64,000 nucleotides of DNA from Diacronema lutheri (Eukaryota; Haptophyta; Pavlovophyceae; Pavlovales; Pavlovaceae): NCBI GenBank assembly GCA_019448385.1, contig JAGTXO010000013.1, positions 310,001 to 374,000 on the forward strand. Reading direction: 5' to 3'. The notes beneath the pieces were generated by a model that saw only the letters and a list, made by a program, of their open reading frames with translations, was not told the DNA's origin and ran no database searches. The position numbers and the translations under genes were made by a program. How positions within the stretch are numbered: the first letter of the stretch is position 1; every line of letters begins with the position of its first letter. Below, one piece after another: positions 1-64,000 of this stretch.

Positions 1-837
1 GGGCGCGCGCCGACGCTCGCCGCTCTCGCGCCGCTCGGCGATGCGCGCCGCCCGCTCGCGCGCGCGCTCGCGCGCGGCCGCGCGCACGGCGGGCAGCGCG
101 TCGTTGATCGCCGGCGACGCGATCGGGCACGCGTCAACGTCGACCAGCCTGCGGCGCGAATGCTCGTGGAAGCCAATCGCACCGACCTCGTGCGCCTCGC
201 CGCGCGCGCCCTCGTGGTGCGGCGTGATCTTGGATCGGTATCCGTACGCCTCGGGCGCGCCCGCCGTCGGCCGGACGAGCGTCTCGAGCTCGGCGCAGAG
301 CAGCGGGTGCTTGGCCTCGCGCGGCGACTCGGTGAAGCCGCCGATGCGGCCGAGCGCGTCGACGACGTGCTGCCGCTTCCACTCGCGCTGCATCCGCAGT
401 GGCATGTGCTGGTACTGGCAGCCGCCGCAGCGTCCGAAGAGCGCGCAGCGCGCCTGCACGCGCTCCGCCGACGGCGTGAGCACCTCGACGAGGTCGGCGT
501 TGGCAAAGGAGGGGCCGACGCGGAAGACGCGCGCGAGAACGCGCTCGCCAGGAATGACGAAGGGCACGAGCACGACGTACCCCTCGTCGAGCCGAGCCAC
601 GCCCGCGCCGAGCGACGTGAGGCTGCTGATCGTCAGCTCGACCACCTGGCCGGCGAGCGCCGCGTGCGCGTGCGCGGCGGCCGGCGCCGCGGATTTTGGC
701 TTTGGCCGGCCGACCGCAAGGCAGCGGCGGTGCGTGGGTCTCACGAACGCGTGCAACACGCCAGCCCGAGCGAGCAGCGGGCCGCTCGGCCGGATGGCCC
801 CAATCGTCACTAGCAGCACGCCGGCGACGGGCACCAT
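1..837 (-). CDS. TrmA/RlmD-type RNA (uracil-5-)-methyltransferase, C-terminus off window
   Basis: SAM-dependent enzyme expected to make 5-methyluridine in tRNA or rRNA. The minus-strand frame from the ATG at 837 reads a hydrophobic, arginine-containing leader of about 45 residues that could target an organelle. A TRAM-like beta-barrel follows (VVELTISSLTSLGAGVARL), then the iron-sulfur cysteine motif CALFGRCGGCQYQHM. After that come the segments typical of the start of the catalytic half (EAYGYRSKITPHHEG and GFHEHSRRRLVDVDACPI). The methyltransferase core with its catalytic cysteine lies beyond base 1, so the gene is partial and activity cannot be judged. The CGGCQYQH motif places it with the RlmD/RumA branch rather than yeast Trm2. 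It lies 154 bp downstream of the CAP-H stop, on the same strand. Confidence 0.85.
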   Translation of the reverse strand, partial: MVPVAGVLLVTIGAIRPSGPLLARAGVLHAFVRPTHRRCLAVGRPKPKSAAPAAAHAHAALAGQVVELTISSLTSLGAGVARLDEGYVVLVPFVIPGERVLARVFRVGPSFANADLVEVLTPSAERVQARCALFGRCGGCQYQHMPLRMQREWKRQHVVDALGRIGGFTESPREAKHPLLCAELETLVRPTAGAPEAYGYRSKITPHHEGARGEAHEVGAIGFHEHSRRRLVDVDACPIASPAINDALPAVRAAARERARERAARIAERRESGERRRAP

Positions 838-991
838 GCCTCCACGCTCGTTTGCGTCACTGCCCGTCACGTCATCAAAGAGCGTCACAAGTCATTTGCC
901 GGTCAGCGGCGCGGTCCGCGGACCGCTCGGGCAGTGGCCAAAACAGCGAAGGGCGTGCACGGTGCACCTTACCGCCTTCCGACCGAGCGCC

Positions 992-3855
992 TCACGTTGG
1001 CTTGGAGATCGTGAGGTCAGTAAGCGCGGCGGTGCCGTCGACGCACAGACCCTTCTCGTTTGCGAGGTGGAGCAGGCAGATGAAGCAGTACGCGACCGAC
1101 ACGTCGCGCATGGCCTCGGCGGGCGCGTGCGCCGCGAGCGTAGTCATCGCCGCCTTAAAGCTCTGCGCCGGCTGAGCGCTTGGCGCAGCGCCACGCGGCG
1201 GCGCGCAGGCCGTGTCGAGGACATTCCAAAGCGACTCTTTGAGCATCCGAATGTTCACCTTCTTCGCAACCTGAAGGGCGCAGCGCATGCGGCGGCAGCG
1301 GGTGGCAGCGCAGCGCGCGGGAGCGGAGCGGACGTGCGGCGACGCCGATTGACGGGGCGGGGGCGCCGGATTGCGCGACGCCACACGGCGCGACGCAGCC
1401 CCGCGCACGCGCGCATGTGCACGCGCTGCGCACCTTTGCGTACGTCACTTCGGGCGGCAAGGCGGCGAGCGGCGGCGCGAGCCAGCCAGGCTGAGCACCG
1501 CCGTCGCTCTCGCCGAGCGCACCGCCGCCCGCAGCAGCGAGCGTGGGCGGCGACGCGGCCGCAGCGTGGGCGGGCGACGCGAGGAAGCCGTCCGCGTCGT
1601 CGTAGCCTGCGCACGCGCCGCCATCGCCGTCGTCTGCGACGCGCGAAGGCGGGCACGCGGCACGGGGCGTGCGCAGTGAGCGATGCGGGCCAGCGTGGAT
1701 CGCGGCGAAGACGGCGCAGCGGCGCGCGCCGGATGGCGGTTGGGAGGGGGGGGGGCGGCGCACGGCGCTGCTCACCATCGGAGCACGCGCCCACTGCGTC
1801 CAGTGCGCCTGCATCCGTGCGCACTTCGCCCGCGTCAGCAGGCGCCCGCAGCGTGCGCAACCGCGTCGCCCTGACGTGCGGCCGTGCAAAGAGCGCGGTC
1901 AGCTGCTCGACCGTGAGGTGGTGGTCGTAGGGCAGAGTGAGCGGTCCGGCGGCCGCCTTGCTGAGTGCGAGCGCCGTCAACTTGTTGCTGCCGCGCGCTG
2001 GCTTGGCGCGCACGGCGGCTGCGTTCGCGGCGTGGTCGGCACGGCTCACGTCGAGGACGAGCTCGGCCTTCTTCTCCTTGCGCGCGCCACGCAACGTGCT
2101 TGGCCGCACGTCGGCGCCCATCGCGCCCGCTCGCCACCGCCAATGCGCGGGCCCCGCCCAGCCTGCGCCGCGCCGTTCGTGCGCAGGCTGCGCATAGAGA
2201 TTAAGCGCCTCGTCCTCGTAGCCAGCGATGCCGCCGGCCGCATCCACCGCGGCAGCACGCGCGCCGGCGTCCGGGTCATCGCCTGCGCGAGCGCCGCTAG
2301 CCACGCCGGCTGGCGTGTCGCGCGCCGCGGCGAGGCTGCCGAAGAGCGCAAGGTCTGCTGCCGCGCCGTCGCCGTCGTCATCGTCGCCGCCGTCGGCCGC
2401 CGCCGCGAGGTGCGCGAGCGCGGCCTCCGCGTCTTGCGCGTGCGCGTCGGCGCCGTCGTCATCGTCGTCGTCGCCATCAAAGGCAGCGGCGCCCTCGTCG
2501 CCAATGTGCCCAACCAAGCCGCACTCAAACGATCCGTCGTCGCGCATCCATGGCTGCTCGCTCAGCTCGGCCGACGCGGACACGTCCGCCGTGCGCGCGT
2601 CGCTCGTGCCATCGCTGCGCGACGGTGCGGCAGAGGGCGCAAGGCCGTGCCCGTAAAAGTCGGGCTCGCCCAGCTCAGCCATCTTGCCGTCCACAAACTC
2701 GCAGAGCGCGTCGGCGACGCCGAGCGTGTGCACGGCCGTCGGCGACGGCGCGAGCCGGCGGAGCCCGGCGGCGGGCAGCTGCGCGCGGAGCATCGCGCCG
2801 AGCTCCGGCTCGTCGGCGACGTCGGGCTCGCCCTCGCCATCAAAGACGAGCGAGAGCCCGTTCGCGCCGTGCAGCGCCATGTTTGCGAGCAGCAGCCCGC
2901 GCGCGCCGCCCGCGTCAAACTTCGCGCAGAGCGAATGGAAAAGCGGGTCGAGCACGCACGCGCTCGGAGCAGGCCGGCCGTCGAGCTGCGCGGCGCTCGA
3001 GAGCGTCGCCGCGACGGAGCGCGCGGGCTTGGCGCGCGGCGCACGCTTCGCCGCCGCCGGCGCGCCGTCTGTGCCGTCTGCGATCCCGTCCGCGGCCCCG
3101 TCCGTGCGAACTCCGTCCTCGTCGCAGCCCGCGTCTGCGCGCGCGGCGGCACGGCGGCGCGGCGTGGCGGCTGAGGGTGGCGCGGCGCGCGGCGCGCGCT
3201 GGCCACGCGCGCAGAGAGCGGGTCTCGCGCGCGCGCGCGGCGCCGCGCGCACCCTCGCCCGGCGCAGCGCCCGTCCGGTTGAGGCCGCCGAGCACACGGT
3301 AGGCGGTCGTGTAGACCGAGTCGACGCGGTACGCGTAAATCTTGACGCCCGCGTCGAGCGTGCACGAGGCAAACTGGAAATTGGTCGTGCCGGCTGAGTC
3401 GTCGAGCTGCGCCCCGCCGTCCGCGCTCGACGCGCCCGGCTTGGCGAGCACGTCGCGCATGTGGTCGATCAAGTTGAGGCTCCACGAATTCTTCTCGTTC
3501 ACTTTCTGCGCGCGGCGGCGGCGGCGGGCGATGCGAAGCGCGGTGGGCACACGCGGCGACGAATGTACGGCGACGCGCGCTCACGTACGCGCGCGCCGCG
3601 CACATTGTCGTTGCACATCTTGATGCAGTCGGCGTACACATCGGCGATCTCGCCCCACGCCGCGGGCCCGCCCGCGCCGGCATCGCCCGCCGCGCCGGCT
3701 GGACGCCCCTGCTTGGCGGCGGCGTGCGGGCTTTTGATGCGCTCGGCTTCTGCATCGCGCGCGGCGCGGAGCGCGTTGCGCTCCGCCTCGTCGTCGTTCT
3801 CGTCGAACGTCGCGTCCTCGACCGAGGCGCGAGACAAGCGGCGGGATTTTCCCAT
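992..3855 (-). CDS. Condensin complex subunit 2 (CAP-H, barren/kleisin), five exons
   Basis: Kleisin subunit of condensin, which bridges the SMC2/SMC4 heads and compacts mitotic chromosomes. Exons inferred as 3604-3855, 3253-3505, 1776-3170, 1434-1633 and 992-1270; the phases agree and give 792 residues, close to the usual CAP-H length. Family hallmarks: EKNSWSLNLIDHM near the N-terminus, NFQFASCTLDAGVKIYAYRV followed by YRVLGGLNR, DPLFHSLCAKFD in the middle, an acidic low-complexity stretch, AGPAHWRWR, and the C-terminal winged-helix segments VNIRMLKESLW and VAYCFICLLHLANEKG. Four introns begin GTGCGC, GTGCGC, GTGAGC and GTGCGC. The start ATG at 3855 is only 36 bp from the start of the divergent RING gene. 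Exon ends are inferred from frame and homology; the exon 3/4 junction is the least certain. Confidence 0.92.
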
Positions 3856-3891
3856 CGTTTGAAAAGCCGACAGCTTGGGGGAAGAAGGTCC
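3856..3891. promoter_or_regulatory. 36-bp shared promoter between CAP-H and RING gene
   Basis: The two start codons diverge from this short spacer, the second tightest head-to-head pair in the window. It contains a small A/T-richer core around TTTGAAAAG and a purine run next to the RING start. No TATA box is visible. The 5' untranslated regions must be very short or overlap the opposite gene. Confidence 0.55.
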
Positions 3892-4533
3892 ATGGCCGCC
3901 TCGGCGGGCACGCTCGACTACAGCCGGTTCGACCACATCGGTTCGGACGACTCGGGCGACGAGCAGGAGCGGCCAGCGCGCGGCCCGCCGCCCGTGCCAG
4001 TGCTTGAAGACTTGGAGGATTACTTCCGCCGCCTCGACGAGAGGACTGCCACGGCGGCCGGCGCCGGCCCCGTGTCCGTCGACCGCTGCTCGGACGACGA
4101 GCTCGCGCGCTTGAGCGTCGTGCCGTTCGTGCGCGGCGCGGCGTTGTTCCCGTATGTCGATTGCGCCGTGTGCCTCGCCGATTTTTGTGACGACGAGCAT
4201 GTGGTCCGCCTGCCGTGCGCCGCCGGCCACTGCTTCCACGTGCGGTGCGCGCGCGAGATGCTCGCGCGCTCGACGCTCTGCCCGCTCTGCCGCGTCGACG
4301 TTCGCCGGCTCCTCGCGCCACCCGAGCGGCCACCAACGCGACGAGCGTTTGGCTTCACGCGCGACGGCGGCGTGATCAAGCGGTACGAGCCGAGCCCGCC
4401 GCTGGAGATCGCGCGCCCGTCCTACATCCCCGAGGCGGACCGCGCGCGCGCGGGCTACGTCGAGATCGAATACCCGTCGCAGGGCGTGGCGCGCATCTGG
4501 CGCGTGGAGAACCGCCCCGCCAGGGCGGAGTAG
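3892..4533 (+). CDS. RING-H2 finger protein, likely E3 ubiquitin ligase
   Basis: Single-exon protein of 213 residues. A RING-H2 finger lies at about residues 86-130: CAVCLADF, then PCAAGHCFHVRC, then CPLC, giving the C3-H2-C3 order of an E2-binding RING. The rest is not recognised: an acidic N-terminus and a C-terminal segment with RPSYIPEADRARAG and IEYPSQGVARIWRVE. No membrane segment is visible. The family recruits ubiquitin-charged E2 enzymes; the substrate is unknown. The ATG at 3892 is the first in frame after the divergent CAP-H start. The final codons and stop are repeated in the tandem duplication that follows. Confidence 0.8.
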   Translation: MAASAGTLDYSRFDHIGSDDSGDEQERPARGPPPVPVLEDLEDYFRRLDERTATAAGAGPVSVDRCSDDELARLSVVPFVRGAALFPYVDCAVCLADFCDDEHVVRLPCAAGHCFHVRCAREMLARSTLCPLCRVDVRRLLAPPERPPTRRAFGFTRDGGVIKRYEPSPPLEIARPSYIPEADRARAGYVEIEYPSQGVARIWRVENRPARAE

Positions 4534-4604
4534 CCACTGGCCAGCCGCGCGCATCTGGCGCGTGGAGAAGCGCCCGGCCAGGGCGGAGTAGACACTGGCC
4601 AGCC
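4489..4604 (+). repeat. 58-bp tandem duplication across the RING gene stop codon
   Basis: Two head-to-tail copies with a 58-bp period, 4489-4546 and 4547-4604, differ at only a few bases. The first copy encodes the last residues and the TAG stop of the RING gene. The second lies in the 3' flank and carries its own TAG in the same register. The rest of the flank up to 4768 shows nothing recognisable. Confidence 0.8.
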
Positions 4605-4768
4605 GCGACTCAGCGAGAGTAAGCGGGTACCTTTGATGAGTTGAGTAAAAACTTGAACGCGTGTGGGACGGGTGCCATCCAATCAAATCGCGCATCCTCG
4701 CCCCTCCCGGGAGATCCCCGCAGCGGCGCTTACGTTGAGGCCGGTGGACGCTTTCGGCCGCGCGGGCC

Positions 4769-5963
4769 ATGATGCTCTCGATGGAGGGGCGGCGGGCCTT
4801 CTCGGTGCCCGTGCAGCTCGATGAGTACCACCTCGCCTCCAAGCTTAGCGTGCTCCACGCCGTCCTCGCACGCGGGCTCGTCGCGCCGCGCTCTGCGGCG
4901 CCGAACGAGCATCGCGCGTCCCGCACGGCCGACATCGAGTGGGAGCCGGACGGCAGAAGCGAGCCGGCCTCGCGCGGGACGCCGGCGCGTTCACTGCGCG
5001 TGCCGCTCACGCCGAGTAGCAACAGCTCCTACTCGCGCACGGCCTCGTGCCCCCACTTTGAGACGCAGCTCGTGCGCGCCGCGCAATGCTCGCCAGACCG
5101 CCGCGCGGACCGCCACGCGTGCCGCGCGCGCGCGCGCGCGCGCTGACAGCGCGCGACACGCGCGGCGTCCCTGCGCACGCGCGCGCGCACAGGCTGCATC
5201 GCTTGCGCTCATGAGCGTCGGCCCCGACCGGCGCCGGCACGACGGTGCGCCTCGCCCGGCGCCGACGCCGGCGCGCCGCGCCGCGTCCGAATGCTCGCCG
5301 CCGCCCGCGCCGTGTTCGCCCATCTTGGAAACGCGATCGTTGGGGCCAGCCACGGCGCCGCGCTACCGCGTGCTCGGCGCCAAGCGCGCCACCGAGGGCT
5401 CGCATCGCCCCCGCCTCGTCGCGTGCGCCGTCGCGGGCGCGGGCGGCGGGGCGGGCGGCGGCCACTTGGCGGAGGCGGCGGGCGCGGCGCGCGCGCTTAA
5501 GCAGTCGCACGGCGCGCCGTGCCGGCAGCGCTCGCACGATCAGCTCATGTGCCTACAGGCGGCGGCGCGGAGCAAGCGCCGGCAGCATGCCTCCACCGCC
5601 TCCGCCGCCTCCGCCGCCTCCGCAACCACCGCAACCACCGCAACCACCGCCTCCATCGTGCCATTGCCATGCAACGAATGCGTCCGCAGCCCGGCGCCGA
5701 TCGAAGGCCGCGACGACGCGGCTAGCGCGCACGACTGGCCAAGCGTGGCGCTCGGCTCGGAGCACAGCGCGCGCGCGCCCGACGACGCGCCGCTCAGCAG
5801 CCCGCTCATCGCGTGGACCGCACGCGGCACGTCCGGGCAGCTGGCCAAGTCCGGGCAGCTGGCCAATCCGTTGAGCTCGGATTCGCGCGCCGCGTCGGCT
5901 GGCGGCGCGAGCGCTCTCACGGCGCACGCGCGTGGCGCGCGCAGCGACGAGGCGTTTGGCGGG

Positions 5964-6001
<38 letters not shown>

Positions 6002-7507
6002 GCACATGGAGTGCGCGAGCGAGCCAGGCCGCGCGACAATCATTCGCTCGGAGCACACCGCCTCGTCCGCCTCGTCCGCGAGCCTGGCCGATTGCATTGG
6101 CGAGCGCGACAGTGGCGGCAGCGGCGAGGGCGGCGGCGGCGGCGGAGAGGGCGGCGACGGCTTCGGTGGGGTCAATGGTGGCTGGTTTGGCGACGCGATG
6201 CTCGTCGACTCCACCAACGAGCTGGAGGGCGCGCGCGGCGTGCCCGGCGGCTTGCACGACGCTGCCGCGCGGCACGCGACCGACGCTGGCGCGCGCGGCG
6301 CCGGCGCCCACGAGGCGACTGCGGCCGCAGCTTGGAAGCCATACGCTGACACGGTTGCCGAGCCGCACGCGACCGGCGGCGCGGCGGCGAGCGCCGACGC
6401 GGCCACGCTCGCGCTCGCGCGCGCGGCGCCGGCCGCCGGCGCGGGCGTCGCGCGCGTCTCGACGCTCTTTGACGAGACACGCGCCGCGATGGGCGCCGTT
6501 GCGGAGACGCTACGGCTCGCAGCGGAGGCGAGCGAGCGCGCGCGCCTACAGGCGGCGGCGGCGACGGCGGCGTCCACGCGCGCTGCCGGCTTGATGAGCG
6601 CGGCGGTGCCGACGGCGTTCTGCTGGCGCGGCGAGGCGAAGGACGTTTCAGTTGTCGGCTCGTTCAATGGGTGGGCCGAGCGGATACCGTTGTGCGCCGG
6701 TGTGAGTGCGGCCGACTGGTACGTGACGCTCGGCTTGCCCCCGGGCGACCACTCGTTCCGCTTCGTTGTCGACGGCGAGTGGCGCTGCTCGCGCGATGCG
6801 CACATGGGCGTTGATGCATCAGGTGCGATGCACAACTGCACGACCGTGCTGCGCCAGTGTGACGAGGACGACGGCGCGACCGACGGCGGAGCGCCGACGC
6901 GCGCCGGCGCGTGCACGGACGATGACGACGAGGGCTGGAGCCAGCTGTCGTGGCAGGGGCTGAGCGGGCGCGCGCCTCCCGAGCTGCCCCCCCATCTCAA
7001 GGTGCGCGCGCTGCAGCCGTGCGCGCCGCATCGCGCCGCATCGCGCCGCATCGCGCGGCCGCCGTCGCGCGGCCATGCGCGTCGTCGCGCGCACAGCTGT
7101 TCGCTGCCCGCTAGCTCCAGCGTGCGTGCGCCTGTGAGACGCGCGCGCGCGCACGCGGCGCGTGCGCACAACTCAACCCGCGTGGCGTCCTCCCGCGTGT
7201 ACATCGTCTCCCATGCGCGCAGCTCGCCGCTTTCTCGCCGCTGCTTGAGCTCAGCCGCGTCGCACCGCCGGTCGCACCGCCGGTCGAGCTCGGGCCGGCG
7301 ACGCCGCCGCCGCCGCGGCCGGCCGCCGGCCCGCCCGCGCTGCACACCCAGCTCTGCCATCTCTTTCGCACGCAGCCACCCGCCGGCGCGTGCGCACGGC
7401 CGCCGCCCGTCGAGCTGAGCGTCGGCGTGCGATACACGCCGCCATCGGGCGCTCTGAACACGAAGACGGTGACGCTCATCCTGCTCAAGCCGCCGCCCCG
7501 CTGGTAG
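4769..7507 (+). CDS. AMPK/SNF1/SnRK1 beta subunit with CBM48 domain, three exons
   Basis: Scaffold subunit that tethers the AMPK/SNF1 kinase to its gamma subunit and to glycogen or starch. Exons inferred as 4769-5071, 5193-7001 and 7223-7507 (798 residues, phase 0 throughout). The carbohydrate-binding CBM48 is at about residues 570-655 (SVVGSFNGWAERIPL, GDHSFRFVVDGEWR). The ASC domain is split by the last intron: PPELPPHLK on one side, HTQLCHLFR and TVTLILLKPPPRW at the extreme C-terminus. Usual family members are 270-300 residues; here about 570 residues of low-complexity Ala/Gly/Arg/His sequence precede the CBM, including a poly-Gly run coded at 5959-6000 and CCGCCT-type repeats near 5590. 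The first exon is assigned by frame continuity; the alternative start is the ATG at 5212. Confidence 0.85.
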
Positions 7508-7722
7508 CGACACGCGCCGCTGTGCGCGACAGAGTGGCGGCGGATTCGCGCGACCGTGTCAACGAGCGGAATGGCGTGTTGCGCGGCCGCGCCTGGCGTG
7601 CGCGCGCGTTCCTTGTCCAGACCTTTGAGTTCCCGAGTGATGCACCGAGCCTTTGCATCGCGCGTCAGGTGACAGGAGACACTGTCCGTGCAGCCACGAT
7701 TGAGTCACCCCTTTGCGCGAAC

Positions 7723-8394
7723 CTACACGATGTCCGGCTGCTCGTTCGAGCGCGCGCGCGAGTGGCGGCACGCATACAGCGCGTCGGCCGCCCGGTGCAC
7801 GGCCCACTGGACGAGCAGCATGTACGCGCAGCCGACAAGCCCCGGCAGGAGGAGGAAGGCGGCGCCGCCCAGCGGCTGCGCGTGCGCCCGCAGCTGCGAG
7901 GCGAAGATGAAGGAGCACGCGGCGGCGGGCGGGTGGGTGACCTTCTGCTGGACCATGAGCGCGATTGACAGAGACGGCGCGAGCGCGACCGACAGGTCCT
8001 GCGGCCATCCGACGAGCAGCTGCGCGTGATAGACGGCGAGGGACGCGAAGATTGCGAGCGCGTGGCCATAGAAGAGGTTGAGCGGCTTGCCGAGCGGAGC
8101 GGACGGGGCGGCGTAGAGCAGAGTTGCAACCGCGGCGAACGAGCCAATGGCGAGCATCGGGTCGGGCAGGAGGTGCACGGTGCGCAAATAGTTCTCGATC
8201 ACAAACAAGCCCCCGAGCCCAAGGAACGAGCCGATGAACGCTGAGACGGGCGATGCGACCCACGGCGAGTGTGCCGGCGGCGGCGTGGGCGCGGGCTGGG
8301 CAAGCGCGGCGCTTGGCGTGCGAGCATTGCGCGCGCCATCGTCGCTGCGCGGCGTGCTCGGCGGCAAGACGGGTGTGGTTGACTTTCCACGCAT
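7723..8394 (-). CDS. HPP-family integral membrane protein
   Basis: Intronless protein of 223 residues. After a Pro/Ser/Ala-rich N-terminus of about 45 residues come four to five hydrophobic helices (AFIGSFLGLGGLFVIENYL, LAIGSFAAVATLLYA, FYGHALAIFASLAVYHAQLL, a long stretch ending GLVGCAYMLLVQWAV). The signature THPPAAA lies before the last helices. Plant members of this family have been reported as chloroplast-envelope nitrite carriers; that role is possible here but not shown by the sequence. The N-terminal extension could be a transit peptide. The ATG at 8394 is the only reasonable start. Confidence 0.85.
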   Translation of the reverse strand: MRGKSTTPVLPPSTPRSDDGARNARTPSAALAQPAPTPPPAHSPWVASPVSAFIGSFLGLGGLFVIENYLRTVHLLPDPMLAIGSFAAVATLLYAAPSAPLGKPLNLFYGHALAIFASLAVYHAQLLVGWPQDLSVALAPSLSIALMVQQKVTHPPAAACSFIFASQLRAHAQPLGGAAFLLLPGLVGCAYMLLVQWAVHRAADALYACRHSRARSNEQPDIV

Positions 8395-9026
8395 CGCCGT
8401 TCAGGTCCGTCCTTGGAAACTCGTGCGTCCGGGGACAGCTGCCAGTGTGCGTGCCTGACAGTCGCGGGTGGCGAGACGCGCGCGGCGCGCCTCCGGAGTG
8501 CGGACGCGGCTCGACGCGCGAGGCGCGAGTTCACTTGGCGCATGCGGCGCGGGGTCGTGCGCTTGCACAGCGAGCGTCTCGGCCGCGCGTTGCCGCCCGC
8601 GCGCGAGCACGGCCGCCAATGCCATTGCCCGAGCCCGGATGCCGTGCCGCGCGAGTACCCGTCGCCGGCTGGCCGACGCGACTGCTCCAGGCGGCCGCCG
8701 CGGGAGGGTCGCAGTCAGCCGGGCACGCTCGTTTTGCACGATTCACACACCGCCGGGGGCTCCGCGCGCGGATCGCCTCGGCGAGGCTCATCCAATTGGG
8801 CTCATCCCGATCACCCAAGCCCGCCCAGGCGTTTCGACTTTCGCCTTTGGAGAGTCGCATCCGCCTCAATTCGAATTGCAGTCCGGTGAGATGCGTGGCG
8901 GATTCGAGATGAGGGCAAATCCACCACTGGCCTCCGCGGCACCCCCCTTTGTGCCGGGGCCCCACTCCACAGCCTCACCACGGGCGCCCCCATCGAGCAA
9001 GCGCGCGCGCAGGCGCCGGCGCGGCG
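8395..9026. other. Intergenic region between divergent HPP and MFS genes
   Basis: About 630 bp, long for this window. The frames across it read as arginine/alanine-rich shadow translation with no recognisable domain. A less GC-rich patch (about 8800-8900, with repeated TCGGCGAGGCTCATCC-like and AATTCGAATTGC sequence) may hold promoter elements. No RNA gene is visible. Confidence 0.4.
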
Positions 9027-10640
9027 ATGTCCGTGTCATGTCGGCACCAGCAGCTCTCCGCCGCCGAGCTGAAGCGCGACGCCACCTCGCGCTGGGTCCT
9101 CTCGCTCACGCACGCGCCGCACTCGGACCGCCGGCTGCGTGCGCCGGGCGCCGCCTCGCCACGCTCAACCGCGGCCGCGGCGGCGGGCGCGGCGGCGGCG
9201 CACGCGGCACGCGCACCGCAGCCGCGGCCAAAGGCGCGCGTGCCACCGCGCTCGCCGCAGGTCTTCCTCGACCACTCTGCGGTGCGCGCCGGCTCGGCGG
9301 AGCCGGGGCGCGGCGCGCCGCACGGCCGCTTGCGCGTCTTCTGCCTGATTTACGCGGCGTACGTCGGGCTTTTGATCGCGCGCAAGAACTACGGCTTCTG
9401 GATCCCGCACGCGATGCGCGTGCTCGACCGCTCAAAATCGGACGTCGCTGTGATCGGCTCGTCGTTTGAGATGGCGAGCGGCGCGGGCGCGCTGCTCAAC
9501 GGCTTTTTGATCGACGCCGTCGATCCGTCGCTGGCACTCGCGTGCGCGCTCGCGGCCTCGGCCACCGTCAACCTTGCGCTCAGCCGCGCCCGCTCGCTGC
9601 CGCTCATGGCCGCGCTGTGGGGGCTCAACGGCGCTGTGCAGTCGCTCGGCTGGCCGTGCGTGAGCAAGGTGTTCTTGCGCGCGTTTCCCGATCCAAAGGG
9701 GCGCGGGATGTGGTACTCGGTGCTGTCGACGTCGCAGAACGTGGGCGCCGCGCTCGTCCCGCTTCTCGTCTCGGCGGCCGTCGCCGCATCGGGCGATGCG
9801 CGCCTCGCCTTCTTCTTGCCAGCCGCGCTCGCGCTCTGCATGTCGCTCGTGCTGCTGCGCGTGCTGTGGCGGCGCTCGGAGCCGCGCAGCACGACGCCGG
9901 CGGCGGCGGCAGCGGCGGCGATGCGCGCGCGCGACGCCGCGCTCGCCGCCGCGCTCGCCGTCAAGGGCAAGCGCGCGAGCGCTTCGGGCGCGCGCGAGGC
10001 GTTCGTGCGCATGCTCTGTGCCGATGTGCTCCTCAACTGGCGGCTGTGGCTGATGGCGGTGAGCTATTTTTGTATCGGCGTGATCCGCTCGTCGCTCACC
10101 GACTGGACGCCGCTCTACCTTGCCGAGCACAAGGGGCTCTCCGCCGCCGCCGCCTCATCGTGCCTCTTTGCGTTTGAGCTCGGTGGCTTCCTCGGCTCGA
10201 TCGCCGCCGGCCGCGCGTCCGACCACCTGTGCCACGGCCGGCGCGGGCCGGTGATGGCGACGTGCACGCTCGCGCTGTGCCCCGCGCTCCTCCTCCTCGA
10301 CCGCACCGCCGACGCGCGCGCCCTGCCGCTCGTCTACTTTGCGCTCGGCGCGTGCGCCTTCCCCGTGCACGTGCTGCTCGGCCTGGCGTCGCGCGAGGTC
10401 GTCTCGCCCACCGCGTCGAGCACGGCGGGCGGGCTCGTCAAGTTCGTCGCGCAGATGGGCGCGTCATCCGCGGGCTACCCGCTCGGCGTGCTCCAGCAGC
10501 GGAGAGGCTGGAGCGCCGTCTTCTGCCTCCTCAGCTCCGTCGCGCTCGCCGGTGGCGTCGCGACGCTGCCGCTCTGGCGGACCGTCGCGCGCGTCGACGA
10601 GCGCAAGATCGAGAGCCGGCATAAGGTGAAGGGCGGATGA
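9027..10640 (+). CDS. MFS transporter, SLC37/GlpT-type organophosphate:phosphate antiporter
   Basis: Single-exon protein of 537 residues with about 12 hydrophobic helices in two halves. The first helix carries the charged motif typical of organophosphate:phosphate antiporters (YVGLLIARKNYGFWIP). Others are WGLNGAVQSLGWPCVSKVF, followed by GRGMWYSVLSTSQNVGAAL, and in the second half SYFCIGVIRSSLTDWTPLYL and FELGGFLGSIAAGRASD. The family exchanges sugar phosphates or glycerol-3-phosphate for inorganic phosphate in the ER, plastid or plasma membrane. About 85 residues of Ala/Arg-rich sequence precede the first helix and could be a targeting extension. The ATG at 9027 is the first in frame. Substrate and membrane cannot be told from sequence. 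Confidence 0.85.
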   Translation: MSVSCRHQQLSAAELKRDATSRWVLSLTHAPHSDRRLRAPGAASPRSTAAAAAGAAAAHAARAPQPRPKARVPPRSPQVFLDHSAVRAGSAEPGRGAPHGRLRVFCLIYAAYVGLLIARKNYGFWIPHAMRVLDRSKSDVAVIGSSFEMASGAGALLNGFLIDAVDPSLALACALAASATVNLALSRARSLPLMAALWGLNGAVQSLGWPCVSKVFLRAFPDPKGRGMWYSVLSTSQNVGAALVPLLVSAAVAASGDARLAFFLPAALALCMSLVLLRVLWRRSEPRSTTPAAAAAAAMRARDAALAAALAVKGKRASASGAREAFVRMLCADVLLNWRLWLMAVSYFCIGVIRSSLTDWTPLYLAEHKGLSAAAASSCLFAFELGGFLGSIAAGRASDHLCHGRRGPVMATCTLALCPALLLLDRTADARALPLVYFALGACAFPVHVLLGLASREVVSPTASSTAGGLVKFVAQMGASSAGYPLGVLQQRRGWSAVFCLLSSVALAGGVATLPLWRTVARVDERKIESRHKVKGG

Positions 10641-11075
10641 GCTGGCGCGCGCGCGCCGCGCGCGCCGCGCGCATGGCATGGCATGGTGATCGAGCGCGCC
10701 TGGCGCTCGAGGCATCGAACGCGCCGCGCGCGCAGAGGCGTGCGGGCGCGGCGCGCAATCCGCGCGCGCCAGCGCGCGACGGCGACGTCGCGCGTCGCCT
10801 TCGCGGATGCTGCTCCGGTGAGCGGTGAGGGCAGCACGCAGCCGGTCCGGCTTGGCACTCCGGGTGAAGTCCGGGCAGTTTTAAGACTAACTGAAATTAT
10901 ACGCAAAATTTTGGCAGGTTCGCAACTAGGAACGGGGCCCCAGATTCCACCAAATCCAAACATACCAACCTGAGGGGGCGAAGGTCCTCACCCATCTCGT
11001 CGACGAGGGGCTGCTCGGCCTCGTCTCGTGAACGCGGGCTGCTCGGCCTCACGCCGCGTGGACACGCGTGCGGCC
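10641..11075. other. Intergenic region with a low-GC pocket
   Basis: Between two plus-strand genes. The first 220 bp are CG/GC-rich. Positions about 10875-10970 fall sharply in GC (runs such as ACTGAAATTATACGC and AAATTTTGGC) and probably hold the promoter of the downstream gene. The last part contains two near-identical CTGCTCGGCCTC stretches. No coding or RNA feature is seen. Confidence 0.4.
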
Positions 11076-14000
11076 ATGCGTCGCGAGCAGCCGCGTGGCC
11101 TCTTTGTCGTCGCCGATCCTGGGCCCGACCCGGACGACGTCAAGGCGCTGCTGGCGAGCGTGGTCGTGCACAAGCAGGGCCAGCTGCAGCTCTGCGGCGT
11201 CATCGCGAATGGCGGTGGCCAGCCGGTGCGGCGCGCGCGGCTCGCACGGTGCATCCTCGACCGATTGTGCGAGCCGCTCATTCCGGTGGGCGTGGGCTCG
11301 GCGGGCGCGGTTTCGGTCGAGCAGCCGCACGAGATGATGCTCGCCGGCTACTCGGAGGTGGACGACGCGCGCCTGCTCGACGGGCGCACGCTCTTCCGAA
11401 GCGTGTTGCGCGCCGCTCGCCCAAAGTCGCTCGTGATTGTGTTCATCTCGTCGCTGCGTGACTTTGCGGACGTTGTCGCCGAAGAGCCCGAGCTGGTGTT
11501 GCGCGCGACGGCCGAGGTTGTGATCCAGGGCGGCCTTACGCCCGACCCGACCGCGCCGTACGGCTACCGGCCCGACGCGTCGCAGAACAATGTCTTCGAC
11601 ATGGACGCGGCGCGCGCGGTCTACGACTTTTGCTTCGGCGCACGGCTCAAGATGGCGGTGGTGTCGCGCGAGGCGGTGCCGCTGCTGCCGATGCAGCTGG
11701 CCAAGAGTTTTGCAACGCGCACGCAATCTCCGCTGCTCGTCTACCTGGCCAACGCGCAGCTCCTCGGCCTTGTTGGCCTGTGGGTCAAGGTGTGCGCGGG
11801 CAGTCTGCCGGCGCGCTGCTCCAAGCAGTGGTACTTTGCGACCTTCTGCGGCGTCGACGCCGCCGAGTTCGAGGCGCGGCGCCTCGGCGCGCTCGACGAG
11901 GCCGCCGACATCGGCGCACACCTCAAGGGCTACGTCAAGCCGTACGACGTGTGCGCACTCATGATGGCGCTCCCGTTTGCGGCCGCGCGCCCCGTCGGCT
12001 CGGCCGTGGTGGTGCGTGGCGTGCAGCATTCGCTGTTGCTTTCCGCCGCGCACCAGTTCGATGTGTGGAACGTGCACAACCTGCTGCGCGACGTGTACCA
12101 CGTCATCGCGTCGCTCGACCCGGCCGCGGGCGACGGCGCGTTGCCGCGCCGCCACGCCGGCGCGGCGTCGTACGGCGTGCCGCCGCCGTGCAGCGTGCCG
12201 CTGCCGTACTTTGTGCAGTCGCGCGACGCCGCGCGGCCACTCTCGACGAGCTCTGCGAGCGCGAGCGCGAGCGCGAGCAGCACCAGCGCGCGCAGGCGCG
12301 CGGGCCCCGCGCCCAACCCGTACCTCGCGCGCCTGACCGCGCAGCTCGCCGTAAGCGCCGGCCAATCGCCCCACGGCCGCGCGGGCCGAATGAGCCGTGC
12401 GCAGGCAAGCATCCTTGGCCGCCTCAGCTCGCGCGTGAGCGCGGCGCCATCGGCGTCGGAGGGCGCGCGAGACACCGCGTGCACGCACGGCAGCAGCGTG
12501 CGCCCGCGCATGACGCTCCGCGCCGCGCCGCAGGCCGCGGTCGCGCCGTGGCGCGACTCGGCGGCGGCGGGTGCGAGCGCCGGCAGCTCGGACGGCTGGT
12601 CGCGCGCGAGTCGCTTCGCGAGCGCGCGGCCGGGCAATTCGACGCGCACGAGCGGCCGACCGACGGCGCACGCGTCGCACAGCCGCGCCGACAACGGGCA
12701 GCTGAGCGCGCCGCGTTCGGTCACATCGAGCGTGCGCGAGGTGCGTCGGCTCGCGGCGGTACGTGCGCTCTCGGCCGAGCATGTGCTCTCGCCCGAGCGG
12801 ATCGTCTCGGTGCTCGGGCTCGCGCTCAACCTTGCGCAGGGCCGGCAACGCCGGCTTGAGGTGATCACGCTCACGATCGGTGGGAGCGTGTCTGGGCTCG
12901 GCGTGGTCACGCTGCTCACAGTCAGCCTGCGCTCGGGCCTCAACGAGGCGACCGTGCGCGACATGGTCGACGCATGGTGGCTCGGCCGGCTGGCGATCGC
13001 GGCGTGCGCGATGGTGCTTGGCGGCACAACCGCGCTCATCTCGCTCCAGCCGCTCCCGTCGCAGCGCAGGCGGATCCACGCGCTCGTCCTCATCTTCCAG
13101 TGCTACTTGATCGCCGCGGTCGCCTTCGCTCTCGCCGAACTCACGGCCGAGGTGCGCTGGCTGATTGCGCGCGGCGCACGTGGCGAATACGACGCGGTCG
13201 CGATCGGTGTCGCAATCGGGCACGGCTACACGCTGCTCGTCGGCGGCGTGCTCGTCGCCATGACGGCGGCCGAGCACTGGCGGCACCGGCGCGAGCTGCC
13301 GCATGTGCTCTGGCTCGCACACCGGCTGGTGTGGATCTGCTTGTCCGGGCAGGCGCTCGTCGAGCTCGCGCTCGTGGTCTGCCTCGCGCGCGTCGGCTTC
13401 TTCGCGCAGCCCGACGGCGCGGGTCTCGCCGTGTTCGCCGTGCTCCCGCCGCTCGTCTACGCGGCGGGCACGGCCATCGCGTGCGCGCCGTCATTCCGCG
13501 AGCGCATGCGCGCCGCGCTGATGGTGCGGCTCGGCGCGCTCGGCGCGCTCGAGGCGCTCGCGCCGCTCGCGGGGTACGGTTCGGACCGGATCGAGCGCGG
13601 CGTTGCGGCCATTTGCGCCGAGGCGCTCCGCGACTTCCGGCCGGTGCTGCTCGACGAGCACGCGCTCGGAGCGCTGAAGGCCGCATGGGAGCGTGCGCCG
13701 TGCGCTGTGCACGAGGCGCGTTCCTCGGCAAGCAGCCGCGCGGGCGGCTCGCCGTCGAAGCGCGTGGCCGGCGGCGTCGGCGTGCGCGCCCTCTCGCCGC
13801 TCGCCGCGTTCGACGCGTCGCTGCTCGCGTGGAGCGAGACGCAGCGCGCCGACGCGTACGTCGTGCACGCGTGGGCGGACGAGCCAGCGGGCAAGCTGCG
13901 CGCGCTGCGCGAGTATGCGCGCGCGTTTGCGCAGAAGCACGGAAGGCCGCCGGCAATCTGGGTCGACGCGCTCTGCGCCGTGCCGCACGCTGCGCCGGCA

Positions 14001-14765
14001 CGCGCCGCGCACGCGCTCAGCGCCGCGTCGCGCGCGCCCGCAATGCCGTGGCGTCCAACGGCCATTGCACGCCTCTCGCTCAAGCCCGCGCCCATCGCAC
14101 CGTTCGAGCTGGGCGTGCAGGGGCCGCACTCACCGGCCGTGTCGCCGCCGCGCACCATCGCAGCCGCATGCGGCGCGCAGAGCGCGCCGCGCGCGGCGGC
14201 CGTCGAGCCGCCGCGCGCGCGCAGCCCGACGGAGGGCGACGGCGCGGCCGGCGCGGCCAGCGCGCGCACGAGCTCGCCGCCGCGCGCGTTTGGCACCGAC
14301 GAGCATGCGTCGCGGCAGCTGGAGCACCTCGTGCTGCGCATCGCGCGCTCGTCGCAGCTCCTCGTCCTCGCCGGTCCGTCCCTCTTCGAGCGGCTGTGGT
14401 GCGTCGTCGAGTGCTACGTGTGGGTGACGACTGGTGGGAGCACCGAGCGGATCGCGCTGCTGCCGACGACCGATGAGCCGGCGGACGACGCGGAGCTGCT
14501 CGCCGCCGCCGACACGTTCCACATCCTCTACTGCGACGCCGCCATCGTTGCGCACAAATGGCGGCTCTCGCTCGTCGCGCAGACGGCGACCGTTGCGCGC
14601 ATGAATTCGGTGATGCGCGCGCTGCTCAACCCGCTGCACGCGCAACTCGACCTGGTGGCGCGCGAACGGCGGGCCAGCGAAGATGCGGCAGGCGGCGCGG
14701 CGCGCGGCTCGCGCGTTGAGCCGCTGCTGCACGACGAACAGGGCGAGAGCGACAGGGCCGACTGA
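11076..14765 (+). CDS. Nucleoside-hydrolase-like / multi-TM / TIR-like fusion protein
   Basis: Uninterrupted frame of 1229 residues with three parts. (1) Residues about 8-390 resemble inosine-uridine nucleoside hydrolases: the metal-site motif appears as ADPGPDPDDVKAL, followed by LCGVIANGGGQ, VIQGGLTPDP and DASQNNVFDMDAARAVYDF. The order matches the family, but the first aspartate of the usual DxDPGxDD is not conserved. (2) A Ser/Ala/Arg-rich linker, then about six hydrophobic helices at residues 600-830. (3) A TIR-like tail: DAYVVHAWADEPAGKLRAL (box 1), PPAIWVDALCAV (box 2), an insert of about 90 residues, then SQLLVLAGPSLFERLWCVVE (box 3), keeping the glutamate after WC. The membrane and TIR parts align with the gene at 41114-43807. 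Start is the ATG at 11076; an in-frame GTG lies upstream. Function is inferred only. Confidence 0.75.
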   Translation: MRREQPRGLFVVADPGPDPDDVKALLASVVVHKQGQLQLCGVIANGGGQPVRRARLARCILDRLCEPLIPVGVGSAGAVSVEQPHEMMLAGYSEVDDARLLDGRTLFRSVLRAARPKSLVIVFISSLRDFADVVAEEPELVLRATAEVVIQGGLTPDPTAPYGYRPDASQNNVFDMDAARAVYDFCFGARLKMAVVSREAVPLLPMQLAKSFATRTQSPLLVYLANAQLLGLVGLWVKVCAGSLPARCSKQWYFATFCGVDAAEFEARRLGALDEAADIGAHLKGYVKPYDVCALMMALPFAAARPVGSAVVVRGVQHSLLLSAAHQFDVWNVHNLLRDVYHVIASLDPAAGDGALPRRHAGAASYGVPPPCSVPLPYFVQSRDAARPLSTSSASASASASSTSARRRAGPAPNPYLARLTAQLAVSAGQSPHGRAGRMSRAQASILGRLSSRVSAAPSASEGARDTACTHGSSVRPRMTLRAAPQAAVAPWRDSAAAGASAGSSDGWSRASRFASARPGNSTRTSGRPTAHASHSRADNGQLSAPRSVTSSVREVRRLAAVRALSAEHVLSPERIVSVLGLALNLAQGRQRRLEVITLTIGGSVSGLGVVTLLTVSLRSGLNEATVRDMVDAWWLGRLAIAACAMVLGGTTALISLQPLPSQRRRIHALVLIFQCYLIAAVAFALAELTAEVRWLIARGARGEYDAVAIGVAIGHGYTLLVGGVLVAMTAAEHWRHRRELPHVLWLAHRLVWICLSGQALVELALVVCLARVGFFAQPDGAGLAVFAVLPPLVYAAGTAIACAPSFRERMRAALMVRLGALGALEALAPLAGYGSDRIERGVAAICAEALRDFRPVLLDEHALGALKAAWERAPCAVHEARSSASSRAGGSPSKRVAGGVGVRALSPLAAFDASLLAWSETQRADAYVVHAWADEPAGKLRALREYARAFAQKHGRPPAIWVDALCAVPHAAPARAAHALSAASRAPAMPWRPTAIARLSLKPAPIAPFELGVQGPHSPAVSPPRTIAAACGAQSAPRAAAVEPPRARSPTEGDGAAGAASARTSSPPRAFGTDEHASRQLEHLVLRIARSSQLLVLAGPSLFERLWCVVECYVWVTTGGSTERIALLPTTDEPADDAELLAAADTFHILYCDAAIVAHKWRLSLVAQTATVARMNSVMRALLNPLHAQLDLVARERRASEDAAGGAARGSRVEPLLHDEQGESDRAD

Positions 14766-14944
14766 GCCGGCGCAGGCGCGCGGCGCCACCGAGCCTGCCC
14801 GCTAGCAGGCGTGTGGGTGGCCGGGCGTCGGCGGCGCACGGCCGAACGATCGAGAGCGCCATCGGTCATTGCGGCTGGGGCCTGAGCATGTCCGTCAGTC
14901 TGAGGGCCGCAGACTGGCAGACTCGACGTCTGGGCCTCGCGGCC

Positions 14945-16852
14945 ATGGCGCCGCGCAAGAAGCCCAACATCGAATTCCGCATCGCGATGGAGCAGCTCAG
15001 GTCCGGGCTCAAGCCCGCGCTCGGCGTCGCGCGCTATCTCCAGCAGAAGGCTGCAAAGAGCGCGCGCGCCAAAGGGCAGCGCGCGCCCGGACGAGCCGGT
15101 GGCCAGCCCGCCGTGCAGAACGTCGAGCGCGACGCAGGAGGCCCTCCTAGGAGCGGCGAGCGCGGCGGCAGCGTCGGTGGCGCGGACGCGGCGGCACGGC
15201 TGGCCAAGCTTGTGGCCGAGAAGACGGCGCGCCGCCGTTACCACCTGCAGAAGCAGCTGCGGCAGGCCGTGCGCAAGGCGCGCGACTTCGCGCTGCGAAA
15301 GCTCGGCAGGAAGCTCAAGGAGGCGAGCGCGGCCGCCGACGGCGGCGAGGCGGGCACGCACGCGCAGGCGCGGGCGGAGGCGCGCCTCGGCGCCCTTAAA
15401 GCACTTTCCGTCGATTGGCTGACGCACCGCACCCTCGAGCAGTCTGGCCTCGAAGGCAAGGAGCCCGACGGAAGCGCGGACGACGGCGCGCGGCGCGTCG
15501 GCTCGGGTGCGACGGGCGGGGGCGCGGGCGGCGAACCGGCGCCACCAACGCTCACGACGGAGCAGCAGGCGGAGGTAGGACAGTCGAGCGCGCTCGTCAC
15601 GAGAGCTGCCGCGGTCGTCTCCGCCGTGGCCGCACTTCGCCAAGCGCTGGGCAACGCCGACGGCCCGGCGGCCGCGTGCGCTGCGCCGGAGGCCGCTGCG
15701 AGCGCGGGGCGGCCACGGCACGAGCAGCCGGTTGGGCGCGAGTTGTCCGCCCCGCGTGCGCGCGCTGACGGAGGTGGCGGCGCCGCGCTTCAGCGGCGTG
15801 CTTTGGCGCCGCTACAATCGCAGAAACCGCCAGGGCCCATGGCCAGCGCCGGCGCGGCGCGCAACGGCGGCACGGGCGCGCATTCCGATCCCGATTCCGA
15901 CGCCGGTCCCGATTCCGACGCCGAGTCCGGCGTCGAGTCCGACGACGGTGACGAAGGCGGCGGCTCGGACGACAGCCTGGACGGGCCCGAGGCGCACGAC
16001 GACAGCATCTTCGTCTCCTCGCTTGCCGCTGCCCGTCCGCCTGCCAAGCGCGCGCCCGACCGTGCGCCAAGCGCAGCTGAGCAGCTGCGCGAGCTGGCGC
16101 GCATCGCCGCCGAGCGCGAGCAGCAGCGCAAGGCGTTGCGAGGCGCCGCGGGCGAGCCTCCAAGCGACGACGACGACGACGACGACGAGTTTGCGCGCGG
16201 CTGGTCCGACGACGGCAGCGCTGGGAGCGTGAGCAGTGACGGTGACGGTGACGGTGACGGTGACGGTGACGGCGGCAGGCGCATGGCAGGGGCGAAGCGC
16301 GCGCCGCCCTCGCGCAGCGGCACAGTCAAAGCCGGCGGCGCGGCGCTGCTGCCCAAGCCGGCCAAGAATCGCATGGGGCAGCGCGCGAGACAGGCGCTGG
16401 CGGAGAAAATGCACGGTCAAGGCGCCCACCACCTCGCACGCGGCCAGCCACCCGTCCAACCTCGCGTCGCGCACGCGCGCGGTCGCGGCGCGGCGGCGGC
16501 GGGCCGCGGGCGTGCAGACAGCCGGGGCCGCGGACGCGGTGACCCGGGCGCGGCCATGGGCGCCGGCGGCTCGGGCCGTGGCTGGGCGGCGCGTGGGGGA
16601 GCGAGCGCCGGCCGCTGCGGGCGCGGCGAGCACGGGCGAGGGAGCTGGGCGAGCGCGCCCAGCGCGTGTCGCGCGTCCGAAGCGCACGCCGGGACGGCGG
16701 CCGTGCGGCCGCACGCGCACGCGCCCGGACGGTTGCCGCATGGCGACGCGGCCGGCCTGCACCCGTCATGGCAGGCGCGGCACATGGCACCCAACGCTGG
16801 GGCGATCCAGCAATTCGCGGGCAAGAAGCGCACATTTGATGATGACGATTGA
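14945..16852 (+). CDS. BUD22/SRFBP1-like ribosome biogenesis protein
   Basis: Single-exon, 635-residue protein, basic at both ends and acidic in the middle. The N-terminus (KPNIEFRIAMEQLRSGLKPA) and an arginine/lysine-rich helix (RRRYHLQKQLRQAVRKARDF) are followed by Asp/Ser-rich low complexity, including a (GTGACG)n-coded Asp-Gly run at 16232-16270. Near the C-terminus are KNRMGQRARQALAEK and the closing block LHPSWQAR then FAGKKRTFDDDD, the signature end of the Bud22 family. Yeast Bud22 acts in small-subunit rRNA processing and animal SRFBP1 binds SRF; nucleolar location is expected. I chose ATG 14945 because homology starts just after it; ATG 14888 is in frame upstream. Confidence 0.75.
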   Translation: MAPRKKPNIEFRIAMEQLRSGLKPALGVARYLQQKAAKSARAKGQRAPGRAGGQPAVQNVERDAGGPPRSGERGGSVGGADAAARLAKLVAEKTARRRYHLQKQLRQAVRKARDFALRKLGRKLKEASAAADGGEAGTHAQARAEARLGALKALSVDWLTHRTLEQSGLEGKEPDGSADDGARRVGSGATGGGAGGEPAPPTLTTEQQAEVGQSSALVTRAAAVVSAVAALRQALGNADGPAAACAAPEAAASAGRPRHEQPVGRELSAPRARADGGGGAALQRRALAPLQSQKPPGPMASAGAARNGGTGAHSDPDSDAGPDSDAESGVESDDGDEGGGSDDSLDGPEAHDDSIFVSSLAAARPPAKRAPDRAPSAAEQLRELARIAAEREQQRKALRGAAGEPPSDDDDDDDEFARGWSDDGSAGSVSSDGDGDGDGDGDGGRRMAGAKRAPPSRSGTVKAGGAALLPKPAKNRMGQRARQALAEKMHGQGAHHLARGQPPVQPRVAHARGRGAAAAGRGRADSRGRGRGDPGAAMGAGGSGRGWAARGGASAGRCGRGEHGRGSWASAPSACRASEAHAGTAAVRPHAHAPGRLPHGDAAGLHPSWQARHMAPNAGAIQQFAGKKRTFDDDD

Positions 16853-17648
16853 GAGAGGGCCCCCAGCGCGTGACCTCTACAGGGCCCATCAGGAGCAGAA
16901 CTGCGAGAGCTGCAGCGCCGCCTGCATCTGCTGCCGCTCCGACAGGCCTCCGCCGCGCCGCCCGCCTGTGCGCAGTAGAGACTCTGCGACTGCAGCCGCC
17001 GCCCACTCGTCCGCGGCGCCGCCCTCCGGCGCGTGCGGGCAGGGCGCATGCCGGTCTCGTGTCGGCGCGCGCGAGCACGCGTCGGCAGGCGCGGCCTCTG
17101 CAGTCGCCGCGACCAGCGCGGCGTGCGCGGGCCGCTTGGCCGAGCGCTCCGCCGAGGCCGCGCCCACCAAGCGCTTGTGCGCGCGCGCGCGCGCGACCGA
17201 AACGGGCGCGGGCGAGCTGCTCGGCATCCGGCCGCTCCTCGCGCCCTTCCCCTTGGCGCCCGCCGCGGCGGCGCCGCCGCCAGGCGTGCGCGCTGCGGGC
17301 GCCGTGTTGACCGGCCGAGGCGGCAGCGGGTGCAGCAGCGAGAGTTCAGCATGGGCGCCGTGCGAGCGCAGCCGGACGGGCGCGTGGCAGAGCTGCGCGA
17401 CCGATTCGACGGTGGGCGGACTCGCCGGCAGCTCTGCGCGCGGCGCGGCGGCGCGGCGGCGCGCGCCGCCGCCAGGCGCGGCACGCTGCACGTCGAGCCC
17501 CGCGTCGTGCGCACACAGCTCGAGAGGCACCCACCTGGCGCGTGGCGCGGCGCGGCGCGGCGCAGCGCAGCGCAGCGCAGCGGAGGGCGCGCGCGGTCCG
17601 CGTGAGTGCGCGCAGACGAGGCGTCACACGGGCGCAGCGCCAAGCGCC
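16853..17648. other. Gap between BUD22-like and CW genes; possible minus-strand exon
   Basis: About 800 bp. On the minus strand a frame at 16889-17530 without an ATG at its head ends in SERQQMQAALQLSQFCS and contains KRLVGAASAERSAKRPAHA. Its composition is slightly more protein-like than the shadows around it. It could be a small gene or extra 3' exons of the CW gene reached by splicing from a GTGCAG donor just before that gene's stop, but the phases I tried did not agree. The short purine/GC tract 17541-17585 is a GCGCA-type simple repeat. Confidence 0.3.
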
Positions 17649-20147
17649 TCACTGCTGCACGAGGGTGTCGACGCTGAGCGCCAGGCGGAGCAGCGTGCCG
17701 CCGTCCGTGCGCTGCAGCAGCGCGAGCACGCCGGGCGCGCACGACACGCCGGCGTCGGCTGCCGGCGCCGCGTCGGCCGAGGCGCACGGCGCACCGGTTG
17801 TCTCAACCGAGGGCGCAGCGCATGCCGACGCGTGCACGCGCGGCGCGGGCTGGCCGTGCGCGCCGCCGGCCACCGCGCTCTCGGGCGCTCGCTCCGTCGC
17901 AGCGTCGTCCGCGGCGGGCGGGCCACCTTCGGCCTGGTCCGGGCGGACCACGGCACGGAGCAGCTCGCATGGCGCGGTGGCGGGCGCAGCGCGCCCCTTC
18001 GCCTCGGGCGCCGCGTCGGCGCACGCCGCCGCCGGCGCCGACTGCGCGCGTGGCGCGGGCAGCGGCGCAACCTCGAGCACGCGCGCGTTGATCCATACCG
18101 ACGCCGCGCGCGCCGCGGGCCCCGCCGGTCGGAGGCACGCGACGAGATCGCCCGCTGCAAGGAGCGGTGGCGTCTCCACTCCGCCCTCCATGCCATCGCA
18201 GCCACGCACCTCGCCGCTCGGCTGCGCGCGCCGCGCTGCCCGGGCCAGGAGGGCGTGCCCAAGCTGCCGCTGCAGACGCGCCTTAAACGCCGGCCACTCG
18301 CGCAGCCGCACCCAGCCGCGCCCGCGCTCGGAGGCGGAGGTGTGCACGCAGTAGGTCGGCGGGTGGATCGCACCAGCCGTGTGGCGCGCGCCGCGCCGGC
18401 CGCATTTGGTGTCGTCTGCGCCAGCGCCAGCGCCACGTTCCGCGCCATCTTCCGCGCCGCCGTCCGCGCCATCGCCTTCGTCGCTCTCATCACGCCCGCG
18501 CGGGTCTGCACGCCGCTCCGCGCCGCTGTCGGCGTGCGGTACATCGGGTTGAGTGGCGTCGTCCTCGTCGATGTCCGTCTCGGCCTCGTCGCTGCTCGCC
18601 TCCGCCGCCCCGCCGCACGTCGTCTCTCGAGCGTGTCGCGCGCCTCGCCACGCGTTCGCACGCACGCGCACCGCGGGGAACGCGACGACGAGCCACTCGG
18701 AGGGCGAGGCGTCGGTCGCGGTGGGCGCGCAGATGCCGCCACCCGCGGCGCGCGCCAGCCGCGCGGCGACCGCCGCCGCACGCTGCGCGCGCCGGAGGTG
18801 CGGGCGCAGATCGGCCGCCATGCCTGCGGGCAGCCATGGCGGCAAGCTCGCCTCCGCCTCCGCCTCCACCTCCGCCTCCGCCTCCACCTCCGCCTCCGCC
18901 TCCGCCTCCGCTGGAGCTGCAGCATCGCCCTCACCACCGCGCGCGGCCGCGCCGCCACCTGCGCGCTCACCCGCCGCGTCGGCGCGCGCTCGCGCCTGCA
19001 CCGGCGCGGCCGCGTGCGCGCGCCGGCGAGTCGCTGCGAGGACGCTGGACCACTCGGCGGGTGAGGGCTCGCGCAGGCAGTGTCCGAGGCCCCACTGGCC
19101 TGGTGCGAGCTGCACAACAATGCGCTCGCCGGGTGTCGCGGGCGTGCGCAGGTCGGCGGCGTGCTCCTCGGCGCTCAGCGCCTCCTCCGCCACTTCGCAG
19201 CTCGCCTGTCCGTCCCACGTCGCGTCGGCGCACTCAAATTCGTGCTCCCATCTGCCCACGCCGCGCGGTAGCCTCCGCCACTTGCGGCAACGCTCACACT
19301 GCACCGCCGTCGCGCCGAGCGGGTAGCCGTTCTTGTTGCGGTCGACGAAGAGCTTGTTCACGAGGTGCGAGGTCGGGTTGAACCAGCACTTGACCACCTG
19401 CGTCAGGATCGGGGCGAAGGTTCCGGGTGCGCGCGGCGCGCTCGCTCGCGTCAGCGCGCCGGCCACACGCGCGCCGGTCGCGCGCGCGCGGCGGTGGCGG
19501 GTTGGCGCGCGCACGTCGAGGATGACGTGGTTCTGCTTGTGGTCGCGCGACAGCCGCCATTGCGCATGCTTGGTTCGGTTGCTCCGGATCGCCTCCTTGA
19601 GCCCCTCCTTCCACTCGCCCGCAACCGTGCACTCGTAAAAGAGGTGGCACACGGACGACGCGCGGAGCGAGCGCTCGAGCGCGCCCATCTGTGGCGCGGA
19701 GAAGTTGAGCTCGCCGAGGTTAAGTGCCCACAGGTGACCCATCTCGATCCAGCGCAGCAGCATCGGGAAGAGCGCGCCCTGCAGCGGCACGGCGCCCTGC
19801 AGGAAGGCGACCTGCACGGGCGGCTGAGAGCGCAGCGCGCGCTCGACGACGAGGCGGAGCTGGTTGCCGTCGAGTTTCTTGATGAGGTAGTCGAGGTGGA
19901 GGACGTGCGTCTCGCCCGACGCGAAGAACGACTCGACGCGCCGCAGCACGCTCGCCGGGATCAGGTCGCTCGGCGGCGGAGGCGGAGGGCTGGGTGGCGG
20001 CGACTCGTCGTCGTCGTCGCACGGCTGCGCGTACCACAGGTGGCACGACGCGCACTGGTGGCGCTTCGGCGGCGTAAAGATTTCGTCGGCGGCCTCGCCG
20101 CACGGCGCGACGTCCGCCACCTCGGCCTGAGCCGGCGTGGCAGCCAT
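17649..20147 (-). CDS. CW-type zinc-finger protein with LRR-like N-terminus, two exons
   Basis: Exons 19515-20147 and 17649-19397 (793 residues, phase 0; the intron starts GTGCGC). The N-terminus carries CASCHLWYAQPC and then leucine-rich segments (HVLHLDYLIKKLDGNQLRLV, HLWALNLGELNFSAPQMGAL) resembling a few leucine-rich repeats. After the intron comes a CW finger at about residues 235-275: VQCERCRKWRRLPRG, then FECADATWDGQASCEVAEE, with the four cysteines and tryptophan that read histone H3 lysine-4 methylation in other proteins. An Ala-Glu repeat is coded at 18845-18912. The rest is Ala/Arg-rich, without a recognised domain. It is probably a nuclear chromatin reader. The pairing of CW finger and leucine-rich segments is unusual. 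Divergent from the BRCT gene. Confidence 0.75.
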   Translation of the reverse strand: MAATPAQAEVADVAPCGEAADEIFTPPKRHQCASCHLWYAQPCDDDDESPPPSPPPPPPSDLIPASVLRRVESFFASGETHVLHLDYLIKKLDGNQLRLVVERALRSQPPVQVAFLQGAVPLQGALFPMLLRWIEMGHLWALNLGELNFSAPQMGALERSLRASSVCHLFYECTVAGEWKEGLKEAIRSNRTKHAQWRLSRDHKQNHVILDVRAPTRHRRARATGARVAGALTRASAPRAPGTFAPILTQVVKCWFNPTSHLVNKLFVDRNKNGYPLGATAVQCERCRKWRRLPRGVGRWEHEFECADATWDGQASCEVAEEALSAEEHAADLRTPATPGERIVVQLAPGQWGLGHCLREPSPAEWSSVLAATRRRAHAAAPVQARARADAAGERAGGGAAARGGEGDAAAPAEAEAEAEVEAEAEVEAEAEASLPPWLPAGMAADLRPHLRRAQRAAAVAARLARAAGGGICAPTATDASPSEWLVVAFPAVRVRANAWRGARHARETTCGGAAEASSDEAETDIDEDDATQPDVPHADSGAERRADPRGRDESDEGDGADGGAEDGAERGAGAGADDTKCGRRGARHTAGAIHPPTYCVHTSASERGRGWVRLREWPAFKARLQRQLGHALLARAARRAQPSGEVRGCDGMEGGVETPPLLAAGDLVACLRPAGPAARAASVWINARVLEVAPLPAPRAQSAPAAACADAAPEAKGRAAPATAPCELLRAVVRPDQAEGGPPAADDAATERAPESAVAGGAHGQPAPRVHASACAAPSVETTGAPCASADAAPAADAGVSCAPGVLALLQRTDGGTLLRLALSVDTLVQQ

Positions 20148-20251
20148 GCCCGACGCGCACGCTGCCGGTGGCCAGCGGGCGCCCGCACCACCCGCCCCGG
20201 ACTGTCCAACCTTGATGGGGTCCGGGGACCTGCGTTTTGGCGCGCAAAGTA
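20148..20251. promoter_or_regulatory. Shared promoter of CW and BRCT genes with E2F-like site
   Basis: A 104-bp spacer between divergent starts. TTTGGCGC at 20236-20243 fits the E2F consensus TTTSGCGC, within the larger context TTTTGGCGCGCAAA just before the BRCT start. E2F control of S-phase and DNA-damage genes is conserved in plants and algae, so the match is plausible. A single short motif in GC-rich DNA can occur by chance. Confidence 0.4.
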
Positions 20252-21964
20252 ATGGCGGAGCGCTTGGCGGTCGTCGTCGCGGACGACTTTGCCGACGCAG
20301 CTGTCCGCGCCGAGTGCGTGCGACTGCTCGCCGCCCTCGGCGCGGTAGAGGTGGCGATGGATGGCCTCATGCGCCATCCCGCGAGCCACGTGCTCGCGTG
20401 CTCCGCTGAGGCCGCTGCGGCCGTCGTTGCCCCGATCGCGGCGCTCGGGCTGCGCACCCCCGAGGCGGTCAGCCCATACTGGGTGCACTACGCGCACATG
20501 CTCGCTCGCCTCGGCCCGGACGGACGGCCAACGTCCACGCTCCCGCCCGCGTGCGTGCGCGCGCTCTTCACGCCGCCGCCGCGCACGCTGCCCGCGCCGC
20601 GCGCGATCGATGGCGCGCGCGTCGCGCTCGTGCGCGCTGCGCAGACGCCGCGCGAGGTGGTCGCGTATATGGCGGATCTCGTGCGGCTGATGGGCGGACG
20701 TGTACTCCCCACGGGCCCCTACGAGCTCGTCGCTTACGACCTACCGCCGGAACACGGCACGTCGGGCGCGCGACACGTGCCCGAAGCCGTCGCTCAGCTG
20801 CTCGTCGAGCACGCGCGTGGCGCCCCCGCGCCGCGCTGCGTCCGATTTGGCGAGCTGGAGAAAATGGCGCGCGAGTGGGTTCGCGAGGGCGCAGCAACGG
20901 CGGCGGCCGCCGCAGCAGCTGCCTCGCACGCGCGCAAGGAGCGCGCGCGCGCGGCGGCGGCAGCGCGCGGCCGGGCGCAGCCTCATATCGCACGGACGCA
21001 GGTGGGCGAGGGCGCGAACAGCACGACGCCGCCCGACCTACCCTATTTCGCCGCGCGCTCGCGCTTGCCGCAGCCCGCGCCGGCTGACCGCGGCTCGCCG
21101 ACGCAGAGCGACCGGAGCAGCCCGCTCTCTCCGCCGTCTGCTCCCGTGTGCGCCGCGCCGCGCGCGCTCGCCTTCTCACTGAGCGCACGCTCCGGCGGAA
21201 GCGAAGCCAAGGAGGCGGCCAAGCGGCTGCGGCGCGAGCTTGGCGCTATCGCGGCCGAGCTGCCGGGCGGCGCCGACGCGCTCGCATCAATCGGCGAGCC
21301 ACACGCGGGCGGCGGCACGGGCGCGGAGCGCCACGATGGCGGCAGGGACGTCATCATTAGCCACCTCGTGCTGAGCGTGCTGAGCCGCACAGAGAAGGTG
21401 CTGCTCGCGCTCGCCTCGGGTGCGTGGCTCCTCGCGCCATCGTGGCTCTACGCGTGCCGCGTCGCCGGCGCGTGGGTCGCGGAGGCGGGGCATGAGATCG
21501 AGGCGCGCGAGCGTGGCGGCGGCGTGCGCGAGCTGGGCATGCTGCGGCTCGGCAGCGGCGAGCTCTGGATCGGCGCGCCCGCGCACCATCGCGCGCTGCG
21601 CGCTTTCGCGCGCGCCGGTCGCGCTGGCTGCTTCGCGAACGAGGTTGCGCTCGTCTGCGCGGGCACGCGGCCGGAGCCCGCCAGGCTCGCGCGCATCCTG
21701 CGCGCCGCCGGCGCGCTCACGGCGCTCGCGGACGATGCGCCCGGCAGTGGGCCGCGCGTCGGCGAGCTCGGTGGCGCGGCGTGCACGCTGCTCGTGCTGC
21801 CCGACGAGCTCGCGCGCTCGGCCGAAGCCGCCGGCGCGGCGCTCGCGCGCGCCGCGCTGCCGGCCAGAGGCGTGCTAGTCCTGGGCGCGTCGCAGATCGT
21901 TCAAGCCATCTGCGTGCCGCACGCCGCCGGTCTCGCCGCGCTCCGCGCGCGCTTGGCTGGATGA
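20252..21964 (+). CDS. Multi-BRCT-domain protein
   Basis: Single-exon, 570-residue protein. Two divergent BRCT units occupy about residues 1-200 (VVVADDFADAAVRAECVRLL, then WVHYAHML; and VALVRAAQTPREVVAYMADL, then YELVAYDL). A disordered Ser/Pro/Ala linker follows. Then comes a clear C-terminal tandem: SHLVLSVLSRTEKVLLALAS, then WLLAPSWLYACRVAGAWVAE, where the buried Trp and the THLV-like strand are typical, and a last unit with LARILRAAGALTAL. Such arrangements occur in PTIP, MDC1, microcephalin and Rtt107, which bind phosphoproteins at DNA breaks. Too divergent to name an orthologue. The E2F-like site upstream fits a replication or repair role. ATG 20252 is the only start near the divergent promoter. 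Confidence 0.7.
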   Translation: MAERLAVVVADDFADAAVRAECVRLLAALGAVEVAMDGLMRHPASHVLACSAEAAAAVVAPIAALGLRTPEAVSPYWVHYAHMLARLGPDGRPTSTLPPACVRALFTPPPRTLPAPRAIDGARVALVRAAQTPREVVAYMADLVRLMGGRVLPTGPYELVAYDLPPEHGTSGARHVPEAVAQLLVEHARGAPAPRCVRFGELEKMAREWVREGAATAAAAAAAASHARKERARAAAAARGRAQPHIARTQVGEGANSTTPPDLPYFAARSRLPQPAPADRGSPTQSDRSSPLSPPSAPVCAAPRALAFSLSARSGGSEAKEAAKRLRRELGAIAAELPGGADALASIGEPHAGGGTGAERHDGGRDVIISHLVLSVLSRTEKVLLALASGAWLLAPSWLYACRVAGAWVAEAGHEIEARERGGGVRELGMLRLGSGELWIGAPAHHRALRAFARAGRAGCFANEVALVCAGTRPEPARLARILRAAGALTALADDAPGSGPRVGELGGAACTLLVLPDELARSAEAAGAALARAALPARGVLVLGASQIVQAICVPHAAGLAALRARLAG

Positions 21965-22137
21965 GCTGGGCGGTGTGGCTGGGTGTGCGTCCGTCGAGTG
22001 CTTTTACTGTGGCTTGACTTGGTCATTCTCGCAGGGGGCAAGACCCGAAACGTCTTCACACTTGTCCAGGAAGTTTGTGGAATTTTAAAATTTTGACCAG
22101 GAACCCCAAGGTCTCTCTCCCTCTCTCTGTCCTTGCC

Positions 22138-23004
22138 ATGTCTCTGCCGCTGTTCGGCTGCGCGCCCGGCTTGGTGAACGGCTGGCTAGGGACGGCGGCT
22201 CAGCAGCGCGCAGTCGAGCAAATGTTTGGGATCAGCATTGCCATTGATTCGGTCGAGCGCGGCTGGTGGACATCAAACTACTGGACGAATGTCGTCTCGA
22301 CCGCCGAGACGCACGCGGCCGACCGCTGCGTCACGGAGGTCGCCTCCGTCGACGCGAGTCCCGCGGTGACCGGTTGCATGGTGCGCTCGCGCTGCTTGCC
22401 CGCGTACAAGCTCGGCCTGATCGGCATGCGCGGGGCGTGCCTTGAGTTCTTCGAGCAATTCTACCTCGAGCATCACGCGCCCAAGCGCGGCGATGCACCC
22501 CTCGACGCTGCACGCCGGCGCGCCATGCCGTCGAGCGCGGTGTGGCAGGTCGTGGGCTACATTTCGCCCGAGATGCGTATCGTGCGGCAGGTGCGCCCCG
22601 GCAGCGGCCTCGACCTTCACGGCCTTCCTCTCGACGTGCGCGACGCGCCGCTCGAAGGTGGCGACTCGGCCTTCTCGCGCTTTGCGCTCGTCCGTGGCTC
22701 GCCGCAGGCTGCAGCGCACGCGAAGCGGCACGTGCCCCCGTTCACAGAATCGATCAGCTACGGCACCACGTTTTGGGGCGACCAGCTCACAATCCACGTC
22801 CATGCGCGCGTGCATCGCGGCGCTGGCGCATGGCCGGCCGATCCGCCAGGCGCGCCCGCCTTCTCAGACGCTGCGCGCGCATACAGTGAAGTGCAGGGGC
22901 GCGCGGCCGCCACCGAGGCGGCGGCCGCACGGCGTGACAAGCGCGCGCGCGCATTTGGCTGGTGGCGTCGACGCGCCCACGCCGGTGTTGAGTGTCACAG
23001 TTGA
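22138..23004 (+). CDS. Unrecognised protein, possibly secreted or enzymatic
   Basis: Single-exon frame of 288 residues that I do not recognise. It opens with SLPLFGCAPGLVNGWLG, weakly like a short hydrophobic leader. Distinctive segments are ERGWWTSNYWTNVVSTAETH, CMVRSRCLPAYKLGLIGMRG, FFEQFYLEHHAPKRGDAP and ESISYGTTFWGDQLTIHVHA, with six cysteines in the first half. The content of Trp, Tyr, Phe and Ile is far from the Arg/Ala bias of shadow frames, so I judge it real. The 60 bp before the ATG are low in GC and end in a CT-rich tract (GTCTCTCTCCCTCTCTCTGT), which could be a 5' leader or, less likely, a splice acceptor for an upstream exon. The C-terminus is basic. Confidence 0.6.
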   Translation: MSLPLFGCAPGLVNGWLGTAAQQRAVEQMFGISIAIDSVERGWWTSNYWTNVVSTAETHAADRCVTEVASVDASPAVTGCMVRSRCLPAYKLGLIGMRGACLEFFEQFYLEHHAPKRGDAPLDAARRRAMPSSAVWQVVGYISPEMRIVRQVRPGSGLDLHGLPLDVRDAPLEGGDSAFSRFALVRGSPQAAAHAKRHVPPFTESISYGTTFWGDQLTIHVHARVHRGAGAWPADPPGAPAFSDAARAYSEVQGRAAATEAAAARRDKRARAFGWWRRRAHAGVECHS

Positions 23005-23070
23005 CGCTCCTTCCGACGTCATCGTCAACTCGTGAAGGGGGCAGAGTCACGGTGGGCATGTGCGCCAGGC

Positions 23071-25643
23071 TCAGGCGGCCACGGCCCGGTCGCTCTTGCT
23101 CTCAATGCCGTGCCCTTGCTGCGTCAGAAACGGCGTGCGGCCGTCGTCGACGATCCCGTCGTCGCGCAGAGCGCCGGGCGGCGATCCCGGCTGCGGCGTT
23201 GAGTCCGCGCGCGTGCGCGGCGGCGTGGCGTCCGGCGGGGTCGGCGGCGACGCCTCGCCCGCCACGCGCTGCTGCGTCCGCAGCTGCATAGCCTGCTGGC
23301 GTAGCTGCGCGTCCTTGAGCGCGAGGCTGCGCTGCAGCTCGGCCAAGTCATCCTGTCACACAGCGGGCGGCCACCGGAGGTCGCAACGGCGAAGGGCGTG
23401 CGTTGGAACGGGCGGGCGTGCGGTCAGCGCGCCACGCCCGTGTGCGCGCGCGCGTCGTCGGCGACGAGCGCGCGGCGCGGCGCTCGGCGCAGCGGCTGCT
23501 CTTGGGCGCCTCACGTGCAGCGTGGCCAGCTCGGCGCCCGCGAGATGAAGCTGCCTCTTGAAGCGCCTGATCTCGCTCTCGCCGCCCGCGCCAGCACCCG
23601 CGCCGTCGCCGCTCAGCTGCGCGGCGAGCGCTTCCTTGCGCTCGCGCAGCTGCTTGAGCGCGGCCGAGCGCAGCCCCGCGCCCTTCTGCAGCACGTCGCT
23701 CTCGCGCACCGCCTGTGGCGCGGCGCGGCGCCGCGCGGCGCGCGGCGCGCACGCGTGAGGGCGTCCGGCGCGCGCAGCCTCGCGCACCTCGCGCTGCAGC
23801 CGCCACTCCGCTTGGCGGCGGTGCGGCGGTGTGGCGCGGAGCGGGCGGCAGCCCACCTTGAGCTGCGCCTCGAGCCCATCGCCCTCCGAGGTCGCGCGCG
23901 CAAGCTGCTCCTCGGCTGCGCGCAGCGAGCTATCGCCGACAATGTGCGCATCAGCATACGCGTGAATGCGCTGTCGTAGCGCACGCACGGCCTCATGCAT
24001 GGCGCGGAGCTGCTGCGACGGCTGCGCGCTCGCCGCTTTGGCGTTGGCGCGCGCAGCCTCGCGCACCTCGCGCTGCAGCCGCCGCGAGCGCGCAGCCGCC
24101 TCTTCGACCGCGACCGTTACGGCATCCGCGCGCGCCTGCAGCGATCTGACCGCATCCGGGTCGCACGCGCGCGCCATCCGCCGGCGGAGCGTCTCGTGCT
24201 CGCGCGCATGCGCGCGCAGTCCCTTGCGCGCGTTGCTCAGGATCCGCTCGAGCCGGTCCGCCTCGGACGCGCTCGAGCCCGCGTGCGCGACGCGCGGCGG
24301 GCCGCGCAGCGCCGGTCGCGCCTTGCTGATCGGCGCGGCGCGCCGGCCCGCGTTGCCACTGCCGCCGCCGCCGCGCAGCGAGCCAGGAAGCTCGACAGCA
24401 CCGGCGCCGGCGCTGCCGCTCGGCGCCGCCTGCCGGCGCATCTTCAGCGCGGCCGCGAGCGCCGTGCGCGCCTGCGCGATCTGCAGCCTCAGCGCGTCGT
24501 TCGCCAAGCGCACGTCGTCGATCGCGGCGAGCTGTGCACCGGTCAGCTGGCGCGCGCCCGGACCGCCACCGCGCGGCGCGGCGCCGCCGGCGGCCGAGCC
24601 GACGGATTCGGACGATGGCTGCGCGACGAGCCGTCGGCCGCTTCTGGAGCCCGCCGCCGAACCTGCCGCCGAGCCGGCCGGCGCGCACGGCGACGCCGCG
24701 GCCGAACGGGCGCGCTCGGCGGCCGCGCCGTTCGCGCTCGCCACGCGCGCGCTCGCGCCGCTGCCGCCGCGCGGTGGCGGCGCGGCGGGCGGCTGTGGCT
24801 TTGGATGCGCGCCACCGCCGCCGCCATACGCGCCGGCTGCCGCACCTACTGGCGGCGCACGGCGTGGCGGCGCTGTCGAGAGAGACGGGCGGCGCAAGGC
24901 GCGCTCGCCGCCCGCGGCGGCTGCGCGCCTCCCGCTGCCCGCGCGCGCGAGCGAGCGCCTGCCGGCTGGCGGTTGCGCCGCGGGCGGCTGCGCCGCGCGC
25001 GGCGCCGCGCGCGCGGGCGCGCGGCCGCCGACGCTGGTGGGCGGCGCGGCCGCGCGCGCGCCGTCCGCGCTCGCCTCGGCGTCCAGCGCGCGCGCCTTGC
25101 CCTCCGTCCACTCGCCCCAGTGCTGCTTGGAGAGCGCGCCGCCGCCATCACCGCCGCCGTCGTCGCCACCCTCGCCCTCGTCGCCCTCGCCCATCGCAGC
25201 CTCCGCCTCGAGAGCCTCCTCGGCCAACTGCCGCGCGGCGCGCTGCGCGTCCGCGTCCTCCTGCGACGCGTACTCGAGCGAGCGCACGGGCAGCGCGCCG
25301 AGGGCGGCGTCGGCGCTCGCATCAGCACTGCCGCCCGCTCGCCGACCCGCCTTAGTGCCGCCACCGACCGTTGTCGAGGCACCGGACATGCCACCAAGCG
25401 CGTCGGCGGCCGCGGGGTGCAGCTGCGCGCGCATGGGCGAGCTGCGGGGCGCCGGGCTCGGCGCGGCCGACGACGCGCCTTCGTCCTCAAAATCGGACTG
25501 TCCGTACTCGTTTTCGGCGTCCTCGTCGTTGTCAAAGTCGTCAAAGTCATCCTCGTAACCGCCGCCGCCGCCGCCGCCGCCCGACGCGCGCTCAGCAAAT
25601 CTGCTCGCGCCTGTGCGCTGCCCGGCACGGGGGCGGCGGCCGG

Positions 25644-25674
<31 letters not shown>

Positions 25675-26369
25675 TTCGTACTTGGCGTCGTAGTCGTCGT
25701 CGTCGTCGGAGGGCTCAATGGCGGAGCGTGCAGTGAGCGCGAGCGCCGCGCGCGCCGCCTCGGGCGTCGGTCCGCTCGCGCCTAACGCCGATGGCGCGGT
25801 GGGGCGCGCGTGCTGCGGCGGTGGCTGAGCGGTGAGCGCCGCGCCCGCGCCTGCTAGGCCAAACGCAAAGTTTGGCCGCTGCGAGCTGACGCGGCCTGCC
25901 GGCGGCTCGTCGGTAATGCTCAGCCCGCCAGCACCGCGCGCGACGCCGCCGCTACCCACGCGGCCGAGCGGCGCCGGCCCGGGAGCGAGCGCACCGCCGA
26001 CGTTGAGGCTTGGCCTTTGCGGCGGCAGCCGTCCCGGCGGCAATGCGGGCGCGGCGGACTCCGGAGCGGCGGGTGCGGGCGCTGCGCCGCTGTGCGCATG
26101 AGCGCTGCCGCTCGGCGCGCGGTAGCGCAGCGCAGAGGACGGCGCAGCGCCGAGCGGCTGCGGTCGCGGCGCGAGCGTTGGCGCATCCTCATCCGGCAGC
26201 GACGCGACGTCGGAGCAGCCATCGTCAGAGGGCGGCGCCTCGCCGGCGATATCGTCGTCCGACTCGCCCAGCTGCGCGCGCGCGCAGGGCGGGCGCGGAG
26301 CGCGCACGTGAGCGGCACGGCAGCCGGGCCGCGGGTGACCGTGGACGCGTTGCGCCGCACCAGCTCCAT
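23071..26369 (-). CDS. Coiled-coil protein with acidic N-terminal half, about five exons
   Basis: Main exons 23857-26271, 23515-23712 and 23071-23352 join in phase 0. A very short first exon starting at ATG 26369 is needed; MEL followed by a GTGCGG donor fits phase but is unproven. The N-terminal half is low complexity with Asp runs (about 25440-25720 encodes DDDDDYDAKYEDDDDGDDDDD) and Pro/Ala/Gly stretches. The C-terminal third is heptad-rich: DDVRLANDALRLQIAQARTA, DRLERILSNARKGLRAHARE, QLRAMHEAVRALRQRIHAYA, RSAALKQLRERKEALAAQL and LAELQRSLALKDAQLRQQAM. No catalytic domain is seen. The layout recalls ciliary or centrosomal coiled-coil proteins, but I cannot assign a family. A 38-bp exon segment is repeated in its third intron. 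Confidence 0.6.
23767..23804 (-). repeat. 38-bp intronic copy of an upstream exon segment
   Basis: Bases 23767-23804, inside the intron between exons ending at 23857 and starting at 23712, are identical to exon bases 24046-24083, 279 bp away. Both copies read the same peptide, LQREVREAARA, on the minus strand. Confidence 0.8.
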
Positions 26370-26463
26370 CCTGCCCCCAACGGTTCCCGGCTTTTCGTTT
26401 TTCCCCTGATTTGACACGAAACGGCCTCCGGAGGCCGTTTCGTGTGCGCCGTGGCAGTGCTTA
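26370..26463. promoter_or_regulatory. Shared promoter with a perfect 32-bp palindrome
   Basis: A 94-bp spacer between the coiled-coil gene and the armadillo gene. Bases 26414-26445 form a perfect palindrome with no loop: the left arm ACACGAAACGGCCTCC is followed directly by its exact reverse complement. The flank is unusually A/T-rich for this genome (TTTTCGTTTTTCCCCTGATT on the left). Confidence 0.75.
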
Positions 26464-29400
26464 ATGCGCGCTGCCGGCGAGCGGCAGCAGGAGCTGCTCA
26501 GCCGGGCGTCCGCATGGGAGGGCGGCAGCGAGGCGCGCGCTCGCGCGCGCGCGCTTGCGCGCGCGCTCGGCTCCGCGGCGACGCGTGCGCGCGTCCCGGG
26601 CGCCGCGCGCGACCGGCTGGGCCGCGCGCTCACGGCCGTCGTGTCGATCGACGCGTTGCGCGAGGCGGAGGTCGAGGTGGAGCGGAGGACGCGCGGGGCG
26701 GTCTTCCGGCTCGAAGATTCGCCTTCTGAAGTTGATGCGCGCACGGTCGCCCTTGCCTCCCCCTTCACGCTCGAACGCGCCAAGGAGGCGGCGCGTGGCG
26801 CGTTCGGGCTGCGCGACGTTGAGCTCAAGGACGGGCGGCGCGGCCACCTGCTCGAGAGCGAGGCGGCTTTCGCGCAGTACGCGACGGAGTGGGACGAAGA
26901 CATCGAGCTGATCCGCGACGACACGCGCGCCGTTTGGGCTGAGCGCGCGAAAAACGACCTCGACTCGGCCGCACCCGCGCGGCAGGCGGCGGGCGCGCAC
27001 GCCCTGTGGGAGCTGTGCTGCCGGCCCGAGAACGTCGTGTCGGCGGGACTCGCGGATCTGCTGCCCGGGCTCGTCTCGCGCGTGACCGAGCTGCTCGGCT
27101 CCGCCGACGGCGAGGTCCGCGAGCTCTGCGCGCGCGCGCTCTGGACCCTCGCCGAGCAGCAGCCGGCGCGCGCGGCGCTCGTCGGCGACACGCCGCACGC
27201 GCTCGCGGGCACGTTGCTCCTCGCGAGCGGCTCGAGCGGCGCGGCACTCGGCGCGCTGCACCCGCTGCTCGACGAGCCGTGCTTCCGCGAGGCCTTTTGG
27301 GACGCGCGCGGCGAGCTGCTCGTCCTCGCGCACGTCGCGGGCCCGTCGGCCGAGGGCACGCGGCTCGCCCTTGCCGTGAGTGCGCAGCTCCTTGGCCATT
27401 CGCTGCATGCAGCGGACGCGGTCGCGCGGCTCGCGGCGCACGCGCTCTGCCGCGTGGCGAGCCCACGGAGCGAGCACACGCTCGCCACGCGCCTCGTCGC
27501 GCTTAATGTGCTCGCGTGCGCGCTCCACTGCGTTCGGCTCGGCACGCGCGACACACCGCGCGCGGGCGCGGCCGGCGCGCCGCCGCTGCTGGCGGCGACG
27601 GCGGGCGGAGACGGCGACGACAAGGGTGGCGGGCACGCGGTGGAGCGCGCGCTGCTGCTCGAAGCCGCGCAGTACGTGCACGCCGAGCTTCTTGCGAAGC
27701 ACCGCGCCGCACGCGCGCACGCGCGCGCGCGCGCCGAGGTTCCGAGCACGGGCGGCACGCAGTCGGCAGAGCGCGCGCACGGTCACTTTGAGTTGCGGCT
27801 CGCGCCGGCTGATGAGCCAAGCGGCGTGGCAGCTGGCGAGAGCGCGGCGGCCGGCGGCGGCGCGGTCTCACAGCTGCCGCGCACCGCGTCGGCCGGTCGC
27901 GCCACCGGCGTCGACTCGCCGGCCGGCGGCGGGCCGCGCGCGCCCACAGATGCGCGAGCGGTTACGCCGGACGGCAGCGTTCTGCATCGCGCGCAGCGCG
28001 CGCTTCTTGGGTCGCTCGGCACGCTGCAAGCCGAGCTCGTCGAGGTGATCGCGCACGCGACGGAAGCGACGCGCGCGCTGGCGGCTGAGCTGCGTGCGGC
28101 CGAGCTCGCTGATGGAGCGGCGAACGCGGCTGAGGTCGCGCACGCCGCCACGGCGCGCTCTGTGCCGGCCTCGTCGGCGGCACGCGGGCGCGCGACGGTG
28201 ACGCTCGACGTGACATCATTCGACAAGCTGCTCGGCAGTGCACGTGTGGGCTCGGCGAAGTTGTCGAGCGATGGTCCCGCCGGCCCGTCCGCCGACGGCG
28301 TGCCGGTGCCGCTCGTAACGTCGCTGCAACAGCAGCTCGCGCTGCTCGACGCGGCGGCGCTTGCGTTGTGGGCGCTTGCCGCACTCGCGCGCGCCGCGCC
28401 CGAGCCGCTCCGCCCGTCCGCGCGCGCCACGTCCGCGCTGCTCGAAGTGCTGGCGGTATGTGAGGCGCTCGTGCAGCGCACGCAGCCGCCTGCGCCGTGG
28501 CCGGCGAGCGCGACGGACGAAATCGACGCGCAGCGGCTGGGCGGAAAGGCGGCCGCGCAGCACGCCATCCGGCAGGCCGTTGCGCGCACGGCCGCGCCGC
28601 TGCCGCCCGCGGATACTGTTGCGGGCCGAGAGGCCCGTGCGCGTCACCGCGCGGTGCGACGCGGCGCGCAGCGCGTGGCGCAGCGCGGCGCGGCGGCGCT
28701 CGCCGCGCTGCCCGCGTGCGAGGCAGAGCAGCCGCCGCTGCCACCGCCGCCGCCGCAGCCGCGGCGCATTGCGATGGCGGCGCGAGAGCGCGCGACGGGC
28801 GTCGATGCGCCGCCTGCCGGCGCGAGCCGCTGCTTGGACGACGGCGCGTGCAGCACAACCAGCGCGCGCCCGAGCCTCGGCGGCGCGAGCGCGAGCTCGC
28901 CGTCGTTGCTGCGACCGAGCCTCGGCGATGCGGACAGGCCACCATCGCTGCGGCCACGTGCTGCGCCGTACCGCTCGACGGGCGTGACGCTGCTCGCGGC
29001 GCTCGAGGGCGCGGTGGGCGCGAGCGAGGCGGACAGCACGGGCGATTCTCGTTTGGCGCGCCGCAGCGCGGACGCACGTCTCACGCAGGCGCTCGCGCAC
29101 GCGCTCTGTGAGGCTGTGGCGCTGCGCGTCGAACGGCGCGCGCTGCGGCGCGAGGATGCGCGCGGTCGCGTGCGCCGGCTGTGCGCGCGGTTGCTCGACG
29201 GCGCCGACGCCATCGCGAGGGCGACGTGCGGTCCACACGCGCGCGCGCGCGTGTTGCGCGGCGCGCGCGCGCGCGCGCTCGTCTGCCTGAGCGCGGTGCT
29301 CATGCAGTTGGCGAGTGCGGAGGCGGAGGGCGAGGCGGAGGGCGATGAGGCCGCGGAGGCGTCCGAGCCCGACGGCGGCTGGCGCGCGCGCGAGCTCGGC

Positions 29401-29979
29401 CCGCCGCCGCCGCTCTGCGCCGAGGACGCCGCGATGGCCGTGCGCCTGTGCGTGGTGCGCGTTGGCGCGCTTGACGTGACCGCGCACGGCGCGTGCACAT
29501 TGTGGCACCACGTGCGCAGTGCGCGCAAGCGGGCGGGCGACGCCGGCGCGGCCGACGCGGCGGCCGAGCTTGGCGCGACCATCGCCGACGCGGGCGGCGT
29601 GGACGAGCTGGTGGGCGCGCTGCGCGCGTGCGCCGGCGCGCTCGCCGCGCGCGCGCCGCGCGCCGACCTGGGCGGCGGCGGCTCCGAGCGCGCCGGCGCA
29701 GGTGCGCTACGCGCGCACGGTCCGAACAAAGCCGCTGCCGCCGACGACGACGAGGGAGCGGACGAGGAGGCGCGGGCGCGACTGGCGGTACAACCGCGCT
29801 CGCTCGATCGCGCAAGCGTGCGCTCGCTGATGCCGTGCGTGCGCTGGCTGCTCGGGGCTATGGCGCTGCTCGTCACGTGCTCTGAGGTGTGCGCGATGCG
29901 CGTTGGGGCCCTCGCGCCTGAGCTGCTGTTGCAGCTCGCAGCGGGTACGCACGGCGCGTACGGGGGAGCGGCCGGTGCG

Positions 29980-30048
<69 letters not shown>

Positions 30049-32541
30049 CACATTGGTGGCGGCGGCAGCGGCGACGGCGGGCGCGCATGGGCGCGCGGCA
30101 CGCGGCCGCGCTCGGCAGCGTCAGCCAGCCGTCAGGATGGCGCAGCGCTCGGATCCGACGACGGCGGTGGCGGGCGTGGCAGTTCCGTCGGCCGCCGCGC
30201 AGCGCGCGGCGCGCGGACGGCGCACGCGACGTGGCGCACGGAGCGTGCGGACGGCGGTTCCGAGCAGGGTTTGGACCCGGGTTCGGACGTGGGTTCGGAC
30301 TCGTCCGGATGGGACGGGCAGCCGATCGAAGGCCTGGGCAGCCCGCTCTCGTCGAGCGATGAGGCCGAGCCCGCCGCGCGCGTCGACGCGGACGCGGACG
30401 TGGCGTCGGCTGCGAGCACCGCGATGCGCCAGCCGCGCGCCGGCGGCGATGCCAACGGCTCGCCGCGCACGTCGCGCGTTGACGCGGCCGAGTCGTCGTC
30501 GGTGCTGCCGCGACTGCGGCGCACATCGCTCGTGGAGGCCGCCGCCGCCGCCGCGAGCAAGCCGCGTCGCGCGCGCCACCTCCGTCTCGTGCGCACGACG
30601 CGGCCGTCGCAGCGGCGGCAGGACGGGCGTGCAAGGAGCGACGATGCTCCGCTTCCGCCCACGTCCATCTACCACACAGACAGCCCGCCGTCGTCAGTGG
30701 CGCCGTCGGACGGGTCGGCGCCCTCGCCGCAGCGCGCGCGCTCCGTGCGCCCGCATGCGCCGCCGCCGGCCCCGCGCGCGCCGGCGGCGGTGCGCGCGGG
30801 GGCACGAGCCGGGTGCGACGCTGACGTGGTGCAGTCGCTGTCGATCGGCATCGTCTCGCGCCTCTGCGCGCAGCCGGTGCTCGCCGAAGCGCTCTTCGCG
30901 CACGGCGGCGGGGCCGTGCTCTCGGCGATAGGCACGTCGGACGGTGTCGCCTTCTCCGCGCGCCAGCGGCTGCTCGCGGGCGCGGCGCTCAACAGCGCGA
31001 GCCGAGACGACACGCTGCGCGGCGCACTGCAGCCGACGCTCGAGCTGGTCGCGACGGCGCTGCTCCGCGACGTTGGAGCCACCGCCGCGCGCAGCAGCGA
31101 GGCGCTCTCGCCGCGCGCGCACGACACCTCCTTCGAGATGATCGCGATGGGCTGCCGCACGCTCGCGCGCGCCGCGCTGCTACCACGCTGCCACGCGATC
31201 CTTCGTCATGGCGGTACGCGCGCGCTCGTCGCGGTCGTCGCGTGCAGCGACGCGCTGCCCGTGCACTGCACGGAGAGCGCGCTCGCCGCGCTCGTCAACC
31301 TGTCCAACGAGCCGCACAACCAGCTCGCGCTCGTCGCGCACGGCCTGTGGGCGCTGCTGCCGGTCGTGCACGCGCCGCCGAGCGCGCGCGCGTTTGAGCT
31401 CGCGGCCGGCACGCTTGCAAACCTCGCCGCGAATCCGGCCGCTCGCGCGCAACTCTACCAGGCGGAGCTTGTGCTCCAGTCGGCGCGCTGGTCCGGCGTG
31501 CGCGCACCGCGCGACGCGCCTGACCAGGAGGACGACGCCGAGATGCGACGGCCGGCAGCGGGCGCGCGCCGCGCGGTGGCCAACGCACGGCAGCCGGCGG
31601 CCGGCGGTGGCGCGAGGCAGCGCGGCGCGGCGGCGCGCGCCGATGACGGCGGCGAGGACGAGCAGCGGCCCACGCCGCTTCACGCCGAGACCAACGTTGC
31701 CGCGCGCGCCGACGAGCTGCCGATTGGCGCTGGCGGTGCGCTGGGCGGCGCATCAGCGAACGGATCACCCGCGGCCGACGGCGTGCAACGGGCGATGGAG
31801 CCCACGGATGGCGCGCCGCGCGTGCGGCCGCCACCGCCGCAGCCGGCGCGCATCGCCGACCGCTACGTGCAGTGGGTCGAGCGCCTGTTTGACGAGGAGA
31901 TGGCGCGCGGCGGGCCGGCGACGCCATCCTCTGACGCCGACGCGGGCGCGACCGCTCGCCTGCAGGCGGGAGGGACGGGCGCGCGCACGGGCGGAGCGGG
32001 TGCGGCGGGCGCCGTTCGCGCGCGGGACGCGGCGGGTGCGGGCGCGCGACCGCCCGCGCCAGCGGGCGGCGCGAGCGAGGAGCGGCCTCTGAGTGCGCTG
32101 CGGCTGGCGCGCGACGCGCCGCTCACGGCAGGCGAGCGCGACGAGGTGGCGCGGCGCGTGCGCGAGGCTGCGAGCGCGGTGCGCCTTTTCGGTGCGCGCG
32201 GAGCGGACCTCGCAGCGCCGTCGGCAGAGGAAGCCGCGGATGCGTCGGCGGGCGCCGCGTGGCGCAGGCGCGCGCCGCAGCGCAAGCCGCTGCTCTCGAC
32301 CGAGCAGCTCGCCACTGCCGCGCGCCTGCGCGACGCGACGCGCGACGGGCGTGCGATGGTCGTCGCGCCGCGCGCGCGCGCGCGCGAGCGCGCTGGCGTG
32401 CTACCGCCGTGGGAAGGCGAGGAGCAGGGGCACGGGCAGGGCCTATCCCGATGCAGCTCGCACCGCCTCTCGTCGTCCGCACTCCTGGGCACGACCACCG
32501 CCTCTTTCTCGTCGGGCGCCGGGGCGTCCATTGCCGCCTAG
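26464..32541 (+). CDS. Giant armadillo-repeat protein, N-terminal part
   Basis: Open frame of 2025 residues without introns. Armadillo/HEAT-like helices are clear near the N-terminus (AGAHALWELCCRPENVVSAG, VRELCARALWTLAEQQPARA) and at about residues 1440-1680 (SALAALVNLSNEPHNQLALV, FELAAGTLANLAANPAARAQ). Between them are Ala/Arg-rich and acidic low-complexity segments, including a pure Asp-Gly run coded by the GGCGAC hexamer at 29980-30047. Near the end, RIADRYVQWVERLFDEEMAR looks like a conserved helix. The frame stops at TAG 32539-32541. The next coding block (32599 onward) is in the same frame and carries the region that normally follows in similar armadillo/EF-hand proteins of flagellate protists, so the two are probably one gene. 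Role unknown; a ciliary or scaffold role would be typical. Confidence 0.65.
29980..30047 (+). repeat. GGCGAC hexamer tandem repeat in coding sequence
   Basis: About eleven copies of a 6-bp unit encode an uninterrupted Asp-Gly run inside the armadillo protein. A similar GTGACG array (16232-16270) encodes Asp-Gly in the BUD22-like protein. Confidence 0.8.
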
Positions 32542-32598
32542 CGCCGCGGAGTTCACTTGACGCGCGTGCCTGCGGCAGGCGCAAGTACGCCAAACGCC

Positions 32599-35127
32599 AT
32601 GGGGCCGGGTCTCCCGTCTGCGCTCGCGTCGTCGAGCTCCGCCGGGCTGTTCGGCGTCTGCACGCGGGAGGGCGTGGGCACGGCGGCCTCGATGCTCGGC
32701 TACACGCGCGACGAGGACGGGTCCACATCGCCGCGACTGCAGCCCCTCGCGCCGGCGTCGCGCGACGGTCGCGCGCTGCCGAGCGGCGGCGTCGCGCCGC
32801 GCGCAAACAGCTGGGTGCCCGCCGGCGCTCGCGTGCCACCGGGCGCAGGCGGCTCGCCGCCACGTGCGCTCGACGTGAGCGCCGGCCTGCAGCACGTGAC
32901 GCTGCCGCAGCTCCTCCGCCAGCCCGCGGGCGCGCTCTGGCGCGGCGGGCTGGCGCCAGCGAGCAACCTCGGAGGCGGGCACGTGCTGCTCACGATCGAG
33001 GGAGCTGGTCCGGACGGGATGCCACTCCCGCGCTCGGCTAAGGCGATTCGAGCCGCCGCCGCCGAAGCGCGCGAGCGCTTGGCCATGCGCGACGACGACG
33101 GATGGGGCGTGCGCGCGCGCGCGGACAGCGCGGACGCGCCACGTGCGGATGGCGATGGCAATGGCGCGGACGGCGGCGGGCTGGTGGACGACGGCGTAGC
33201 CGGCGAGCTCGCGCTGGCCGACGGCGACTCGTACGCGCTCGCCGTCGACGAGCCCGCGTCGATGCGCGCGTCAGTGTGCACGTCGTTCGCCATGTCCTCG
33301 AGCGGCGCGGCGCACGCGCGCGGCGCGCACGACACTCCGCCCTCGCCGCAGCCGTGCGCGGTCCACCGGCGATGGGCGCCGCCCGTCGTCGAGGTGCGCT
33401 TCGACGAGTACACGCTGCCGCGCGAGGCGATGGCGGACGTCGAGCGCAGGCTGCACGGTGCCGAGTTTGAAATGGGCCGGCGGCTGCACCGCCCGTTTGC
33501 GCTCGTCCTCGCGCGCGAGCACGCGCACGCCAAGTTTGTCTTCGCGCCGGATGGGGCGAGGGCGCAGCCGCTGATCGGCTCGGCGGCGCGGCTCGCGGCT
33601 GAGGCGGAGGAGGAGCTGCTCCGCGCGCGCATGCGCCGCGAGGTGAAGACCGCCTTCGTGCCATCGTCGCACCTGCGCGGCCAGATGTGCTCGTGGGAGG
33701 CGATCGACGGCACACGCTACGCCGACGGCGAGTTCACGCTGCTCGAGCTGCCGGACGGCACGCGCCGACGACTCTATCACGTCGGCGCGGCGCGCCGGCT
33801 TGCGCATCCCGAGCCGGAGCCCGCATTGAGTGCGCCATGCTCGCTCGATGACGTGACGTCGACGGGCGGCGCGCTGCCTGCGCCACCGCCGCCGCCGCCG
33901 CCGTGTGCGCGCGACGTGCGGCTGGTGCCGCGCATCTTTCCGAGCGCGCCGCTACCGAGCACGCACACGCTCCCCGTCGGCACCGAGCCCGGCGCCTGGC
34001 ACGGCATGGTTCCCTTCCCGCCGTTGCCGCTCGTCGCGCGCGAGCGCGTCGTGCTTGCAATGCCCGCGCTGCGCACGCCGCACCGAGAGGCGGTGGGCGA
34101 GAGGTGGCACCTCGACCGGTCGATCTGGCGGCCGCGCAGCCGCACGGCCGACTCGCGCAGCTACTGGGATTCGGACGACGTGCTGCTCCGCGCCTTCGAG
34201 CTCGACTGGGCGCGCTCGTCAGTCTCGCGCTTCCGCGCGCTTGTCGGCGCGACCGACGACGCCGCAGGCGACGCGCTGCTCAGCTCCGTCAAGGGCGCGG
34301 TGCGCGCGCACGCCGAGACGATCTACCGCGCCTTCCGACATTACGCCGCGCTCGACCACTCGCACGACGGCTACCACATCGGGCTGAGCGCGTACACTGC
34401 CTTCCTCAACGACTGCCGCATCCCGACTCGGCCTTCTGCCGGCAGAAGGACCTGGACGGGCTTTTTGTCCTCGCCAATGTCGAAGAGCGCGGCTCGGCCA
34501 ACTCGCACGACCAGGCCGCGCTGGACGCGCTCGACGCCGACCGCGCGCTCATGCGATTCGAGTTTGTGCAGCTGCTCGTGCTGATCGCGATCGCAAAGTT
34601 CCCACCCGACGGCGAGCGAGCTGCCGGCGCGGCGCCGCCGACGCACGCGCGCGCGCCGACAGCCGTCGCCGACGCGGTGACGGTTCTGCTCGGCCAGTTC
34701 ATCGAGCCCAACCTGCCGCCGTACGCGGCGCTCCCGTCGGACACGTTCCGCGACTTGAAGCTGTATACGCCTACGCTGCCGCCTTTTTCGACCAGCTTGT
34801 CAAGGACGGTGCAGAGCGCGCACAAGGCCTGCGGCCTGCGCCACGCGCGCGTCACCGCCTCCATTGCGCGCACGCGGCGCGCGCAATTGACGCGCGCGCC
34901 GCGCCGCTCGCGCGTTTCGCGCCCGCGCTGCCGCCGGCATGCACGCCGCAGGCGAAAGCAAGTCCTTCGTGCTGAGCAAGCGCGTCGACACGGTCGCCGA
35001 GCAGACGGAGGGGCGCGCGCTCGAGGATGTTCTCGCAAAGTGCCTCGACCTTATCATCGGCCGGCTCGACCAGACTGGCGACGGCACGGTGAGCCAGCGC
35101 GAGTTCGAGCTCGCGCTCAAGCAGTGA
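32599..35127 (+). CDS. EF-hand C-terminal part of the armadillo protein (interrupted)
   Basis: Begins in the same frame as the preceding block, 57 bp after its stop; ATG 32599 is the first in frame. Residues include APPVVEVRFDEYTLP, REVKTAFVPSSHLRGQMCSW, WHLDRSIWRPRSRTADSRSY, then LLRAFELDWARSSVSRFRAL and YRAFRHYAALDHSHDGYHIG. At about 34421-34426 the frame slips by one base: LNDCRIP continues as DSAFCRQKDLDGLFVLANVE in the next frame. A second slip near 34755-34770 separates SDTFRDLKLYT from YAAAFFDQLVKDG. After an intron (GTGCAG to CGCAG, about 34809-34951) the last exon holds a canonical EF-hand calcium loop, DQTGDGTVSQRE. Each slip could be a base-calling error in GC-rich DNA or real decay. 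Confidence 0.55.
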
Positions 35128-35203
35128 CGCGCGCAGAGGTCTGCCGCACGTCCCTGTGAGCACCGACCAAATTTTAAAAAGTTTCTGTCGTCTCGTGCCC
35201 GCC

Positions 35204-35824
35204 ATGATCGGCAGGCTGATCCGCCGTGGGGCAACGCTTGCCGCGGCCGCGCGCCGCGCGCCGCTGTCGAGCTCGGCCGGGCCCGCGCCCGCGCCGGTTT
35301 TGGGCAATGCCGAGGCGTTTGATCCGCTCGCCGAGCTTGCCGGTGTGCGCCGCATCCTTAAGCTGCCGGCCGCGACACTCAAGCCGGCCCGGCCGGCGTC
35401 CGCTCGCGGAAGCGCGCCCGTACGGCTCGAGGGCTTCTCGATCCCGCCGCAGCGGGGGGCGCTGCGCGGTCTCACCACGATCTTTGGCGTCGGCAAGTTC
35501 CAGGCGAGTCGCCTCTGCGCCAAGGCCTACTTGAGCGAGAGCTTGCAGGTCGCGCAGTGGACCAACGCGGACATTGAGCGGCTCACGGCCGCGCTGCAGC
35601 AAATGAGCAGCGACGAGGCCAACGCAGCGGCGCCCGCGTACCTGCGCTTTGAGTACGGCGCGCGCCTTCGCCGGCGCTACGGCGACGACATCCAGAAGCT
35701 CAAGTCTGCCGGCACCTACCGCGGGCAGCGGCACACGCGTGGGCTGCCGTTGCGCGGCCAGCGTACCAAGTCCAACGCGCGGACGTCGCGGCGCAGGCAG
35801 CGATACGACGTCACCGCGCAATAG
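35204..35824 (+). CDS. Mitochondrial small ribosomal subunit protein uS13m
   Basis: Single-exon, 206-residue protein. The first 30 residues (MIGRLIRRGATLAAAARRAP) form an arginine-rich, acid-free leader typical of mitochondrial import. The S13 fold is recognised from LTTIFGVGKFQASRLCAKAY (helix-hairpin-helix), EYGARLRRRYGDDIQKLKS and the diagnostic C-terminal GTYRGQRHTRGLPLRGQRTK followed by NART, which contacts the decoding-site head rRNA and P-site tRNA. About 60 residues between leader and domain are unconserved. The 3' end converges on the adenosyltransferase gene with 125 bp between stop codons. An upstream in-frame GTG is not needed. Confidence 0.93.
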   Translation: MIGRLIRRGATLAAAARRAPLSSSAGPAPAPVLGNAEAFDPLAELAGVRRILKLPAATLKPARPASARGSAPVRLEGFSIPPQRGALRGLTTIFGVGKFQASRLCAKAYLSESLQVAQWTNADIERLTAALQQMSSDEANAAAPAYLRFEYGARLRRRYGDDIQKLKSAGTYRGQRHTRGLPLRGQRTKSNARTSRRRQRYDVTAQ

Positions 35825-35949
35825 CGCGTGCGCGTGCCGAGGTCTGGCGTCCACCGATTCCGTCGCGCGACCCCTTCAAAATGAACTCTGAAAGGCCGGG
35901 CCGTACTTGGCATCGGCATCGTGGGACCCCCGCGCTGCCGGTGGGTGCC

Positions 35950-36597
35950 TCAGCTTTTACGTGGCACCTCGAACAGCCCGCCCTTGCTGTACGCCGATTC
36001 GGGCTTGCCCTCCGCGTAGGCCGCGTGCCGCGCCGCGACGAAAAGGAAATCGGAAAGCCGGTTCAGGTACTCCTGCACCTCCGCCGGTGTGTCGCCGGCG
36101 AGCACGAGCGGCGTGGTGCTGCGCTCGGCGCGGCGGCAGATGGTGCGCGCGAGGTGGAGCAGCGTGCTGCAGCGCCCACCAGAGTAGAGCACAAAGTTTG
36201 TGAGCGGCGGCAGCTCGCGCTCGAGCTCGTCGATCCAGCCCTCGAGTCGCGCCGTCTCCGCCCGATCGAACGCGGCAAGCTTGCGCTTCTGCTCGTCCGC
36301 AGTGGTGGTGAGTGGCGTGGCGATAACCGAGCCTATGTCGAGCAGCCGGCACTGGATCCACGTGATCTGCGAGCGCAGGAGCGCCGTGTCGCCCGCACAA
36401 AACTCAGCCGCGACGCCGAGCGATGCCGACAGCTCGTCTGTGTCGCCGAGCGCGCAGAAGACCGCGTCGGCCTTGCTGCGGCGCTCGCCATTATAAAGCG
36501 ACGACTTGCCCTTGTCGCCGCCCCGCGTGTAGATCCGCACGCCGCGTGACGGCGCAGCGCCCAAGCGCGGCGCGCGCGCCAAGATCGAGCGCAGCAT
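35950..36597 (-). CDS. ATP:cob(I)alamin adenosyltransferase (PduO/MMAB type)
   Basis: Makes adenosylcobalamin for methylmalonyl-CoA mutase in the mitochondrion. 215 residues, the usual length. After a short basic leader (LRSILARAPRLGAAPSRGVR) come the ATP-binding segment TRGGDKGKSSLYNGERRSKA, the helix VFCALGDTDELSASLGVA, and the C-terminal block FVLYSGGRCSTLLHLARTIC followed by RRAER, with the arginines that contact ATP and cobalamin in the family. YLNRLSDFLFVAARHA closes the helix bundle. Its presence implies import or salvage of vitamin B12 and use of B12-dependent mutase. The start at 36597 lies 33 bp from the divergent ELM1-like start. Confidence 0.93.
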   Translation of the reverse strand: MLRSILARAPRLGAAPSRGVRIYTRGGDKGKSSLYNGERRSKADAVFCALGDTDELSASLGVAAEFCAGDTALLRSQITWIQCRLLDIGSVIATPLTTTADEQKRKLAAFDRAETARLEGWIDELERELPPLTNFVLYSGGRCSTLLHLARTICRRAERSTTPLVLAGDTPAEVQEYLNRLSDFLFVAARHAAYAEGKPESAYSKGGLFEVPRKS

Positions 36598-36630
36598 GGA
36601 AGACGGGAGAAGTCCGTCCAGTTCGGGGCG
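36598..36630. promoter_or_regulatory. 33-bp shared promoter, tightest pair in the window
   Basis: Only 33 bp separate the adenosyltransferase and ELM1-like start codons, so transcripts of at least one gene must begin inside the other's coding region or be nearly leaderless. No core motif is recognisable. Confidence 0.5.
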
Positions 36631-37794
36631 ATGGAGATCGCCGTCTTGTCGAATGGCGTCGTTGGCGCGGAGAAGCAGGCGATCGCGCTGGCGCGCGCGT
36701 CTGGCCGGGCGTTCCGCGTGCTGCGCATCGTGCCGCACCCTCTTCTCGCGCGCGCGCCCACCTCGGCGCAGCTGCTCGTCGCGCGCATCGGCGGCGTGCG
36801 CGCGTCCCTCTTCGACCAGCGATGCGGTGACGTCGAGGCGCTTTTCGCGCGGCCGCTGCCCGCCTTCGCGGTCAGCTGCGGCCGCGCGTCAATCCTCGCG
36901 AGCGTGTGCCTGCGCGCGCTCGGCGCGGGCGCGCTGCGCACCGTGCACATCCAGCACCCGCGCTGCGACCTCTCCGAGTTTGACCGCGTCGTGCTCCCAC
37001 GCCACGACATCGCGCACGCGCGCGTGGGTGCGGGCTGGGGGCGGGCATTCGGCTGGGCCGACGGCGCGAGGGCCCACGTCCCTTGCAACGCGCTCGTCAC
37101 AACGGGTAGCCTGCACGCGATCGACGACGCAGCGCTCGCCGCGGCCCGTGCGGGCGCGGCTCCTGGGTCGGGCGACACACAGCCGCCGTCGCCGCGTGTC
37201 GCGCTGCTGCTCGGCGGACCGACCGTGGCGGCACCCTACTCGGTGGAGGCAGCGGCGCGCGTGCTGCATGGCGTGCACGACTCGGTGCGCGCCGCGGGCG
37301 GCTCGCTCATGGTGACGACCTCGCGCCGCTCGCCGCACACGCTCGCACGGGCCGTCGCGGAGCTCGCGAGCGTCGACCCGGCCGTGTGCGCGTGGGGCGT
37401 GGCGGACGGCCGGGCCAACCCCTATCTTGCCTTCCTGGCGTGCGCGGAGCACCTCATCGTCACCGCCGACTCGGTCAACATGGTGACCGAGGCGTGCGCG
37501 GCCGCGCACTTCACCGGCGCGAGCGTGCACGTTGCGCTCGGAGACGCGTGTGCGTCGTCGCGCGCGTGCGCACTGCGCGCGCGCGGCGCCACGCGCCGGT
37601 TGCGGAGCTTTGTTGGCAGCCTTTTCGACGGCGCCGCGGCTCTGCCGCTCCGGTCAGACGGCCGCCTCGCGTTCGACGGCGCAGCAGCCGCCTCGGTCGG
37701 GCGCTCGGCCGGCGATGGCGAAGCGCTGAGGCGCGAGATCGCGCTCCAGCCAATGCGCATCGCGCGCGCAGCCTTCGGTGTCGTGGACGACTGA
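36631..37794 (+). CDS. ELM1/DUF1022-like mitochondrial-fission family protein
   Basis: Single-exon, 387-residue protein resembling plant ELM1 and bacterial DUF1022 proteins, which have a GT-B-like fold. Diagnostic segments: GAEKQAIALARA, AVSCGRASILASVCL, TVHIQHPRCDLSEFDRVVLP followed by HDI, TTGSLHAID, VALLLGGPT, LMVTTSRRSP and ITADSVNMVTEACAA, where the glycine-rich GGPT and the (V/I)TADSVNMVSEA block define the family. Plant ELM1 recruits dynamin DRP3 to mitochondria; bacterial members suggest an ancestral glycosyltransferase-like enzyme, so either role is open. The first ATG is used. The stop lies 21 bp from the convergent UPRT stop. Confidence 0.8.
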   Translation: MEIAVLSNGVVGAEKQAIALARASGRAFRVLRIVPHPLLARAPTSAQLLVARIGGVRASLFDQRCGDVEALFARPLPAFAVSCGRASILASVCLRALGAGALRTVHIQHPRCDLSEFDRVVLPRHDIAHARVGAGWGRAFGWADGARAHVPCNALVTTGSLHAIDDAALAAARAGAAPGSGDTQPPSPRVALLLGGPTVAAPYSVEAAARVLHGVHDSVRAAGGSLMVTTSRRSPHTLARAVAELASVDPAVCAWGVADGRANPYLAFLACAEHLIVTADSVNMVTEACAAAHFTGASVHVALGDACASSRACALRARGATRRLRSFVGSLFDGAAALPLRSDGRLAFDGAAAASVGRSAGDGEALRREIALQPMRIARAAFGVVDD

Positions 37795-37815
37795 CCGGCG
37801 CGCGAGCGAGCGTCG

Positions 37816-38543
37816 TCAACCCCCATAGAATCGATCTCCGAAGTCGCCAAGGCCGGGCACGATGAACTTGCGCTCGTTCAGGCGCTCGTCGGTCGCGCAC
37901 GTGATAATCTGCACGGCTGGATGCGCTGCGTGCACGCGCGCGATTCCTTCCGGGCACGACAGGACGTTGAGAAAGATGATGAACGCCGCGCGCACGCCGC
38001 GCTTGAGCAGCGCGTCGATCGCCATCATCGCCGAGCCGCCCGTCGCAAGCATCGGATCGCACAGCAGCACGTGCATGCGAGCGATGTCGGCGGGTAGCTT
38101 CTCGTAGAAGAGGCGGGGAATCGCCGTCTGCTCGTCGCGCTGGATGAGCAGCTTGCCGACGCGCACGCCCGGCCACGCGGCGCGCACCTCCTCCACGAGC
38201 GAGTCGCCCGCACGCATGATGGAGACGGCGCACACGGCGGACGCGACGAGCAACTTCTCGCCCACGAATGTGCCGCACGGCGTCGTCACCTCAATGCGAG
38301 TGTGCGGCAAGCACGCGATGCCCTCCTCGGCGAGCAGGCGCATGAGCCGGCGCGCGTGCGCGGCAAATGCCTCGTGAGGCGTGCTCGCGTCGCGCATCAC
38401 CTGCCAATGCGCGTGGCGAGGCGAAAGAAGGCGTGAGCCGGGCGGTGGCAGGGCGGTGCCTTGCCGCCGCGCATCGGCGTGCGCCCCACCGTCATCAGGT
38501 GCGTGATCGCGCGCGATTCGAGCGTGTGGACGGCTGTCACCAT
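37816..38543 (-). CDS. Uracil phosphoribosyltransferase, two exons
   Basis: Salvage enzyme converting uracil and PRPP to UMP. Exons 38490-38543 and 37816-38400 join in phase 0 (212 residues, the normal size) and give VHTLESRAITHLMT joined to VMRDASTPHEAFAAHARRLM. Catalytic features: IMRAGDSLVEEVRAA, the flexible-loop region GKLLIQRDEQT, the PRPP-binding loop LLCDPMLATGGSAMMAI and the uracil-binding C-terminus FIVPGLGDFGDRFYGG. Short N-terminus with no obvious transit peptide, so probably cytosolic. The intron begins GTGGGG rather than GTGCGC. The first exon encodes only 18 residues and is assigned by homology; an additional upstream exon cannot be excluded. Confidence 0.9.
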
Positions 38544-38633
38544 CGCTGCGGCACACGGCCCAAGGGATAATACCTTTCTTTTTGATCGAAACGTTGTACT
38601 TAGTAAACACCGTTCCCTTGCACGGCCGGCAGC
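38544..38633. promoter_or_regulatory. A/T-rich shared promoter of UPRT and PAN/PAP-like genes
   Basis: A 90-bp spacer whose core (about 38568-38612) is markedly A/T-rich, with GGATAATACCTTTC and ACTTAGTAAAC. This contrasts with the surrounding CG-rich DNA and is the best candidate core promoter in the window. Confidence 0.5.
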
Positions 38634-41072
38634 ATGGCGCGCGCGAGCAGGTTAGGCGCGTGCGGCACATCATCGCCGCGGGCGCGAGGCCGCAGCTTGG
38701 CGAGCGGCGGCCTCGTGTGCGTGGCGATGATCTGCGCATCGTCGTGCGGCCTTCTCTTCCTCCGCCGTCCGTTTGACGACGAGCCGGTCGGCGGCGGCGG
38801 CGGCGCGGGCCCGCCGGCGTTTGCGGCGCGCGGCGCGGCGCCGCGGCGCACGACATGCGCGGACTTTCGCCTCCGCTTTGACGTGGACTATCTGGGCGGG
38901 GATATGCACTCGATCGCGCTGCCGGTCGGAAGCATCTCCGAGTGCTGCGCGCGCTGCGCGAACACGCCCTCGTGCGTCATCTTCACGTACGTGGGCGGGG
39001 AGGGCGGCTGCTGGCTCAAGGCGACGCTTGGCGATGCGCGCGAGGTGCCGCACGCGCGCCGCGTCGCGTCCGGCGTGCACGCTGGCACGGTGGGCGCGGT
39101 GTCAAGTGACGCCACGGCGGGTGCGGCGGCCGGCGTCGCCGAGCTGCGCGGTGCGCTGCCGCAGCGCAACGCGCAGGGCGACATGTGGGCGCCGGGAGCG
39201 TGGCAGCCGCAGGGCGGCGATGCGCCCTTCTCAGCCGTTGCCGGCTCGGCCCTCTCCGCTTTTAATGAGATTGGCTGCATGGATTGCGCCGCTCTTGAGC
39301 TCCTCGAGCGCGTGCGCTCGTCCTGGCAGCGCGAACGCACGCGCCTCGGCGCAGCGGTGCGCACGCCGCCGCCGGACGGCGGCGCGCTCGGCGACGGCAC
39401 GGCGGAGCTCGGCAGCGGCGGCGGCGGCGGCGGCGGAGGTGGCGGCGGCGGTGGCGGAGGCTCGTTCCCGGCGCCCGACACGGCTGTCGACGCGTTCGGC
39501 GTGGCCGCGGCGGCCGACGCGTCGAGCGCCACCGCCGCGCGTGCGGCAGCGTCCGGCCGTGCGTGGGTGCGGCTGACGCTCCTCGGCGAGCGTGGAGGCT
39601 TCATCGTCTCGTGGCAGGCGCGCAGCCCGTGCGCGCGGCCGTACGAGCAAATCGAGCCGCTCGCTGTGCTGTGGGGCCGCGTGTACGCCGGCGTGGAGCC
39701 GAGCGCGTCGCAGCTCGCGCGTGCGGCCGTGTGGCGAAGCGCGCCGCCAGGCACGGCAGCGGTGGACGGCGGCGATGCAGCGGCTGCGGGCGGCGGCGGC
39801 CAGCCGGCGTTGTGCGTGCACCACGCGCTGCTGCCCGTGCCGGCCATTGAGGGCGCGCGTTACGGCTACCGGCTGCCGCTCGAGGGCGCGCGCGTCGACG
39901 ACGCCGATGCGCAGTGGTCGCCGCTCGTCACCTTTGCCGCGCAGCCGGCCGCGTCGGCGGAGGCGACGACAATTGTCGCGCTGAGGCCGGGAGCGGCAGG
40001 CGCCGAGTTGGAGGCCGTCGGCGCCGAGGTGAGCGCGTACGGCGTCGCGCTGCTGCTGCAGCCCGCGGACGCGGCCGGCGCGCGCAGCTGGGCCGACGAG
40101 GCGGCCGTGCTCTCGGAGCTCTCGGCGCGCGTGCCGTTCGCGGCGGCGTTCGCGCCCCCCGCGCGCGCCGCGAGCGGGCACGACGGCGGCGGCGCGTCCG
40201 CCGGCGCGCGCGCGGACGCGTGCGTCGATGCGTCGCGCGCGCAGCTGCCCCTGCCCGGCATCGTGCCGCGCAGGCGCGCGTCGGGCGCGCGCGCTGGCGC
40301 GACGGGCATGGCGCCGAGCGCGGCAGAGGGTGGCGCGCTCGGCGGCGCGTGCGTGCGCGCGCTCGGCTCGCGCGCGTGGTGGTCGGTGCGCGTGGGCAAC
40401 GTGCGCGTGCTTGCGCTCTCCGCGTGGCACGCTGCGCGCGCCACGAACGCGCGCGAGCTGCAGAGCTCGCGTCAGGCGCGCTGGCTCACGTGGGTGCTCG
40501 CTGAGCATGGCGCGCTGCCGGTAGCCTCACGGCCATGGCTTCTCCTCCTCGCCGCCGATCGGTTGGGCGAAGGCGGCGCGGCGGGCGCGCGCGGCGGGCG
40601 CGCGGTGTCAGGCGCACTCCGCCGCCTCGTCGCGCCTCACCTGCGCGCATTCGACCTCGCCCTCACCGCGTGTGTCGGCGGTGCGTACGAGCGAGCGCCG
40701 CCGGGGTCGGGCGGCGCGGCGCGCGAGCGCGAGCTGGTCCCCGAGGTGTGCCTTGGCAGCGCTTCCGTAGGCGTCGGCAGCACGAGCGGCGCGGATGGAG
40801 CATATCTCCGCCTCACGGCGAACCGCAGCCAGCTCGTCGCCGAGTGGGTGGGTGCAGCGACGGGCGACGTGCTCGACGCGCTTGCGCTCGGCAGGCGCAC
40901 GCAGCCGCATCCGGCCGAGCAGCGCGCACGACGAGCCGCCGAGGAGCGCGGCGGCGGCGCATGGCAGGCTCGCGCCGGCGGCGTCTCGCCGACGGCCGAG
41001 CTGGCCATCGGCGTGAGCGCGCCAATGACGCACGGACAAACCGAGGCGGCGCAGCGTGCCGGCCTTATGTGA
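38634..41072 (+). CDS. Membrane-anchored PAN-domain protein with degenerate purple acid phosphatase fold
   Basis: Single-exon, 812-residue protein. A signal-anchor helix (GLVCVAMICASSCGLLFL, about residues 26-43) is followed by a PAN/Apple-like module (ISECCARCANTPSCVIFTYV, ending GGCWLKA). A poly-Gly linker is coded at 39415-39462. The rest follows the order of purple acid phosphatases: an Fn3-like domain (VRLTLLGERGGFIVSWQA, ARYGYRLPLEGARVDD, QWSPLVTFAAQPAA), then a calcineurin-like shell with WWSVRVGNVRVLALSAW, RQARWLTWVLAEHG, RPWLLLLAADRLG and ALTACVGGAYERAPP. The metal ligands are missing: the usual GDxG and GNH segments are not found, and the GHxHxYER block reads ACVGGAYER. Probably a non-catalytic, luminal or extracellular binding protein. 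Confidence 0.65.
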   Translation: MARASRLGACGTSSPRARGRSLASGGLVCVAMICASSCGLLFLRRPFDDEPVGGGGGAGPPAFAARGAAPRRTTCADFRLRFDVDYLGGDMHSIALPVGSISECCARCANTPSCVIFTYVGGEGGCWLKATLGDAREVPHARRVASGVHAGTVGAVSSDATAGAAAGVAELRGALPQRNAQGDMWAPGAWQPQGGDAPFSAVAGSALSAFNEIGCMDCAALELLERVRSSWQRERTRLGAAVRTPPPDGGALGDGTAELGSGGGGGGGGGGGGGGGSFPAPDTAVDAFGVAAAADASSATAARAAASGRAWVRLTLLGERGGFIVSWQARSPCARPYEQIEPLAVLWGRVYAGVEPSASQLARAAVWRSAPPGTAAVDGGDAAAAGGGGQPALCVHHALLPVPAIEGARYGYRLPLEGARVDDADAQWSPLVTFAAQPAASAEATTIVALRPGAAGAELEAVGAEVSAYGVALLLQPADAAGARSWADEAAVLSELSARVPFAAAFAPPARAASGHDGGGASAGARADACVDASRAQLPLPGIVPRRRASGARAGATGMAPSAAEGGALGGACVRALGSRAWWSVRVGNVRVLALSAWHAARATNARELQSSRQARWLTWVLAEHGALPVASRPWLLLLAADRLGEGGAAGARGGRAVSGALRRLVAPHLRAFDLALTACVGGAYERAPPGSGGAARERELVPEVCLGSASVGVGSTSGADGAYLRLTANRSQLVAEWVGAATGDVLDALALGRRTQPHPAEQRARRAAEERGGGAWQARAGGVSPTAELAIGVSAPMTHGQTEAAQRAGLM

Positions 41073-41113
41073 CGGCGACCAAGAATGTATGTTGCGGTGA
41101 GCTCACTTTCTTC

Positions 41114-43807
41114 CTACGTTGCAACGCGCGAGGCGCGCTCCGCGGCATCGTGCTCATCCGTGCCATCGCCGTGGCCATCGACGTCACCGACCCGGCTCCG
41201 CTTTGCCGGCGCAGACCGCCCACCGCCCGGCCGCGCCACGGCGATGGGCGCCGCCGCGTCGCTCACATGCACAAGCGCGATCGGTGTGATCTTGGTCGTC
41301 GAGTGCGATTTGGCCAAGCGCGACCCGTTGCACGGGCTGCGCATCGGCGACTGCAGATGGCGCGAAAAGAGCGAGGGCGACGTGCGGTGGCCCGCCATGC
41401 CGCCCGACGGCGACGGGCTGGACAGGGAGCGCGTGAGGAGGAAGCTGGGGCGCGAGGCGCTGCTCGCGCGCTGCATGTCGCTCCCGCGCCCCTCGCTCGC
41501 CTCCTTGAGCTTGTGCACGACGAGCGAGCGGATCCACTTTGAAAAATCGTCGCCACCCTCGCCGCTCCCTTCAATCACCGCGAGCAGCCGCTCATGGTCC
41601 GACGCGAGCGCCGCGCGAGCGCCGCGCACGTCGAAGCGGGAGGCGGCGACGATGGCCGCAGTGCACGAGGTGCGCAGCCCTCCTTCGCCGCGCTCCGTGA
41701 CGTCCACCTCCGTGTCCGCCGCAACTTCCGTCACGCGCGGCGTGCCCTTGGTCGTCGAGGCCGAGCGAGCGGCCGAGCGCGAAGTGCTGCGGTCGCTGTG
41801 CGGCGCGATGGGCGCGTCGCTTCGGCGCGCGGTCATGCGCATGGCGCGCTCGCGCCGGGACGAGGGCGACGGCAGCGACGTTGGCGCGCCCCACGGCGTG
41901 TTGAGCGTGATCAGCGTGATCTTGCTCTCGGGCGGCGTGGGCAGGTGCGCCTGATAAAAAGTGAAGAGCTCGACGACGCACCACAACCTCGACAAGTAGG
42001 TAGGGCCAAGCAGCACGAGCAGCGTGTTGCACCCGGCGAGGTAGACGGGCAGCGACGGTAGCTGCGCCGCAATGTTCGTTTGGTCGATGCAGCAACGGTC
42101 GAACCTACGCGCCGTGAAGAGCCGAGGCGCGCGTCAGCGCACACGCGCGTTCGCGCAGCGCAGGCTATGCCCGCGACTGCGCGGCGCGACGCGGCGTGGC
42201 GCGCCGCGCACCAGATGAGGGGCTCGCGGCCGTGCAGCGCGTAAAATCTGGCGCGCCACGCCTGCAGCGCCTCCCACTTTGCATGCGGCGGATCGTGCCT
42301 GCGCGCCGCGAGGCGTCGCGGGCCGTGCTGCCGATTAGAGGGTCGTGCGCGCACCGTTCGCGTTGCTGCGCGCGTTGCTGCGCGCGCGCGCGTGCGCGCA
42401 CCACGAGTGCGAGACGAAGGCATCCACCTGCCCGAGCTTTGCTAGCCGTGCGACGTTGTCGGCCGGCGGCGCGGTGTGGGCGCCCTCGCCGCGCGCGCCA
42501 TGCGCGTGCTCCGTACCGACGCCGTGCTCCGGGCTCGCGCACGCGGCCGCGATGCGCACGGGGTCGGGCGGCAGCTCGGCGGCGAGCGCGGCGGCCGCGG
42601 CCGCGAGCTCGCCGCCGTCGGCTAAGGCGACGCTGTCCTTTGGGCGGCGTGAGCGCCGGAGCAGCGCCACCGAGCTGCGCAGCAGCCGACGCGACGCGCT
42701 GAGCGAGCCCGCTTCGGTGACCGGCGCCGGGCGAAGGTGGTCGAGCGTGAGCTCGGCGAGCGAGACCGCGCGGAAGGACGTCGCGGCGTGCTGCAGCACG
42801 TGCGATGCCTTCACGCCGTCGAGCATCTCGGCGATGCCCGCCGCGGCCGTCACGCCGTGCGCGCGCATCGCGAGGAAGCCGTGCACGCGCGAGCGCAGCC
42901 GGTCGTCGCGCAGCCCCGCGCACGAGAGCGCCGCGCACAGGATCGCGTGGAACGCGTACACGCCGATCAACTCCGAGTCGAAAGGGACGCCCAGCAGGTC
43001 GTGCTTGACATGCTCGCGCAACGACTCGACGATGACGTAGCTTGCGTACTGCACGGAGAAGACGCCGTACATGAGGCAGACGAGCCGAAAGACGACGACG
43101 GTGAGCCGATGTGCGCTCAGCAGCTGGCAGTGACTTGCGAGCAGCACACCGCACGGCACGAGGCACGCGAGCAGCGTCGCGACGGCGAGATAGAAAGCCC
43201 GCACAATCACATGGACCAACTGCAGCGCAAGCAGCCTGCGATATATCGGCGTGGTCGACCAACTCCCGCTCCTCAGCAGCTCAACTTCGGCAAGCAACGG
43301 CCCGACCTGCAGCCCGATGATGACGCCGCCCGCGACGACCTCGCATGCGAGCAGCAAGCGTACAAAGAGCTCGTCGCCCGGCATGGCGGCGATGGAGAAG
43401 ACAAAGCCGCCTGTGAAGATTGCCGAGAAGGCCCACCTGTAGTCGAACGGCAGCGCGTCGGAGTGGCCAATCCCGAGGACAAATATGACGCAGCCGAGCG
43501 CGACGGACGCGACGCCGAACGCGAGAAGCGGCAGCTGCACCTGCCGCCGGCGCAATCGGCGCATTTCAAGCATTGACGTTATCCGCTCCTTGATCGCCAT
43601 GATTGAGCCGTCGTTCTCGGAGTTGATCGAGTGACCCGGTTTTGCGCGCGTTGCGCCATCGGCGCGCACCGACCAGCACGGCGGACGGCGCATCGTCGCG
43701 ACATGGCGCAGCTGCGCGCTCGTCGGCTGCGCGTACAACTTGTCGGCGGCCGCCGAGGTGTCCAAAGAGGTTTGTTTTTCATCGCGCTCGCTCGCGCGTA
43801 CCTCCAT
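41114..43807 (-). CDS. Multi-TM protein with C-terminal TIR-like domain, three exons
   Basis: Exons 42402-43807, 42212-42298 and 41114-42104 (827 residues; both introns begin GTGCGC). About six hydrophobic helices lie at residues 70-290 (LLAFGVASVALGCVIFVLGI, AFSAIFTGGFVFSIAAM, LVHVIVRAFYLAVATLLACL, VFRLVCLMYGVFSVQYASYV). A cytosolic helical segment follows (RVHGFLAMRAHGVTAAAGIA). The TIR-like domain is rebuilt across the introns: DAFVSHSW + HDPPHAKWEALQAW (box 1), REPLIW + FDRCCIDQTNI (box 2), LPVYLAGCNTLLVLLGPTYL and SRLWCVVELFTFY (box 3). The tail has DHERLLAVIEGSGEGGDDFS. The glutamate of WCVVEL, at the position of the catalytic residue in NAD-cleaving TIRs, is kept. Same architecture as the tail of the 11076-14765 protein. 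Role unknown; signalling or defence is inference. Confidence 0.8.
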
Positions 43808-43949
43808 CCGTGTTGCGTTGTCGTCGATGCCGCTGCACGTTTCGCCACCGGCGAAAGTTTCTTTTATAAGGGGGGGCGCTGCCCAGGGGCTGCATAGGTG
43901 GAGACCCCGTCGGGGGAGGGGGGCGTTTTTCCGTCGGCCGGACTATGAA

Positions 43950-45667
43950 CTTAATTGATTAATACACGGAGTCGAGGCTCGACGGACAGAGGCTGATGAG
44001 GCCTACAGGCCAAGTTTGAGGCTCCGAGGCGTCTGGCCTCTCGGCGTGTGGCAGTGGCGAGGGCCGGCGGCCGGTGCAGGACCAGATCGAGGTGGCCGAC
44101 CGGGTGCGAGGCGAGGGCCGACGGCGGGTGCGCCGCGCGCGCCTGCAGCGCGCGCTCGTCCATCCGCCGGTCGCCGACGACGCGGGCAGACTGCGTCTGG
44201 CCGCGCAGCGCCCGCGTGCACTCGTCCGTGTTGCCGTCGGCGGGGAAGGCGGCGGCGCCCGTGAACGGGTGGCATCAGCGGATGTCGTCGAGCGCGTGCA
44301 CGTCGTCTGGGCTCACACTGAGGAAGACGTCTGCGGACGAGTGGAGGCGATGCGCGTTGAGCACACGAGCCCGCCAGGTCGATGCACTGCATGGCCTGCG
44401 CGACGACAGCGCGCGCCCCCGGCCCGTCGAGCTTGCGGCGGGCGGCCTTGAGGTTGGTGACAAACTGTGGTCATTCACGAGTGCGACGAACTTGTCGAAG
44501 GCGCCCGGATGAGTGCGCACGCGCGCGGACTTGGTCGAGTTGACGGCGTGGCGCAGGCGGATGTCGGCGGGCGTGAACACGAGCGGCAGCGTCTGGCTGA
44601 AGCGGTTGTCGAAGTAGAGCAGCATGTGCCGTGTCTGGCGCGCGTCGACTGCGCGGCCGGGCGCGAAGCCGCGGCGCAGTGGGAAGAGTGGCCAGAAGGT
44701 GTCGTACAGCGCGGGTGCGGCGCCGCCGTAGTCGTCGCGCGGCGCGTCGCCGCGCTGCTGCGTCCACGGCTTCGCGCCGGCGGGCGCGCTGGTGGGCGCG
44801 GGCGCGAGGGCGTTGGCGACCTGCGCCGCCGCCATCGCCGGTTTGTCGGGCGAGACAGCAGTGCCAATGGCGGCGAGCACCTGGCCCATGCTCTGCGCGG
44901 GCGCGGCGAGCGCGCCGAGCGAGCGCATCTCGGGCGCCTCGTCCGCCTCCGCGCGCGCGGCGGCGGCCACCTCCTCGGGGTCGGCTGCGCGAGCCTGCGC
45001 GGCGCTCGCGGCGTGCGCGCGCACGCCAGCCACGTCCGAGCCCTCGCAAACGCGCTCGAGCGTCTCGTCGTGCGAGACGCGCGCGTTGGCCTCGATGTGC
45101 TTCTCAATACCGTGCAGCGCGAAGAGGGCCTCGAGCTCGGCGAGCGGCGGCGGCGCTTTGTTGCCGTGCAGCGCGTGCCGCAGCGCGAGGAAGTTGTGCA
45201 CGACGCACGCGTCAAGGCGCAGGTCGGGCACCTGCAGCGCCGTGCGCTCGAGCGCGGTGCGCCGACCGGCGGGCCCGACGAAGAGCACGCGCACGTGCGC
45301 GAGCGCGCCCTTGATGGCCTCGAATCCGAAGTCGGCGCCGGCGGACAGGTCGACGCGCTCGTGCGGGAAAATGATCACGTGGCCGCGCAGCCGCTCGCGC
45401 GCGGTCGGCTCGCCCGAGTAGGCGATCACCTTGACCGTCACCATGTACGCGCGGCACGAGCCGAGGGCGAGCATCTCGAGCGTCGACGGCGTGACGACGA
45501 CGCCGCGCAGCGCGGAGGTGCGGCCGTAGTCGTCGCCGTGCGTGATGGAGCCGTACGGCGCCTCCTCCGTGTACAGGCCGTCGCCGCTGTCGAACGTCGG
45601 CGGCGGCGGCTCGGCTGCGGCGGCGGGCGGCGGCGGCAGCGGCGGCGCGGCGGGCGCGGCATGCGCG

Positions 45668-45698
<31 letters not shown>

Positions 45699-47851
45699 AG
45701 GGCGCGGGCGAGGCGGCAGGCGACGCGCCCGCAGGCGGAGGTGCGGTTGGCGGATGCCGCGGCGCATCTGCAGCCGACGGCGCGGGCGGCTGCGCGGCGG
45801 CGGGCGGGGCGGCCTGCGGGCGCGGCGCGCGGCGCTTGTTGTCGGCGCACGTCCTGCACACGTCGCACCCGCCGTCGTCGCCGACTGCCTCCGGCACGGC
45901 ATGGAAGGTGCGGCCGTCTGGTCGCTCTGCGAGGTTGTGCACGTCGCGCACGCGCGCCGTGATCGGCGCGTACGAGTTGCCCACGCGCACGAGCAGGTTG
46001 ATGGGCGGCTTGACGTCGAGGCGGGCGAGCGCGCTGGAGTCGACGACCATCCAGTGGTTGTTGGGCAGGTGATCGACCTGCCAGCGGACGTACGCCGCGT
46101 CGGGGTCGCGCAGGCCGCACGCAGCGCAGTCGAGCATGCGCACCCCGCCATTGGCCTTCTGGAAGGCGGCGACGTGCGCGAGCATCTCGCCGTCGGTCAC
46201 GTGGAAGAACTTGCGGATGTCGGCGAGCACGAGGGCCTTGAGGCGAGCGTACTGGGCGGTGCCGGGCTCGGCGGCGCGCAGGCGCGACAACTTCTGTAGT
46301 ATGGGCGCGACGCCGGCTGCGTACAGGTCGTGCACGATCGCCTCGGGCGACTCGTCGCCCTCGCTCGGCGGGTGCGGCTTGCGCGGCCTAGCGGGTACGG
46401 CGCGGGCGAGCGCGCGTGCGAGCGCGCGGCCGTCGTCCGATTTGTCCGCCGCGGCGACTGCGATCACGCCTTTGACGACGCCCCAAGCCTTGCTGATGGT
46501 GCGTTGGCCGTCGACGGCGCGCACGGCCACACGCCCGCCAAGCCGATACCCGAAGGCGCAGCGCAGCTCGAAGAGCGCGAGTCGCGTGCGAATTGCCGCG
46601 GGCGCATCTGGCATGGTGGCGAGCAGGCGCGCGAGGTGTCCGAACGCGTGGGCGCCAAGATTGCCGAGCAGCAGCGGCGGTGGCTGGCCGTCGGGCACAA
46701 GCGGCCCCGCGGATGCGACGGGCGCTGCAGCGAGCGCGAGCGTGAGCGCGTCGCGGAGCTCGCGAGCACCGCGCACGGAACCGTCGGCGGCGGCGGCGCG
46801 CACGCGCACGATCACGACCTGCACTGCGCGTTGCGCGTTGCGCAAGGTGCTTGCGTACGATCGCAGCGCAGGCAAGCCGCCCATGCCCTCGCCGTGCGCG
46901 AGGCCCAAGTCCAAGAGGTGCAGGCGAATGGCGCAGGCTGGAGAGGCATGCGCGCAGAGTCGCGTACTGCGCCCGGCCGAGGGCACGCTCGAGTCGACCG
47001 GCGGCGTCGGCGGCGGGAGCATGCCTTGCGGCGCGGGAGGTGCTGGCGCCAGGCGCGGCGTTGCCGGTCGTGTCGGCCGCGTCGCCTGCCATGCCCAGCG
47101 AGCGCGCGCCGCCGCCGCGCGCAGGCGTGTGCGCGCCAGTCGGTGCCAGGCGCTGACGCACGGCACGGCCGTCCGTGCCGGCGGAGGCGTCGGGAGCGTT
47201 CGCCGCAGGGCGGCCGATGCCGGCGGCGGCCACAGTTGCGTGGAGCGCCGCGCCGTCGGTCGTGCCAGGAAGCACGTGCAGGCCGCCGCCGGCGTGCGCG
47301 TTGACAATCGAGTGGGTCGCCGGACGCAGAGTACGGTCGAGTCCGTGAGAAGCGGCGAGGCTTGCGGCGGCCAACGCTACATTGAGCGCAGCGCCGTTGG
47401 TCGTGTCGCGCGGGGCGCCCAGCGGGCGGACGCCACCACCGGTGTGCGCCCGCGCGGCAGTCGGCGCAAGGCGCGGACGCACGGCACGGCCGCCGGTGCT
47501 TCCGGAGGGCGAGTGCGCGCGCGGCCTGCCACCGCGACCGCGCGGCGGCTCGGTCTTGGCGGCGCGCGCGAGCGTTGGCTGGGCTGCGTCGCGCGGCGGC
47601 GACGGCAGCGACGGCGACGGCGGCGGCGATACGCAGGTGTTGTCCGGGGGAGCGGGCGAGGGTAACACGCAGCACTCGGTGGCGAGGAATGCCGCCAATG
47701 CCCCGCGTGCCATCTCGGAGGAGCGCGGCCGCCCAAGTGGGCTGAGGAAGAGAGGCTCTCGCACGGTTGCGACTGGTGATCCACCGAGTAGTGCGCGCGA
47801 TCTCCGCTCGTTTTCCGTTGGCCGCTTTGAAGTGACGAACCCATCGGACAA
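43950..47851 (-). mobile_element. Decayed Helitron-like rolling-circle transposon (N-terminal and early Rep region)
   Basis: A minus-strand frame from about 47851 to 44275 reads the long N-terminal region of algal Helitron proteins. It has a zinc-finger-like block (VRMLDCAACGLRDPDAAYVR, then GGCDVCRTCADNKRRA), a Pro/Ala linker, a DUF6570-like module (ALGSCRAYMVTVKVIAYSGE, LRGHVIIFPHE, VRVLFVGPAGRR, PDLRLDACVVHNFLALRHAL) and the Helitron-like N domain (HMLLYFDNRFSQTLPLVFTP, FVTNLKAARRKLDGPGA, FLSVSPDDVHALDDIR, FTGAAAFPADGNTDECTRAL). The last parts lie in other frames. The HUH-Rep catalytic core and the Pif1-type helicase are absent, so the copy is truncated and non-autonomous. Imperfect internal repeats of about 45 residues (TDGRAVRQRLAPTGAHTPAR) lie at 46930-47530. 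I could not see clear Helitron ends. Confidence 0.6.
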
Positions 47852-48892
47852 AACGTTCGATTGGCCGGTTCAATTCGATTGGCCGGTTCAACAGTGGCGA
47901 AAACCTACCAAACTCGTCTCGATTCAAAAAAGCTGAGGGGTCTCCGGTTCTTCTTATTATAGTTTGCGGCTGGAGGGAGAGGAGTCCACACGCAAAAAAA
48001 AGAAAATGGCCGCGAAATGTGTGCGCGCTCGTCGCGTCGGCCCCGCGGGAGACAACGCGGTGTGAGTCGCGCGGTGTGTGTCGCCGCTGCGCGTGGGTGT
48101 TCCTGACATGACCGGGAACCCCGTCACCGCGGTCGCGACACGTGCAGGCAATCCGGGCGGCAACGCGAGCGGTGTCGTGATTGGCGTCGTTCTTCAGCGA
48201 GTGGGTGTCGACGCACGATCATTCGAGCTCCGAGCCGATGCGCTTGGAAGGCGCTTGCCGAGCGCTTCTGCCCACACGACCTTCGGCGGCATCGCAAAGA
48301 GTCACGATGGCGGCGTGCCACGTTACGTCTGCATGTCGTGTGCATACGCCGCGACGACGTTCTCTTTTCGCCGCGCGCCGCCGGCAAGCCAAATGGCGGC
48401 TTGCCGGCGGCGCGCGACGCCACCGGCAAGCCGCCGCGCGGCGATCGCCGCGAAAAGAAATTTAAGAGCGCCGTTAAACGTTCAGACGAGCAATGCTTAC
48501 GCCGCCACCGCCCGCCGGCCCCCTCAAGCGAGCGCAAGGAGAAGACGCTGCGCACGGGCGCGCGGCTTGAGGTGCGCTGCACGGTGAGCGGAGCGGCGAA
48601 CTGCAGGCGCGCGAGGATGAGCTGCGCATGGCCTCGCGCGGCCATCGTGCCGACGGACGTGCGAGATGAGAACCTGCCGCGCGGTGTTTGTCGGCACCAT
48701 GGCCGCGCGGCGGATGAACCAGCCAGACGATGCCGATGAGCGCATCGCCGCGCGCCGCCGGCAAGCCGCCATTCGCCACGCTGCCGTGCAGCCCGACCTC
48801 GCCGAAGGGCGCGCCGCCGCCCGTCACCAGCAAGCCGCCGCCTTCCACGTCGGTCGTCCTTGAGTCTTGAGACGCTGCCACGCGTCGCACAG
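47852..48892. other. Repeat-rich non-coding stretch
   Basis: Holds a perfect tandem pair of an 18-bp unit (47856-47873 and 47874-47891, TTCGATTGGCCGGTTCAA), an A-rich tract at 47992-48004, and a hairpin at 48380-48408 with 11-bp arms (GCCGGCAAGCC) around a 7-base loop. The arm sequence recurs near 48750-48772. Frames across it show no recognisable domain. Composition is less GC-rich than the genes, consistent with old insertions. Confidence 0.5.
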
Positions 48893-49270
48893 CTAGTTGC
48901 CGCCCCCCTCACCACCCACGTCCATCAGGAGGCCGATGGCCTTGCGATAGCGCTCGTTGTAGCTCATGCGCTTGTGCCTTGCCGCAAGCGCAACGGCATT
49001 ATAAGCCATTTCGATCACTTGGAGCGCAAGTCCTGCACCCGGCAACCCCGCGTCGATGCAGCGGTAGATCACGTTCTTTCCCGCGCCTTCCGCGATCATC
49101 CTCGCGTACATCTCTGCGTTGAAGTACTGGCAAGTGCGACGGTTGTGGTTGGGACCATGGCAATAGCCGCACGGCATGATTTCGGAGCGTAACGAAGCTT
49201 CATCGGCGAATCGACAGGAATAGTTCCTTGCCTTTTGACGTTTCAAACTTGTCTCCGTACTTTTCGACAT
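48893..49270 (-). CDS. Small CCHC zinc-knuckle protein
   Basis: Frame of 125 residues from ATG 49270. A CCHC knuckle (CGYCHGPNHNRRTC, spacing C-x2-C-x4-H-x4-C) at about residues 34-47 is followed by a helical C-terminal part (GAGLALQVIEMAYNAVALAA, RYRKAIGLLMDVGGEGGGN). CCHC knuckles bind single-stranded nucleic acid or proteins. Codons are noticeably less GC-biased than in the neighbours, and the 5' flank is A/T-rich (TTAATTATTAG). It stands alone between transposon remains, so it could be a captured gene, part of a larger mobile element, or a recent acquisition from a virus or another host. Residue composition supports real coding. Confidence 0.55.
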   Translation of the reverse strand: MSKSTETSLKRQKARNYSCRFADEASLRSEIMPCGYCHGPNHNRRTCQYFNAEMYARMIAEGAGKNVIYRCIDAGLPGAGLALQVIEMAYNAVALAARHKRMSYNERYRKAIGLLMDVGGEGGGN

Positions 49271-49509
49271 TAATTATTAGAGTACGGAGGCGCGCCTCTT
49301 TGCCGAGGCGAGCAGCTTGTGCTCGCAGACGACCGTCTCTTCGGAACGGCCCGGGGGTTCGTAAGCGCTCGGCCACCGGTGCGAGGCGCCAGCGCGCATC
49401 TTCACCGCCACCAGACCGTCAGTCCCGGAACGGACGCCCCGATCCAGGTTCTGCGCACTGCCCGCGCCGGCAGGCGGCGCCTCCGCCCGGGCCCCCGCCG
49501 CCGCAGCAC

Positions 49510-49553
<44 letters not shown>

Positions 49554-49742
49554 ACAGCCTGCGCAGCAGGCACCACGGCGCCGCCGCTTCTACGACGACG
49601 GATCCGATGCGCACGGCCGGCGTCAGCGAGCGCGCGCGGGCACGCGCCCGGCCGCCCCTCGGCCGACCCGCCCATGCCGGCGCCCAGTTCGGCCCGGGGA
49701 CCGGCGGACGGTAGATAAGCGGCGACTGACCATCTCATTGTC
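49271..49742. other. Non-coding stretch with a CCG repeat
   Basis: A (CCG)n run occupies about 49506-49546, giving proline, alanine or arginine runs in the different frames. Frames on both strands are low complexity and I see no domain. Confidence 0.4.
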
Positions 49743-51881
49743 ATGGAGGTCGCTAGGCTCCATGCATCGGCGGTGCCCATGCTTGTCGCTTTGCCGCCCG
49801 GCTTCGCGGAGCGCTTCGCGGCGGCCTTCGTTGAAGTGCTCCACGCCCTTCGTGACGCTGAGGCACTCGAGGGCGTCGACGCGGTGAGGAGGCGTCAGCC
49901 GGAGACGGAACGCGCGCTGAAGATACTGCTCGTCCTATCAACGCTGCTCCTGCGTCGCATCTCACGCTCGGACCCATGCCGTATGGGCGCCGCGCTCGCC
50001 CAGTGTTTCACACTCTGGGAGACGCGCGCGTACGCCGAGCTGGTCGCGGGTTGAGACCCCGCACTGCGGCGCCCCGCGCGTGAGGACGCCGCGGACCGCG
50101 CGCTCCGCAAGGCGCTCGCCCTCTTCGCCAAGGGCAAGCTCTCGGACGCGATTTGCCTGCTTGACAGCCACGGCATCGCTGACATCGCGCGCCCGGAGGT
50201 GCTCGCGCAGATGGTAGCCAAGCACCCGGTGCGGGTCGAGGGCGTTGACGTCGCTCCCGATCGCGATGCACGGCGCCGGTCTGCGCAAGCAGGTCGACCT
50301 CGCGCTCGCCTTGCTCCGGAGCGCCGCCTGGCGCGCCCTGCCCCACCTGCTCGACACGCGCGCCGCGGACGGCTCGGTACTGGAGGCGGGCATTTTCGAC
50401 CGGCCTGCCCTCGCGGCGCGCGTCGGGCGCGGCGCCTTCGCCGACATGGGCGCGCACGGGTGGCACTCATTCCTCGCCTCGCGCTCCCGCGTGAGGCGCA
50501 AGCTCGCCTCCGCCTGGCACGCCATGCAGGCTGAGCTCTGCGGCGGGCAGGGCGACACGGAGGTACGCGTCCTTTGTCCTTTGCCTAGCCTCTTGGCCGA
50601 CATCACCGGCGAGCGCTGCCGTTTCGACATGCTCAACGCCGAGCACGCCGCCATGCCGCCGGGCTCGCGCCCGCGCGGCCTCTGCTTTGCTCTTGGCAAG
50701 GAGAGCGGCCTCTTTCTCGAAGCCCTGCCGCGGGCCTACGCCGCCTTTTCGCCGGCGGATGCGCGCTACCTGGGTCTACCAAGCCCCGCGCGCAGCTCGC
50801 CCTCGCGCGCAGCGGCAGCCAGCGCCCGATCCCGGTCGACGCATACGGCAACGCCCTCGCGGCGGCTCCGGGCGTCGCCCACGACCACGTCGCCAAGCTT
50901 CGCCACGACCTCGCTCGCTCGCGGTTACGCCGGGACTTTCGCGCGGCGCGAGGACGCGGACGTCTTTGGCTCCGTGCTCGCCGGCGTGCCGCCGGCCGGG
51001 CGCGCGGCCCTGCGGCGTCGGCGCGTGCCCACCGTCGATCTGGTCGTTGTGCTCAACGGTGCGGGCTTGGCGCCTCAGCTCGTGCAGACGCTGTGCGAGC
51101 TCGAGTCGATCTCGTACTGCCCCACGCGCTACGGCCAGTCGGTATCTCTGACTTGCCGAGAAGACGCTGTGTCTGACTTGCCGCTCGACCGCGTCGTCCT
51201 CGAGAAGCTGACGACGGAAATGGACCTCAACAAGCTCCTTGGCTTGTCGGAGAGCGACGAAGAGGAGGAGGACGAGGACGAGGAGGATGTCGAGCGCGCG
51301 GCCGACGATGACGGGGACTCGAGCGACCTGTGCGGTGATGCTGTGCTTGGAGACGGCGCGGCGCGTGGTGCGGAGCTTGGCGAGGGGCGGGGCGGGGGGC
51401 TGTGCGCGGCTCTCGACGCGGCGCGTGGTGCGGCGCGCGCCGTGATGAGTGGTGGCGAGGGCAGCGGCTCAGCGAGCGGCAACGCGGCGCGCAACACGGC
51501 GCGCGGCGCGGCGCGTGGCACGGCGCGCGCCGCGCCGAGCGTTGGAAACAGCGAGGCGCGCAGTGCAATGTTCGAGCCGATGCCGGGCGCCGACTGCGCA
51601 CGCGCGGCCTCTTTGGCAGCCTTGGCAGACGCAGCGCGTGTCGGCAACGACGACGGTGGCAACGGCGGCGGCTCGTCCACCTACGATTGGGCTCGCCTGG
51701 CGGTCAAGCAGGACGGGCTCACCCTCGAAGCGCTCCGCGCGCGCGTCGCAGAGTGGGGCGTATACTACAAGGCGCCTGTCATCACCGCGGATATTGAGCA
51801 GATCGCAAAGCGCGGCAAGCAGGCTGCAGCGCAGGCACGCGAGGCAGGTGTCTTGCAGGGGGCGGGGGGAGGAAAGTGGGG

Positions 51882-51913
<32 letters not shown>

Positions 51914-52430
51914 GGGGCGCAATGCGGAAGCAGGCGGCGACGTGGGCGGGGCAGAGGAGGTGTTTGGCGATGGCTCTGGCGAAGATGACGCGGAGGCAGA
52001 GGAGGGGGGCAACTGCGATGTCACTCCCAGGCGCAAGCGGCTGCGCGATGACGCATTTGCTCGGTACGAAAAGAAAGGCAATGAGATGCGCGCGCGCACA
52101 CACAAGGTCGACGGCGCGGAGGTGACGACGGGCTCAATTGTCCAAAGCTCTGTCGCGAACGTCGACCGCGGCAAGCTCGACCCGACCAACGCAACTCTCG
52201 TCGTCGTCGAGCTTGTCAAGAAGGCGAAGGTTGTGCTTCGCCTTCTTGACCTCTACCTGCGCGCCTACGTACGGCCTCTGTCCAACGTCTCGCCGCCACC
52301 CTCGACGCCGCCGTCCAGCCCGACGCCGCCGACGAGCACGTCGCCGCCCGTCACCAGCGAGCCAAGCGCCACGATGTTGCCAATGAAGCCGCGCGCGCGC
52401 ACGCCCCGCCCACCCCAAACCCACCGGCCG
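49743..52430 (+). mobile_element. Mosaic of broken transposon-derived coding pieces
   Basis: Plus-strand pieces in several frames. 49743-50054 and the next 180 bp (RALRKALALFAKGKLSDAIC, PEVLAQMVAKHP) resemble the stretch that precedes reverse transcriptase in algal non-LTR elements. 50245-51700 reads unrecognised but protein-like segments (RGLCFALGKESGLFLEALPR, PTVDLVVVLNGAGLAPQLVQ, an acidic run SESDEEEEDEDEEDVE). Around 52020-52215, KRLRDDAFARYEKKGNEMRA and SVANVDRGKLDPTNATLVVV resemble the tail after the integrase domain in KRBA2-like algal elements. No reverse transcriptase or integrase core is present and there are several breaks, so nothing here is likely to be functional. A 30-G run lies at 51883-51912. 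Confidence 0.4.
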
Positions 52431-52489
52431 GGGCGAAGTACGTTGTGCGTGGTGCCGGCGCAGCTTTCCGTCCTCAATCAGCGTCAGCG

Positions 52490-53295
52490 TCAGCGCCTGA
52501 GGGCGAAGGGCGTCTGGCGCCGAGAGCTTTCACGCGCGTGCTGCGCCTTGCTCTCCTTTGCGACCCACAGCGTCGCCTGCTTGACGGCAGTCTTCATCAG
52601 GTAGTTTTTCACCGGGCCGGGCACCCAGCCGCGCAGCTTGAGGCGGCACGAGTAGAAGACGCGGCTCGTCCCCTTGATCGTCGGGTGGTCGCACACGTAC
52701 CAGTAGCCGACCGAGTCGTCGAAGTCTGACTGGCGCGAGTAGTCGAGTTGGAACGTCATGCAGCTCTTGTACGGCTCGTACGTGTGTTCGACAAAGTATT
52801 CCTTCCGGACGCCCATTGCGGAGACGGCGTAGAAGGACCAGTTCTTTTTCTTGTTCGGGTAGTTGGCCGTGCGGTACGTGTCGCATCGCACCACACCGCT
52901 CACCATCTGAGGGTAGCCTGCGGGCGCGCGCGTAAGATGGCGCCGCCGCTCGAGAGCCATGCCGCCGCGGGGCGGCGGTCGCGCGCACGCTCGCGGTCGC
53001 GCTCGCGCGCGCGCGCACGCTTGTAATCTGTGATGCGCTCCCAGATGATATGTTTGGGCACGGGGATGTCAAGCACGGCGACGCAAGAGCCGTCGCCGCC
53101 GCGGTTGGCGATGGTCGCGAGCACGTTCTCGCCCTTGGCGAGCGCGCTCTGCTGGGCGCCGCTGAGCCGGAAGCCGATCCCGGCGGGAGGGCCGGGCTTA
53201 AACTTGGGCAGCACGCCTTGATGGTAGTGCGGTTGCCCCTTGTCCGCCGCCTCCACCCCGACCCACAGCGCGAGCAGCGCGTACTGCCGCGCCAT
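52490..53295 (-). CDS. START/COQ10-like (SRPBCC) lipid-binding protein, two exons
   Basis: Exons 53019-53295 and 52490-52917 (234 residues; intron begins GTGCGC). N-terminal hydrophobic/amphipathic segment MARQYALLALWVGVEAAD, then the SRPBCC fold: VLDIPVPKHIIWERITDYKR + YPQMVSGVVRCDTYR, NWSFYAVSAMGVRKEYFVEH, FDDSVGYWYVCDHP, TSRVFYSCRLKLRGWVPGPV and the long C-terminal helix KTAVKQATLWVAKESK. This order (strand-helix-YP-strand, curved sheet, final helix) is that of COQ10/polyketide-cyclase proteins, which bind hydrophobic ligands such as ubiquinone. The N-terminal segment suggests export or an organelle. Ligand unknown. Divergent from the EamA gene, with 72 bp between starts. Confidence 0.7.
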
Positions 53296-53367
53296 CGCCG
53301 TAATACTTAACGCGGTGGACTCCCAAAACCAGCAAAACCCTGGGCGGGGCGCTCTGATTCGAGAAGG
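53296..53367. promoter_or_regulatory. Shared promoter of START-like and EamA genes
   Basis: A 72-bp spacer containing TAATACTTAA near the START-like start and a GC box-like GGGCGGGGC near the EamA start. Confidence 0.45.
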
Positions 53368-54618
53368 ATGCGTGGCGCGCGCCGGCCGTACACGGGCGTG
53401 CTTCCGGACGAGGCGACGACCGCCGGCGATGTGCCGGCGGACGCCGGCGCGCCGCGCCGCATGTCTGGCGTGCCGCTCGTCATCATCGCGGCCTTCTCCT
53501 TCTCGATCCACGGCTGCTCGGTGCGCATAGCGTCGGACGCGGGCTTCACGACCGTGCAGCTCAGCTTCGTCGTCGGGCTCGTCCGCGTGCTGCTGGCTAC
53601 GGCGATCATGCCCGCGTACCCTAAGTGGTGGCCTGCCATCCTCTGCGGCGGCCACGACCTTGCGTTCGTTGGCCTCGTCATCTTCCGCAACCTGGTCGGG
53701 TGCGCGGCGCTCGTGTGCATCTTCCAGGCGTACGCGCGCATGCCGATCGGCGAGGGCACTTCACTCGTGTTCACCGCGCCGATTTGGACAACGCTGCTCG
53801 CGCGCGTCTGGCTCGGCGAGCCGATTACACGGTACAACGCCGCCGCCGTCGCGCTCGCCGTCGCGGGCGTCTCGCTGATCGCGACGGGCAGCGACAGCGC
53901 CGAGCCCGCGCCAGCGTCCGCGCTCGAGCTCGGAGGCGACGCGGCGGGCGGGCGCGCGCTCTCGGAGCGCTCAGTCGGGATCGCGCTCGCGCTACTCGGC
54001 GCTCTCGCCCTCTCGTGCGTGATGGTCGCCACGCGCCGCATTGGCGAGCGCATGCCCGCGATCGCGTCGATTGGCTGGTACGGCTTTGCGCTTACCGCGC
54101 TCTCGGCAACCACGGCCGCGCTGCTCGGCGAACCGCTCGTGCCGCGCGGGATGGGCGCGCGGCTGTGGCTGCTCGTGCTCGGCGGCGCAGCGCTCTCCTT
54201 TGTCGCGCAGACGCTGAACACGATGGCGCTGCAGCGGCTCGAGGCCGGGCGCGTGCAGGTGCTCGGTACGCTCGAGATCTGCTTCTCCTTCGCGTGGCAG
54301 GCGCTCTTCCTGCACACGCCGCTCTCGGCGCGCTCCGCGCTCGGCGCGCTCGCCATCATCAGCTGCGCCGCGCTCGCCGCTGCGCAGGGGCTGCTCGCGC
54401 GGCAACCGGACGCAAGCGAGAGCGCGGCGGGCGCGCGGGCGGCGGATGTCGCCCGCGCGGCGAGCTGGAAGGAGGGGCCAGCTGACGGCGCGCCAGACCG
54501 GCGCGCCCCACCGCCGGCGCGGCACGCGCCGCTGCCGGTCGAGCAGGCGCCTGAGGATGAGGACGGGGAAAGGGGGGCGTGGCGCCGTCCGAAGAGGACA
54601 AGCCTCGGCCCGCTCTGA
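53368..54618 (+). CDS. EamA/DMT-superfamily transporter (SLC35G-like)
   Basis: Single-exon, 416-residue membrane protein with two EamA repeats and about ten helices. First half: VPLVIIAAFSFSIHGCSVRI, TVQLSFVVGLVRVLLATAIM, RNLVGCAALVCIFQAYARMP, then EGTSLVFTAPIWTTLLARVW and the characteristic LGEPITRYNAAAVALAVAGV. Second half: GIALALLGALALSCVMVATR, GFALTALSATTAALLGEPL, GGAALSFVAQTLNTMALQRL, ALGALAIISCAALAAAQGL. The hydrophilic C-terminal 70 residues are Ala/Pro/Glu-rich. The family moves metabolites such as amino acids, nucleotide sugars or acyl-carnitine; no substrate motif stands out. ATG 53368 is used; a second ATG (53461) lies just before the first helix and could be the true start. Confidence 0.85.
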   Translation: MRGARRPYTGVLPDEATTAGDVPADAGAPRRMSGVPLVIIAAFSFSIHGCSVRIASDAGFTTVQLSFVVGLVRVLLATAIMPAYPKWWPAILCGGHDLAFVGLVIFRNLVGCAALVCIFQAYARMPIGEGTSLVFTAPIWTTLLARVWLGEPITRYNAAAVALAVAGVSLIATGSDSAEPAPASALELGGDAAGGRALSERSVGIALALLGALALSCVMVATRRIGERMPAIASIGWYGFALTALSATTAALLGEPLVPRGMGARLWLLVLGGAALSFVAQTLNTMALQRLEAGRVQVLGTLEICFSFAWQALFLHTPLSARSALGALAIISCAALAAAQGLLARQPDASESAAGARAADVARAASWKEGPADGAPDRRAPPPARHAPLPVEQAPEDEDGERGAWRRPKRTSLGPL

Positions 54619-54653
54619 CGAGCGCCTTAGTCTCTACAAGCTCTCCAACCCCT

Positions 54654-54674
54654 CCCCCCCCCCCCCCCCCCCCC
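54654..54674 (+). repeat. 21-bp C homopolymer between convergent stop codons
   Basis: Lies in the 76-bp spacer between the EamA stop (54618) and the peroxidase stop (54695), flanked by CT-rich sequence. Confidence 0.85.
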
Positions 54675-54694
54675 TCCGCTGCTGCCAGTGTCAC

Positions 54695-55930
54695 TCAAAG
54701 GCGGATGCCCTCGGGCGGCGAGAACTTGCTGCCCTGCTCAGACAGCCGCGCGTGCGCGGCTGCGTAGTCTGCGAAGAAGGCCGCCTCAGACGCAGCGTAC
54801 TTGTCGAAGAACGGCTTGAAGCCCGGGTCCGTCTCAAGCACGCGGTCGGTCGGGAAGGCGATCAGGCTGTCGGGGTCAGCCTTGCCCCCGAGCGAGAAGT
54901 ACGAGTTGTCAAAGCGCAGCCAGTTTGGAGTCCAGCTCTTGCCGCCCGGCATGAACTTTGCCGCCGCCTTCGCGTCGCCGCCCATCGGGCAGCATGCGCT
55001 CCCCGTGTACTTCGTCGCGCCCTCCTCGCCCGCGCCATTTGGCACGGCGCCCGAGCGCTCCTTGAACGCACGGCCGAGCGTGTGCGCGCCCGAGAGCGCG
55101 ACAATCTCCTTGTCACCCATCCCATACTTGCCGAACACCTTCGCGGTGCGATGCGATGCGATGCGAGCGGCACGCGCGCGGTGGGGAAGGGGGGGGAGGG
55201 AGGTCGGCGGCCCGCTGCGCGCGGCGTGTCCAACCGGCCGCATGGCGTCAGCGCGCCGCGCTGCGATGAGCCGGCGCCGCACCCAGCGCAGATGCGCCGC
55301 GGGATCCTCGCTCGGATTGGCCTCGGGCAGGCCGAACGGCTCGACGCTCTGTTCTGGCGAGGAATCCGCGTCCAGCCGGCCGTAGCGCATGGGAATTCGC
55401 GGGCCGCCCGCGAGCTCGATCGCGGTCGCGCTCGCCATCTGGATGAGGTCTGCCCACGAGACGTCGGGGCATGCAAGCTTGATCGGCTCAAGCAAGCCGA
55501 CACCCTACGCGCCCGCGACGCGCGCGAGAAGGCGCGTGGACGTGGGCTGCCAGCCGTGCGCACCCGCGCCGCGCCGCGCCGCGCCGCGCGCGCGCACCTT
55601 GGAGAGGCCGCCGTTCGGCGCCGCGTTGAGCTCCTTGGAGAACCGGACCGACCCAATCGCACCGCCCGCGGCGGGCCACGGCAGGTGTGCGTGCTGCTGG
55701 TCGTACGTGCCCGCGTCGTGCCACGCGAGCCGCACGAGCAGCGGGTGGCAGTGCTTCTCTCGGATCAGCTCGACGATCAGCTCGCGCGCCTTGAGCAGCC
55801 ACGCGATCTTCTTGGGCTGCACGCTTTTGGCAGCCGCGAGGTTGAGCATGACGACGAGGAGGAGCGCCACGCCGGCCACCGCTGTCGCGAGCGCGAAGTC
55901 GATGTCGCGCGGGAAGACAGGCATCCACAT
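54695..55930 (-). CDS. Membrane-anchored ascorbate peroxidase, three exons
   Basis: Heme peroxidase that reduces hydrogen peroxide with ascorbate. Exons 55598-55930, 55283-55504 and 54695-55138 (332 residues). The N-terminus has a signal-anchor helix ([20 protein letters not shown]), so the enzyme is probably tethered to an organelle or ER membrane. Distal heme pocket: [14 protein letters not shown], with catalytic Arg, Trp and His. [20 protein letters not shown] and the proximal block [12 protein letters not shown] follow, with the heme-ligand histidine; WLRFDNSYF and [12 protein letters not shown] are typical of class I. Introns begin GTGCGC or GTGCGG. The middle junction (HLRW + [17 protein letters not shown]) restores the family sequence exactly. 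The first intron contains a GCGCC simple repeat. Confidence 0.9.
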
Positions 55931-56400
55931 CGTGCCGACGCGGACGGACGACGTCCGGTCAAGATGATTATTGGGGGAACAGCACTTTTTAGGCGATTTT
56001 GAGTTTAGTCGAGCACTTTTGGGCGGTCCGGCCCAAAAGTGAACATGTTTGAGAGTGTGCAGCACTTTTAGGCGGTCCAGCTGCAGGCACGCATTTTTCG
56101 GCTGCGCGCGCGTTTCCCGAGACCACATTGGTGCGCGCGACGCGTGGCCGACGCGCGCGAAGCGGGACGGGAGCGGGACAGGGGGTTGCATCGTTAACAA
56201 GCCCGCGTTTGACCTCTGCGCGCCGTGCAAAGCTGCACGTCTTTAGCTGCCCGCCGCCTATCGGCGCGCGCTGCGCCGAGCAAAACGGCTAGACCAGAGG
56301 CGCGCGCCGTGCTTAACGTGTGAGGGGCTGGGCGGGGCTTGGCAAGCGGGGCTGGGTGAGTACGGGGCTGGGTGAGGTACTGTGGATGGAGATGACGCAA
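55931..56400. other. Peroxidase 5' flank with GCACTTTT repeats and hairpin
   Basis: Three copies of AGCACTTTT followed by (A/G)GGCG lie at 55981, 56012 and 56061. The middle copy is part of an inverted repeat, 56014-56024 (CACTTTTGGGC) against 56031-56041, with a 6-base loop. These may be transcription-factor sites or the edge of an old insertion. No gene is seen. GGGGCTGGG-type repeats lie at 56323-56380. Confidence 0.5.
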
Positions 56401-57578
56401 CGCTGTGCAGGTACTGTGGTCCAAGGGACGTAAGGACTACCGCGCCCTGTGCGAATCGCGAGCTCTGGCTCACGACGAATCACTGGACGCATTGGACCCG
56501 AACCAAATCTTGGGGATTGCGAGAACGGACGCGCTGTTTGGTGAGTACCTCTCCAACCTACAACGGCAAGGGACTTGGTTCAGCTGGGTGGATCTTATTG
56601 CCGTTGCACTGCGCCTGGGAAGGAAGATCACGGTTTTGCAGCCTTCGGCAGGCAATCGATTGTGTGTTCAAGGCAAGTCGAGCGTTCGTGCGGCGACCAA
56701 TCTCGCATGGGACGCGGCCTGGAGCCGCATAGCTGACGCCGCCAAGCGTCTTTTCCCAGAGACCGAGTGGCGTGAGTACTTCCGCATCAAGTGCAAGCAG
56801 GAGCTGCATGGATGGTACACCTAAATCGGCCGCAGAGTCGGAGAACAATGCCCTTGCCGACGTTCGCGCCCTGGATCCATTCTCTGCCCTTGCTACTCTT
56901 GTCGAGCGCTGCGCGGAGAGGATGGCAACGCAGCAGCTTAGCGCCATCGAGCACTCCCAGGCGCGCGACCAGGTGATGCCCGGGGTTCCGCCAGATGTGG
57001 TCAAGCGTTTGAAGGACACGCGCGCGCTCGCGACCAAGATGAGCAGTACGCGGACGCGGGCTCTGGGTGACGGTGTTTGGCAGGTGGGTAGGCTGGGCCA
57101 TTCGACGGAAACATGGAAGGTACGTCTGGCCGACTACATCTGCTGCCCGGCTTTGCAGCTCTCGCGGTATCCGTGCGTTCACATTTGCCACGTGTGCTCT
57201 GTCGCCAAAGTCAAGTGCCATACAGTGCGCGGATGGCGTGCGCAGCTTGGGCTACCAATTGCTGGAGCATCTTCACAGGGCCTGGTCGAGGTCAACCCGA
57301 TCCCGCACATGGGCACGCTGATGGCAGAGCAGCCCGAGGGGATTGATTTGCGGCTTGTCATTGCCGTGCGATCTGGTACGAGAGCGCACGCCAGCTTCGC
57401 GCGCGCCAGCTTCGCGCGCGCCAGCTTCGCGCGCGCCAGCTTCGCGCGCGCCAGCTTCGCGCGCGCCAGCTCGCGCGCCGAGCCCAGCGATTCGCGCGTC
57501 TTAGACCTTCTGGTACGCGCGTATCCTACCCTGCGTCTCGTGCCCACTATGAGCAGCAGGTCGACCGAGCGCTCGTGA
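56401..57578 (+). mobile_element. Mutator-like transposon remnant with OTU-like and SWIM-like pieces
   Basis: Two overlapping plus-strand frames. 56405-56824 contains DALFGEYLSNLQRQGTWFSW followed by VDLIAVALRLGRKITVLQP, matching the second half of an OTU cysteine-protease fold; the catalytic DGxC part is not present. 56772-57578 contains GHSTETWKVRLADYICCPAL followed by QLSRYPCVHICHV, a SWIM-like zinc finger of the type that ends Mutator/FAR1 transposases. The transposase catalytic domain is missing and neither frame starts convincingly, so this is a truncated fossil. Terminal inverted repeats were not found. The second frame ends in a 15-bp tandem array. Confidence 0.5.
57390..57473 (+). 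repeat. 15-bp tandem array (SFARA-coding)
   Basis: About five and a half copies of GCCAGCTTCGCGCGC encode a repeated Ser-Phe-Ala-Arg-Ala. The copies are nearly identical, so the expansion is recent. Confidence 0.85.
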
Positions 57579-58033
57579 GGATGCACGCTTCAGGAGAGCA
57601 CGACACGAGCGGCGCCCATTATTCTCCGATGGGGCCGGCGGGAGGCCCCGTGTCCCACCCTCCGGACCCGCGCACGGCATGGATGCCGATTTCCCTGGGC
57701 GAGACGCACTTGCCGCCGCACGGAGAGCTGCAGTTCCTGTACACCGCTTCACGGACGACGACAAACATTTTGACGCAGTCAACAACGGGCCCGTGCTTAT
57801 CAACGGCTTCAATCAACGGGCTGACTTGGATGATGGCGCTACAGACCGGACATTGCCTGCCGATTCGAAATGGTGCCTTTTCTGCGGGCACTGCTTTGAA
57901 CTCAAGAAGCTTGGCGCTGGCGCGCCAGATCCACTGCCGCCTGCGCCGCCGCCACCTCCGCCAGGTGGCAATGTCGGACACGACGATGACCGTCATCCGC
58001 CGGCGTAGAGGAAAGCCCTCCCCCACGCCGCGA
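57579..58033. other. Region with a possible cysteine-rich coding fragment
   Basis: On the minus strand a frame spanning 57619-58080 contains RQCPVCSAIIQVSPLIEAVD followed by a cysteine-rich stretch (CSSPCGGKC, VSPREIGIHAVR). On the plus strand 57679-58008 has KWCLFCGHCFELKKLG. Only one strand can be coding here; the minus-strand reading looks more protein-like. It could be a zinc-finger piece of the adjacent transposon or a small gene downstream of the CS-domain gene. Confidence 0.3.
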
Positions 58034-58801
58034 CTATCGCGTCCCGCTGTCGGCGAGCCAGTCGCCCACGCCCACGCCACCCGCCGCAGCAGCGCCCGCC
58101 GCGCCTACTACGTCGAGGCCCTCAACGCCGCCTCCGTCGGTCGCGTCGCGCTGGAAGCTTACCCACTGCATTGTGAGCAGGTACATGCGCACCGCACCGA
58201 CGAGCACGGCGGCGGCCGCGACGATCAGGTGCAGGTGGTCCAGTACCCACGACGGTTGCTCAGCGGCCGCAGCCGCCTCGTCCTCGGCGCGCAGCGCGGC
58301 CGCCGCCGCCTCGCGCTCGGCGAGCACGCGCTCGAGCTCGGCCTCGCGCTCGCGCGCCGCGCGCTTCTCAGCGGCCTCGCGCTCGAGCTCTCGCTCGCGC
58401 CGCTGCAGGAAAGTGGCCAGGTCACGCGGCGACAGGTGGCACTCGAGGATGCCGCCAGGCGCGGTGAGCGAAGCGCCCCAGTACTGCCCGGCGGGCGAGC
58501 CGCCATAGTCCTGTTTGGCGAGCACGACGACGAGCATCGGCCCGTCGATGTACCAGGTGGACTCGTCGGCGATGACGAGCTGCGCGAGCGGCGTCGCCTC
58601 GAGCAGCAGGCCCACATGCCGGTGGCGGACCGAGAGCGAGTGCGGGCCGATGAGGACGATGACGTCGCGCCGCGTCGTGCCGTGCGGGAGCGGGAGCGAG
58701 AGCTCGACCTGCTCGCGATTGTCGGTCCAGTTGGTGAACGCGCCCTCCTTGGGCGCGCTCACGCGCTGCAGGACCGGGTCGTCCACCAGCCCACCGCTCA
58801 T
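58034..58801 (-). CDS. CS-domain protein with coiled coil and C-terminal membrane anchor
   Basis: Single-exon, 255-residue protein. Residues about 20-130 form a CS (p23/NudC-like) domain: FTNWTDNREQVELSLPLPHG, RRDVIVLIGPHSLSVRHR, WYIDGPMLVVVLAK. CS domains bind Hsp90 or act as co-chaperones. A charged coiled coil follows (LQRRERELEREAAEKRAARE) and then one hydrophobic helix, LHLIVAAAAVLVGAVRMYLL, with a short tail, consistent with a tail-anchored protein facing the cytosol. The ATG at 58801 starts MSGGLVDDPVLQ. The combination of CS, coiled coil and membrane anchor is uncommon but each part is clear. It diverges from the kinase gene with 120 bp between starts. Confidence 0.75.
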   Translation of the reverse strand: MSGGLVDDPVLQRVSAPKEGAFTNWTDNREQVELSLPLPHGTTRRDVIVLIGPHSLSVRHRHVGLLLEATPLAQLVIADESTWYIDGPMLVVVLAKQDYGGSPAGQYWGASLTAPGGILECHLSPRDLATFLQRRERELEREAAEKRAAREREAELERVLAEREAAAAALRAEDEAAAAAEQPSWVLDHLHLIVAAAAVLVGAVRMYLLTMQWVSFQRDATDGGGVEGLDVVGAAGAAAAGGVGVGDWLADSGTR

Positions 58802-58921
58802 CGTGCGTGCGGCTCCAGACGCGCGCACGATGGCTGCCCGCCTTGGTTACGACCGGAATTCCCGGCAGAGCGAGACAGGAGCTGGTGCCGCGCGAGGGAG
58901 GAGGCCCGGGACGGGCTCGTG

Positions 58922-60891
58922 ATGCCCGTTGTCGAAGACCTGGCGGCGATGCCGCTGGCGTCGCACACGCCGGATGGGAAAGTGGAGCTTGACATGGGGA
59001 TCAGTGGGTACGCGCCGCGCCGCACGCCCGGCCTCGGCCCCGGGCGCGCGCAGCGCGCGCGCTGCGGCCGCAGCGTGCGCGACGGACCGACCGTGGTGGC
59101 CGCGCGGCGCGCGCTCGCGCTGCGCGCGTCCGCGTCCGCGCGCCGCGCAGGCTGCTCGGCTGCGGCGCACATGGGATCGTACGCGTAGGCCGCGTGCTCG
59201 CGACCGGCGAGCGCGTCGCCGTCAAGGTCTCGCCGATCGCCAAGTCGGCGAAGAGCGCGCTTAAGGAGCTGACAGTCCTCACGATGCTCCCGAGCCACGA
59301 CCACGTCGTCAAAATCGAGTCGGCGCAGGTGAACGTGGTGGATGGGATGCTCTACCTGGTGCTTGAGCTGTGCACGGGCGGCGAGCTCTTTGACAAGATC
59401 GCCGAGGTGGGCGGCCTGCCCGAGCCCGAGGCGAAGGCGTCGTTTGTGCAGATTGTCGCCGCGCTCGTCCACTGCCACGGCGCGGGCGTATATCACCGCG
59501 ACCTCAAGCCGGAGAACATTTTGCTGGACAAGCACGACCGCGTCAAGGTGGCCGACTTTGGCCTCGCCTCCACGCGCGAGCGCGAGCCCAGCTCCCTCGC
59601 GCACCTGCAGCACACGGCCGTCGGCTCGCTCTCGTACGCGGCGCCCGAGCTGCACCTCGCCGCCGATGGCGACGCGCGCGGGTACGACCCGGAGAAGGCG
59701 GACATCTGGTCGCTCGGCGTGGTGCTCTACTGCATGCTTACCGCGCGCCTCCCCTTCGAGGTCGCGCATGCGCTGCTCGACGAGCGCTTCGCCGCAGTCA
59801 CGCGCGAGGGCATCAGCGTCATGTGCCCCGACAGCCTCTCGCCGTGCGCAATCTCCCTCCTCGGCCTCCTCCTCAACCCGGAGCCGCGCGCGAGGCCGAG
59901 CGCGCGCGAGCTGCTGTCGCACGCGTGGCTCGACGGCGTCACGCTCCCCGAGCCGTTGCCGCCGCCGCCCGCGCCCGCGCCGCTGCCGCCCTGCGCGCCG
60001 CCCAAGTGGTCCGAGCACGCGACGCTCGTCGTGTCGCGGGACGGCTCGCGCACGCCGCGGCTGCAGCGGCCGGGGAAGCGCGCGGCGGCGAGTGGCGACG
60101 TTGGCGTGGCGGGCCGCGCGCTCGCCCCGCCCGACGCCGGCGGTGGCTGCGCGGGCGGCGAGGCCGACGCGAGCAAGCGACCGCGCATCACCGACGAGGA
60201 CGACGACGCGCGCCGCACGCGTGCGTCCGGCGCGGCACCGGCGGCGGAGGCGGAGGAGGGCGGCGTCGAGGGCGCGGCGCGGCGCGGCGAGTGCGCGGAG
60301 CAGACGGCGCTGCGCCCACCCCCGCCCGGCGTGCCCGACCTCGTCCGCCATCTCGGCTGGGAGCGGTTGGACGGCTCTGCGGTCGAGCTGATGGCCGACA
60401 TCCTCAAGTCGCTCGGTATGCGCACGTGCGCGCGCGCGCGCACACACACGGGGTCGCGCGTGGCGCGCCGCGCACCCGCGGCGGCCTGCGCTCACCGCGT
60501 CGGCCCCTCGCGTCCCGCGCCGCGCGCAGACGAGCTGGGCATCGAGTACGTGCTCGACCGCTCCACTTCGTCCGTCCGGCTGCCGCCCACCGCCGCGCTC
60601 CCCGCCTCGCCCGGCGCGTCCGCGAGCACGACGTCCACGCAGCTCACGCAGCTCGCCGAGCTGCCCGCCGACGAGGGCGAGATTGAGACGCGCGCTGCGG
60701 AGGTGACGATCCGGCTCGTGCAGAGCGCGCGCGGCGCGGGCGGCAAGGAGACCGTCGACCTCAACTTCATCCGCGCGCGCGGCTCGACGATCGCCTTCCA
60801 CTCCATCTACAATGCCTTCCGCGGGCAGATGGCCGCGCGCAGCGGCTGGTGCGCGAGCTCTCGGCAGTATGAGGTGCTTGCGGCAATATGA
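58922..60891 (+). CDS. Ser/Thr protein kinase, CAMK group (CHK1/CIPK-like), three exons
   Basis: Exons 58922-59007, 59151-60415 and 60530-60891 (570 residues; phases agree). The glycine loop is rebuilt across intron 1: GISG + LLGCGAHGIVRVGRV. The catalytic lysine is in VAVKV, the HRD loop is YHRDLKPENILL, then VADFGLAS, and the APE motif is SYAAPEL. GLPEPEAKASFVQIVAAL closely recalls CHK1. After a Pro/Ala/Glu linker, the C-terminus (ELMADILKSL + DELGIEYVLDRST, EVTIRLVQSARGA, VDLNFIRARGSTIAFHSIYN) resembles the KA1-like regulatory domain shared by CHK1 and CIPKs. No NAF/FISL motif is seen, which favours CHK1 or another CAMK. Introns begin GTACGC and GTATGC rather than GTGCGC. A DNA-damage role is inference only. 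Confidence 0.8.
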
Positions 60892-61144
60892 GGTCGTCAG
60901 ATGGTCCCGGGCGCCCCGCCGGCGCGGCAGACATGATTGTTCGCAAAATGTTGACGGCGCAGTATTGCGGGCCTACATATGCAGCTCATCGTGACAGACA
61001 CGAGCGCTGCGCCCGCCAAACAGCGAAAGAGCTGGCGGCTGCGCAAGCCCGCGGTCAGACGGGTCCGTGGTCCGCCAGCACAAGTGGTGCGAGAGCGGAC
61101 GGGCGCATGAGCGTGCGGCAGTAGGCCTCATCGATAAGTGCGGC

Positions 61145-61441
61145 TCATCGATGCATCGCCAAGCGCCTGTGAATGAGAAAGCGGCTCTCCTCGTCCAGCT
61201 CCGCTGCGCGAGGGTCGGACATCGAGTCCTGGATCTCGCGCGCGCGCGAGCGGAGGACGAAGCGCGTGCGCTCGTCGAGCCGAGGGTCGTCGTACGGATC
61301 CGCGTCGGGTGTGGCCGGCGATGTGGGGCTCGCGCCGACGTCGCGCCTCGCGGCGGTGGCGCGGTGCAGGTCAAGCCGGCGCTCCTCCTCCTCCACGTCG
61401 CCGTCCGTCCGCACAGCGACCCCGAGCCTTGCAGGGCTCAT
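61145..61441 (-). CDS. Small hypothetical protein with two LDE-R-F repeats
   Basis: 98-residue frame from ATG 61441, divergent from the dioxygenase gene. Unrecognised. It is charged and predicted helical; two related stretches, RLDERTRFVLRSR and ELDEESRFLIHRRL, suggest a short duplicated motif. Support is modest: residue composition, an ATG, and position at a 92-bp head-to-head spacer like those of the other pairs. Confidence 0.45.
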   Translation of the reverse strand: MSPARLGVAVRTDGDVEEEERRLDLHRATAARRDVGASPTSPATPDADPYDDPRLDERTRFVLRSRAREIQDSMSDPRAAELDEESRFLIHRRLAMHR

Positions 61442-61533
61442 TTGGCGGTCCGCGGTCCAAGGAAAATAAAATAATAAAATAAAAATTCATCAAGCTCTCC
61501 CGGAGCATTGGTCTTTACCAGCAGGTCTTCACG
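61442..61533. promoter_or_regulatory. A/T-rich shared promoter upstream of dioxygenase gene
   Basis: Contains an A/T run (AAAATAAAATAATAAAATAA, about 61464-61483) unlike anything else nearby, and a TTTGGCGG element next to the small minus-strand gene. TATA-like function is plausible. Confidence 0.45.
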
Positions 61534-63245
61534 ATGCCGCGCGTGTCGCTCGCCCTGCCGTTCGCGTTGCTCGGCGCGTGCGGCGCCTTCGACGGCGCGT
61601 TGCCGCGCGCGGGCCGCTCAGCCGCGTCGCGCGTTGCGCGCGCACCTGCACGGATGGCGACTATTGAGCGGCCCGCTATGGTTGAGCTGCCCAACCTCGA
61701 TGGCGCGCTGCCCGACTGCCCACGCACCGAGTGGAACAGCGACGGGATGGACATTGCGGCGGAGCAGCAGAAGCTCAAGGCGATGGGGCTGCCGGCCTGC
61801 CCGCTTGAGATCGTCGCCACGCCGCAGGAGAACGCGCAGGGCGCCGCCTACTTCACCGAGAACGCCGAGCGGCTGCGCGCGCTCCTTCGCGAGCACGGGA
61901 CGCTGTGGCTCAAGGGCTTTGACCTCACAAAAGACGAGGCTGGCTTCCACCGCTTCTACGACTCGATCGGGCTCTCGCCGTGCCTCGACCCGATCCACAC
62001 CTCCGGCCTCCGCGCCTTCGCCTCCGCCAGGGACGCCGTATACCAGGAGGTGAACAAGCAGTCGCTCGCCGGCCACTATATTGGCCTGCACAACGAGGCG
62101 ACCACCAAGAAGACCGCGCGCTTCGGCGCCTTCGTCTGCTTCAAGCCGGCGTCGGTGCGTGGCGGCGAATTCTTCATCGCCGATGGCGCTGCTATCTTCC
62201 GCGACATGCGCACCGACGTGCTCAAGCGGCTCTACGAGCGCAAGGTGCGGCGCAGCGCGCGCGCGCGACGAGCAGCCGCGCGCACGAGCGGGCGGGCGGC
62301 AGAGCGTGTGCGCCGCGCGCCCACCGCGCGCGCCGTCACGCACGCGCGTGCTTGCCCCGTTGCCGCTGCGTGGGCCCAGGTGCGCATCTCCGTGTCCAAT
62401 CTCGACCTGGACGTGCTGGGCGCGCTGGGCCCGCTGAAAGAGGGCGCGATGGATGCGGTCAAGGGCCTCGTGCAGCAGGTCGTCGCGCCCAAGTTTGACA
62501 TGGATCTCGGTGCGCGCGCGCCTGCGCGCCCTGCCGGTACTTTGCGCGTTGCGCTCCCGCTGCGGCCGGCCACGGCCGTGCCGCTTCGCACACTGGGCGT
62601 CGCACACTGGGCGCCGCACACTGGGCGCCGCACACTGGGCGCCGCACACTAGGCGCCGCACACTGGGCGCCGCACACTGGGCGCCGCACACTGGGCGCCG
62701 CACACTGGGCGCTGCACACTGGGCGCTGCTGCCTCCCGTGACCTCGGCGCGCGCGTTGCGCCCTCCCCGCCCCGGCCGGTGCGCGTGCAGAGATGCTGTA
62801 TGGTGCGGATGGCAAGGCGATGCGTCTGCAGGCCATCGAGGAGGTGCAGTCCCCCGTCAACCGCCACCCGGAGACGGGCATCCCCGTCTGGTTCTGCAAC
62901 GTGCACAACCACGCGCGCTACCTTCGCGACCGTCGGCCGTGCACCGTGCCCGAGGTGGGCATGACCGACGTCTACCTGGGCGATCTGTCGCCCGTTGCCG
63001 CCGAGGACCTCGACCACATCAACGAGGTCTCGCACCGCAACATCGCCACGTGCGCGATGGCGCCAGGCGACGTGCTGCTCGTTGATAATTACCGCGTGCT
63101 GCACGGGCGCGACATCTTCGAGGGCGAGCGGTACCACGCGGTTTCGTGGTTTGACGGCTGGAAGTCGGATGTGTCGTCGGTCGTGGGAGACGGTGGCAAG
63201 CCGGGCAACGCGCTGAACAAGCTGATCAACTCGCTCATCAAGTGA
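61534..63245 (+). CDS. TauD/TfdA-family Fe(II)/2-oxoglutarate dioxygenase, three exons
   Basis: Exons 61534-62244, 62380-62509 and 62791-63245 (431 residues, phases agree). A signal-like leader (ALPFALLGACGAFDG) precedes an Arg/Ala-rich stretch, suggesting a plastid or secretory route. The dioxygenase core shows GTLWLKGFDLTKDEAGFHRF, the iron-binding pair in IGLHNEATTKKTARFGAFVC (His-Asn-Glu in place of His-x-Asp), GGEFFIADGAAIFRDM, and the distal histidine and 2-oxoglutarate region VLLVDNYRVLHGRDIFEGE followed by RYHAVSWFDGWK. These are the TauD-family features; the substrate (sulfonate, trimethyllysine-like or other) is not evident. The second intron carries a 14-bp minisatellite. Exon 2 (VRISVSNLDLDVLGALGPLK) is poorly conserved but phase-consistent. 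Confidence 0.85.
62586..62731 (+). repeat. 14-bp minisatellite inside a TauD-gene intron
   Basis: About ten copies of GCACACTGGGCGCC, with occasional GTCGC and CTAGG variants, fill half of the intron 62510-62790. Confidence 0.9.
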
Positions 63246-63680
<435 letters not shown>

Positions 63681-64000
63681 TCACACCGACAGCAAGTTCG
63701 CGTCGCCCCCTCGACCTGAGCACCAGGACGAGTCGCGCTGCTGCGCGCACACGATGCAAAGGAGGGGCACGAGGCGCGGCGCACATAAATGGCGCGGCGC
63801 GCGCACGCGTGGCGCGCGCACGCTCGGTCGACCTGACCTGCAGCTGGGGCGCGGTAGCGGCGAGGATGAGCTGGCACGCCTTGCTGTCCATCGAGTTGCG
63901 CCGCCAGCTGTGCGTCGGTTTGCGCACGAGCGCGCGCTCTGCGGGAGCAAGCATGCGCGCGAGCGCGTCGGTCGCATCGGCGGTGAGGTGCGCATCGGCG
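63681..64000 (-). CDS. C-terminal exons of an unrecognised protein entering from the right edge
   Basis: An exon at 63838-64000 reads MLAPAERALVRKPTHSWRRN, then SMDSKACQLILAATAPQLQ. It joins in phase to a last exon at 63681-63740 (QRDSSWCSGRGGDANLLSV, stop TGA). The intron starts GTCAGG and ends GCGCAG. Only about 73 residues are visible and I cannot name the family. The 3' end faces the homopolymer spacer. Confidence 0.5.
   Translation of the reverse strand, partial: PMRTSPPMRPTRSRACLLPQSARSCANRRTAGGATRWTARRASSSSPLPRPSCRSGRPSVRAPRVRAPRHLCAPRLVPLLCIVCAQQRDSSWCSGRGGDANLLSV

Follow-up and report, generated by a model that had tools for sequence, protein, structure and literature searches.

The window analysed here is a stretch of 64,000 nucleotides from Diacronema lutheri, a single-celled marine alga belonging to the haptophytes, which are important marine phytoplankton. 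An open frame on its forward strand (10974-14762) encodes, from the ATG at 11076 to the stop codon at 14763-14765, a protein of 1229 residues without internal stop (Table 1). A first-pass annotation, made from the sequence alone, had described a single frame of this length and several motifs in it; all of them are present in the translation of 11076-14765. When the frame is divided into blocks of 100 codons, GC at the third codon position stays between 0.83 and 0.93 in each of the 13 blocks. It is higher than at the other two positions in 12 blocks, every one but the last, which has 29 codons (0.86 at position 1, 0.83 at position 3). Upstream, between 10500 and 11075, the GC content of the codon positions is flat (0.68-0.71). 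The first residues, MRREQPRGL, are common to the window gene and two genes on contig C15, where head and tail also lie in one frame. The codon-position signal, the C15 paralogues and the head-tail order observed across the genome confirm that the frame is not a product of chance. The only protein model of the fused gene returned from the database, P0002, is 933 residues long and begins at Met297, with most of the head missing, and the models of its paralogues (P0003-P0005) likewise contain the head only in part. These incomplete heads may be a reason why the fusion escaped notice. Other genes of the window were recognized by Pfam at 4821-7418, 8949-10640, 14813-16852, 38634-41072 and 61534-62652 (+), with AMPK1_CBM, MFS_1, BUD22, PAN and TauD domains; no connection between them and the fused gene was seen.

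Table 1. Features of the fused gene and of its headless relative in the window (dN/dS is for the window copy against the two C15 genes)
Feature	Positions	Strand	Evidence
Whole reading frame, ATG to stop, 1229 residues	11076..14765	+	codon-position GC; start conserved in paralogues
HopQ1/XopQ-like head, residues 3-350	11082..12125	+	
Metal motif D14, D18, D20, D21 (DXXXDXDD)	11115..11138	+	row conservation
NNVFD motif, residues 171-175	11586..11600	+	row conservation
KPYD motif, residues 288-291	11937..11948	+	row conservation
Low-confidence linker, probably disordered, residues 351-547	12126..12716	+	pLDDT < 50 at 353-547; dN/dS 0.75-0.78
Six predicted membrane segments, residues 596-802	12861..13481	+	hydropathy; helices in model
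TIR-like tail, first part, residues 921-970	13836..13985	+	model and fold comparison
Low-complexity insert inside TIR-like fold, residues 971-1072	13986..14291	+	pLDDT < 50; dN/dS 0.64-0.65
TIR-like tail, second part, residues 1073-1190	14292..14645	+	model and fold comparison
Glu1112 in WCVVE motif, candidate TIR catalytic glutamate	14409..14411	+	position in third main helix
Headless relative, membrane segments and TIR-like tail	41114..43807	-	inferred exons 43807-42402, 42298-42212, 42104-41114

The head had been likened to inosine-uridine nucleoside hydrolases. Its nucleoside-hydrolase fold was indeed found, but XopQ is closer to it than any classical hydrolase and the identity proposed at first is replaced by a HopQ1/XopQ-like one. 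The HopQ1/XopQ fold is that of a protein injected into plants by plant-pathogenic bacteria; HopQ1-like proteins (HLPs) comprise HopQ1, XopQ and RipB together with fungal, moss and algal relatives. In addition to this fold, the window head carries the HLP metal motif as defined in PMC6019455, DXXXDXDD, in the form ADPGPDPDD and not as the classical DXDXXXDD, so that the motif is non-canonical as the first reading had held. The nucleoside hydrolase profile that had been proposed as a check, PF01156, matches the window protein at 27.7 bits, under its gathering cut-off of 34.2 bits, while the fold itself is present. A classical nucleoside hydrolase was rejected on this sub-threshold score and on the closer fold of XopQ. 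The head reaches 81.2 bits with the NCBIfam XopQ equivalog NF041355, whose cut-off is 500 bits, and is therefore a relative of XopQ and not the effector proper. In the family alignment, whose rows mix proteins and overlapping loci and are not independent, the aspartates of the metal motif are kept in 59/60 (D14), 58/62 (D18), 62/62 (D20) and 60/62 (D21) rows. Both asparagines and the aspartate of NNVFD are each kept in 63 of 65 rows, and the aspartate and tyrosine of KPYD in 76/80 and 75/79, respectively.

At the other end of the chain, the TIR-like tail announced by the first-pass annotation was recovered by structural modelling and fold comparison, with ThsB among the fold matches. Hydrolase and TIR folds are thus both found, contrary to the case in which neither would be. 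The fold comparison speaks for a TIR whereas the sequence profiles do not, no TIR profile matching the window protein significantly. TIR_2 matches one of seven tails at 0.034 and the FxsC TIR-like profile one of 25 members at 0.11. A tail profile matched none of the solved chains, Foldseek with the tail gave nothing better than an E-value of 0.058, and a protein search with the tail region returned the query and one close paralogue only. The WCxxE motif occurs in plant TIRs. At the position of the candidate catalytic glutamate, matched by position and not by residue-level superposition, E is found in 45 of 62 rows, Q in 9 and other residues in 8. To judge from the alignment, this loss in about a quarter of the rows may reflect active and inactive tails that cooperate, or a non-enzymatic role of the tail.

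A second tail-bearing gene lies on the reverse strand of the window. It matches the tail profile at 5.7e-27, lacks the HLP head and possibly pictures the state before the head joined. Its only Pfam matches, both weak, are TIR_2 (0.17) and HET (0.18). HET domains are described as TIR-like and cell-death-causing (PMC10890737, PMC12881547), and the equal scores would fit a tail lying closer to fungal HET domains within the TIR-like superfamily, with a role in self/non-self recognition and cell death instead of antiviral or antibacterial defence. This placement is decidedly unlikely: the match of the headless relative is not significant, the window protein has no Pfam match to HET (PF06985) and no solved HET structure is among the tail fold matches listed. 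Solved SEFIR structures are likewise missing from those matches, an absence that excludes neither fold. A HET-like tail would in any case be compatible with a mechanism in which head and tail share a nucleotide.

Six hydrophobic segments separate the two domains of the window protein, in agreement with the approximately six membrane helices reported at first. Among 24 chosen members of the family, six segments are predicted in 15, five in seven, four in one and seven in one. In 12 of the 15 six-segment members, the net charge favours a cytosolic position for loops 2 and 4 and for both the N- and the C-terminal flank. Inspection by eye of the stretch preceding the head in 14 members showed mostly short sequences, either basic or polar, with no evident signal peptide. 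Six segments, loop charges and such N-termini predict that head and tail most likely lie on the same, probably cytosolic, side of the membrane. The first-pass annotation had placed them across it, an arrangement contradicted by charge and segment prediction only. A pore-loop channel was also rejected, by argument alone: a spacing of 14 residues (769 to 784) between the last two segments of the window protein is short for a pore loop.

Sequence constraint is unevenly distributed along the protein. Comparison of the window copy with the two C15 genes gives a dN/dS of 0.19 for the head, 0.24 and 0.45-0.47 for the two parts of the TIR-like fold and 0.44-0.52 for the membrane part; linker and insert are given in Table 1. 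Among 14 chosen members, heads share a mean identity of 53.9% and membrane parts one of 18.6%; for the tails of 13 of them the mean is 35.9%, the window tail being left out for its insert. By these sequence comparisons, the head is the conserved core of the family and the membrane part its variable piece. This pattern bears on the possibility that the head handles no nucleotide and instead recognizes proteins or acts as bait, directed at a pathogen protein or a partner cell, with its ligand site preserved solely for folding and the tail signalling by self-assembly. Calcium at the same site stabilizes HopQ1 (PMC11685791), so the head aspartates may have a structural function; XopQ is recognized as a protein by plant TIR receptors (PMC8910321), and a large family is in keeping with recognition. 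Nevertheless, recognition modules usually diversify, whereas no other part is as conserved as the head, in which NNVFD and KPYD persist besides the aspartates. A bait role is somewhat doubtful.

The same fusion, for which the first-pass annotation had suggested a survey of algal genomes, occurs at many loci of D. lutheri and in other Pavlovales. The genome searched comprises 43,492,796 bases in 103 contigs (published: 43,502,671 bp, 103 contigs, 73% GC; PMC8379373). Clustering of 127 head and 110 tail matches, only the best candidates being scored, yielded approximately 75 head loci and 65 tail loci among the matches listed, some of which may be assembly duplicates (C69/C72, mirrored copies on C34). 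Among these matches, 53 of the 75 head loci are followed on the same strand by a tail within 6.5 kb, and none of the 75 has an unused tail upstream or on the other strand; 12 of the 65 tail loci do not follow a head. Seven of the 22 head loci for which the locus query gave no tail were inspected (C87, C17, C71, C22, C29 twice, C33), and the profile found a tail in all seven. Twenty regions were examined that hold the 21 head matches ranking next after the window, and hence are not a random sample; all contain head and tail matches. The whole head and tail lie in one uninterrupted frame in 10 of them; the other 10 are broken by frame changes or stops, presumably introns in most. Both domains were found in 40 of 60 proteins examined, a count including the window's own P0001 and P0002, partial heads or tails, and P0044 with reversed order. 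Fusion proteins occur in Pavlovales sp. CCMP2436 (P0006, P0007, P0010, P0038) and among transcriptome-derived proteins (P0008, P0029, P0030), P0008 coming from MMETSP1466, possibly a Pavlova.

The fused frame might still be an artefact of two adjacent genes read as one, since GC-rich DNA contains many long chance frames and P0002 starts so late. This is highly improbable: the same order recurs at many loci and in other species, codon-position signal and dN/dS constraint run along the frame, and three transcriptome-derived relatives carry both ends on one chain and not as the two separate genes that could have been feared. The artefact was rejected on these grounds. The number of loci also bears on another explanation, in which the head works in nucleoside or nucleotide salvage, as an enzyme tethered to a membrane that the tail merely places or clusters. 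The retained hydrolase fold and metal site, and the absence of the tail glutamate in 17 of 62 rows, agree with such an enzyme; its motif is however non-canonical, XopQ is nearer than any classical hydrolase and some 75 loci are many for salvage. This explanation is unlikely.

During plant infection, HLP and TIR stand on opposing sides. Their presence on one chain in one cell makes a shared ligand the simplest common ground, and suggests that head and tail of one membrane protein handle the same small signalling molecules. XopQ binds ADP-ribose and closes round this ligand, and cADPR added to its crystal mix was found as ADP-ribose, although the same review calls its reaction elusive (PMC8910321). 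XopQ is elsewhere described as hydrolysing 2',3'-cAMP/cGMP, or 2',3'-cAMP (PMC10944878, PMC11685791, PMC9963460, all citing Yu et al. 2022), and two of these papers tie the hydrolysis to plant immune receptor signals. The domains, their order, the single chain, the retained metal site and the family expansion are supported by computation. As to substrate, direction of control, tail activity and biological role (immunity, cell death, self/non-self), we infer a membrane-anchored signalling protein, with both ends most likely cytosolic and with one class of nucleotide handled by head and tail alike, a reading to which we give tentative preference. The membrane part would bring tails together; the tail would either make a signal of the ADP-ribose or 2',3'-cyclic nucleotide type or be switched by such a signal; and the head would bind or hydrolyse the same nucleotide in cis, the protein thereby reading or limiting its own kind of signal. 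A more specific form, a self-contained TIR writer and eraser whose tail makes the nucleotide signal that the HopQ1/XopQ-like head removes or reads, is rather unlikely. If it were true, the HLPs that bacteria inject would rely on a fold which eukaryotes possess as well, hard-wired, for the natural regulation of TIR signals, and dozens of writer/eraser units would serve pavlovophyte algae as a repertoire for immunity or self-recognition.

Several known systems resemble parts of this architecture. In Thoeris, the TIR protein ThsB makes an ADP-ribose-type signal that its SLOG-bearing partner ThsA reads. The shared-nucleotide protein would have in common with it the idea of a signal-making TIR and a reader, and ThsB is a fold match, but maker and reader would share one chain, SLOG being replaced by an HLP. 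PADLOC gave no match for the window protein and a weak one (0.033) in one of 25 members, and a known antiphage-defence family was rejected. Plant TIR-NLR receptors share the TIR fold and the WCxxE motif; the window protein differs in having membrane helices, a C-terminal TIR and no NB-ARC or LRR match (best NB-ARC value among 25 members, 0.13, in two of them). Like fungal HET-domain proteins (PMC10890737, PMC12881547), the family has a TIR-like signalling domain and many genes, but the partner domains are others. Algal HLPs have already been published (PMC6019455); the HLP described here forms the N-terminal portion of a membrane protein whose tail is TIR-like, and the words 'transmembrane', 'architecture' and 'fused' are absent from the main text of that paper. 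Similarly, 'hydrolase', 'TIR' and 'immun' are absent from the main text of the D. lutheri genome paper (PMC8379373). No description of an HLP head-TIR fusion was found in the literature searched by title and abstract start, with most subscription journals outside its coverage. The domains are known, and it is their expanded architecture that was not found described there. If dozens of algal proteins covalently join the HLP fold to a TIR-like domain, the natural ligand of this fold is probably a nucleotide of the TIR type, and haptophytes would gain a concrete candidate receptor family.

Some members and loci depart from the common arrangement. One scan of viral contigs for relatives gave 40 pattern matches, none confirmed, which does not show their absence. 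Protein P0025 (997 aa) has a head-like region (178-498) from which most of the metal motif is gone, together with EF-hand domains but no TIR-like tail. In the metagenomic protein P0044 (947 aa), the tail match (271-417) precedes the head match (481-819), and no membrane segment separates the two at the threshold used, either through reversed order or because two neighbouring genes were joined. A third C15 gene (L018; 67664-68518 and 64973-66643, reverse strand), between the two intact copies, has head and tail in separate frames and is possibly decayed or intron-containing. Five tail-type loci without head match stand in a row at C48:342127-351821 (+). Finally, contig C34 (103625-595007) carries approximately 15 head loci on both strands among the matches listed, and pairs with equal scores on opposite strands (e.g. 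371207 and 409119) suggest inverted duplicates or assembly copies.
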